A DNA stretch of 37,619 bases from Bacteroidota bacterium (lineage in GTDB: Bacteria; Bacteroidota; Bacteroidia; B-17B0; Aurantibacillaceae): NCBI GenBank assembly GCA_016185125.1, contig JACPOC010000014.1:1-37619 (forward strand), in the 5' to 3' direction. This document shows positions 1 to 37,619 of this stretch, in pieces. A program made the translations under genes and the position numbers. The stretch's first letter is position 1. Each line of letters starts with the position of its first letter. The notes beneath the pieces are model-generated. The model was not told the DNA's origin. It did not search any database and worked only from the letters and a program-made list of their open reading frames with translations.

Positions 1-371
1 CTGTTACAGGCAAACTGCCCCAGGTGCCGTTGCCGTACAATACATCGGTGGCATTGCCCGCAGAAAATGCTGTAATTTTACCGCTGGCATCGGTCTGTAA
101 CATACGTGTGCCGTTGCCGGCCAAATAAATTAGTTTTAAGGTGCCATCGGTACCCAATACCATTTTTAAAGTGTTATTGGTTTTAAAAAATATAGAAAAG
201 TTATTGGTGGTGCCTAAAAAATCGCCGGTTCCGTTGGCATTACCTCCGGTGGCCCATTTTTGGCTCTGTTGAGCCAGGCTTATTGCGCGTATAAAAAGCA
301 TTATTATTAAGTATTTAAAGCCCTTTAGAGCTTGTTTTCCCTTGTGGGGGGGGGGTGAAGGCGTTTTTCAT
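1..371 (-). CDS. N-terminal part of a secreted tail-fibre-like protein, out of frame at a C10 tract; runs off the window
   Basis: From ATG at 371 the frame reads MKNAFTPP, enters a run of ten C (complement of 346-355) and then stops soon after. One frame over, the sequence is open to the window edge and reads a good signal peptide (KGFKYLIIMLFIRAISLAQ) followed by a mature part with motifs such as WATGGNANGTGDFLGTTNN, DGTLKLIYLAGNGTRM and LYGNGTWGSLP. These Gly/Asn-rich beta-type motifs are characteristic of Bacteroidota secreted proteins that resemble phage tail fibres and end in a coiled coil. Nine C instead of ten would join the start to the signal peptide. Either this is phase variation, a decayed gene, or a sequencing error. 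An internal ATG at 301 would give a short but possible signal peptide. The promoter at 390-397 fits this start. Function unknown; surface location inferred. Confidence 0.6.
346..355. repeat. Homopolymer tract, ten G (C10 on the coding strand)
   Basis: Ten consecutive G in an otherwise AT-rich region, starting 16 bases inside the reading frame that begins at 371 on the minus strand. The two sides of the tract are in different frames; removing one base restores a single frame from the start codon into a signal peptide. Tracts of this length slip readily in replication and also in sequencing. Confidence 0.85.
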
Positions 372-389
372 ATTAAAATGGTTATGAGG

Positions 390-397
390 CAAATATA
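390..397 (-). promoter_or_regulatory. -7 box TATATTTG for the gene starting at 371
   Basis: On the minus strand TATATTTG lies 19 bases before the ATG at 371. It matches the Bacteroidota housekeeping -7 consensus TAnnTTTG. A TTTTG-like -33 candidate lies only 14-15 bases upstream, closer than usual, so the -33 is uncertain. Confidence 0.55.
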
Positions 398-420
398 TAA
401 GTTTTTATTTACAAAAACTA

Positions 421-446
421 AAATAAATGTTAAATTTTTATTGGGT
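421..446 (-). repeat. 26-bp element shared with 4032-4057
   Basis: An exact 26-base match to 4032-4057. Both copies lie just upstream of a TATATTTG -7 box on the minus strand, in front of a secreted protein gene. It may be a shared regulator-binding or UP-like element, or a footprint of promoter duplication. Confidence 0.7.
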
Positions 447-467
447 ACTGCATTTGATATATGATAC

Positions 468-578
468 TTACAAAAGCATACCCGCAATAGTGGCAGATAA
501 ATAACTTGCCAGGGTTCCGCTTACTAATGCGCGTAAGCCAAGCTTGGCAAGATGTGCCCTGGGCTCGGGGGCCAATGC
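468..578 (-). pseudogene. C-terminal remnant of a concentrative nucleoside transporter (CNT/NupC family)
   Basis: The last 36 codons of this minus-strand frame read ALAPEPRAHLAKLGLRALVS followed by GTLASYLSATIAGMLL and a stop. This is the typical C-terminus of CNT nucleoside transporters, which end with an APxxR...AKLGLRAL.AGTLAS...ATIAGML pattern. The frame upstream (to about 713) does not look like a transporter and instead overlaps, in another phase, the start of a secreted protein (616-765). A whole CNT protein is about 400 residues, so this is a small fragment left after a deletion or recombination. No function is expected. The family call comes from remembered motifs, not a search. Confidence 0.6.
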
Positions 579-615
579 GCAAAAAAGAAAACTAACATGA
601 GTATTGAAAGTGATT

Positions 616-765
616 TTACCAATTAAACGTATTAGTTTTAAAGCCAGCTCCTGTAGGGCTTGTAAATGCAGGGTTGGGATCTGTAAGTGTCCCGTTTGGG
701 CACGGTTGAGCAATAATATAATTTATATTATATGCTATTAATGAAAGTATTAATAATTTCTTCAT
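616..765 (-). pseudogene. Truncated start of a secreted protein (signal peptide plus 29 residues)
   Basis: ATG at 765 opens a 49-codon frame: a classic signal peptide (MKKLLILSLIAYNINYIIAQ) followed by PCPNGTLTDPNPAFTSPTGA and a stop at 616. The mature part resembles the first residues of large Bacteroidota secreted proteins and ends abruptly. Directly downstream, in another frame, is the CNT transporter remnant, so a recombination junction probably lies between 580 and 620. It could be translated as a short peptide, but it is most simply a 5' gene fragment. Confidence 0.5.
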
Positions 766-776
766 AATTTAATAAT

Positions 777-1898
777 TTATTTAAATTCGTAAAAATCAGT
801 TGAATTTCTGTTATAAACACCTGACAAGGTAGTTACTATAACTTTATTATTTGATTTTAAAATGTTAGTAATTGTTTTACCGGTTAAACCAGAATTATTT
901 ATTTCTCTAACGGTTAATAAAGTTGGCTGTAAATCTAATTGCCATATTTGATCATTTCTTATAGAAATTATTTTGCTATCCAACTCAATAAATTTACATT
1001 TTGCCATATAACTACCTACTTGATATTGCTGAGTCCAGTTTTCGCCCAAATCGGATGATTTGTAAATTATACCGGAAGTTCCATCCACCGCATAGTAATT
1101 GCTTTGAAATTTAAAGACACTATAAATATCCAAATTAAATAAAAATTTTGTTGAGTAATCTTCCCTAATTAAATAAACACTACCAGAATTATAAACTAAG
1201 AATCTATTAGCTATACTGCCAATTATTGCAGGGGTAGTATTTACAAAGCCTCCTCCATTTAATAATACAATAGATTTTGTATTAGTAATAGAATATGAAA
1301 GTGTGTTATTTAAGATGTCAAAAGCGCATAAATGAGATTCATTAACCTGGCTAGAAATAACTGAAACTAAAACCCGATTATATATACTACAATTAAAAAC
1401 ATTACTATATATAAAATTGAAGCCTGCGCCAATGCTTACAAAAGATGTATCGATACTTTTTAGGTTAGGGAAAAGTGAGGAAACATTAATACCGGGTAAA
1501 GTATTGAAAATGCAAATTTTATTACTTGAGGCATTTATACCAAAATTATCTTTTAAAACGGGTAGATAGGTATAATTCCAATTATCGTTATAATTTGGCG
1601 CATATAATTGAAACGTCCCTTGAATATAATTATTATTATTTAAAGATGTATCCCTTCTATAATTTGCATTCGGACCATAATAAAAAATGTATTTATCAGT
1701 AAAACCTGCGTTTAATATATATTGATCTTGGTTATTAAAAAACACATCTGCCTTCCAAGCATAAGAAACGGTATCATGCACATAGATTTTTTTTTCAACT
1801 TCAACTGTTTTTGGTTTACGGCAATTAGTAAATAAACTACTAATTACAAGAGTTGTAATTAGTAGTTTTAAAATGCTCCGTTTGGTTATAATTTTCAT
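777..1898 (-). CDS. Lipoprotein with BNR/Asp-box-like beta-propeller features
   Basis: 373 residues. The N-terminus has a positively charged start, a hydrophobic core and Cys26 in SLFTNCRKP, a Bacteroidota-type lipobox with basic residues after the Cys, so it is likely an outer-membrane lipoprotein. Around residues 283-297 the stretch IYKSSDLGENWTQQYQVG is an Asp-box/BNR motif (S.D.G..W), usual in beta-propellers and sialidase-like folds; nearby strands such as TGKTITNILKSNNKVIVTTL look like further blades (two-component-regulator-propeller style). No catalytic residues were recognised. It is flanked by gene fragments on both sides and shows no operon partner. Codon use is markedly AT-rich compared with the housekeeping genes further right. 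Exact role unknown. Confidence 0.75.
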   Translation of the reverse strand: MKIITKRSILKLLITTLVISSLFTNCRKPKTVEVEKKIYVHDTVSYAWKADVFFNNQDQYILNAGFTDKYIFYYGPNANYRRDTSLNNNNYIQGTFQLYAPNYNDNWNYTYLPVLKDNFGINASSNKICIFNTLPGINVSSLFPNLKSIDTSFVSIGAGFNFIYSNVFNCSIYNRVLVSVISSQVNESHLCAFDILNNTLSYSITNTKSIVLLNGGGFVNTTPAIIGSIANRFLVYNSGSVYLIREDYSTKFLFNLDIYSVFKFQSNYYAVDGTSGIIYKSSDLGENWTQQYQVGSYMAKCKFIELDSKIISIRNDQIWQLDLQPTLLTVREINNSGLTGKTITNILKSNNKVIVTTLSGVYNRNSTDFYEFK

Positions 1899-1931
1899 AA
1901 ATTATATTTCTTGTATTTAAATACAAAAAGT

Positions 1932-2018
1932 TTATTTATCCTTTACTATCTTCTTTAAGGCTTCTAATTCTTTTTTTAGTTCTATTACATACAACGTTAA
2001 TTCTTCAATTTTCTCCAT
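1932..2018 (-). pseudogene. C-terminal coiled-coil fragment of a tail-fibre-like protein
   Basis: ATG at 2018 opens a 28-codon frame reading MEKIEELTLYVIELKKELEA and ending in a Lys-rich tail. This heptad pattern is the standard C-terminal end of Bacteroidota tail-fibre-like/S74-peptidase-type secreted proteins. It overlaps, in another frame, the end of the fragment 1997-2176. Probably a leftover 3' end rather than a gene. Confidence 0.5.
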
Positions 2019-2176
2019 CCAACATACCCACTTTCATAAAATCGTTTTGTAAACGTGTTTTTATAGTAATAATATTTCTTGTGATTTAGTAATTCTGTTT
2101 GACTTTGCATTTGAAAGCAGGTCAATATTAAAATTGATAAAAATACGTTATTTGATTTTTGTAAAATTGATTTCAT
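1997..2176 (-). pseudogene. Short signal-peptide ORF (59 aa), probable 5' gene fragment
   Basis: ATG at 2176 starts inside the last codons of the lipoprotein gene 2148-2603 and reads a signal peptide with a hydrophobic core (VFLSILILTCFQMQSQ) and a mature part with YYYYKNTFTKRFYESGYVGW before stopping at 1997. The 29-base overlap suggests translational coupling or simple fusion of two fragments. Its end runs into the coiled-coil fragment in another frame. Either a tiny secreted protein or the truncated start of a larger one; I favour the latter. Confidence 0.4.
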
Positions 2177-2603
2177 AATTAGAATTTGTAATTTTTAAAT
2201 GCCCGCGGTAAAGCTTTCTTATTTGAAAAGCTGGGGGGTTAAGAAATAAATTATTTAATGCGCCCGTTGAATTTTTTCTAAAAAAAATACTTTTTTTTTG
2301 AATTTCAAAATACAAAGAAGCAAATCCATAAGCTGTCAAGTCATTAACACAATTATCATTAATTGAACTTTTACGATCAAATGAAAATTTGGCGATTCTA
2401 TCTTTAATGAAATAAGGCGTCAGTGTATCATTATAGGTGGCTGTAATATCATTTCCATTGTATAAAATAGATTCGAATTTCCAGTTGCCTTTCAATCGAC
2501 CCTTAACTGTATCTAAACTAATAAACGGATCTTCCGGAAACTTCTTGCAGGTGGTTATTACCAGGCCTAATACAATAAATAATATACAGTGTTTAATTTT
2601 CAA
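2148..2603 (-). CDS. Small lipoprotein, lipocalin-like Bacteroidota type
   Basis: 151 residues with a signal peptide ending at Cys19 (LVITTCKKFPED), a typical Bacteroidota lipobox followed by Lys-Lys. The mature part begins with ISLDTVKGRLKGNWKFESIL, a G.W motif near the N-terminus that is common in small lipocalin-like lipoproteins of this phylum, and it continues with alternating hydrophobic beta-strand patterns (KIKFSF-like, LYFEIQKKSIFF). Predicted to sit on the outer membrane facing periplasm or surface. No catalytic motif seen and no specific ligand can be named. Its 3' end overlaps a signal-peptide ORF (1997-2176). It stands in a block of gene fragments and is probably accessory. Confidence 0.65.
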   Translation of the reverse strand: MKIKHCILFIVLGLVITTCKKFPEDPFISLDTVKGRLKGNWKFESILYNGNDITATYNDTLTPYFIKDRIAKFSFDRKSSINDNCVNDLTAYGFASLYFEIQKKSIFFRKNSTGALNNLFLNPPAFQIRKLYRGHLKITNSNYEINFTKIK

Positions 2604-2609
2604 TTACTT

Positions 2610-2795
2610 TTAAATTAATTGTTTTAGCTCTGTGCTTTCTTTTTTAAGCAGTTCAATATCTTTTTGTTGTTTTATAAGGTGCAGATAAAGCTCCTCAATT
2701 TTTTCCATCTGTATTTTTTGCATATCAGATAAGTTCAGATTATAATCGTCTGTTCCGGTTAAATCTTTTGCACTTGGCACGTTAGGTAGATGAGG
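2610..2795 (-). pseudogene. C-terminal remnant of a tail-fibre-like/chaperone-tailed secreted protein
   Basis: The minus-strand frame is open from about 2820 and reads PHLPNVPSAKDLTGTDDYNL, then a coiled coil (MQKIQMEKIEELYLHLIKQQ) and stops at 2610. The HLPN.PSAK...KIEEL pattern marks the extreme C-terminus of Bacteroidota tail-fibre-like proteins. No start codon fits: upstream the sequence switches to the start of another protein (2797-2955). So this is a gene end without its body, from the same broad family as the N-terminal piece at 1-371. Confidence 0.6.
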
Positions 2796-2796
2796 T

Positions 2797-2955
2797 TTAC
2801 AAGGTAGGCATGGCGGTATCTTTTTTTACCGAAGCTATCTCGGCCGCTGTAATGCCTAAAGCCGTGGCATAGCCCGGCAGCTTGGCGTTAAAGTTGTTCA
2901 TCCACGTTACGCGGTCGTTATCGGCATTGGGCAGGTAAGGTTTGGTAAGGCTCAT
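2797..2955 (-). pseudogene. N-terminal remnant (52 aa) of a Bacteroidota hypothetical protein
   Basis: ATG at 2955 opens MSLTKPYLPNADNDRVTWMN followed by NFNAKLPGYATALGITAAEI and a stop at 2797. This opening (PYLPN.D..R..WM.NF..KLPGYA..LGIT..E) is the usual start of a family of roughly 200-residue Bacteroidota hypothetical proteins often found near tail-fibre-like genes. Only the first helix pair remains; the frame then collides with the C-terminal fragment 2610-2795. Its base composition is clearly GC-richer than the neighbouring lipoproteins, which supports a different origin. Confidence 0.5.
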
Positions 2956-2980
2956 TTTTTATTAGTTTTTAGTTTTTAGT

Positions 2981-3050
2981 GTTGAGTTTTTAGTGTTGAG
3001 TTTTTAGTGTTGAGTTTTTAGTGTTGAGTTATTAGTGTTTAGTTATTAGT
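2981..3050. repeat. Five tandem copies of a 14-bp unit
   Basis: The unit gttgagtttttagt is repeated from 2981 with exact copies at 2981, 2995 and 3009 and degenerate copies at 3023 and 3037. A looser ttagttttt pattern flanks it on both sides. The region is non-coding, between the 52-codon remnant and the lipoprotein gene at 3220-3984. Confidence 0.8.
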
Positions 3051-3111
3051 TTTTAGTTTTTAGTACTGGGTTACTAGTTGTTAAGGGAACTTGTATTAAA
3101 AACTAAAAACT
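3048..3111. repeat. Inverted repeat, 19-bp arms
   Basis: Arm 3048-3066 (agtttttagtttttagtac) pairs with arm 3093-3111 (gtattaaaaactaaaaact) with one G-T type mismatch and a 26-base loop. The left arm continues the tandem repeat sequence. It is too AT-rich and lacks a T-run in the right place to be a confident terminator, although it lies 109 bases beyond the stop of the lipoprotein gene at 3220. Confidence 0.7.
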
Positions 3112-3219
3112 TATCATTAAAAACTCTTTTTGTTATATTATAACGGTTGGGGCTTGGGGTTTATTGTGCGGGGCGTTTAAAGAAGTTGTTAAATTACTTA
3201 GATGGTTAGGTTCGCTTGT

Positions 3220-3984
3220 TTATTTTGCAACCATATAAAAATTGTTATAGCTCCAGCATTCAAACCTGAAGTTTTTGCCGCCAAAAATCTGCGTATTATA
3301 TTTTTTTAATATTAGCTTGCAGTTCAGTTGTTGGCCGCTTGTAAAACCCGAAAGCTCTGATGGAGAGAAGGTAATTTGGTTAACCCCTGCATTTGCTTCC
3401 TTGCTTATAATTAAATTAATATTTGTAGGCACGGTTGTAATGGAGCAATAAGCCTTATCATAATTGGCCAATCCATTTAACGGAACGGTAAAAGTGGTGC
3501 TTAACTTAAGTGTATCTTTAATAAGTAAAGCGTTAGCACTTGTATAATCAGGAAAGTTTTCTGTGACTGTATAGGTGAATGATGGAAGAACTGTTGATGT
3601 AAGGGTCACTATTTTTTGAGTAGCGTAATTTGCATAAGGATTAAAAACGGTATCAGAATAAATTTTTATGTTTTCAAATTTAAGAATATTGCCGTTAACA
3701 GACAAAGTACCTAGATTAGCTGCTAGCCAAATAGAGTGATCACTTACAGGTGTACTATACAACTGCATCTTACATTGATAGGGATTTACGGGATAAGAAA
3801 CAGAGCCATTATACCATGAGCAATATCTTTCTAAAGGGAAAAAGCCGGAAAAAGAGCCGCTCGGAGCACCTCCGGTAGTCCCCCCTCCTGTTGTTGCGGG
3901 TGCTGGAGCTGGATTGCTATCCTTCTTTTTGCAGGAAGCTACCAGTAATAAAATAAATGCTGTTAGGAGGATTATGTTTTTCAT
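3220..3984 (-). CDS. Lipoprotein of unknown function
   Basis: 254 residues starting at ATG 3984, 20 bases after a -7 box. The N-terminus MKNIILLTAFILLLVASCKK is a textbook Bacteroidota lipoprotein signal with Cys18 followed by Lys-Lys-Lys-Asp. A low-complexity linker rich in Pro, Ala, Thr and Gly follows (residues 23-46), tethering a beta-rich domain (residues 47-254) with several Cys (for example ERYCSWYNG and NPYQCKMQL) and a final NFRFECWSYNNFYMVAK. Expected on the outer membrane. I recognise no enzyme motif. The promoter with its 26-bp upstream element is shared with the gene at the left edge of the window, so the two may be expressed together. Confidence 0.75.
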   Translation of the reverse strand: MKNIILLTAFILLLVASCKKKDSNPAPAPATTGGGTTGGAPSGSFSGFFPLERYCSWYNGSVSYPVNPYQCKMQLYSTPVSDHSIWLAANLGTLSVNGNILKFENIKIYSDTVFNPYANYATQKIVTLTSTVLPSFTYTVTENFPDYTSANALLIKDTLKLSTTFTVPLNGLANYDKAYCSITTVPTNINLIISKEANAGVNQITFSPSELSGFTSGQQLNCKLILKKYNTQIFGGKNFRFECWSYNNFYMVAK

Positions 3985-4003
3985 TTATACTGTTTTAATA
4001 AGA

Positions 4004-4034
4004 CAAATATATAGATTAGTTATTAATATGCAAA
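4004..4034 (-). promoter_or_regulatory. Bacteroidota-type promoter: -33 TTTG, 19-bp spacer, -7 TATATTTG
   Basis: On the minus strand TTTG (complement of 4031-4034) is separated by exactly 19 bases from TATATTTG (complement of 4004-4011), and the ATG at 3984 follows 20 bases downstream. This is close to the consensus TTTG/TAnnTTTG. Confidence 0.7.
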
Positions 4035-4057
4035 TAAATGTTAAATTTTTATTGGGT
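4032..4057 (-). repeat. 26-bp element shared with 421-446
   Basis: Identical over 26 bases to 421-446 and positioned at and just upstream of the -33 box of the lipoprotein gene at 3220-3984. The sequences before and after the match differ, so it is a discrete element. Confidence 0.7.
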
Positions 4058-4145
4058 TTTATAAAATGCAGGCATTTAGCCCAGGGAGCGTGGCCTTTGC
4101 TAGTTGTAGCAGCCGGAAGCTTTGTGATTTACCTCCTATTAAGCC

Positions 4146-5303
4146 CTACTCTCCCTCACTTTCAGGTTGTGTGGCCACGTTATCCAAAATCTCATACACT
4201 TTATGCGTTTGATACGCGGCTTTGTTTAACTGATTACTTAATATGATAATAGTTAAGGTATCGTTTAACCTGCGGTGAAAAGAAGAGCGATAACCATGCC
4301 ACCAACCGTTATGATACACTTCTTTTTTAATTGAATCGTTAAAGTCCTTAAGCCTCCAGCCAAAACCGTAATTGCTTAGTTTTTTTTCTTTGCTGTAAGC
4401 CGAATACGCAAGGTTTTGTGTTTCGGGTTTTATAATTTTATTTTGATACAGGGCTTGGCTGAATAAATAAAGATCATAAGCGGTAGAGTAAAGACTTTTA
4501 TCGCCCAATACATAATCACTTGCATCAAATTCTACGGGTTTCCATTTTAAGTCGTAAGCTTTGGTAACGTTAGAGGCGTTCAAGTCTATATCGCGAATGG
4601 TAGCTGTATGCTTCATCCCCAAAGGATCAAATAATTCCGATTTTAAAAAAACCTGAAAAGGCATGGCCGATACTTTTTCAACTAGTAACGCAAGAAGCGC
4701 ATAATTGGTGTTGCAATAATTAAAAACTTTATCAGGTTTTAAGTAAGCTTTGGGGTTTTTCGCCTTCAAAAGATCATACATGTCGGAGTTGCTCATTTTA
4801 TAATTAGGCTGATACAATTCTGAATTTAAAGCATAAATATAATTTGGCAAACCCGAGCGGTGATTGAGCAATTGCTTTACCGTTACACCGGGATAAGCAA
4901 AATCAGGAAAATAAAACGAAAATGGTTTATCAATATCAAGCATTTCGCGTTCATACAACATAAGTACCGCGGTTGCAGTAACCACTTTTGAAACGGAGGC
5001 TAACTGAAACATCGAAGAATCACTCAGTAAACAAGAACTTTCTTTATTACAAAAACCAATGGTTTTATAATAGAGAATCGTTCCTTTTTTTGCTACCAAA
5101 ACACTTCCGTTAAAGGCTCCAATTTGCGAAAGCCGGTTAAACATGGTATCCAATTTAAAGGAGATTAATTTTTGCGACGCGCTTAATTCAGAAAGTTTTT
5201 CCTGGGTAATTTTCAGGTTTTTTTTATGAAGTGGCGCTGTATTGGAGTTTCCGCAAAACAAAACCATTATTAAGAACAGGTACACTATCAATAATCTTTT
5301 CAT
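4146..5303 (-). CDS. Exported serine hydrolase of the beta-lactamase/penicillin-binding (class C) family
   Basis: 385 residues with an N-terminal hydrophobic segment (residues 1-17, possibly a relaxed lipobox at Cys17). The beta-lactamase family PF00144 triad is complete: SxxK as SVSK (Ser103, Lys106), YxN as YCN (Tyr196, Asn198), and the third motif as HNG (His331-Gly333). Other family marks are LLNHRSGLPNY after the helix and the PLGMKHT segment. Such proteins act in the periplasm as D-aminopeptidases, esterases or peptidoglycan hydrolases; true beta-lactam resistance is not implied by the motifs. The next gene upstream (5435) is the transglycosylase MtgA on the same strand, 131 bases away, so a cell-wall role is plausible but inferred. 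Confidence 0.85.
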   Translation of the reverse strand: MKRLLIVYLFLIMVLFCGNSNTAPLHKKNLKITQEKLSELSASQKLISFKLDTMFNRLSQIGAFNGSVLVAKKGTILYYKTIGFCNKESSCLLSDSSMFQLASVSKVVTATAVLMLYEREMLDIDKPFSFYFPDFAYPGVTVKQLLNHRSGLPNYIYALNSELYQPNYKMSNSDMYDLLKAKNPKAYLKPDKVFNYCNTNYALLALLVEKVSAMPFQVFLKSELFDPLGMKHTATIRDIDLNASNVTKAYDLKWKPVEFDASDYVLGDKSLYSTAYDLYLFSQALYQNKIIKPETQNLAYSAYSKEKKLSNYGFGWRLKDFNDSIKKEVYHNGWWHGYRSSFHRRLNDTLTIIILSNQLNKAAYQTHKVYEILDNVATQPESEGE

Positions 5304-5359
5304 TTCTTTTTATATTTCAAATTAAGGGCATTTCTAAAAAACAGCTTTATAAAAAATTG

Positions 5360-5431
5360 AACGCAGATGAAAAAGGCGGTAATCGCAGATTAAATTAGCG
5401 AATATCATAGCAATCAGCGTTATCAGCGTTC
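5360..5431. repeat. Degenerate intergenic repeat with inverted ends
   Basis: Between the serine hydrolase and mtgA, the ends gaacgc (5359-5364) and gcgttc (5426-5431) are inverted copies, with related pieces (cagat, aatcgcag, caatcagcg, tatcagcg) between them. It resembles the degenerate ATCAGCG-type intergenic sequence common in Bacteroidota, which I recall but cannot check here. Confidence 0.35.
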
Positions 5432-5434
5432 TAT

Positions 5435-6175
5435 TCATCTTTTTAGAGGTTTCTTTTTATCGAGTTCGTCCTCATCGTTATACTTGTTATAATCTAATTG
5501 GTTGCCCCAAAACGACATTTGTTTTTTAATCCACTCCTTCCGCTTTAAAATATAGGAAGTGGGCGGATTTGCCACATATTTTATGGGATTTGGCAAAATG
5601 GCAGCAATTCCGGCACTTTGATCTTTATTTAACTTTTTAGCGGACGTTTTATACCAGTGCTGCGCTGCGGATTCTGCGCCGTAAACGCCATTACCCATTT
5701 CAATGCTGTTTAAATACACTTCCATTATCCGTTTTTTGCTCCAAATTAACTCTATCAACAAGGTAAAATAAGCTTCAAAGGCTTTGCGCACGTAACTTCT
5801 ACCAGGCCATAAGAATACATTTTTAGCTGCCTGTTGCGAAATAGTACTTCCTCCACGTATTTTCTTTCCTTTTTCATTGGCCTTCATTGCTTTTTCAATT
5901 GCTCCCCAATCAAAACCATAATGTTTGAGGTAATTTTGATCTTCACTACAAACTACTGCCAGTTGCAGTTTGGGAGAAATTTCCTCAATATTTACCCAAT
6001 CGTGCTTCAGCGTCATGCTTTTTCCTTCAGATTTTTGCTCCACGCATCGTATAATCATCAGCGGTGTTAAGGGCACAGGCAACCATCTGAAAATAATAAC
6101 CGATACAACAGACACAATAATAAAGCCAACAAAAACCTTAAAAAAAAACTTAAATATTCTAATTAAAATGCGCAC
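5435..6175 (-). CDS. mtgA: Monofunctional peptidoglycan glycosyltransferase MtgA
   Basis: 246 residues. One N-terminal membrane anchor (about residues 5-29) is followed by a glycosyltransferase 51 domain that polymerises lipid II into glycan strands on the periplasmic face. Family motifs are present in order: SEDQNYLKHYGFDW (residues 77-90) with the catalytic Glu78, RGGSTISQQAAKNVFLWPGR (107-126), WSKKRIMEVYLN (145-156) with the second acidic residue Glu152, and GNGVYGAESAA. The length is normal for MtgA and there is no transpeptidase domain, which excludes a class A PBP. It ends in an acidic-basic tail DEDELDKKKPLKR. The gene is divergent from the thioredoxin gene at 6257 with facing -7 boxes between. 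Confidence 0.93.
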   Translation of the reverse strand: MRILIRIFKFFFKVFVGFIIVSVVSVIIFRWLPVPLTPLMIIRCVEQKSEGKSMTLKHDWVNIEEISPKLQLAVVCSEDQNYLKHYGFDWGAIEKAMKANEKGKKIRGGSTISQQAAKNVFLWPGRSYVRKAFEAYFTLLIELIWSKKRIMEVYLNSIEMGNGVYGAESAAQHWYKTSAKKLNKDQSAGIAAILPNPIKYVANPPTSYILKRKEWIKKQMSFWGNQLDYNKYNDEDELDKKKPLKR

Positions 6176-6186
6176 GTTTTATTTTA

Positions 6187-6194
6187 CAAATCTA
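6187..6194 (-). promoter_or_regulatory. -7 box TAGATTTG for mtgA
   Basis: TAGATTTG on the minus strand, 12 bases before the mtgA ATG, matches TAnnTTTG. No clear -33 was found. Confidence 0.4.
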
Positions 6195-6198
6195 TTCG

Positions 6199-6206
6199 TA
6201 ATTTTG
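6199..6206 (+). promoter_or_regulatory. -7 box TAATTTTG for the thioredoxin-like gene
   Basis: TAATTTTG on the plus strand, 51 bases before the ATG at 6257, matches TAnnTTTG. It lies back to back with the mtgA -7 box; the -33 is unclear. Confidence 0.4.
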
Positions 6207-6256
6207 AGCTATACGCATTTATGTTAAAGAGTAATTAACTATGCGTTTTTAATTAA

Positions 6257-6748
6257 ATGAGCAAAATTTTTAAATATCTGGCAATTGCTATTCTCTTGGT
6301 CTTTGCGGCTTGGTTTTTTTATAATAAATACCGCGTTGCTCCGGGATTGGATTTTAAAAAACTTAATCTTACAGACCTTAATGGAAATCCTGTTAAATTT
6401 GAAGATTTTAAAGGGAAGAAACTCATCGTTAGTTTTGGCGCATCGTGGTGCGGAAATTGCATAAGCGAATTAAAAGATCTGACCCAAATAAAAGACGAAT
6501 TGGCGGGGATTGAAGTCCTGATAATTTCGGATGAACCTTTAGAGACAGTTGTAAAATTTAAAGAGCGGAAATCATATCCCTTTACATTCTTAAAAATGGA
6601 GCAATCTTTTGGTTCTATTGGCATAAATTCCATTCCCACCAATTATATTTTCAATAAAAATCTGGAGCTTAAATATGAAAAAGTAGGTGAGATTAACTAT
6701 AAAGATTTTTCCACTTTAGAATATATTAAAAAGCAAATGGAAGATTAA
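6257..6748 (+). CDS. Membrane-anchored TlpA/ResA-like thioredoxin
   Basis: 163 residues. One N-terminal hydrophobic segment (residues 6-22) acts as an uncleaved anchor or signal, followed by a thioredoxin fold. The active site is WCGNC (Trp64, Cys65, Cys68) after the strand KKLIVSFGAS, and the cis-proline is Pro127 in GINSIPTNYIF. The DFKGKKLIVSFGASWCGNC arrangement is that of TlpA/ResA-type periplasmic thiol-disulfide oxidoreductases, which typically reduce disulfides in exported proteins or in apocytochrome c. No cytochrome maturation gene is adjacent, so the substrate is open. The gene is monocistronic, divergent from mtgA and followed after 90 bases by uvrA. Confidence 0.85.
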   Translation: MSKIFKYLAIAILLVFAAWFFYNKYRVAPGLDFKKLNLTDLNGNPVKFEDFKGKKLIVSFGASWCGNCISELKDLTQIKDELAGIEVLIISDEPLETVVKFKERKSYPFTFLKMEQSFGSIGINSIPTNYIFNKNLELKYEKVGEINYKDFSTLEYIKKQMED

Positions 6749-6838
6749 ACGGCTTTTTTTGTTTTTTTAACGTTAATCTTGTTAGTTTCTTTAACACAAA
6801 GTTCGTCAAATTAACCCGTAAATTTATGTTTCACATTT

Positions 6839-9652
6839 ATGGCTATTCACAAAGATATTTCACGGTTAAATCCCAAACAGCACATCATTATTAAAGGTGC
6901 CCGCATGCACAATTTAAAAAACATTGATGTAGCCATTCCCCGCAATAAAATGATTGTGATCACGGGGCTTTCCGGTTCCGGAAAATCTTCTCTGGCCTTT
7001 GATACACTTTACGCTGAAGGACAAAGAAGGTATGTGGAAAGTCTCTCCGCTTACGCCCGCCAGTTTTTAGGCCGTCTTGAAAAACCTCAGGTAGATTATA
7101 TAAAAGGAATTTCGCCGGCAATTGCCATTGAACAAAAAGTTATATCACGTAACCCCCGAAGCACCGTTGGCACCATTACCGAAATTTACGATTATTTTAA
7201 ATTATTATTTGCCCGTGTTGGAAAAACGTATAGCCCCATAAGTGGCCGCCAGGTAAAGCGCGATACAGTGTCAGATGTGGTAGCCTTTGTTACCAAGCAA
7301 TCTTCTGAAACAAAAATTTTATTACTTTCTAAAGTATACGAAAAAAAAGACCGCTCCTTTCAAAAACAATTAGATCTTTTATCACAACAAGGATTTTCGC
7401 GGGCTATCATTGATAATAAGATTGAAAAGATAAATGAAATAGATTATAAAAAAGTAAAAAAAACTTCTGAAGTTTATTTGCTCATCGATCGTTTAGTTGT
7501 ACAAGCGGACGACGAGGATTTTATAAACCGGGTTGGCGATAGCGCGCAAACCGCATTTTACGAAGGAAACGGTGAATGCCTTATCTGGATCGAAAAAGAA
7601 AACGGCAATTATGAAAAACATTCTTTCAGTAATTTATTTGAATTGGATGGGATTACTTTTGAAGAGCCCAACGTTAATTTTTTCACCTTCAATAATCCTA
7701 TTGGCGCTTGTAAAACCTGCGAAGGTTTTGGAAGTATTATTGGCATTGATCCTGATTTGGTTATTCCTAACAAAAGTGCTTCGGTGTTTGATAATGCCGT
7801 TGCGTGCTGGAATGGTGATACGATGCGTTATTATAAAGATCAACTGATAAAAAATTCACATAAATTTAATTTCCCACTTCATAAACCTATTGCTGAATTA
7901 AGTAAAGCGCATTATAATTTATTGTGGACGGGCAACGAATATTTTGAAGGCATTAACGCGTTTTTTAAAATGCTTGGCCGCGAATCCTATAAAATTCAAT
8001 ACCGTGTAATGATTGCGCGCTATCGTGGAAAAACAATTTGTCCGGATTGCGAAGGAACGCGTTTACGAAAAGACGCTAATTACGTTAAGGTTGCCGATAA
8101 ATGCATTAACGATTTAGTGCTAAGTTCTGTTGATAAATTGGTTGAATTTTTCAATTCTATTTCTCTTAACGAACACGATACCATTATTGCCAAACGATTA
8201 TTGATTGAAATTAACAACCGCCTTCAGTATTTAATGGATGTGGGTTTAGGCTATCTAACGCTTAACAGAGTTGCCAATACATTAAGCGGCGGCGAAAGTC
8301 AACGCATTAATTTAGCCACTCAATTAGGAAGCACGCTTGTGGGGAGTTTATATATTCTTGATGAACCCAGCATTGGCCTTCATTCGCGCGATACCGAACG
8401 ATTGGTGAAAGTGTTACGCTCTTTGCAACAAGCTGGCAACACCGTAATTATTGTGGAGCACGATGAAGAAATAATGCGCCATGCCGATGAACTCATTGAC
8501 ATTGGCCCCGAAGCAGGAACTAACGGTGGGCACCTTGTTTTTCAGGGTACGCATGATGAGCTTTTGAAAGAAAAGGTTAGCTACACCGCTAAATATCTTA
8601 CCAATAAAATAAGAATTGAAGTTCCTTCTTCCCGCCGCAAATGGAAAGAGTTTATCGAAATAAAACACATCAACGATAATAATCTTAAAAATATATCGGT
8701 TAAATTTCCGTTAAATGTTTTGTGTTGTGTAACAGGCGTAAGCGGCTCCGGCAAATCAACCTTGGTTAAAAAAGGATTGCTAAGCCATCTTCAAAAACAA
8801 TTAGACGGCTATTTTGAAAGCGTTAAATCAGATCATTTAATTGGCGGAAGTTTAAAGCAAATCAAGCAACTTGAATTTGTAGATCAAAATCCTATTGGTA
8901 AATCCTCCCGCAGTAATCCGGTTACCTATGTAAAAGTATATGATGATATACGTACTTTATTTGCAGATCAACCGCTTGCAAAAGCGCGCAATTTTAAACC
9001 CGGTTTTTTTAGCTTTAATGTAGAAGGTGGGCGCTGCGAAACTTGTCAGGGTGAAGGTCAGATTAATGTGGAGATGCAGTTTATGGCAGATATCCAGTTA
9101 TTGTGCGAAGCCTGCAATGGCAAACGTTTTAAAGAAGATACGCTTGAAATTACTTACAAAGGGAAATCTATTTCGGATGTTCTGGAGATGACGGTGGACG
9201 ATGCTATAGTTTTCTTTTCGCAAGATGAAAAAAATAAAAAAATAATTGAAAAATTAAAACCTCTGCAGGATGTTGGCTTGGGTTATGTGCAATTAGGCCA
9301 AAGCAGCAGTACACTAAGCGGAGGAGAAGCGCAACGCATTAAACTTGCATTTTTTTTAATAAGCATTAATAACTCCAATCCTACTCTCTTTGTTTTTGAT
9401 GAACCTACAACGGGTTTACATTTTCATGATGTGGCTAAATTATTAAAATCGTTTGATGCACTCGTAAAAAAAGGACATTCGATAATTGTAATTGAACATA
9501 ACTTAGATGTTATTAAATGTGCCGATTGGGTAATTGATATGGGACCCGAAGGCGGCGAAAATGGTGGTTTTGTAGTGTTTGAAGGAACTCCTGAACAACT
9601 GATCAATGAGAAAAAAAGCTACACAGGAAAATATTTAAAGGATAAATTATAA
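6839..9652 (+). CDS. uvrA: Excinuclease ABC subunit A
   Basis: 937 residues, full length for UvrA. It is the damage-recognition ATPase of nucleotide excision repair and loads UvrB onto DNA in the cytoplasm. Two ABC modules are complete: Walker [10 protein letters not shown] (residues 43-51) and GVSGSGKST (about 632-640), signatures [12 protein letters not shown] (about 481) and [12 protein letters not shown] (about 825), and Walker B DEPSIGLH and DEPTTGLH. The C-terminal zinc module is intact (CETCQGEG ... CEACNGK, about 732-758), as is CPDCEGTR. The insertion-domain zinc site of E. coli UvrA is incomplete: only CKTCEGFG remains after FTFNNPIGA, and the preceding CxxC is replaced by NLFELDG. 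Bacteroidota UvrA proteins often deviate here. Convergent with the next gene, 16 bases apart. Confidence 0.95.
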
Positions 9653-9668
9653 TTTGTTTAAGATCGGC

Positions 9669-11018
9669 TTATTGAGCCGCGTTAAACATCCATTCGTTTT
9701 CGAATTTACAGACAAAATCAGGCTCCAGTTTTATATAAGTAATCTTTGAACGTTTTCTGATCCATTCTTTTACCAGCTTTTTATTTTTATCAGCAGTGGC
9801 AATCATAGATAACTTCTGATAATCATCCTTCATATTCATTTTATGCGGGTCAATTCTGTTCTTTAATTTTAATAATCTAAAGCCCGGCTTGCCATCGCTT
9901 GCGCCAACAAATTGCATGGGCTTACTAATTTCACCTATTTTCATAGCGTTCATTGTAACAATCATATTCTGATCCATCTGACTAAGATATTCATTATCAA
10001 ATTTTGTACTTGCGTTAGAAGGATTGATCATTAACCCGCCGTTTTGCTTGGTATCTTTATCATCGCTGTATTTTTTTGCGGCTTCTTCAAAAGTAATTTT
10101 ACCTCTTTTTATTTCTTCATAAATAGAATCAAGATCCTGTTTGCTTTTATAAAAATCGTTATTAGTCATTTTAGGAATTACCAAAATATGTCTAAGATCA
10201 AGAAGCTCACCTTTACGCTGCACCATTTCAATAAAATGAAATCCGTATGTTGTTTCAAAAACATTGGATATCTCACCCTGTTTAAGTTTAAAAGCTACAC
10301 CTTCAAATTCCGGAACCATCATGCCTCTTCCCACATTTCCCATAAATCCACCTTCTTTGGCAGAACCTGGGTCTTCGCTGTACAAACGCGCCAACGAACT
10401 CATTTTTGCTTCGCCTTTTAACACCCGCTGTCTGTAAGATTCTAATTGTTCCTTGGCTTCTAATTTGGCTTCGGGACTAAAGCCCGGACGTTTAACAATT
10501 TGCTGTAATTCAACTTCTGAATTTACTAAGGGTAAACTGTCTTCCGGAATTGTTTTATAAAAAATTCGCACCTCTGCAGGCGTTAACTTTACATCGCCTG
10601 TAATTTTCCCCTGCATTTTATTAGCCAGCAATTGCTCGTGAATGTCGGCCCGCAGATCATCCTTAATAACGTTTGTGCGTTTGCCATAATAATTCTCCAG
10701 TTTTTCTTCACTTCCAAATTGCTGAATAAAATAAGCCATTCTGCGGTTTAATTCGTTCTCAACCTCAGCGTCACTTACTGTTACACTATCTCTATCGGCC
10801 TGAGCAATTAATAATTTTTGAAATAACAATAATTCCATTGCTTTACATTTATTAACAGCTTGTTCATTCTTTTGCTGATCGAGCATCATGTTTTGAAGAT
10901 CACTGTATAAGACAGGATATTTTCCCACCACACCAATAACTTTATCAATAACTTGCTGTTGCGAAATTGCCCAGTGACTTAATAGAATAAAAAGAAACGC
11001 GAATTTAATTTTTTGCAT
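9669..11018 (-). CDS. SurA-like periplasmic peptidyl-prolyl isomerase/chaperone
   Basis: 449 residues with a cleavable signal peptide (cleavage near Ser19/Gln20, LLSHWAISQ). An N-terminal SurA-type helical domain (about residues 21-160, starting VIDKVIGVVGKYPVLYSDL) is followed by two parvulin/PpiC domains: VELQQIVKRP...YSEDPGSAKEGGFMGNVGRG...YGFHFIEMVQRKG (about 168-270) and LDLRHILVIPK...YSDDKDTKQNGGLM (about 273-375). Then comes a tail (376-449). Such proteins assist folding of outer-membrane beta-barrels in the periplasm. The second PPIase domain is looser (LKLKNR in place of HI..), so one domain may be inactive, as in SurA elsewhere. Upstream on the same strand, 70 bases away, is the sigma-54-type regulator. 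Confidence 0.88.
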   Translation of the reverse strand: MQKIKFAFLFILLSHWAISQQQVIDKVIGVVGKYPVLYSDLQNMMLDQQKNEQAVNKCKAMELLLFQKLLIAQADRDSVTVSDAEVENELNRRMAYFIQQFGSEEKLENYYGKRTNVIKDDLRADIHEQLLANKMQGKITGDVKLTPAEVRIFYKTIPEDSLPLVNSEVELQQIVKRPGFSPEAKLEAKEQLESYRQRVLKGEAKMSSLARLYSEDPGSAKEGGFMGNVGRGMMVPEFEGVAFKLKQGEISNVFETTYGFHFIEMVQRKGELLDLRHILVIPKMTNNDFYKSKQDLDSIYEEIKRGKITFEEAAKKYSDDKDTKQNGGLMINPSNASTKFDNEYLSQMDQNMIVTMNAMKIGEISKPMQFVGASDGKPGFRLLKLKNRIDPHKMNMKDDYQKLSMIATADKNKKLVKEWIRKRSKITYIKLEPDFVCKFENEWMFNAAQ

Positions 11019-11088
11019 GTGGGGTAAAAATAATCAAATTACAAGAGGAATGGTTTTTCTATTTCTTAAAAAAATACAATTTTGTTAA

Positions 11089-12240
11089 TTAGCTGAATTG
11101 TTTAACATCAGCATCCGAAATTTCTTTCCCGCCCAAAATTATTAACCGTTCAATCACATTTCTGAACTCGCGGATATTACCGGGCCAGGAACGTGTTTGC
11201 AATGCTTTAAGCGCTAAGGGCGTTATCTCTTTTGGGACTATGCCCATTTCTTCGCATATCAAAATCATAAAATACCGGGCAAGAATTGGAATATCTTCTT
11301 TACGCTCGTCTAATGATGGCACATGAATGGGTATAACATTTAAGCGATGAAAAAGATCTTGTCTGAATGTTTCGCGCGCAATTTCTTTTTGCAAATCTTT
11401 ATTAGTAGCGGCTACCACGCGCACGTTTACTTTTATTTCTTTGTCGCCCCCAACTCGTGTAATTTTATGTTCCTGCAAGGCTCTTAAAACTTTTGCCTGA
11501 GCGCTCAAACTCATGTCGCCAATTTCATCTAAAAAAAGTGTGCCTCCTTCGGCAAGTTCAAATTTACCTTTACGCTGGGCAACGGCGCTGGTAAAAGAAC
11601 CTTTTTCGTGTCCAAATAATTCACTTTCAATTAGTTCTGATGGAATGGCCGCGCAGTTTACTTCTATTAAAGGACCGGCCGAACGGTTACTTTTTTCGTG
11701 AAGCCATTTAGCCACCAGTTCTTTACCGCTTCCATTGCTTCCTGTAATTAAAACTTTGGCATCGGTAGGCGCCACTTTTTCAATAATATCTTTTATTGCT
11801 TGAATGGCCGGTGAATGGCCGATCATATCAGCGGCTTTTGTAATTTTCTTTTTTAGAAAACGTGTTTCGGTGAGCAGTTCGCTTTTTTCAAGAGCATTAC
11901 GAACGCTTACTAATAAACGGTTTAAGTCAATTGGTTTTGCAAGGTAATCGTAAGCACCTTTTTTAACGGCATCAACAGCGGTTTCAATGGTGCCGTGGCC
12001 GCTCATAATAATGATGGCGCTTTGTACATTATTTTCAATAAGCTTTTGCAAGAGTTCAATGCCATCCAATTTAGGCATTTTAATATCGCTTAAAATAACA
12101 TCGTAATTATTTTTAAGAGCCATGTTCAAAGCCATGTTGCCTTCTTCGGCTTCTTCTACCTGATGTTTTTCAAATTCAAGAATTTCTTTAATGGATCTGC
12201 GGATTGCACGTTCATCATCAATAACAAGAATTTTAGCCAT
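11089..12240 (-). CDS. NtrC-family sigma-54-dependent response regulator without a helix-turn-helix
   Basis: 383 residues. A receiver domain (1-120) has acidic Asp8/Asp9, phospho-acceptor Asp52 (DVILSDIKMP) and Lys102 (AKP). An AAA+ sigma-54 interaction domain (about 140-375) has Walker A GSNGSGKE (167-174), Walker B GGTLFLDEIGD (232-242) and an arginine-rich sensor end (RSWPGNIREFRNVIERL). The loop contacting sigma-54, normally GAFTGA, reads GSFTSA (214-219), a variant I recall from Bacteroidota. The protein stops just after SDADVKQFS, so the C-terminal Fis-type DNA-binding domain is absent. It may therefore activate sigma-54 holoenzyme from solution or through a partner. It lies 14 bases downstream of the Ppx-like gene on the same strand; no histidine kinase is adjacent. 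Confidence 0.9.
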   Translation of the reverse strand: MAKILVIDDERAIRRSIKEILEFEKHQVEEAEEGNMALNMALKNNYDVILSDIKMPKLDGIELLQKLIENNVQSAIIIMSGHGTIETAVDAVKKGAYDYLAKPIDLNRLLVSVRNALEKSELLTETRFLKKKITKAADMIGHSPAIQAIKDIIEKVAPTDAKVLITGSNGSGKELVAKWLHEKSNRSAGPLIEVNCAAIPSELIESELFGHEKGSFTSAVAQRKGKFELAEGGTLFLDEIGDMSLSAQAKVLRALQEHKITRVGGDKEIKVNVRVVAATNKDLQKEIARETFRQDLFHRLNVIPIHVPSLDERKEDIPILARYFMILICEEMGIVPKEITPLALKALQTRSWPGNIREFRNVIERLIILGGKEISDADVKQFS

Positions 12241-12254
12241 AATTTTTTACAAAT

Positions 12255-13190
12255 TTATTTTGCTTGCTTACTTATAAAATCAAAATAAGCACCTTCTTTA
12301 AGGGAATAAGTGGAAACACGCATTACCTTTAAATCAAATTCTTTAAGAATAAAATCAATAAGAATAAAGGAGATCACGATCATATCAAAACGCATAGGAG
12401 TTAAACCTTTTATTTGTTTACGTTGAATGAGATCTGCGTTTTTAATAAGCGCAGAAATGGTTTCGTACTGCTTTAGATCAATTGAATAACCGGTTTTTTC
12501 GAGAGTAAGTTCCTCGCCGCCCAATTCGCCGTGAATAATTTCTACTACCGAATCAAACGCGCCTGAAGAACCCACAATTTCTGCCGGAGACCATTTTTTT
12601 ACAGCTTCGTATAAAGGATCAAGATTGTCTTTTATATATTTTTTAATTTGATCTAACTCCTCTTTTTTAATGGGACTGGAAGGATTAAAGCGTTGCAGTA
12701 ATCGCGCGGCTCCTAAATTAAAACTCTGTTTCCATAAAATTTCGGTATCATTTGCCAGAATAAATTCAGTGCTTCCGCCTCCAATATCCATTATTAGGGA
12801 AACATCTTTGCTCAATGGCAGTGCTTGCCTGTTTCCAAGATAAATTAATTCGGCCTCACGGTCTCCGTCGATGATTTGAAGCTCAATATTTAATTCTCTT
12901 TTAATTTGTTCGGCGAAATCTTTGCCGTTAGACGCATCTCTTAAAGCAGAAGTTGCAAACGCAATAATTTTATCGGCCTTATGAACCTGAATATAAGCGT
13001 TAAATTGGCGAAGCGCGGCAATTCCTCTTTCAAAAGGAGCAGCGGCAATAAAACCCATATTAATTGCACCTTCTCCTAGTTTAACGGGAAACCGGGTATT
13101 AAAGATTTTTCGCTGAAGGGCATCTGCTTCCGTTTCCACCATTAAAAGATGAAAGGTATTGGTGCCACAATCTATAATTGCCAATCTCAC
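12255..13190 (-). CDS. Ppx/GppA family phosphatase (exopolyphosphatase-like)
   Basis: 311 residues, starting at a GTG (complement of 13188-13190), which is the start that keeps the phosphate-binding loop IDCGTNTFHLL (residues 6-16) at the N-terminus. A second ASKHA loop MDIGGGSTEFIL lies at about 131-142. ATSALRDASNG and DREAELIYLG are further family motifs. The length (about 310) is that of the short, single-module Ppx/GppA proteins, without the extra C-terminal HD-like domain. Members hydrolyse polyphosphate or the stringent-response nucleotide pppGpp in the cytoplasm; sequence alone does not say which. It precedes the sigma-54 regulator by 14 bases, so the pair is probably one operon. It is divergent from the subtilase gene at 13275. 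Confidence 0.88.
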   Translation of the reverse strand: MRLAIIDCGTNTFHLLMVETEADALQRKIFNTRFPVKLGEGAINMGFIAAAPFERGIAALRQFNAYIQVHKADKIIAFATSALRDASNGKDFAEQIKRELNIELQIIDGDREAELIYLGNRQALPLSKDVSLIMDIGGGSTEFILANDTEILWKQSFNLGAARLLQRFNPSSPIKKEELDQIKKYIKDNLDPLYEAVKKWSPAEIVGSSGAFDSVVEIIHGELGGEELTLEKTGYSIDLKQYETISALIKNADLIQRKQIKGLTPMRFDMIVISFILIDFILKEFDLKVMRVSTYSLKEGAYFDFISKQAK

Positions 13191-13274
13191 GCTTTAAAGA
13201 TACATTAAAATTGGTCGAAAAATTTTTGTTTTTCATCCTAAAATTATTATTTTTATATACCCAATATACTTCTT

Positions 13275-16200
13275 ATGAAAAAAATCATTTACTCTTTATT
13301 AACGTGTATTTTATTTTCAAATCTTGTTTCGCAAACGGTTTTTCCGGATTATGTAGACGGACAAATTTATGTGAAATTTAATGCCGGGTCTTTAAAGCAG
13401 GTTTCTAAAGATGATCCGAATAATATTCCGGTTTCAAAATTAACTTCGGTAAATAAAATTCTTTATAAATACGGTGTAACTAAAGTGTACAAGCCATTTT
13501 ATCAGGCGGATGACGATGCGCGTTTACCTTATATTTTAAAAATAGAGTTTTCGCAAAAAAATAATGTGAATGCGTTGATAAATGAATTGCGTTATGTTCA
13601 GGGAGTTGAATATGCCGAAAAAGTGCCTTTAATGAAAACCTTTGTAGTACCAAATGATCCTTCGTACGCTGCTCTACAACCCTCTTTACCCCAAATTAAT
13701 GCCCCTAATGCCTGGAATGTTTTTAACGGAAACTCAAATATTACAGTTGCTGTTGTGGATAATGCGGTAGCTTATAATCATATAGATCTTACTGCAAATA
13801 CTTATACCAATATGGCGGAAGCATCAGGAGTTACAGGTGTGGATGATGATCAGAATGGTTATATAGATGATATTAACGGATATGATGTTGCGGATAACGA
13901 TAATAACGCTATACCATCCAACACTTTGATGAACCACGGGACGCATGTGGCCGGAATTGCCGGTGCAAGAACCAATAATGGCGTTGGAATTGCTTCTATT
14001 GGATGGAATTTAAAAATTATTCCGGTAAAGTGCCAAAATAATACCGGTACTACTACAGGCATTGCAAATGGTTATGGCGGTATTATATATGCCGCTAAAT
14101 CTAAAGCAAGAATTATTTCATGCTCGTGGGGCGGACCCGGTGGCGCTGCTGCCGAACAAACGGTAATTGATTATGCCTATAATAAGGGATGTTTAATAGT
14201 AGCGGCGGCAGGAAACAGTAATGTAAATACGCCAAATTTTCCGGGGGCTTTTAACAATGTATATTGTGTTGCTTCGGTGAGTGGATCCGATGTAAAATCA
14301 TCCTTTACAAATTATGGAACAACAACCAATGCATGGGTAGATATTGCTGCGCCCGGAGAAAATATTTACAGCACAGTTCCAAATGCGGGAACCGGTACTT
14401 ACAATAATCAATCCGGAACTTCAATGGCAACTCCTTTAGTATCAGGCTTATGCGGATTAATGTTATCCAAATATCCTTTTTTATCTCAAACCGATATTAT
14501 TAATTGTATAAATACTACTGCTGTTAATATATATACCATAGCCGCTAATGCAACGTATTCTCCAAATTTGCAATTAGGAAAAGGCCGTATTGAAGCTTTT
14601 GCCGCCATGAATTGCGCGGCGGGCTTTTTAACTTATTCACCCATAGCCAACTTTTTTACATTAACAAGAGTTACCTGCCCAAATACAATGATCGCTTTTC
14701 AGGACAGTTCTTTATACGGACCAACCAATTTCACGTGGACGTTTCAAGGCGGTACTCCCGCAACCTCAACATCTTCTGCACCCTCTGTACAATGGTCTAC
14801 GCCCGGCATTTATTCGGTATCCCTTACCGCTGCCAATGCTAATGGAGGAAATACGGCCACTAAAGTTTCGTACATTACCATAACCAATCCCATTGCTTTG
14901 CCTTTAAATGAAGGATTTCAAACATTACCTTTTTTACCAAACAACTGGAGTTCGTATAACATTGGAAACGATAATGTATTTTGGCAAAGGCAAACCGGAG
15001 TTGGAGGATTTACAGTAGCCCCCACAGCCGCCACTGCCATGTTTGATAATTATAATTTTGATGCCACCGGTGAAAAGGACGAAATGCGAACGCCTAAGTA
15101 CATTTTTACAAACGTAGCAGTTGCAAAATTAAGGTTTGATGTTGCTTACGCGCAGTTTGATAATGTATATTCTGATACTCTTCATGTAAAATTAAGCACC
15201 AATTGCGGCACCAACTGGAGCGGTGTTTATACCAAAGGTGGAATTACTTTAGCTACCAGCCCAACCGTACAGGCCAATATTTTTAGCCCTACGGCTACTC
15301 AATGGCGAACCGATAGTGTTAATATATCCTCCCTTTCGGCAGGGCAGGGCAATGTAATGCTTTCCTTTGAAAACAGAGGACGATACGGACAGGCTTTATA
15401 TTTAGATAATATTAATTTATTTTTCCCTGCACCAAGTACTAATTTTAATGCACCGGCTTCTTCGTGTGCGGGTGCGGTTCAAACACTGTCTAATTCAACT
15501 ACAGGAGCTGCTTCGTATACCTGGAGTTTTGCCGGAGGAAGCCCTGCCTCATCCAACGCCGTTAACCCCTCGGTAACTTACTCATCTTCAGGGGTTTATA
15601 GTATAACCCTTACTTCCCAAAACGGAACTTCTTTTTCATCAATAACAAAAACTATCAGCATTAATACTGCCCCGATAATAACGGTTAACACGCCCACAGT
15701 TTGTCAGGGAACCCCGGCATCGCTGAACGCAAGCGGAGCAACTACCTATACCTGGAACACCGGATCTAATTCAGCAAACATAAGCGTAACACCAACAATA
15801 ACAACTACTTACACGGTTAACGGCTCTAACGGTACTTGCAATAGTTCAAAAACGGCAACCGTGGTTGTTAATGCGCCTCCTACTATTAATGCAAATAATC
15901 AAACTATTTGCCCGGGCGGAACCGCTACCATAACAGCCTCAGGAGCAAATACTTACACATGGAACACCGGATTTATTGGAAATCCATTAACGGTATCTCC
16001 TGCCGTAAATACAAATTATACTGTATCAGGCACTAATTTGGGCTGTGTCAATTCAAAAACAGTAAGTGTAACAATTGGTACCTCCTTATCGGTATTAATC
16101 AGCGCCACTCAATCAAGTGTTTGTGCCGGAGGATCTGCTACACTAACAGCCAGCGGAGCTACTTCCTATACGTGGAATACAGGCGCAGGTTCTTCAGCCA

Positions 16201-17000
16201 TTGTGGTTAATCCAACAAGCAGTACGGTTTACTCTGTAACAGGTTCTAACGGATCATGTAACGGAAGCACCAGCACCACCATTGCTGTAGTAGCGGCACC
16301 ACCTTTAAGTTTATCCTCATCGCCTTCGGCAAGTATTTGCCAGGGAAATACAACCACTTTAACCGCAAGCGGCGCCTACACTTCCTTTGTGTGGACGGCT
16401 CCTTCGGTAACGTCGGCATCAGTAGCCGTGAGTCCTTCGGTGAATACCAATTATACGGTAAGCGCGAGCGGTAACGGAGGATGTTCAACGAGCAGCATTG
16501 TTTCGGTAACCGTTAATCAAAACCCAACGGCTGTTGCCTCTAATACCAATGCATCCTGCAGTACTTGTCCTAACGGCGCAATTAATGCCTCAGCAACGGG
16601 CGGAAACGGAACGTATACTTATCTGTGGATGCCCGGAGCAAATACCACGCCTTATGTATTTGGTGTTGTGCCCGGCTGTTATACCGTTAGTGTAACTGAT
16701 GGCAATCAATGTAGCTCACAATCAACAACTTGCGTGGGGTTTGCAACGGGAATAAATGTAAATACAATTTCTGAAGGACTTCGAATTTATCCTAATCCTG
16801 CGCAGGATAATGTAAATATTGATTACCCGGGAATAAACTTTAGTTATGCGTTATTCAATAACCTTGGTCAGTTAATTTTGGAAAAAAGCAATAATTACAA
16901 CTCCGCTTCGCTACAAATAAATCACTTGGCAAAAGGAGTGTACTTACTGTTAATTGAAAATAGCAATGGAGCAATTAGAAAAAAACTGATTGTGGAATAA
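13275..17000 (+). CDS. Secreted subtilisin-like protease with PKD/Ig-like/SprB repeats and a T9SS sorting domain
   Basis: 1241 residues. A signal peptide (1-20) is followed by a propeptide with VDGQIYVKFNAGSL and then an S8 catalytic domain: Asp162 in VVDNAVAYNHIDL (DNA replaces the usual DTG), His224 in NHGTHVAGIAG, the oxyanion region AAAGNSNV and Ser383 in SGTSMATPL. Behind it lie a PKD domain (about 455-540), a jelly-roll-like carbohydrate- or adhesion-type domain (about 545-720), a second PKD domain, four or so Ig-like repeats with ASGA.TYTWNTG, and a SprB-type repeat (ASATGGNGTYTYLWMPG). The C-terminus GLRIYPNPAQDNVNIDYPG ... GVYLLLI ... KKLIVE is a type A T9SS sorting signal. So it crosses the outer membrane via T9SS and probably degrades protein at or outside the cell surface. 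It is monocistronic, with a good terminator at 17022. Confidence 0.92.
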   Translation: MKKIIYSLLTCILFSNLVSQTVFPDYVDGQIYVKFNAGSLKQVSKDDPNNIPVSKLTSVNKILYKYGVTKVYKPFYQADDDARLPYILKIEFSQKNNVNALINELRYVQGVEYAEKVPLMKTFVVPNDPSYAALQPSLPQINAPNAWNVFNGNSNITVAVVDNAVAYNHIDLTANTYTNMAEASGVTGVDDDQNGYIDDINGYDVADNDNNAIPSNTLMNHGTHVAGIAGARTNNGVGIASIGWNLKIIPVKCQNNTGTTTGIANGYGGIIYAAKSKARIISCSWGGPGGAAAEQTVIDYAYNKGCLIVAAAGNSNVNTPNFPGAFNNVYCVASVSGSDVKSSFTNYGTTTNAWVDIAAPGENIYSTVPNAGTGTYNNQSGTSMATPLVSGLCGLMLSKYPFLSQTDIINCINTTAVNIYTIAANATYSPNLQLGKGRIEAFAAMNCAAGFLTYSPIANFFTLTRVTCPNTMIAFQDSSLYGPTNFTWTFQGGTPATSTSSAPSVQWSTPGIYSVSLTAANANGGNTATKVSYITITNPIALPLNEGFQTLPFLPNNWSSYNIGNDNVFWQRQTGVGGFTVAPTAATAMFDNYNFDATGEKDEMRTPKYIFTNVAVAKLRFDVAYAQFDNVYSDTLHVKLSTNCGTNWSGVYTKGGITLATSPTVQANIFSPTATQWRTDSVNISSLSAGQGNVMLSFENRGRYGQALYLDNINLFFPAPSTNFNAPASSCAGAVQTLSNSTTGAASYTWSFAGGSPASSNAVNPSVTYSSSGVYSITLTSQNGTSFSSITKTISINTAPIITVNTPTVCQGTPASLNASGATTYTWNTGSNSANISVTPTITTTYTVNGSNGTCNSSKTATVVVNAPPTINANNQTICPGGTATITASGANTYTWNTGFIGNPLTVSPAVNTNYTVSGTNLGCVNSKTVSVTIGTSLSVLISATQSSVCAGGSATLTASGATSYTWNTGAGSSAIVVNPTSSTVYSVTGSNGSCNGSTSTTIAVVAAPPLSLSSSPSASICQGNTTTLTASGAYTSFVWTAPSVTSASVAVSPSVNTNYTVSASGNGGCSTSSIVSVTVNQNPTAVASNTNASCSTCPNGAINASATGGNGTYTYLWMPGANTTPYVFGVVPGCYTVSVTDGNQCSSQSTTCVGFATGINVNTISEGLRIYPNPAQDNVNIDYPGINFSYALFNNLGQLILEKSNNYNSASLQINHLAKGVYLLLIENSNGAIRKKLIVE

Positions 17001-17021
17001 GGGTTTTAAACAACATTTAAA

Positions 17022-17060
17022 AAACTGAAAGTGCCGTAAAGCCTTTCAGTTTTTTTTTTG
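17022..17060 (+). terminator. Intrinsic terminator of the subtilase gene
   Basis: A ten-base stem aaactgaaag (17022-17031) and ctttcagttt (17043-17052) with an 11-base loop, then seven more T (T-run to 17059), 22 bases after the stop codon. Confidence 0.8.
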
Positions 17061-17084
17061 AAATAGGGCTTTATACCGCAGGCA

Positions 17085-17120
17085 CTTAATAATTTTAGAA
17101 TGAGCTTAATAATTTTAGAA
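17085..17120. repeat. Two direct copies of a 16-bp sequence
   Basis: The 16-base cttaataattttagaa occurs at 17085-17100 and 17105-17120, four bases apart. Nearby, ggcactta (17081-17088) and taagtgcc (17179-17186) are inverted, enclosing the region between the converging subtilase and glycosyltransferase genes. Nothing else is seen in the 217-base gap. Confidence 0.6.
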
Positions 17121-17216
17121 TTAAATTATATAATGAAATGGCTTAAGTGTTTTTTTTGGGATAGTTATAAAAACTTAATAAGTGCCAGACTATAGGCATT
17201 AAAGAGTAGAAAAAAA

Positions 17217-18653
17217 TTACTCTGTAGGTTTAATAAAATAAGTACACTTTACACCTTCTATACCTAGTACTGAACCACTATTGTACTTGCTATCTTTAAA
17301 AAAATTATGAATCTTTATATCGTCTTCCTTTCTTTGATATGTTTGATAAAACAACACAGGCTTCTTATCCAATTTTAAATTTATTAATTCTGAATAATCT
17401 TCAATATAATATATTTTTCGTTCAGCAAGCTTTTCTTTGTTACCCGAATTTTTTGCGATAAACATTTCAATATCATAGTAATAAATGAATAAACTAATGA
17501 CATCCTGAGTTTGTACAACTATATTTATTTCTTCTTTTTTCTGTACCTCCTTAGCTAGTAGCGCACAAAATTTATAATCCATTTTACGACTTTGATTAAA
17601 CTTGATGTTTTTAATCTCAAATCCTAAAATTAAGATAACGAATATATATAAGGCGACTGTTTGATTTAGTATAATAAATATGGAAATAATAAAATAAGGA
17701 ATAGTAAAAATCAAATACCTCTCATGAAAAACATTAGTAAGTTTTCCTAAACCAAATAACGAGATAAAACATAATAAAGGACTGAATACTATATATAGTT
17801 TGAAATAAAATAATGTGTCATTTTCTATATTTCTTTTATTCATTTTTTTTACGACAAATACTAAAAGGAACACCAATGAACCCACCAAAACAACCCATGA
17901 AATAAATAAGGGAGAAATACTTTCTTTTAATGTATCCCAATCGGACAAAGGAACGTTTCTTTTCTCTTGGCTCATTTTGTTAGAAAAAAACAAAACATCA
18001 TATTGTTTGCGCGTGAACCTTAACAGAACTAATAATATAGGAGTACCGTAAATGAGTAATATATAAATCAGCTTTTTTCTAAATACAAATGTCATATATA
18101 AAAACTGAAACGCCAGAATTAATCCTGCAACATAATGCGTATAAAAAATTAAAAAATTTAATACCCCTAAAAACAATGCAGTAGTAAGTCTTTGCTTTGT
18201 AGCTAGATTATAAATAACCAACAAATTCAAGGTAATTAAAAATATCAGTAAAGAATAGCATCGAGCTTCCTGCCCAAAATAATATAAGTAAGGATGAAAA
18301 GTGAAAATCGCTACTGCCAGAAGAGCATTAACTTTGGTGCTGATTTTAAAAACAAAAATGAAAATAAGTATTGCGGTTAAAGAGCTAAAGAAAACACTCA
18401 TAGACCGCAAACCAATTTCCGATATCCCGAATAATTTACTCCACATCCATAATAAATAGTGATAGAAAGGGGGGTTTTTATCCCACTCCGCTTCATGTTT
18501 AATGTGTCCGAAATCTAATAAAGTATCCTTGGCACTTATAATTTCATCATACCACAAACATGGTGAAGCGATGTAAATTAACTTAAATAAGAAATTAACA
18601 ATAAAGATGGAAGCTATAAGAAAATAAAAATTTTTGCTTTTTATTAACTCCAT
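17217..18653 (-). CDS. Polytopic glycosyltransferase, GT39/ArnT-PMT-like (GT-C fold)
   Basis: 478 residues with about ten predicted membrane segments. The first extracytoplasmic loop carries an Asp-Glu pair (LWYDEI, Asp36-Glu37) followed by DKNPPFYHYLLW (residues 58-69). Then come the R.MS helix and FGQEARCYSLL (about 127-135). These are the marks of the protein O-mannosyltransferase/ArnT-type GT39 group, which use a polyprenyl-phosphate-linked sugar donor on the periplasmic face. A soluble C-terminal part (about 365-478) follows. The acceptor cannot be read from sequence. Its ATG directly abuts the TAA of the upstream propeller protein (TAAATG), so the two are translationally coupled; that protein may be a substrate or simply a co-expressed envelope factor. 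Codon use is markedly AT-rich. Confidence 0.8.
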   Translation of the reverse strand: MELIKSKNFYFLIASIFIVNFLFKLIYIASPCLWYDEIISAKDTLLDFGHIKHEAEWDKNPPFYHYLLWMWSKLFGISEIGLRSMSVFFSSLTAILIFIFVFKISTKVNALLAVAIFTFHPYLYYFGQEARCYSLLIFLITLNLLVIYNLATKQRLTTALFLGVLNFLIFYTHYVAGLILAFQFLYMTFVFRKKLIYILLIYGTPILLVLLRFTRKQYDVLFFSNKMSQEKRNVPLSDWDTLKESISPLFISWVVLVGSLVFLLVFVVKKMNKRNIENDTLFYFKLYIVFSPLLCFISLFGLGKLTNVFHERYLIFTIPYFIISIFIILNQTVALYIFVILILGFEIKNIKFNQSRKMDYKFCALLAKEVQKKEEINIVVQTQDVISLFIYYYDIEMFIAKNSGNKEKLAERKIYYIEDYSELINLKLDKKPVLFYQTYQRKEDDIKIHNFFKDSKYNSGSVLGIEGVKCTYFIKPTE

Positions 18654-20087
18654 TTACTGCTTAATAAATTTTAAAGGGATTTTATTCTCCACCATAATAA
18701 CGTATATATCGGCAAACAGGCCTTCATTCAATGGAATCTTATCATTATTCGTCACATTTTTTTGAACTAAAATACCCTGTGAGTTCCAAATTGAATAAGT
18801 CAATTCCAAATTGTCTTTGTTGTCAAAATAAAATGTATTATTAAAAAAATACACAAGGTTTCTTTTAGTTTGTAAAATCGCAGCTTCACCAACACCTACA
18901 ATATTGGAAGCGTTTAGGAGTGAGTTATCTAACTTAACGATAAACACATCTTCAGAAAAAGAATTAAAACTTTTAGTATACCCTATCATCAAAAAACCAT
19001 TATCTTTTGTATTAATAATTGCATACGCTTCTTCATCATTAACACCAGCGTAGGTTGTAGAATTGATATAACCGAAATTAACATCTGTTAAAAATGGCTG
19101 CGCTTCTATAGCAAAGCCGGGTTTAAAAACACTTCGAGAAAAGCAATAGTTATTTCCAATTGTTGATTTGGTAACAGATATAAATTTATCCCCGGAACCT
19201 GCACCGGTGAATTTTATATCATTTATAAATGTACCATTCAAATTTGTTTTCACAATATATGCGTCATTTTTTCCGGTATTATAATAACTCGTATCATAGG
19301 AACCACAAAAAATTAAATTATTTAAATTGTCTTCCATCATATCGTAACACCTCTCTGCTTTATTAACAGTACCGAACTTTTTAGAGCTTAAAGAATCGCC
19401 CAAATTATTAATTTTAAATAACCAAAAATCATTATTTAAATCTCCATAACTTTTGGTATTTCCTCCTAGCGCAATGGATCCATCAGAAGCTAGTATAATA
19501 GATTGAAAATCGTCATCCGCTGAGCCTCCGTAATACTTTTCCCATATCTTAGCGCCATTGGAAATATTGATTTTCGCAACAAAACCATCACTTTGCCCGT
19601 AACCATTGCTATATGAGTTCCCGCATAAAATAATATTACCATCAGTCGAAAAAGTTAAATCACTTCCAAAATCCCAATCCGCACCACCTAAGGTTGTTTG
19701 CCACTTAACCACACCGCTTTTATCTGTTCGTATAATAAATACATCATAACCTCCATTACCAAATGAATTGGTATAACCTACAAATACAAAACCGCTATCA
19801 CTTGGATTTACGATTATACTTTTAGCCACTTCTGCTTGCGCACCCCCATAACTTTTAGACCACACTAATTGGCCCATACTATCTAATAAATTTAAATATA
19901 CATCAGCATTTCCAAACCCAAAACTGGTAGTAGAACCCACTATGATATATTGCCGATTAAATGTCTCCTTCACACCATACCCAATATCAATTCCTCCTCC
20001 TCCAAATTTAGAGAAGAACCGTGTAGGTGGCTGGGCGCTTGCTGCCAAGGTTACAAACAAAATAAGTAGGAGTAGTATTTTTTTCAT
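18654..20087 (-). CDS. Secreted beta-propeller protein with a degenerate T9SS-type C-terminus
   Basis: 477 residues with a signal peptide cleaved after about residue 18 (TLAASAQ). The mature part has repeated blades with the pattern YGG...AKSI...GFVFVGYTNSFG.G.YD.FI.RTDK.G...W (about 40-100, 95-150, 150-205, 345-390), as in Bacteroidota proteins annotated as lysyl endopeptidase-like or delta-60-type propellers. The C-terminal 80 residues (YFFNNTFYFDNKDNLELTYS ... GILVQKN ... DIYVIMVEN) follow the outline of a type A T9SS sorting domain but lack the clear P.P start and the usual KK.I end, so the secretion route is inferred. It is the first gene of a two-gene unit with the membrane glycosyltransferase, with no gap. 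Confidence 0.75.
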   Translation of the reverse strand: MKKILLLLILFVTLAASAQPPTRFFSKFGGGGIDIGYGVKETFNRQYIIVGSTTSFGFGNADVYLNLLDSMGQLVWSKSYGGAQAEVAKSIIVNPSDSGFVFVGYTNSFGNGGYDVFIIRTDKSGVVKWQTTLGGADWDFGSDLTFSTDGNIILCGNSYSNGYGQSDGFVAKINISNGAKIWEKYYGGSADDDFQSIILASDGSIALGGNTKSYGDLNNDFWLFKINNLGDSLSSKKFGTVNKAERCYDMMEDNLNNLIFCGSYDTSYYNTGKNDAYIVKTNLNGTFINDIKFTGAGSGDKFISVTKSTIGNNYCFSRSVFKPGFAIEAQPFLTDVNFGYINSTTYAGVNDEEAYAIINTKDNGFLMIGYTKSFNSFSEDVFIVKLDNSLLNASNIVGVGEAAILQTKRNLVYFFNNTFYFDNKDNLELTYSIWNSQGILVQKNVTNNDKIPLNEGLFADIYVIMVENKIPLKFIKQ

Positions 20088-20237
20088 TGGTCTTAATATA
20101 ACTTAATGTTATTTATTTTAGTGCTGCTTAACCATTTTATAAAAAGATAATATATTTTAAAGAAGTATTTGTCATTACGTAAATTTACGAATAAAAAATT
20201 TATTTTCTTTTGCCAGGTTTAAAAGCTGGTATGTATT

Positions 20238-21479
20238 CTACCTGAGCTTTTTTGCCACGCTAAAAAATAAACCTTGTCCGCTCGAGTATTTTGGTAAAAT
20301 ATAACCTTGCAGGCTGTTACTTCCTAAGCTAATAAACCAAGCTTTGCTGCTCCATGCAACCGAAGCGCCTACGTTTAACCGCACATAACCCCCGTAACCG
20401 GTATGTAAGCCAAAGGTGATGTTTTTTATTTTATAAGTTGGCTCTACAAAAACATACGGAATATAATTGGCATTAAAGATGTGCCTAAAGCCCGTTGTTA
20501 AGCAAAAGTTTTGTGTGCCAAAATAAATTTTATTTATAATTAAAAGGTTGGTAGGTATGTTCACGTTAAATGGCTCACGTCTGGCGTTGGTTAAACTTCG
20601 CAATAAACTATCGCTGTTAATGCGGTTTAAGGTAGAGTCTTTTAAATCAAGTACATTGGTAATCTTATACCCTTTAAAGGTAAGGGTAGAATCGCTGCTG
20701 TATTGCACGCTGTTATTTTGCCAGTGTATAAACCCCAGGTTATTGGCATTAACAATCAGTACACTTTTTTTGCCCGCTTTGCTTTTATAAGGTGTTTCAA
20801 AATAAATATCGGCGCTTGCACCAATGCCGTTAAAGCTGGTAAGTTTTTTATTATTGGTATCGCTTATGGCCATGTTAAAATCTGAATTTAAAACAATTTC
20901 GCTTCCATCGCCCGATGTAAACAAGCTCGCGTTTTTATTCGCTTTAAAAAAAAACAATTGTTCGCCTTTAATAAAAGAAACCGAAATGCCTATTTTTGCC
21001 ACAGAATCAAAATGATGAATAATGGCGCCAAACTTTACTTCCTGAAAGCGTAAGGCATTTACATTGCTTCCTGAAAGATTAGCGGTTAAGCCTTTGTAAG
21101 ATTGATTACCGTAAAACATGAGGTTAAAAAAATCGGAAGTATAACTTGCGTTTAATATCTCCTGGTTTTTAAAACCTATTAAAAAATCAAATTTGCGGTT
21201 GCCTTTTACAAAAGCGCTTACATCGTAATTTAAATTAATGCCAAAATTATTTTTGGCGCGCAAATACTTCGAAGATTCTTTTTTAAGGGCATTATCAATA
21301 TATCCGCCCCAAATTAATTTATTAATCAAATTGCCATTCATGCCATTGCTTCCCGCGTCAAAATCTAAATTAACCGATACACTGCGGCCGGTGTTGCCGT
21401 AATTGCTGAATTCAGTATTATATTGGGCTTTTAAAACAAAAACGCAAATTATAAATAAATAAGTAAGGCTTGTTTTCAA
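20238..21479 (-). CDS. DUF5723-like outer-membrane beta-barrel protein
   Basis: 413 residues. A signal peptide (1-18, cleavage near LKAQ) is followed by an N-terminal region rich in Asn/Gly (YNTEFSNYGNTGRSVSVNLD) and alternating hydrophobic-polar strands through to the end, closing with SGQGLFFSVAKKLR, the terminal aromatic/basic pattern of an outer-membrane barrel. LWGG-like and INLNYDVSAFVKGNRKFDFL segments match what I recall of the DUF5723 family; the assignment is from memory. Function is unknown. It starts two bases after the stop of the upstream lipoprotein (21482), so the two are an operon and may form an outer-membrane complex. Confidence 0.7.
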   Translation of the reverse strand: MKTSLTYLFIICVFVLKAQYNTEFSNYGNTGRSVSVNLDFDAGSNGMNGNLINKLIWGGYIDNALKKESSKYLRAKNNFGINLNYDVSAFVKGNRKFDFLIGFKNQEILNASYTSDFFNLMFYGNQSYKGLTANLSGSNVNALRFQEVKFGAIIHHFDSVAKIGISVSFIKGEQLFFFKANKNASLFTSGDGSEIVLNSDFNMAISDTNNKKLTSFNGIGASADIYFETPYKSKAGKKSVLIVNANNLGFIHWQNNSVQYSSDSTLTFKGYKITNVLDLKDSTLNRINSDSLLRSLTNARREPFNVNIPTNLLIINKIYFGTQNFCLTTGFRHIFNANYIPYVFVEPTYKIKNITFGLHTGYGGYVRLNVGASVAWSSKAWFISLGSNSLQGYILPKYSSGQGLFFSVAKKLR

Positions 21480-21481
21480 AA

Positions 21482-23071
21482 TTATTTTCGTTCAACTCTG
21501 TAATTTACTTCGGCTAAAATATTTACATCTAATGTGTAATTTTCAAAGATTTTTATTTCAGGAGGGTTAGGAGGCATTATAAAGTAAGACAGTAGTTTTA
21601 CTTTGGTGCTTTTTTTAAGATTTTCAATTTTTTGTTTGGTTAAAGGAATACGAATTTGCGAACGGGTTGCCTGATAAACTACATTTTGCGCGTCAATTAA
21701 ACCTCTTTCTATACTATTTGCGCCCGGTGTTAAAAGTGAATCGATAACCAGGCCTTGATCGTTTAATAAGTAAGCCTGTAACTTTGCCTGAAAGGGATAA
21801 CCGTTAGATGTATTAATTAAAAGTTGGCCGTAATTAATTTTATTTAGCTGATCTACATTAGAAAAATTAATGTGGGCAATAGAGGCAAGTTTAAAATAAT
21901 CGGCGGTAAATTTTAAAGGAATATTTATATCGGCCACCACTTTTATGCCGGTGTTATAATACGCAAAATCGTTATACCCCGAAAGATTGCCTAAAGGATT
22001 TACTTTAACGCTTCCCTGATAAGTTAATTTGTTTGGAAGGTTAGACAAAAAGTCGGTTATGTTGCTGTTGGTGGTGGTTAAGGAAATGGTTTTACTGCTT
22101 GGATAAATGCTGGTTCCTGCTTTGGTGGCTCTGTTAATATTAATGTTTGAAAGTTGCATGGTGCTTAAATTAACGCTGTTAGCACTTTGCGAATTAATGG
22201 ACTTTATGTTGGAAAGATTGCTTGTAAATTCCGCACCAAACTCATTGATAACCCTAAAATTTAAAGAAGCACTGCTCAATAAAAAATTAGAAGCCTGAAC
22301 ATTTTTTAAAATGTCGAGCTTTGTAGTATCCAATGGAAGTGTTATGGTTTGCTGGCCAAAATAACCTTCCAAATATTGCGGAATAATTTTACTGTAACTT
22401 ACTTTTGCATGCGCGCCCTGGCCGTAGGTAACTACGGCGGGGTTAGCCGCAGGATCTACAATAACGGTATAAGTTTGCACAATGGTGTTGTAGGTATTTC
22501 CGTTTAAGCCTGTCATAGCTAAAGAATAACCCGCAAGATCAACATATCTAATAAGGGAATCGGGCTTGGGCGGCACAGTTTCTGAAACTATTAATGTTTG
22601 TCCGTTTTTGGTAGCGCTTACAATTTTGTATATCAATTGCAGAGGTTCGGCTAAATCGTTGGTAAATCTAATACGCATTTGCCCGGCTCTAACATCTACT
22701 CTTTTAAGGGCTACGGCGTTGCCAATATCAAAGGTTAATTCACTTGGCGGAAAAAAGGTAAGTGTTTGCCCAGGGGTTAAAGTAGTAGGAAAAACAGCCG
22801 GAATGGTAAAGGAGTTAACTATGGTAGTATCGGGTAATTTAATGAGTGAATCTAATTTAACGGCTGTTAAGGTGCGGGTAATAGCAAGATTAAGCAAGCC
22901 TGTATTATCGGGTTTAAAAACCGAATCGCCTAAAAAATTTTTTATGTTAAGCTCACTGTTAACTAAAGGCAGAGTTACATCCACATCCCAAAAAGCGCCG
23001 GTTGGTTTCCGGCAAAAACTTAATAAAGCTATTACCAACAGAAATACTATGGTTTTTATAAGTATACGCAA
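21482..23071 (-). CDS. Large lipoprotein paired with the DUF5723 barrel
   Basis: 529 residues. The only start that preserves the signal is TTG at 23071 (MRILIKTIVFLLVIALLSFC), with the lipid-bearing Cys20 followed by Arg-Lys-Pro. The mature part opens with GAFWDVDVTLPLVNSELNIK, typical of Bacteroidota lipoproteins with long beta-sheet domains; repeated DSLI, TLT and ...FTIPAVFPTT-type segments and a C-terminal YRVERK end complete it. No catalytic motif was seen. It is the first gene of the operon with the barrel protein, and its -7 box (23076-23083) lies so close that translation may begin almost at the transcript end. Probably an outer-membrane structural or assembly partner; this is inference. 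Confidence 0.72.
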   Translation of the reverse strand: MRILIKTIVFLLVIALLSFCRKPTGAFWDVDVTLPLVNSELNIKNFLGDSVFKPDNTGLLNLAITRTLTAVKLDSLIKLPDTTIVNSFTIPAVFPTTLTPGQTLTFFPPSELTFDIGNAVALKRVDVRAGQMRIRFTNDLAEPLQLIYKIVSATKNGQTLIVSETVPPKPDSLIRYVDLAGYSLAMTGLNGNTYNTIVQTYTVIVDPAANPAVVTYGQGAHAKVSYSKIIPQYLEGYFGQQTITLPLDTTKLDILKNVQASNFLLSSASLNFRVINEFGAEFTSNLSNIKSINSQSANSVNLSTMQLSNININRATKAGTSIYPSSKTISLTTTNSNITDFLSNLPNKLTYQGSVKVNPLGNLSGYNDFAYYNTGIKVVADINIPLKFTADYFKLASIAHINFSNVDQLNKINYGQLLINTSNGYPFQAKLQAYLLNDQGLVIDSLLTPGANSIERGLIDAQNVVYQATRSQIRIPLTKQKIENLKKSTKVKLLSYFIMPPNPPEIKIFENYTLDVNILAEVNYRVERK

Positions 23072-23075
23072 GTTG

Positions 23076-23083
23076 CAAATATA
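23076..23083 (-). promoter_or_regulatory. -7 box TATATTTG for the lipoprotein/DUF5723 operon
   Basis: TATATTTG on the minus strand, four bases upstream of the TTG start at 23071. If used, the message would begin at or next to the start codon. Confidence 0.5.
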
Positions 23084-23140
23084 AAATATTTTACCGACCT
23101 ATAAAATGTTAAAAACAAACCCAAAAGTCATTTTTATACG

Positions 23141-23148
23141 TATCTTTG
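23141..23148 (+). promoter_or_regulatory. -7 box TATCTTTG for the membrane-protein gene at 23163
   Basis: TATCTTTG matches TAnnTTTG and lies 14 bases before the ATG at 23163. It supports that start over an upstream ATG at 23106, which would lie before the transcript start. Confidence 0.5.
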
Positions 23149-23162
23149 ATAGGTTATTATTT

Positions 23163-23588
23163 ATGAAATTTCAAAAAAGATTTTTTATATCCTGGCTTTT
23201 ATGCGCTATAACCATGTTTACTTTGTTTTATATGTGGCATGGTGTTTTTTTAAATGATTTTAAACGCATTCAGTTTCCTTTATCTTGGTTTGTAACCTTT
23301 GCCGCCTTAACTTATCTCATTTTCAGCGCCGGTATTTATTTTCTTATAGATTCGCAACCCATGAAATGGATTGATAATGTTTGGATACGGGGGGTGGCTT
23401 GCGGTTTGATAGCGGGGTTCTCCTTTTTTATGATAGCTACGGTAGTAAATATTTCCCTTACAAAAAACTTAAGTAAAACCCATTTATTGGTAGATTGCAT
23501 CTGGCAAATGGCCGAACAAACAACCGGGGCAATGAGCATTATTATGCTAAAATTTGCCATTCGAACACCAATTCACGAAGAGATTTAG
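23163..23588 (+). CDS. Small polytopic membrane protein of unknown function
   Basis: 141 residues from ATG 23163 (MKFQKRFFISWLLCAITMFT). An in-frame ATG at 23106 would add 19 residues, but a -7 box lies between the two, so I prefer the later start. Four hydrophobic segments are predicted (about 9-27, 43-62, 74-97 and 117-128), with a positively charged N-terminus inside. The pattern FYMWHGVFLNDF.R after the first segment and WIRGVACGLIAGFSFFMIAT in the third resemble small conserved membrane proteins of Bacteroidota. No enzymatic motif seen. Its stop is only five bases before the first, degenerate repeat half of the inverted-repeat array. Confidence 0.6.
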   Translation: MKFQKRFFISWLLCAITMFTLFYMWHGVFLNDFKRIQFPLSWFVTFAALTYLIFSAGIYFLIDSQPMKWIDNVWIRGVACGLIAGFSFFMIATVVNISLTKNLSKTHLLVDCIWQMAEQTTGAMSIIMLKFAIRTPIHEEI

Positions 23589-23809
23589 GAAGCAAGCCTG
23601 TCAATCTAGTAGCGACCTTAGGAGCGTATCGAGAAGATTGCCCTAACCAGTTCTCGATACAATTTTTCCGCTATCGCTGCAAATTTACTCGAACTGACAA
23701 AAGGCTTGTCCCTTCGAGTAGCGACCATAGGAGCTTATCGAGAAGCTTGGCCTGAGCGGTTCTCGATACAATTTTTCCGCTATCGCTGCAAATTTACTCG
23801 AACTGACAA

Positions 23810-24239
23810 AAGGCTTGTCCCTTCGAGTAGCGACCATAGGAGCGTATCGAGAAGCTAACTATCTGCTATTTTTTGCTGAAATTCTTTTTTTTAGAAAGCT
23901 CCGGTAAAGCATCAAAATCACCATTAATTAAAGCTGTCTTTTTTGCTCTCGACCATTTTTTAATTTTCTTTTCAAATAATATAGCTTTTTCTACATCATT
24001 AAAATCAACATAAAAAACTAGTTTTAATGGCCTACGATTATAGGTGTAAGAGCCAATATTTGTGCCGTAACAATGTTCGTTAAAACGTCGTTCGAGGTTA
24101 TTGGTAATGCCGATGTAATAGGAGTTGTCACTACAATGAATTATATAAACAAAATAAGTTTTCAAAATATAAAGTTAATGTTTTTGCAGTTCTCGATACA
24201 ATTTTCCGCTATCGCTGCAAATTTACTCGAACTGACAAA
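23810..24239. mobile_element. Candidate mobile unit: GIY-YIG gene between inverted repeat halves
   Basis: Left end 23810-23855 is half B (ttcgagtagcga ... gtatcgagaag) and right end 24190-24237 is half A (ttctcgatac ... tactcgaactgaca), inverted relative to each other. The nuclease stop lies 11 bases inside the left end and its start 24 bases inside the right end, so little but the gene is enclosed. No target-site duplication was recognised because the flanks are further repeat copies. Calling it mobile is inference from the terminal-repeat-plus-nuclease layout. Confidence 0.45.
23866..24165 (-). CDS. GIY-YIG nuclease (UPF0213-like), inside the inverted-repeat array
   Basis: 99 residues, a single GIY-YIG domain with no DNA-binding extension. 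VYI (6-8) and YIG (17-19) form the GIY-YIG core, followed by the catalytic Arg region NNLERRFNEH (Arg26/Arg27, His31), and the metal-binding Glu65 in ILFEKKIKKWSRAKK. All active-site residues expected for the family are present, so it is probably an active single-strand nick or double-strand endonuclease. A Lys-rich tail (SKKKNFSKK) may help DNA binding. Short GIY-YIG proteins of this kind are common in Bacteroidota with largely unknown roles. The gene replaces the spacer in the third module of a repeat array, which makes it a candidate processing enzyme for those repeats, comparable in logic to the RAYT/REP pair of Proteobacteria. Confidence 0.9.
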   Translation of the reverse strand: MKTYFVYIIHCSDNSYYIGITNNLERRFNEHCYGTNIGSYTYNRRPLKLVFYVDFNDVEKAILFEKKIKKWSRAKKTALINGDFDALPELSKKKNFSKK

Positions 24240-24748
24240 TCCTGTTGTCACTTCGAGTAGGCGAAGAAGATTACCATATCGCCGTATCGAGGAGCTTCAT
24301 TGTGTCGTTCTCGATACAATTTTCCGCTATCGCTGCAAATTTACTCGAACTGACAAATCCCGTTGTCACTTCGAGTAGGCGAAGAAGATTACCATATCGC
24401 CGTATCGAGAAGCTTCATTGTGTCGTTCTCGATACAATTTTCCGCTATCGCTTCAAATTTACTCGAACTGACAAATCCTGTTGTCACTTCGAGTAGATTC
24501 GACCTTAGGAGCGTATCGAGAAAGGGGAAACCATACAGCTCTCGATACAATTTTCCGCTATCGCTTCAAATTTACTCGAGCTGACAAAAGGCTTGTCCCT
24601 TCGAGTAGCGACCTTAGGAGCGTATCGAGAAGATTGCCCCTAACTAGTTCTCGATACAATTTTTCCGCTATCGCTGCAAATTTACTCGAACTGACATTTA
24701 ATTTTCCTATTTTTAAGGCTTAATTAAAACGCATTCAATACTTACTAT

Positions 24749-26377
24749 ATGGACTTAGATTTTAATAAAAACGACGATAAAATGCGTTTGCTTATTAGCC
24801 AAATGGAGCAACGCCTGCAAAAAATATATTTAGGTGGAGGAAAACAACGCATTGATAAATTGCACGAGCAAGGCAAAATGAGCGCGCGCGAACGTATTGA
24901 TTTTTTATTGGATAAAAATTCAAATAGAATTGAAGTTGGCGCTTTTGCCGGATATGAAATGTATGCCGAGCATGGCGGTTGCCCGGCCGGCGGTGTGGTA
25001 ATTGTTATTGGTTATGTTAGCGGAAAACAATGCATAGTGGTGGCTAACGATGCCACGGTTAAAGCAGGCGCATGGTTTCCTATTACAGGAAAGAAAAACT
25101 TACGCGCGCAGGAAATAGCCATGGAAAACCGTTTGCCAATCATTTATCTGGTAGATAGCGCGGGCGTTTATTTACCGCTGCAAGATGAAATTTTTCCTGA
25201 CAAAGAACATTTCGGAAGAATATTTCGCAATAACGCTATTATGAGCAGCGAAGGAATTTTACAAATTTCCGCTGTAATGGGAAGCTGTGTTGCAGGGGGC
25301 GCTTACCTGCCCATTATGAGCGATGAAGCCATGATTGTGGATAAAACCGGCTCTATTTTTTTAGCCGGAAGTTATTTGGTAAAAGCGGCCATAGGCGAAA
25401 ATATTGATAACGAAACTTTAGGTGGAGCCACAACACACTGCGAAGTAAGCGGTGTTACTGATTATAAATGCAAGGACGATGCCGATTGCCTCACACGCAT
25501 TCGTAACATTATGAGCAAGGTGGGCGATTATAACAAAGCCGGATTTAACCGCGAAAAACCAATGCTTCCAAAAAAAGAGGTGAAAGAAGTGTATGGAATT
25601 ATACCCGACGTGCGTGATAAACAATACGATATGCGCGAAATTATTATGCGCTTAACCGATAACAGCGAGTTTGATGAGTATAAAGAATTATACGGGCAAT
25701 CCATCATTTGCGCTTACGCTCGCATAGATGGCTGGGCAGTTGGTATTGTGGCTAATCAACGAAAGGTTGTAAAAAGCAAAAAAGGCGAAATGCAGTTTGG
25801 CGGAGTTATTTATAGCGATAGCGCCGATAAAGCCGCCAGGTTTATAATGAATTGTAATCAAAAGAAAATTCCTTTGGTTTTTTTACAGGATGCCACAGGC
25901 TTTATGGTAGGCTCTCGAAGCGAACAAGGAGGCATTATTAAAGACGGAGCCAAATTAGTTAGCGCCATGGCAAACAGTGTAGTTCCTAAATTTACTATTA
26001 TAATAGGCAACAGTTATGGCGCGGCAAATTATGCCATGTGTGGTAAGGCTTATGATCCACGATTGATAGTAGGCTGGCCAACTGCACAGGTTGCAGTAAT
26101 GGGAGGCGCGCAGGCCGCAAAAGTTTTAGTGCAGATTGAAGTGGCAAGTTTAAAAGCTAAAGGCGAAGTTATTACCCCCGAAAAAGAAGTGGAATTATAT
26201 AATAAAATTAAAGACCGTTACGATACCCAAACCACACCTTATTACGCCGCCGCACGCATTTGGCTGGATGCAATTATCGACCCTACCGATACCCGAAAGG
26301 TAATTAGTATGGGCATTGAAATGGCCAACCATTCCCCTATTACAAAACGTTATAATTTGGGCGTTTTGCAAACGTAA
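24749..26377 (+). CDS. Acyl-CoA carboxylase carboxyltransferase (beta) subunit, methylcrotonyl/propionyl-CoA type
   Basis: 542 residues, the full length of a biotin-dependent carboxyltransferase with two crotonase-like halves. N-terminal half: LHEQGKMSARERIDFLLD, then GGCPAGGVV and VKAGAWFPITGKKNLRAQEI; YLVDSAGVYLPLQDEIFPDK with EHFGRIFRN is the hallmark of the methylcrotonyl-CoA carboxylase group. C-terminal half: FLQDATGFMVGSRSEQGGII, IGNSYGAANYAMCGKAYDP and WPTAQVAVMGGAQAAKVL. It transfers carboxylate from biotin to an acyl-CoA in the cytoplasm. The substrate is not certain: MCC-like motifs favour 3-methylcrotonyl-CoA, but the methylmalonyl-CoA mutase genes 3 kb away would suit propionyl-CoA. 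No biotin carboxylase subunit is in the window. It begins 52 bases after the repeat array. Confidence 0.88.
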   Translation: MDLDFNKNDDKMRLLISQMEQRLQKIYLGGGKQRIDKLHEQGKMSARERIDFLLDKNSNRIEVGAFAGYEMYAEHGGCPAGGVVIVIGYVSGKQCIVVANDATVKAGAWFPITGKKNLRAQEIAMENRLPIIYLVDSAGVYLPLQDEIFPDKEHFGRIFRNNAIMSSEGILQISAVMGSCVAGGAYLPIMSDEAMIVDKTGSIFLAGSYLVKAAIGENIDNETLGGATTHCEVSGVTDYKCKDDADCLTRIRNIMSKVGDYNKAGFNREKPMLPKKEVKEVYGIIPDVRDKQYDMREIIMRLTDNSEFDEYKELYGQSIICAYARIDGWAVGIVANQRKVVKSKKGEMQFGGVIYSDSADKAARFIMNCNQKKIPLVFLQDATGFMVGSRSEQGGIIKDGAKLVSAMANSVVPKFTIIIGNSYGAANYAMCGKAYDPRLIVGWPTAQVAVMGGAQAAKVLVQIEVASLKAKGEVITPEKEVELYNKIKDRYDTQTTPYYAAARIWLDAIIDPTDTRKVISMGIEMANHSPITKRYNLGVLQT

Positions 26378-26509
26378 TTATAATTTGTATGAATACGAAT
26401 ATTTCAAAATAAATTAAAGTACACGAGGCAACCGTTAGTTATTTAGCTTTAAAAAGAAAGCATCGCTCACAAAGCTTTATAATATATCAATTTTATATTT
26501 TACACCCTC

Positions 26510-28342
26510 TTACTTCAACTTATTAATAAAGCCATCAATTTCCGCTTTACAATTGGGCGAAAAAGAAATAGGCTGCGAACAAACGGTTTGGTTACAAACA
26601 AACAAGGACGGTTTGCCTAAATCAGGATAATGTCCGGGCTTTTCAACTTTAATTAATTTGGCGGGATGATAATAATGCTGCACTTGCTTTACCAGATTTT
26701 TTGTTTCTTCACTGTTAAAATCGTTAGATACAACAGTAAATACCAAATGATGTTTTATTAATTTAGATGTTGCCAAAACAAAATCTGCAATCAGTCGCTC
26801 TTCGTTTTTTAAAATTTTATCTACGCCTACTGATCGCAGGCTGGCTTCAGCGGGTTTAATTAATTCTTCCTCGCCGGTTAAATCGCTGTATTCAATTAAA
26901 AACCTTGCATACAAAGCGTTTTCTATCAGCACTTTTGTGGCGGCTCTTTTTCCGTTTAAAGTTACGGGCATTAAATTGGTTGAAAAATATCCGCCATTTT
27001 CTTTATCATACAATTTTTCGTTCACCATATTTTTAATATTCTCACACCTTACCAACCAAGTTGTATCATTTGTAAATTGATAAAGCTGTAACATAGCCAA
27101 TGCGGCATGCGCTTGCGTTTTTAAATACATTACATTTTTTTGAGCCGAATCGCCGGGCAAATCGCGCATTCGAGTAGTTGTGTTTTTATTATCAATAACG
27201 GTTTTAAACCAGCCTTGTTTTAAATACGCTTTACTTATAATTTTATTGGCGGTTAACACGGCCACATCCAAATCATTTTTATTTTGAGTGGCTTCATACA
27301 ACTTTAAAAATGCGCGTACAATTCTAAAATTAATATCGGTATAAAGCGTTTTATCAATTGGCGGGAAACCATATTTGGCGCGTTGGTTGGCAGGTAATTT
27401 AAAATATTTTTCGGGAGAGATTACAACATTAATATCCTTAAGATCAATGTATTCCTCCTGGCTATTATAAAACAAACTATCTTCTTTAGAAAACATGGAA
27501 GTTAAAAGATAAGTTCGTAAAAGATTAGCTTCATTCAGCCATTTTTTATCGCCGGTTGCCATAAAGGCTTCGGAATAATTATGCAACACTCCGGCCTGAT
27601 ACTCGGTTCTTTTTTCGGGTTGCGCGCCTTTCCAGCTTCTGCCCGAAGAGCAGCCAAAGTATACACCTCCGGCCATGCGGTCGCTTATTTTAGCATACTG
27701 GTTTAATGATTTTAAAGCCTTGCCCATATCTTTTGATTGTCTATCGGTTTTATTTAACCAAAAACATAATTCAACAGGCTGATACAATGGAATTTTTAAT
27801 CTATAGCCCCAGCCGTAATACAAACTATCGTAAAAATAATCGAGTTGTTTATAGGCTTTTTTATATAATTCGGGTAAGCCCGATTTATCGGCAGGCTCAG
27901 AGGAAAAGAAATCGTTATTTTGAATACTAATTTTTCCAGCTTTATAATCCGTTAAAAACTCGGTTAAAATTGGTTTAAAAACATTTGGCTTTCTGTTTCC
28001 CTGAATAGCGTTTAACTGATTTCCCTCCGAGTCAAGAAAAATAAGCGCGGGCCAGCCCCATTCCAAAAAACGTGCGCCTACATCGGGCTGTGCTTCGGCA
28101 TCGGCCTTTATGGCAATAAAATTTTGATTGATAATACGGATGATGGCAGTATCGGTATAAGTTTTTTCTTCCATTAAATTGCAAGCCGTACACCACTCAG
28201 TGCCTACATCTAAAAAAACGGGTTTACCTTGGGCCTTGGCTTTTTTAAAAGGAGCCTCGCCCCAGGCATACCAATTAATTTTTTGCTGCGCGTTTAAAAT
28301 AACAAAACAAAAGATAAATAAAGAAGATATATAGTTTTTCAT
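26510..28342 (-). CDS. YyaL/DUF255-like thioredoxin-domain protein, exported
   Basis: 610 residues. A signal peptide (1-19, FVILNAQ) precedes a thioredoxin-like domain with WCTAC (Trp50, Cys51, Cys54) in GKPVFLDVGTEWCTACNLME, and the strand NFIAIKADAEAQPDVGARF. The remainder (about 140-560) is a helical alpha/alpha-toroid resembling the N-acylglucosamine epimerase-like part of YyaL/SSP411 proteins: for example GGVYFGCSSGRSW, YNSQEEY, KENGGYFSTN. Unlike the cytoplasmic YyaL group (CHWCHVM active site), this one is exported and has CxxC as CTAC. Role unknown; perhaps a periplasmic disulfide-linked enzyme. No operon partner: it converges on the carboxyltransferase gene and diverges from the DUF7935-like gene. 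Confidence 0.78.
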   Translation of the reverse strand: MKNYISSLFIFCFVILNAQQKINWYAWGEAPFKKAKAQGKPVFLDVGTEWCTACNLMEEKTYTDTAIIRIINQNFIAIKADAEAQPDVGARFLEWGWPALIFLDSEGNQLNAIQGNRKPNVFKPILTEFLTDYKAGKISIQNNDFFSSEPADKSGLPELYKKAYKQLDYFYDSLYYGWGYRLKIPLYQPVELCFWLNKTDRQSKDMGKALKSLNQYAKISDRMAGGVYFGCSSGRSWKGAQPEKRTEYQAGVLHNYSEAFMATGDKKWLNEANLLRTYLLTSMFSKEDSLFYNSQEEYIDLKDINVVISPEKYFKLPANQRAKYGFPPIDKTLYTDINFRIVRAFLKLYEATQNKNDLDVAVLTANKIISKAYLKQGWFKTVIDNKNTTTRMRDLPGDSAQKNVMYLKTQAHAALAMLQLYQFTNDTTWLVRCENIKNMVNEKLYDKENGGYFSTNLMPVTLNGKRAATKVLIENALYARFLIEYSDLTGEEELIKPAEASLRSVGVDKILKNEERLIADFVLATSKLIKHHLVFTVVSNDFNSEETKNLVKQVQHYYHPAKLIKVEKPGHYPDLGKPSLFVCNQTVCSQPISFSPNCKAEIDGFINKLK

Positions 28343-28561
28343 AAAAGATGATTTATGTAATTAGACGTGTAAAGTAATAAAACCTTACAAAACTGCTGCA
28401 TTTATTTTATAACCCATTTTAAATTAATTAAAAATGCCAAAGAAAAAGGTTTTAAATATTAATTATTTTAGCGACTTTTATACAGAGCTTAAATTATAAA
28501 TACAGGAATTTTTTAGCTTCAATTTTTAAAAGGAATATAAGTTAATATTAAAAATTTAATT

Positions 28562-29116
28562 ATGGATGGATTAGTAGAAATATTAAAGATTATTTTGCCT
28601 GCGGGGGCTGTATTTGCAGCAGCGTATTTATTGGTACAAAAATTTTTAAATAATGAGCAAAAACGAAGAGATCATGAACTTAAAAAAGCGTCATTAGCCT
28701 CCATTACACCGTTAAAAATTCAGGCTTATGAACGTATTGTTATTTTCCTGGAAAGAATACATCCAAACACTTTGGTAGTGCGGGTAAATAAACATGGCGC
28801 CACGGCACATCAATTACATTTAGAGCTTATAAAAGCAATTAAATCAGAATACGAGCATAATTTATCTCAGCAAATATATCTTAGCCACAATGCTTGGGAA
28901 CTTGTAAAAACTTCTAAAGAAGAAATAATAAAACTGGTTAATATTTCAGCCACTAAAGTTCCGCATGATAATTCAAGTAACGATTTGGCAATGATGGTAC
29001 TAAACATTACTTCTAATCTTGATAAAAGAATGCCTAATGAAGTGGCACTTGAATATATTAAAAAAGAAATTGCCAGATCTTCTGATTCTTTCATCTCTTC
29101 AAAAATATCAGATTAA
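28562..29116 (+). CDS. Conserved Bacteroidota membrane-anchored protein (DUF7935-like)
   Basis: 184 residues with a single N-terminal membrane helix (about 6-26, ILKIILPAGAVFAAAYLLVQ), then a cytoplasmic charged helical part with ITPLKIQAYERIVIFLERI, HPNTLVVRV, HGATAHQLHLELIKAIKSEY, EHNLSQQIYLSHNAWELVKT and KEEIIKLVNISA. This is the profile of a conserved Bacteroidota family that I remember as DUF7935, often encoded just before methylmalonyl-CoA mutase. It is 38 bases upstream of mutA on the same strand, so the three genes are probably one operon, but no link to the enzyme is established. The remembered family name should be checked. Confidence 0.65.
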   Translation: MDGLVEILKIILPAGAVFAAAYLLVQKFLNNEQKRRDHELKKASLASITPLKIQAYERIVIFLERIHPNTLVVRVNKHGATAHQLHLELIKAIKSEYEHNLSQQIYLSHNAWELVKTSKEEIIKLVNISATKVPHDNSSNDLAMMVLNITSNLDKRMPNEVALEYIKKEIARSSDSFISSKISD

Positions 29117-29154
29117 TTCTGCTTTATCTAATGATTAAAAATTACTAAATATTA

Positions 29155-30510
29155 ATGAGGAAATTATTCTCGGAATTTACACCGGTTACTGCCCAACAAT
29201 GGAAAGATCAACTCACAAAAGATTTGAAAGGGATTGATTTTGAAACCTTGCAATGGAAAACCAACAACGGCATTATCATTAAGCCGTTTTACACCGCCGA
29301 AGATATTAAAGAAACCAAAGCACCCTTATTTGTTACTGCCAATTGGGATATCTGCGAACATATTACTGTATCGGATGAAAAAAAAGCAAATGCAAAAGCT
29401 CTTGCCGCTTTAAAAGGGGGGGCCAGCGGCCTGTCGTTTTATATTCATAAAAAAATTGATACAATCGCTCTGTTAAAAAACATTTCTTTACATCACATCT
29501 ATTCGCAGTTTTTTATCAGCAACGATGCTTTACATATTTTAAGCGATCTAAAAGATTATTATGGAAAAGTTAATGAGTTTGAAGGGAAAATAAAATGCTT
29601 TGTAAATATCGATCCGCTCTGCCTGCTCGCATTTTATGGTGAATGGCACACCAATCAATCAAAAGATCTTTTAGTTGTTGATCAACTTGTGCATATCCCG
29701 GTTAATGTTAGCCTCTATCAGGAAGCCGGCGCAAATTCCGTAAACGAACTGGCTATAGGTCTTGCGCATCTTAACGAATATTTTAATTATTTAAATGAAA
29801 ATAAAATTTTAAGCAATAAAACATTGCATTTCATTTTTTCAGTCAATGGTAGTTTTTATAATGAAATTGCAAAATTAAGAGCCTTTCGAAAATTAGTAGC
29901 TCTTTTGCAAGAGCAGTACGGTGTCAATTTTCCAATACACATTCATGGTCAAACTGCGCAAATAAACAAAAGTAGTCTTGATGCCTACACCAATATGTTA
30001 CGCACAACTACCGAAGGAATGAGCGCTGTGTTGGGCGGATGCAACAGCTTATCCATATTATCTTTTAATGAGGGATTTGAAGAGTCGAGCGATTTCAGTT
30101 CAAGAATTTCAAGAAATCAACAGCATATTTTAAAAGAAGAAAGTTATCTTAACAAAGTTGCCGATATTTCCGCCGGCTCTTATTATATCGAAACACTTAC
30201 CGATGAGTTGGCCCAAAAAGCATGGGAGCAGTTTAAAGTAATTGAAAGCAAAGGAGGCTTTATTGCCTGCATACAAAATAATTTTATTCAGGAACTCATC
30301 TCAAAAGATGCAGCAGAACTTTTATCGGAAGTTAAAGAAGGAAAAATAACGCTGGTAGGAGTTAATAAATATCATAATATCAAAGAGGGCGCTCCTTCAA
30401 AAGTATTTATGGTAAAAAGCAAGGAAACAACTAAACCTTCCTTCAATCGTGTAAAACCCATTCGATTAGCTTATTCATTTGAAGAAGAAAAGTTGAATGC
30501 AAATAGTTAA
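29155..30510 (+). CDS. mutA: Methylmalonyl-CoA mutase small (beta) subunit
   Basis: 451 residues. The N-terminus MRKLFSEFTPVTAQQWKDQL and the DLKG.DFETLQWKT..GI.IKPFYT segment are typical of the small subunit. The body is a TIM-barrel mutase domain with VNVSLYQEAGANSVNELAI, GCNSLSILSFNEGFEESSDF and [18 protein letters not shown]. It has no adenosylcobalamin-binding domain: the chain ends at about 450, without the Asp-x-His-x-x-Gly module, shorter than the approximately 630-residue small subunits of Propionibacterium. The role is structural; it pairs with MutB. The gene is followed after 43 bases by mutB. The small subunit has clearly diverged from a catalytic barrel, as expected. Confidence 0.92.
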   Translation: MRKLFSEFTPVTAQQWKDQLTKDLKGIDFETLQWKTNNGIIIKPFYTAEDIKETKAPLFVTANWDICEHITVSDEKKANAKALAALKGGASGLSFYIHKKIDTIALLKNISLHHIYSQFFISNDALHILSDLKDYYGKVNEFEGKIKCFVNIDPLCLLAFYGEWHTNQSKDLLVVDQLVHIPVNVSLYQEAGANSVNELAIGLAHLNEYFNYLNENKILSNKTLHFIFSVNGSFYNEIAKLRAFRKLVALLQEQYGVNFPIHIHGQTAQINKSSLDAYTNMLRTTTEGMSAVLGGCNSLSILSFNEGFEESSDFSSRISRNQQHILKEESYLNKVADISAGSYYIETLTDELAQKAWEQFKVIESKGGFIACIQNNFIQELISKDAAELLSEVKEGKITLVGVNKYHNIKEGAPSKVFMVKSKETTKPSFNRVKPIRLAYSFEEEKLNANS

Positions 30511-30553
30511 ATAAAATTTTACAACAACAAAGAAATCGGTTATAAAAAATTAT

Positions 30554-32683
30554 ATGCGTAAAAATTTTTCAAATATAAAATACCAAACCGTTAGTAAACC
30601 GGAAACTCCGGTTAAACAAGCGCCTTTTGTAACCGCGGAACAAATAGAATTACAACCTGTTTATACGTTAGATGATATCAAAGAAGTTGAGCATCTGAAT
30701 TTTGGTGCCGGAACTCCGCCTTTTTTACGCGGTCCCTATTCCAGCATGTATGTACAAAACCCATGGACGGTAAGGCAATACGCGGGATTTAGTACCGCTG
30801 AAGAAAGCAATGCCTTTTATCGTAGAAATTTAGCGGGCGGCCAAAAGGGATTATCTGTAGCTTTTGACCTTGCCACCCACCGTGGCTACGACAGCGATCA
30901 TGAACGTGTTACAGGCGATGTAGGAAAAGCAGGAGTAGCTATTGATAGCATTCTGGACATGAAAGTTCTTTTTGATCAGATTCCTTTAGATCAAATGAGT
31001 GTATCAATGACCATGAATGGTGCGGTACTTCCAATACTGGCTTTTTACATTGTAGCTGCCGAGGAACAAGGAGTATCGATGGATAAATTAACTGGCACCA
31101 TACAAAATGATATTCTGAAAGAATTTATGGTGAGGAATACTTACATCTATCCTCCCTCCCACTCCATGAAAATAATCGCGGATATTTTTGAATTTACTTC
31201 TCAAAAAATGCCGAAGTTCAACTCCATCTCCATCAGCGGTTATCACATGCAGGAAGCAGGAGCTACAGCTGATATTGAATTGGCTTATACCCTTGCCGAC
31301 GGATTGGAATATATACGAACAGGAATTAAAGCCGGCTTAGACATTGATGCATTTGCTCCAAGGCTCTCGTTCTTCTGGGCCATTGGCATGAATCATTTTA
31401 TGGAAATTGCAAAAATGCGGGCGGCAAGAATGTTATGGTCTAAAATTGTAAAACAATTCAATCCCAAATCAGCCAAGTCGATGGCTTTACGCACGCACTG
31501 CCAAACAAGCGGCTGGAGCTTAACCGAACAAGATCCGTTTAATAACGTTTCGCGAACTTGTATTGAAGCCTTGGCTGCCGCCATGGGTCACACTCAGAGT
31601 TTACATACTAATGCGCTGGATGAAGCCATTGCACTTCCAACAGACTTTAGTGCCCGCATTGCCCGAAACACTCAAATTTACTTACAGCATGAAACTGCTA
31701 TTTGTAAAGTTGTTGATCCGTGGGCAGGATCTTATTATGTAGAAAGTTTAACAAACGAACTCGCACAAAAAGCATGGGAACTAATAGAGGAAGTAGAAAA
31801 GCTTGGAGGTATGGCCGCGGCTATTGAAACGGGTATTCCAAAAATGCGCATTGAAGAAGCCGCCGCACGGAAGCAAGCCCGGATTGACAGCGGAAAAGAT
31901 ATTATAGTTGGCGTTAACGCTTTTAAAACAGATGAAAAAACAGATATCGAAATTCTTGATGTTGACAATGCGAAAGTGCGCAATCAACAATTAGAAAGAT
32001 TGAAAAAATTAAAAGAAGTACGAAACTCATCTGAAGTAAAAAAGACTCTTGACGCATTGACAGAATGTGCCACAACGGGAAAAGGAAATTTACTTGAACT
32101 GGCTGTAAACGCCGCACGCGCAAGAGCCACCTTAGGTGAAATTTCTTACAGTCTTGAAAAGGTTTTTGGAAGATATAAAGCAAACATCCGTTCTATAGCG
32201 GGAGTTTACAGTAAAGAAATAAGTATGGATAAATATTTTGCTAAAGCACGTGAGCTGGCTGATAAATTCGCGGAGCTTGACGGACGCCGCCCTCGTATAA
32301 TGATCGCTAAAATGGGTCAGGATGGGCACGACCGGGGCGCTAAAGTTATTGCAACCAGTTTTGCCGATATGGGATTTGATGTGGATATTGGCCCCTTATT
32401 TCAAACCCCTGCAGAAGCGGCCAGGCAGGCTGTGGAAAACGACGTACATATTTTAGGAATTTCTAGTTTAGCGGCAGGACACAAAACGTTAGTTCCTCAG
32501 GTAATTGAAGATCTTAAAAAATATAACCGAGGGGATATTATGATTGTTGCCGGCGGAGTAATTCCACAGCAGGATTATGATTTTTTATATGCAGCCGGAG
32601 TTAGCTTTGTCTTCGGACCCGGAACCGTAATTTCAAAAAGTGCTATTGGTATTTTAGAAAAGCTGATATCAAAAATTGAATAA
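30554..32683 (+). CDS. mutB: Methylmalonyl-CoA mutase large (alpha) subunit, B12-dependent
   Basis: 709 residues. The catalytic TIM barrel has [20 protein letters not shown] and [15 protein letters not shown] (substrate channel), [58 protein letters not shown] and [10 protein letters not shown], then [20 protein letters not shown]. The C-terminal cobalamin-binding domain carries DGHDRGAK with the axial ligand His592, [20 protein letters not shown] and the end [17 protein letters not shown]. This is the base-off/His-on enzyme that converts (R)-methylmalonyl-CoA to succinyl-CoA, for propionate use or production. No epimerase, MeaB/ArgK chaperone or cobalamin gene is in the window. The next gene starts three bases after its stop. 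Confidence 0.95.
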
Positions 32684-32685
32684 GG

Positions 32686-34596
32686 GTGTGTGAACCTATA
32701 GTTTTGAATATATTGATCTATCATATTATAGCCGCTCATAGTTTACTTAAGCGAACCCTAGTACTGCTATGTTTTGTTTTCTGTTTTTTTAATTTATCCG
32801 CACAAGATAGAACGATCGACTCCTTAAAGAAAATTTTATCCCATTCAAACAATAAAAAAACAAAAGGGAATACAGCTCTACATCTGGGAGAAGTTTACTT
32901 TAACCAAGGAAATATGGCCGAGGCATTGGAATATTTTAATCGCGCTCTTTTAATCAGCGAACAAATAAATGATAAAAAAAACGCTGCAGAATCTCTTAAT
33001 AATATGGGCATTGTATTTAATCGTAACGGTAATCTGTTAAAATGCATTGAACTAATGGAGCAAAGTTTAAAATTAAAAATAGAAATAAAAGACACTCTGG
33101 GAATTGGCAAAGCTTACAATAATCTGGGTTATTTCTACGCATTGAAAGGTGAACAAAAAAAAGCTTACGATTATTATACCCACGCTCTAAAATTGCAAAA
33201 AGATAATTGTGATTCAACAGGGCAAGCTTACACACTTGTTAACCTTGGTAAAATTTATAGAAAAGACGGCAATTATAAAAAAGCAAAAGAATATTTTAAG
33301 GAGAGTTTATTATTGAGGGAACTAATTGATGACCAGCAGGGTGTGGCGGAATCCACTTTAGAACTTGGGCTAGTATCATTTATGATAAAAGATATAAAAT
33401 CTGCTACAATTTTTGCGCAACGTTCATTCAAAATAGCAAAAGAATTAAACAGATCTATTTTAATCAGGAATGCATCAGAACTCCTTTATAAAATTTATAA
33501 ATTTCAAAACAATCACGCCGATGCTTTAAAAATGCACGAACTTTTCACGCAAACCAAAGATAGTATTTCCAGCGAAAAAAACCGTAAGCTTTCCCTGCAA
33601 AAAGAATTGCAGATAACATTTGAGAAAAAAGCGGCCGCGGACAGCTTAAAAGCTTTTGAAGTTCATAAAATTGAAGAGCTAAAGCACGAGCAGGCAATTT
33701 CTAAACAGCGTTCTTATATTTACGGGGGAATTATTGCATTTATTTTAATGCTCGGCGTTACCATTATTTCGTTAAATGCCTATAAACAAAAGCAAAAGGA
33801 TAATAAATTAATTACGTTACAGAAACATTTAGTGGAAGCTAAGCAGAAAGAAATTATTGATTCAATTAACTATGCAAAAAAAATTCAAAGCACTCTTTTA
33901 GCCAACGAAGAATTAGTAAATAAACATCTTCCTTCTCATTTTGTAGTATTTAAACCAAAGGATATTGTGAGCGGTGATTTTTATTGGGCGACAATTAAAA
34001 ACAATAGATTTTATTTAGGTGTTTGCGATAGCACCGGCCATGGTGTGCCGGGGGCGTTTATGAGCCTTTTAAATATTTCATTCCTTAACGAAGCCATCAA
34101 CGAAAGAGGTATCATACATCCGCACAAGATCTTAAATTACGTTAGAGAACGGCTTATCAGCAATATTTCTAAAGATGGAAATCAGGATGGAATGGATGGC
34201 GTTCTTGTTTGTTTTGAAATTGTAAAGGATGAAAAAACCAAAATCACATATTCCGCGGCTAACAACGCCCCGCTAATAGTTCGGAACAATAGTTTACAAT
34301 ACTTGGGATATGATAAAATGCCAGTAGGTGCTGGATCCAAAACAGACCATTTTATTTTGAGAACTATTGATTATGATAAAGGCGATTTTCTTTATTTATT
34401 TACCGACGGATTTGCGGATCAGTTTGGAGGCTCGAAAGGTAAAAAATTTAAATCAAAAGCATTGAACCAATTATTGTTGGCTAATTCGGGGTTAAATATG
34501 GAAGAGCAAAAACAAAACCTGGAAGCTGAATTTGATAACTGGAAAGGAAATCTGGAACAAGTGGATGATGTTTGCATAATTGGGATTCAACTATAA
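32686..34596 (+). CDS. TPR-transmembrane-PP2C phosphatase (SpoIIE/SiaA-like)
   Basis: Up to 636 residues as read from GTG 32686; the first in-frame ATG comes much later, so the start is uncertain. A TTG at 32704 or 32713 would keep the signal segment ending LSAQ. After it come about six TPR repeats (about 60-290; for example LGEVYFNQGNMAEALEYFNR), a coiled coil, a membrane helix (about 342-365, YGGIIAFILMLGVTIISL), a linker AKKIQSTLLANEELV and a PP2C/SpoIIE phosphatase domain: DIVSGDFYW (about 424-432), DSTGHGVPGAFMSLLN (about 448), LYLFTDGFADQFGG (about 570) and a final DDVCIIGI. The conserved metal-binding Asp residues are present. It converges on siaC and siaB, so it is the likely SiaC phosphatase, i.e. 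a SiaA analogue that senses through TPRs instead of a HAMP module. Confidence 0.83.
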   Translation: MCEPIVLNILIYHIIAAHSLLKRTLVLLCFVFCFFNLSAQDRTIDSLKKILSHSNNKKTKGNTALHLGEVYFNQGNMAEALEYFNRALLISEQINDKKNAAESLNNMGIVFNRNGNLLKCIELMEQSLKLKIEIKDTLGIGKAYNNLGYFYALKGEQKKAYDYYTHALKLQKDNCDSTGQAYTLVNLGKIYRKDGNYKKAKEYFKESLLLRELIDDQQGVAESTLELGLVSFMIKDIKSATIFAQRSFKIAKELNRSILIRNASELLYKIYKFQNNHADALKMHELFTQTKDSISSEKNRKLSLQKELQITFEKKAAADSLKAFEVHKIEELKHEQAISKQRSYIYGGIIAFILMLGVTIISLNAYKQKQKDNKLITLQKHLVEAKQKEIIDSINYAKKIQSTLLANEELVNKHLPSHFVVFKPKDIVSGDFYWATIKNNRFYLGVCDSTGHGVPGAFMSLLNISFLNEAINERGIIHPHKILNYVRERLISNISKDGNQDGMDGVLVCFEIVKDEKTKITYSAANNAPLIVRNNSLQYLGYDKMPVGAGSKTDHFILRTIDYDKGDFLYLFTDGFADQFGGSKGKKFKSKALNQLLLANSGLNMEEQKQNLEAEFDNWKGNLEQVDDVCIIGIQL

Positions 34597-34614
34597 AAAA
34601 AATAAAACTTGCAC

Positions 34615-34986
34615 TTAATTCTGAATATATTCAAAAGGTAATTTAGTTAGTCTGGAAAAACGCTCGCCCGAAGCTAACATATCCAGGTCGTCCTCATCAT
34701 AATGCCATTTAACAGTAACGGCGGTTGATTTAGAGAGTTTTGCGGCTAACTCCGCGATTTTATACAGTTGTTTTGCAGAGGCTGTATTAAAGTATTCAAG
34801 GTTAAAAATAAATACGCTGCCCGATAAACCTTTATTGATATAATTATCCAGCCACTCCATCACCGGCGCATAAAAGGTAAATGCATCTTCAGGTAAAGAA
34901 CGTCCGGTAATTAATACCTCTTTCCTTTCAATACTCATTAATATGGCGGGACTGTCCTCAGTTCCTTCAATCTTTAAATCATCCAT
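34615..34986 (-). CDS. siaC: SiaC-family regulatory phosphoprotein (DUF1987)
   Basis: 123 residues from ATG at 34986; a TTG three bases upstream is also possible. The start overlaps the SiaB stop (TGATG), so translation is coupled. Family motifs are IEGTEDSPAILM, VLITGRSLPEDAFTFYAPVM with EWLDNYI, FNLEYFNTASAKQLYKI and WHYDEDD. The threonine in YFNTASAK is residue 68, which coincides with the phosphorylated Thr68 I recall for Pseudomonas aeruginosa SiaC. There SiaC, when dephosphorylated, activates the diguanylate cyclase SiaD; no cyclase is in this window, so the output partner is unknown here. Length and motifs are normal. Confidence 0.88.
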   Translation of the reverse strand: MDDLKIEGTEDSPAILMSIERKEVLITGRSLPEDAFTFYAPVMEWLDNYINKGLSGSVFIFNLEYFNTASAKQLYKIAELAAKLSKSTAVTVKWHYDEDDLDMLASGERFSRLTKLPFEYIQN

Positions 34987-36110
34987 CAATAAGGTATAAA
35001 TACTGTTAAGGTTAAAAAAGAAATTTTAGAATTAACCGGTTCTATAGAATAAATAATATCATTAGCGCTTTTCATTTTAATATCAATAAAGCCAAGGCCC
35101 GCGCCTTTTTCATCGGGATTCTGCTCTTTAATTATGGTTTCAGAATAAAGATTCTCCAATTGCTGGGAAGTGCTTTGATTAACCTTTGTAATTTTGTTTT
35201 TTACCTCTTGGGTATTATCGTTATCAATGTAATTACCCGAATATATATAACACCCCAAACCGCTTGTTGAGATTATAATAATACCGGCACTTGCCTCCTT
35301 TTTCTCTTCTCCTTCTCTTGTTGAATGATTGCAAATATTCTGTAAAAGTTCTACCATTACGCTAACCACTTTTTTCTTAAAACCAAGTTGATCGTTTTTA
35401 GAAACGCTTCCCTCAGTCATTGTGAGCAGACTTTTTAGGTTTTCTTGCGTAAAGACTCCCCGATAAATCATGTTGATATTATATCTTTTACATAATTCAT
35501 GCAAGGCTTTTTCCTTGTTAAGATCATCCGGAGAACTCTGCTCTATAGGCTGCGCGGTAATTTTGGTTTTAAAATAAAAAAAAGAATTGCTTTCGTTTTC
35601 TTTATTAAAACTGTAGCTTAACTTATTACCTGATTTTCGAGCCATTTCTATAAGACCCAGCCCCGCGCCGCCTTTATCAGAAAGCCCCGTGTTTTCTAAA
35701 ACATATTTATAATAATCTTTAAGTTCATTGGCATTTAAAGAATTTATTTTATCAATACTTTGGCGCAGATGTTCAACTTTGTCATCTTCCACCACATTAG
35801 CTGAAGTTAAATTATATTCGCCCCTTGTATTTTGAACTACAAAAAAAGAGTGGTTTTGTTGGGATTGATGAACGTCCTGATGTCTTGTAATGTTCTGAAG
35901 ACTTTCTACCATTACAAAATAAACTCTCTTTTGAGTTTTAGAGCTTTCTTCAGTAATATTCATATTGGTTTCAGAAAGAGAAAGAATTTTATCGGTTAGC
36001 GTGGCGTTAAATAGGCCCTTGTAAACATAGCCTAATGAACAAGCTGAAAAATTTTTGTAAATCTTATATAACTCTTCCCCCAGAATCCTATCTTGATAAC
36101 TGCCTTCCAT
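34986..36110 (-). CDS. siaB: Tandem SiaB-family kinase (two DUF6272 domains)
   Basis: 374 residues, twice the length of the usual SiaB protein (about 180). The two halves repeat the same order of motifs: MVESLQNITRH (Glu69, Asn73, His77) and MVELLQNICNH (Glu254, Asn258, His262), then the glycine-rich box DKGGAGLGLIEMARKSGNKL (145-164) and DEKGAGLGFIDIKMKSANDI (333-352). These are the N- and G-boxes of a GHKL-type ATP-binding fold. Both halves keep the Asn of the N-box and the Gly loop, so both may bind ATP; I cannot say whether both are active. It phosphorylates SiaC on threonine in the established system. siaB and siaC are one operon; upstream is a terminator of the next gene. Known biology of SiaB is cited from memory. 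Confidence 0.85.
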   Translation of the reverse strand: MEGSYQDRILGEELYKIYKNFSACSLGYVYKGLFNATLTDKILSLSETNMNITEESSKTQKRVYFVMVESLQNITRHQDVHQSQQNHSFFVVQNTRGEYNLTSANVVEDDKVEHLRQSIDKINSLNANELKDYYKYVLENTGLSDKGGAGLGLIEMARKSGNKLSYSFNKENESNSFFYFKTKITAQPIEQSSPDDLNKEKALHELCKRYNINMIYRGVFTQENLKSLLTMTEGSVSKNDQLGFKKKVVSVMVELLQNICNHSTREGEEKKEASAGIIIISTSGLGCYIYSGNYIDNDNTQEVKNKITKVNQSTSQQLENLYSETIIKEQNPDEKGAGLGFIDIKMKSANDIIYSIEPVNSKISFLTLTVFIPY

Positions 36111-36157
36111 TCATTCAAATTTAATAAAATATTTAATACATATGCTTAATAGAAGGC

Positions 36158-36184
36158 AAAAAAAAAGGCCCCTTAATGGAGCCT
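36158..36184 (-). terminator. Intrinsic terminator after the DUF4142 gene
   Basis: On the minus strand a seven-pair stem (complement of 36178-36184 and 36166-36172, one mismatch, loop attaa) precedes a run of nine T (complement of 36158-36166). It lies just beyond the stop at 36206 and separates this gene from siaB. Confidence 0.7.
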
Positions 36185-36205
36185 ATCTTTTTTTACTGTA
36201 GTAAT

Positions 36206-36838
36206 TTATTTTTTTACGTGATCCTTATTATCATTGTTTTTATTATCCTTATCTTTCATATCTTTAATGTTATTCCAACAAGATTCAATCATTGTTAAGT
36301 GTGATTGAACTTCAGGAACTGTATTTGCAGCCCATTGCTTAATGTCAACGTCTTCCGCTTTATCAGCTATTTTCTCGTAACTTTTAATTGCGTCATTGTG
36401 CTTATTTTTCATTTGTTCAGTGTATTCTTTATCAAAATCAACACCTGATTTTCCGTTCAATTTATCCATATCACGTTTCTGCTCGTCGGTTAAATCTGCA
36501 GGAAGCGTAATATTTTTTCTGGCAGCAAGATCAGTTAAATCTTTACCCATTTTTGTATGAGCGCTTTTAATCATGTCAGCTAATTTTTTTACTTCAGCTG
36601 TGGTTGCTTTTGAAGCAGCATTTTCAGAAGCCATTATCTCATAAAGATTTCCCATGTGAGCTTCCGATAAACGGTCGGCATCTTTTTCGCCCTTATTGTC
36701 AAATTTTTCTTCATTCATTTCTTTAGCTTGCTCTTTAGGATCTTCCTCCTTTTTAGTAGTGTCGGCACATGAAGTGCTTAATGTGATACCTAGGCAAACT
36801 ACTGTGGCCTTTAATGTAATTTTGTTGATGATGTTCAT
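36206..36838 (-). CDS. DUF4142-domain lipoprotein
   Basis: 210 residues with a lipoprotein signal ending at Cys24 (GITLSTSCADTTKK). The mature N-terminus is a charged linker (KKEEDPKEQAKEMNEEKFDN). Then come two helical-bundle repeats with the DUF4142 pattern: DADRLSEAHMGNLYEIMASE ... KKLADMIKSAHTKMGKDL and GKSGVDFDKEYTEQMKNKHN ... VDIKQWAANTVPEVQSHLTM. The family has a ferritin-like four-helix fold with His residues but no proven chemistry; some members are stress-linked. It closes with a Lys/Asn/Asp-rich tail. Monocistronic, with a terminator behind it. Confidence 0.82.
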   Translation of the reverse strand: MNIINKITLKATVVCLGITLSTSCADTTKKEEDPKEQAKEMNEEKFDNKGEKDADRLSEAHMGNLYEIMASENAASKATTAEVKKLADMIKSAHTKMGKDLTDLAARKNITLPADLTDEQKRDMDKLNGKSGVDFDKEYTEQMKNKHNDAIKSYEKIADKAEDVDIKQWAANTVPEVQSHLTMIESCWNNIKDMKDKDNKNNDNKDHVKK

Positions 36839-37201
36839 TTTTTAATTTTTTGGTTAGTATAGTTTCACTATTATAAAATTCATGCCAACCTAAAAATTCG
36901 CATTTTTCGGATAATAAAAAACAAAAAGTTAACTTTAAAAGACTATTATCAAATTTGGTGGGAAAATTTTAGTAGACATTTTTACACAAAAAAAATAAAT
37001 TTCTATATAAAATTTTGTGCCAATGTCAAAATTATAGTTAAATATCTAGTAATCATTCTATATTTCAGGTGAAGCCAACAATGAGGAACCAACGCCTTGA
37101 TGAGCGATTACATTCGTGCTCAGAAAAAAATGGTTTGGATGTATTCTTCTTTCTTAAACAGATAAAATTTTACGCGGCATAAATTTTTATACTAATTAAC
37201 T
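36839..37201. other. 363-base intergenic region, AT-rich
   Basis: No confident gene. An inverted repeat AATTTTG (37011-37017) and CAAAATT (37027-37033) with a nine-base loop tgccaatgt could be an operator. A 33-codon frame (37081-37182) starting MRNQRLDERL lacks coding support. No matching -7 box was found for either flanking gene. Confidence 0.5.
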
Positions 37202-37495
37202 ATGAAACTCCAGGGCTTCAAAGTTATATTATTCCTATTTATGTTAGTAGCGCACGCTTCGGGTTTCACGCAAACCTTAGCCAAAACTGTTGATCTTGAA
37301 AAGTATGCCGGAAAATGGTTTGTGATTGCCTGTATTCCTACTGAAATTGATCAGCGTTGGAACTATGTAACGGAAACGTACACGCTTAAAAAGAACGGAA
37401 AAATAGACATTTACACCACCTTCGTTAAAGAATACAAACCGGGCAGTAAAAAAACGCCAAAACAAAAAAGGGTTCACTCAAAAGTATCCATGTAA
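37202..37495 (+). pseudogene. Truncated lipocalin (Blc-like)
   Basis: 97 codons. A signal peptide (1-24, MLVAHASGFTQ) is followed by VDLEKYAGKWFVIACIPTEI (residues 30-49) with the lipocalin signature G.W (Gly37, Trp39), and by YVTETYTLKKNGKIDIYTTF. This is the first half of the bacterial lipocalin Blc (about 170 residues). The chain stops soon after KQKRVHSKVSM, where the beta-barrel should continue, so the C-terminal half is missing. The stop falls next to the left end of what looks like an insertion sequence (hairpin at 37506 and a transposase-like start at 37577), so disruption by that element is the best explanation. The half-barrel is unlikely to fold. Lipocalin identity is good; the cause of truncation is inferred. 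Confidence 0.7.
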
Positions 37496-37505
37496 TTAAT
37501 AAGTA

Positions 37506-37576
37506 AAGCCTTAGTTAGAGTGAGTAGTCACATAGCTACAATAAAATAATAATTTTATAACTCAAAACTAAGGCTT
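37506..37576 (+). repeat. 71-base hairpin directly before the 37577 start codon
   Basis: Arms aagccttagtt (37506-37516) and aactaaggctt (37566-37576) pair perfectly over 11 bases, and gag/ctc (37518-37520, 37561-37563) add three more pairs after a small internal loop. The right arm ends on the base before the ATG at 37577. The remaining loop (37521-37560) is AT-rich. No T-run follows, so it is not a normal terminator. Confidence 0.8.
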
Positions 37577-37619
37577 ATGACAAAAATACAACAAATTGCA
37601 GATTTTACCGGGCAAACAA
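37577..37619 (+). CDS. Start of a possible IS110-family transposase, cut by the window edge
   Basis: Only 14 codons are visible: MTKIQQIADFTGQT. The wording is close to the beginning of IS110-type transposases of Bacteroidota (a short leader with DF.GQ... leading into a catalytic Y.G.D.H.. segment), but the diagnostic part lies beyond the window. The strong hairpin immediately upstream and the truncated lipocalin gene support an insertion element. It could be another protein. Confidence 0.4.
   Translation, partial: MTKIQQIADFTGQT

Follow-up and report, generated by a model that had tools for sequence, protein, structure and literature searches.

The Ssn proteins of Neisseria are reportedly site-specific single-stranded nucleases of the GIY-YIG superfamily that are associated with NTS repeats, and are said to cut a hairpin in single-stranded DNA. 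The locus described here resembles the Ssn/NTS pair in combining a small single-domain GIY-YIG enzyme with a cognate repeat present in many copies, and locus L081 of N. gonorrhoeae carries GTCATTCCCGC...GCGGGAAT repeats on both flanks. It differs from Ssn/NTS in its repeats: these are REPs of Bacteroidota whose stems measure 5 nt, whose cores are conserved and which form tandem inverted arrays. The Ssn-type feature of a subfamily-specific cognate repeat beside the gene was found in the tree, Mantel and held-out tests given below.

REPs of the CGTC type occur in several phyla, apparently without a dedicated transposase, and form four families with 8–9 bp stems starting with AT and 4–5 nt loops, according to Di Nocera et al. 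(2013; PMC3733652). The repeats of the window (the whole stretch of 37,619 nucleotides analysed, contig C17 of a 3.34 Mb host genome in 59 contigs) resemble the REPs described there in their CGTC/TGTC head, their palindromic character and their arrangement as dimers: there are seven inverted pairs, and the pattern TGTCANTTCGAGN{3,40}TCGAGAA, a regular expression, has 14 matches in the host genome, eight of them in the window array. A backwards control of this pattern gave no match in any of the 40 genus genomes searched. Unlike those REPs, the repeat of the window combines a stem of 5 nt and a long loop with an adjoining nuclease gene; since it shares the head of the CGTC REPs and not their stem and loop lengths, it was not filed in any of the four families. 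Several hosts of CGTC REPs named in PMC3733652 recur in the tblastn matches (Azospirillum lipoferum, S. meliloti, N. aromaticivorans and Neisseria).

The RAYT/REPIN systems are similar in having an enzyme gene flanked by REPs that are presumed to be moved by the enzyme, together with dispersed non-autonomous copies. However, they combine a tyrosine transposase with a GTAG head (PMC3733652), whereas the window combines a GIY-YIG protein with TGTC, and RAYT membership was rejected because both the enzyme and the head are wrong. Among the literature matches listed, which include PMC3733652 and PMC12306157, the titles and abstract openings hold no statement of a pairing of GIY-YIG enzymes with REPs.

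The repeat array and its nuclease gene

The array (23599–24696) lies between a 160-residue open reading frame without a Pfam match on the left and a carboxyl transferase gene on the other side. It consists of fourteen half-repeats, seven B halves on the plus strand and seven A halves on the minus strand, all fourteen with a TGTC head at the outer end. B1 (23599–23636, head at the left end) and A1 (23652–23699, head in the minus-strand reading) are followed by B2 (23707–23745) and A2 (23761–23808). B3 (23816–23854) adjoins the end of the nuclease gene (23866–24165, minus strand) and A3 (24191–24237) adjoins its start; beyond these lie B4 (24246–24294), A4 (24309–24355), B5 (24364–24412), A5 (24427–24473), B6 (24482–24523), A6 (24540–24586), B7 (24594–24632) and A7 (24649–24696), the head of which, GACA, closes the array. 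The B–A spacers are 14–16 nt, except for the third, which is 336 nt and contains the gene, and the A–B spacers are 7–8 nt. The initial annotation had described seven inverted B–A modules, opening with B and closing with A and carrying a nuclease gene in the third gap. Mapping of the seven B starts and seven A ends bears this out, including the end of the array at 24696, with two corrections: the start had been placed 6 nt early, at 23593, and the short gaps had been given as 13–16 nt.

The gene encodes a protein of 99 residues with a TTG start and a match to PF01541 (E = 4.7e-19; 68.9 bits against a Pfam cut-off of 22.6). The catalytic residues of the GIY-YIG superfamily are Tyr, Tyr, Arg, His and Glu; Y7, Y17-I-G19, R27, H31 and E65 of the window protein match the invariant columns of alignment A1 by eye, in agreement with the earlier description of a nuclease with all catalytic residues. 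The only solved structures matching the protein at E <= 1 are 1zg2 and 1ywl (4.4e-12 and 1.2e-7), UPF0213 GIY-YIG proteins that are named hypothetical proteins in the PDB. The NCBIfam model grpIintron_endo scored 20.5 bits on the window protein, below its cut-off of 56.

The same annotation had read the array as one gene-bearing module with six derived copies that lack the gene. Comparison of the half-repeats does not agree with this reading. B3 is 97% alike to B2 and B7 and 67–69% alike to B4 and B5, A3 is identical to A4 and is one base shorter than A1, A2 and A7, which are identical to one another; the halves beside the gene thus belong to different sub-arrays, and the gene sits between a left and a right sub-array. 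A gene-bearing module as the source of the six copies was rejected on these identities. The short A–B spacers, moreover, suit an A–B unit as well as the B–A unit that had been assumed.

In each half the TGTC head is unpaired, the stem is short and the inner core (GAG...TCGA) is conserved; the REPs are paired in inverted orientation. In the A half of the window the stem is AGTTC/GAACT (5 nt) and the loop exceeds 30 nt. The five of the six gene-less B–A units that were folded as single-stranded DNA gave z-scores of -2.6 to -4.7, and two lone halves folded poorly (-1.75 and +0.36). The sequence of the stem differs between loci with compensation. When arms were anchored by head and core only, with no requirement for pairing, at least four of the five pairs formed in 56 of 110 cases, against a shuffled mean of 10.5 and a maximum of 19, although these 110 cases are not independent because repeats within one array are related; 15 distinct perfect stems occur among them.

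Nuclease genes and repeats in relatives and other phyla

The PF01541 matches of the host genome are three short standalone genes and a 602-residue open reading frame taken for UvrC. All three standalone genes lie between repeats, each of another kind: the window array, hairpin repeats of a different sequence at L002, with two 182-nt copies that are 91% identical, and, at L003, an exact direct repeat of 39 nt that copies part of the adjoining tRNA-Arg(CCT). The L002 gene, the second REP-linked one of the host, lies upstream of an enolase-like gene, with repeats at 1247–1428, 1802–1983 and 1900–2081; those of L003 are at 1388–1426 and 1766–1804, and the second, partial tRNA copy is broken by a GC-rich palindrome.

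A PF01541 match is present in all 61 family genomes searched. Left and right flanks resembled each other with a score of at least 22, direct or inverted, at 20 of 32 loci covering both nuclease classes, whereas none of 35 shifted positions did (the highest value there being 21); 16 of the 32 loci exceeded the 99th percentile of cross-locus flank pairs (26.1 direct, 28.1 inverted; maximum 58). By reading, the flanks of many relatives' loci carry TGTC- or CGTC-headed REPs, and the repeats are dispersed through genomes. A strict search for an outward hairpin pair with a 6-nt stem found none at 31 loci of class R in the Bacteroidota and failed there because the stems are 5 nt or imperfect; it was replaced by a label-free alignment and by a noisier 5-nt version, which found such a pair at 6 of 33 loci against 0, 0, 1 and 0 of 31–32 in the controls. 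At L010, L015, L019, L020 and L024 the C-terminal tail of the REP-linked nuclease is encoded by the flanking repeat (e.g. ...NPSTSSG and ...PFDSAQGDKT). GIY-YIG genes at L012, L016, L021, L041 and other loci are only a few hundred bases away from the end of a contig, as would be the case if surrounding repeats break assemblies.

The closest homolog among the 40 genus genomes, that of G065 (75% identity), has the same type of repeat next to it, but its neighbouring genes are different. Its repeats are arranged opposite to those of the window, with the heads inward and facing the gene, which also speaks against a single module as the unit. The second closest homolog (L225, 64%) carries the predicted repeat type. 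Across these 40 genomes, those with a higher-scoring best homolog tend to have more repeats (Spearman 0.48, or 0.45 when the host genome is left out). With a cut-off of 96 bits, picked post hoc when the scores were already known, the 11 other genomes whose best homolog reaches it all carry the repeat (3–138 matches), and the remaining 28 have 0–18 matches (Mann–Whitney p = 0.0002).

The initial annotation had held that the association would be accidental if close relatives carried the repeats with no GIY-YIG gene, or the gene with no repeats around it. Each situation is partly found among the 39 other genomes. In six (G037, G024, G069, G071, G073 and G081) the pattern has 6–13 matches but the window protein finds no homolog at E <= 1e-6; another six (G061, G018, G044, G046, G050 and G077) have a homolog at that threshold and no match to the window pattern. 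In four of the latter, other repeat types adjoin the homolog (L011, L024/L074, L022 and L020); no labelled repeat was seen at L236 of G077 or at L247 of G061.

Gene order is broken at the window array when compared with the genus members examined: in these, the left neighbour and the carboxylase adjoin other genes. A search for an empty site upstream of the carboxylase found no array and 0–3 isolated motifs in up to 1200 nt in 29 relatives, drawn from the 38 other genomes with this gene, and downstream of the left neighbour 0–1 motifs were found in 700 nt in 11 relatives, drawn from the 35 other genomes with that gene. In these 11, the coordinates place the two neighbours on separate contigs or some 30 kb or more from each other, and the exact ends could not be read. 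In the REP-linked class, neither a target-site duplication nor an exact excision was seen.

For other phyla, 80 genome loci were taken as the best by similarity of at least 584 candidates and are not a random sample; loci near contig ends were lost from each flank test, five of the 80 in the outward-pair test. Of 75 loci spread over many phyla, 38 have an outward-facing GTC hairpin pair with a 6-nt stem; four shifted controls, which overlap each other, gave a single case each (of 73, 69, 73 and 68). The 7-nt version gave 37 of 75 against none in the controls, and the 5-nt version 42 of 76 against 1–7 of 69–73, its control rate being higher too. In terms of the nearest REPs with 7-nt stems, 31 of the 80 loci have an outward pair, seven an inward pair, 27 a mixed or one-sided arrangement and 15 none. 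Among the 80 genome loci and 12 plasmid loci taken together, the left flank matched the inverted right flank of its own locus with a score of at least 24 in 50 of 88 cases, compared with 31 of 503 cross pairs. On plasmids, tblastn gave 33 records, of which 12 loci were inspected; by reading, the gene has a nearby REP on each side at ten of the 12 (the two REPs of L087 differing from each other) but not at L085 and L088. The 6-nt detector found an outward pair at seven of the 12.

Gene and repeats can also occur, or be missing, as one block. In A. lipoferum 4B the gap between sufB and sufC is 617 bp and contains a REP dimer, a GIY-YIG gene and a second REP dimer, whereas the gap without the gene is 91 bp in A. 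ramasamyi, 87 bp in A. oryzae and 129 bp in Azospirillum sp. B510; the flanks are too diverged for the exact ends of the block to be read. The A. lipoferum region is matched by 122 plasmid records, with a coverage of at least 80% only by itself. In Shinella sp. PSBB067 the matching sufB–sufC stretch likewise contains a GIY-YIG gene (L307, 626–1150), with one REP on each side that is unlike those of Azospirillum in sequence; either this site was used twice or the presence is old and common.

Across loci, repeat and enzyme change together. In the Bacteroidota, a label-free comparison of 52 loci showed that similarity of the flanking repeats tracks similarity of the nucleases (Mantel r = 0.311, 0 of 1000 permutations as high), with -0.062 for control DNA 850 bp away; in other groups, the 80 genome loci and 12 plasmid loci gave r = 0.320 (0 of 500 permutations; control -0.003; 92 loci). 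Five repeat types were also placed on a protein tree built from 52 catalytic domains, each trimmed at residue 88; two of the subfamilies are the TATCGAG type and the GAAGCAAT type. Together with the unlabelled rows (8 of 52) they require 16 changes, against a shuffled mean of 33.7 and none of 200 shuffles as low, on a tree with few columns and many open forks; the five motifs were picked after inspection of the flanks, and the Mantel tests are free of them. From these analyses L048, L055, L061 and L223 were dropped as repeats of other loci and L004 as a gene taken for UvrC.

With the label rule fixed beforehand, repeat labels were then predicted for 23 held-out loci, comprising 20 new loci and L225, L247 and L248, which are absent from the tree and Mantel tests. 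A label could be given at 17, and in 12 of these it agrees with that of the nuclease nearest among those already known (the mean of the shuffles is 4.1, and none of 2000 reached 12); five labels were mismatched and six loci were unlabelled. L011, the label of which is weak (one motif), is the nearest neighbour of four of the eleven non-matching loci (L291, L292, L305 and L306). The association of nuclease and repeat is not accidental, and the coupling of enzyme and REP is well supported. Since enzymes and adjoining repeats change together in evolution, they very probably form one working pair. What survives of the initial interpretation is a GIY-YIG enzyme with its own repeats in a logic like that of RAYT/REP, as the pairing recurs and co-diversifies; its single ancestral module does not.

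A tRNA-linked sister clade

A further 21 nucleases are encoded on the same strand as a tRNA gene and no more than 400 nt downstream of it. At 16 of these loci (L009, L017, L034, L038, L039, L042, L046, L047, L056, L059, L060, L064, L066, L068, L070 and L076), 9–30 nt of the 3' region of the tRNA is repeated after the gene, 30 nt being the longest repeat searched for. In a FastTree analysis of 172 proteins the 21 fall on one side of a single branch (support 95), with 133 REP-linked or other-phylum rows on the other, although a further 18 rows, assigned to neither group, may be placed inside, and columns are few and branches long. A class-wide sample retrieved with one protein of this clade comprises 23 loci; by coordinates, 14 of these have a tRNA or tmRNA within about 200 nt, in 12 cases upstream on the same strand.

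One genome contains two copies of the tRNA-linked unit that are 93% identical over 684 nt (L038, 1739–2421; L039, 1789–2472). They sit at tRNA-Met(CAT) and tRNA-Arg(ACG), and their far ends match the local tRNA end (TGGGACCA versus TGGTACCA). A tmRNA gene is followed, after about 120 nt, by a homolog of the tRNA-linked class at L273 (1013–1379).

Alternative explanations and significance

The window gene is probably the dedicated nuclease of the surrounding REP family and would cut a hairpin in single-stranded DNA. That the cut is made in single-stranded DNA is probable in view of the covariation of the stems and of what is reported for Ssn, and the presence/absence pattern together with the change of location suggests that the enzyme may spread the REPs. 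In such a scheme the enzyme would recognize its own REP by head and hairpin, most likely in single-stranded form, and then cut. The resulting breaks at REPs could lead to growth of tandem arrays and to rearrangement, and occasionally to copying of the gene with its REPs into new sites. The gene would persist by travelling with its own substrate, and the REPs could outlast it as non-autonomous copies.

An accident, in which GIY-YIG genes and repeats merely co-occupy intergenic space, would account for the relatives that have repeats and no detected homolog and for those with a homolog and no window pattern, but it is highly improbable: matched controls are near zero where the real loci are not, the labels of held-out loci were predicted from the protein, which together led to its rejection, and the co-diversification tests, barring sampling artefacts, largely refute it. 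A different arrangement is that of a homing-type selfish gene, the nuclease of which cuts a pre-existing intergenic repeat and which is copied in by homologous repair, the repeats having another origin and function. The position of the gene at the junction of two sub-arrays, the variable arrangement of the repeats around it and the six relatives with repeats and no detected homolog speak for it. Against it stands the change of repeat sequence with enzyme subfamily across families and phyla; since a homing enzyme with a repeat as its target could co-diversify too, this only weakens such an origin, which is considered unlikely.

The enzyme could also be a domesticated regulator that cuts incoming single-stranded DNA at REPs and so tunes uptake or recombination, with no spreading of REPs. 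Such a role is said to have been proposed for Neisseria Ssn, and the association of gene and repeat extends to L081 of N. gonorrhoeae, but the patchy presence, the change of location and the block that is present or absent in Azospirillum have the appearance of a mobile element, and a purely regulatory role seems rather doubtful. A dedicated nuclease that cuts its own REPs remains the preferred reading of the window gene.

A broader proposal is made tentatively: small standalone GIY-YIG nucleases may be a general class of hairpin-guided mobile genes. One clade could then supply the dedicated enzyme that the CGTC/TGTC REP superfamily has been missing across bacteria ('REPtrons' lacking a transposase), and its sister clade could use the 3' ends of tRNA, perhaps also tmRNA, genes, which would be restored by duplication; in both, spread would proceed through cuts at hairpin-forming sites in single-stranded DNA. 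The tRNA-linked clade suggests a second kind of hairpin site served by the same enzyme fold. For the REPs themselves, repeat types are tied to nuclease subfamilies by a quantitative co-diversification test and by held-out prediction, and the maker or mover of CGTC-type REPs has therefore become testable with one small protein and one oligonucleotide.
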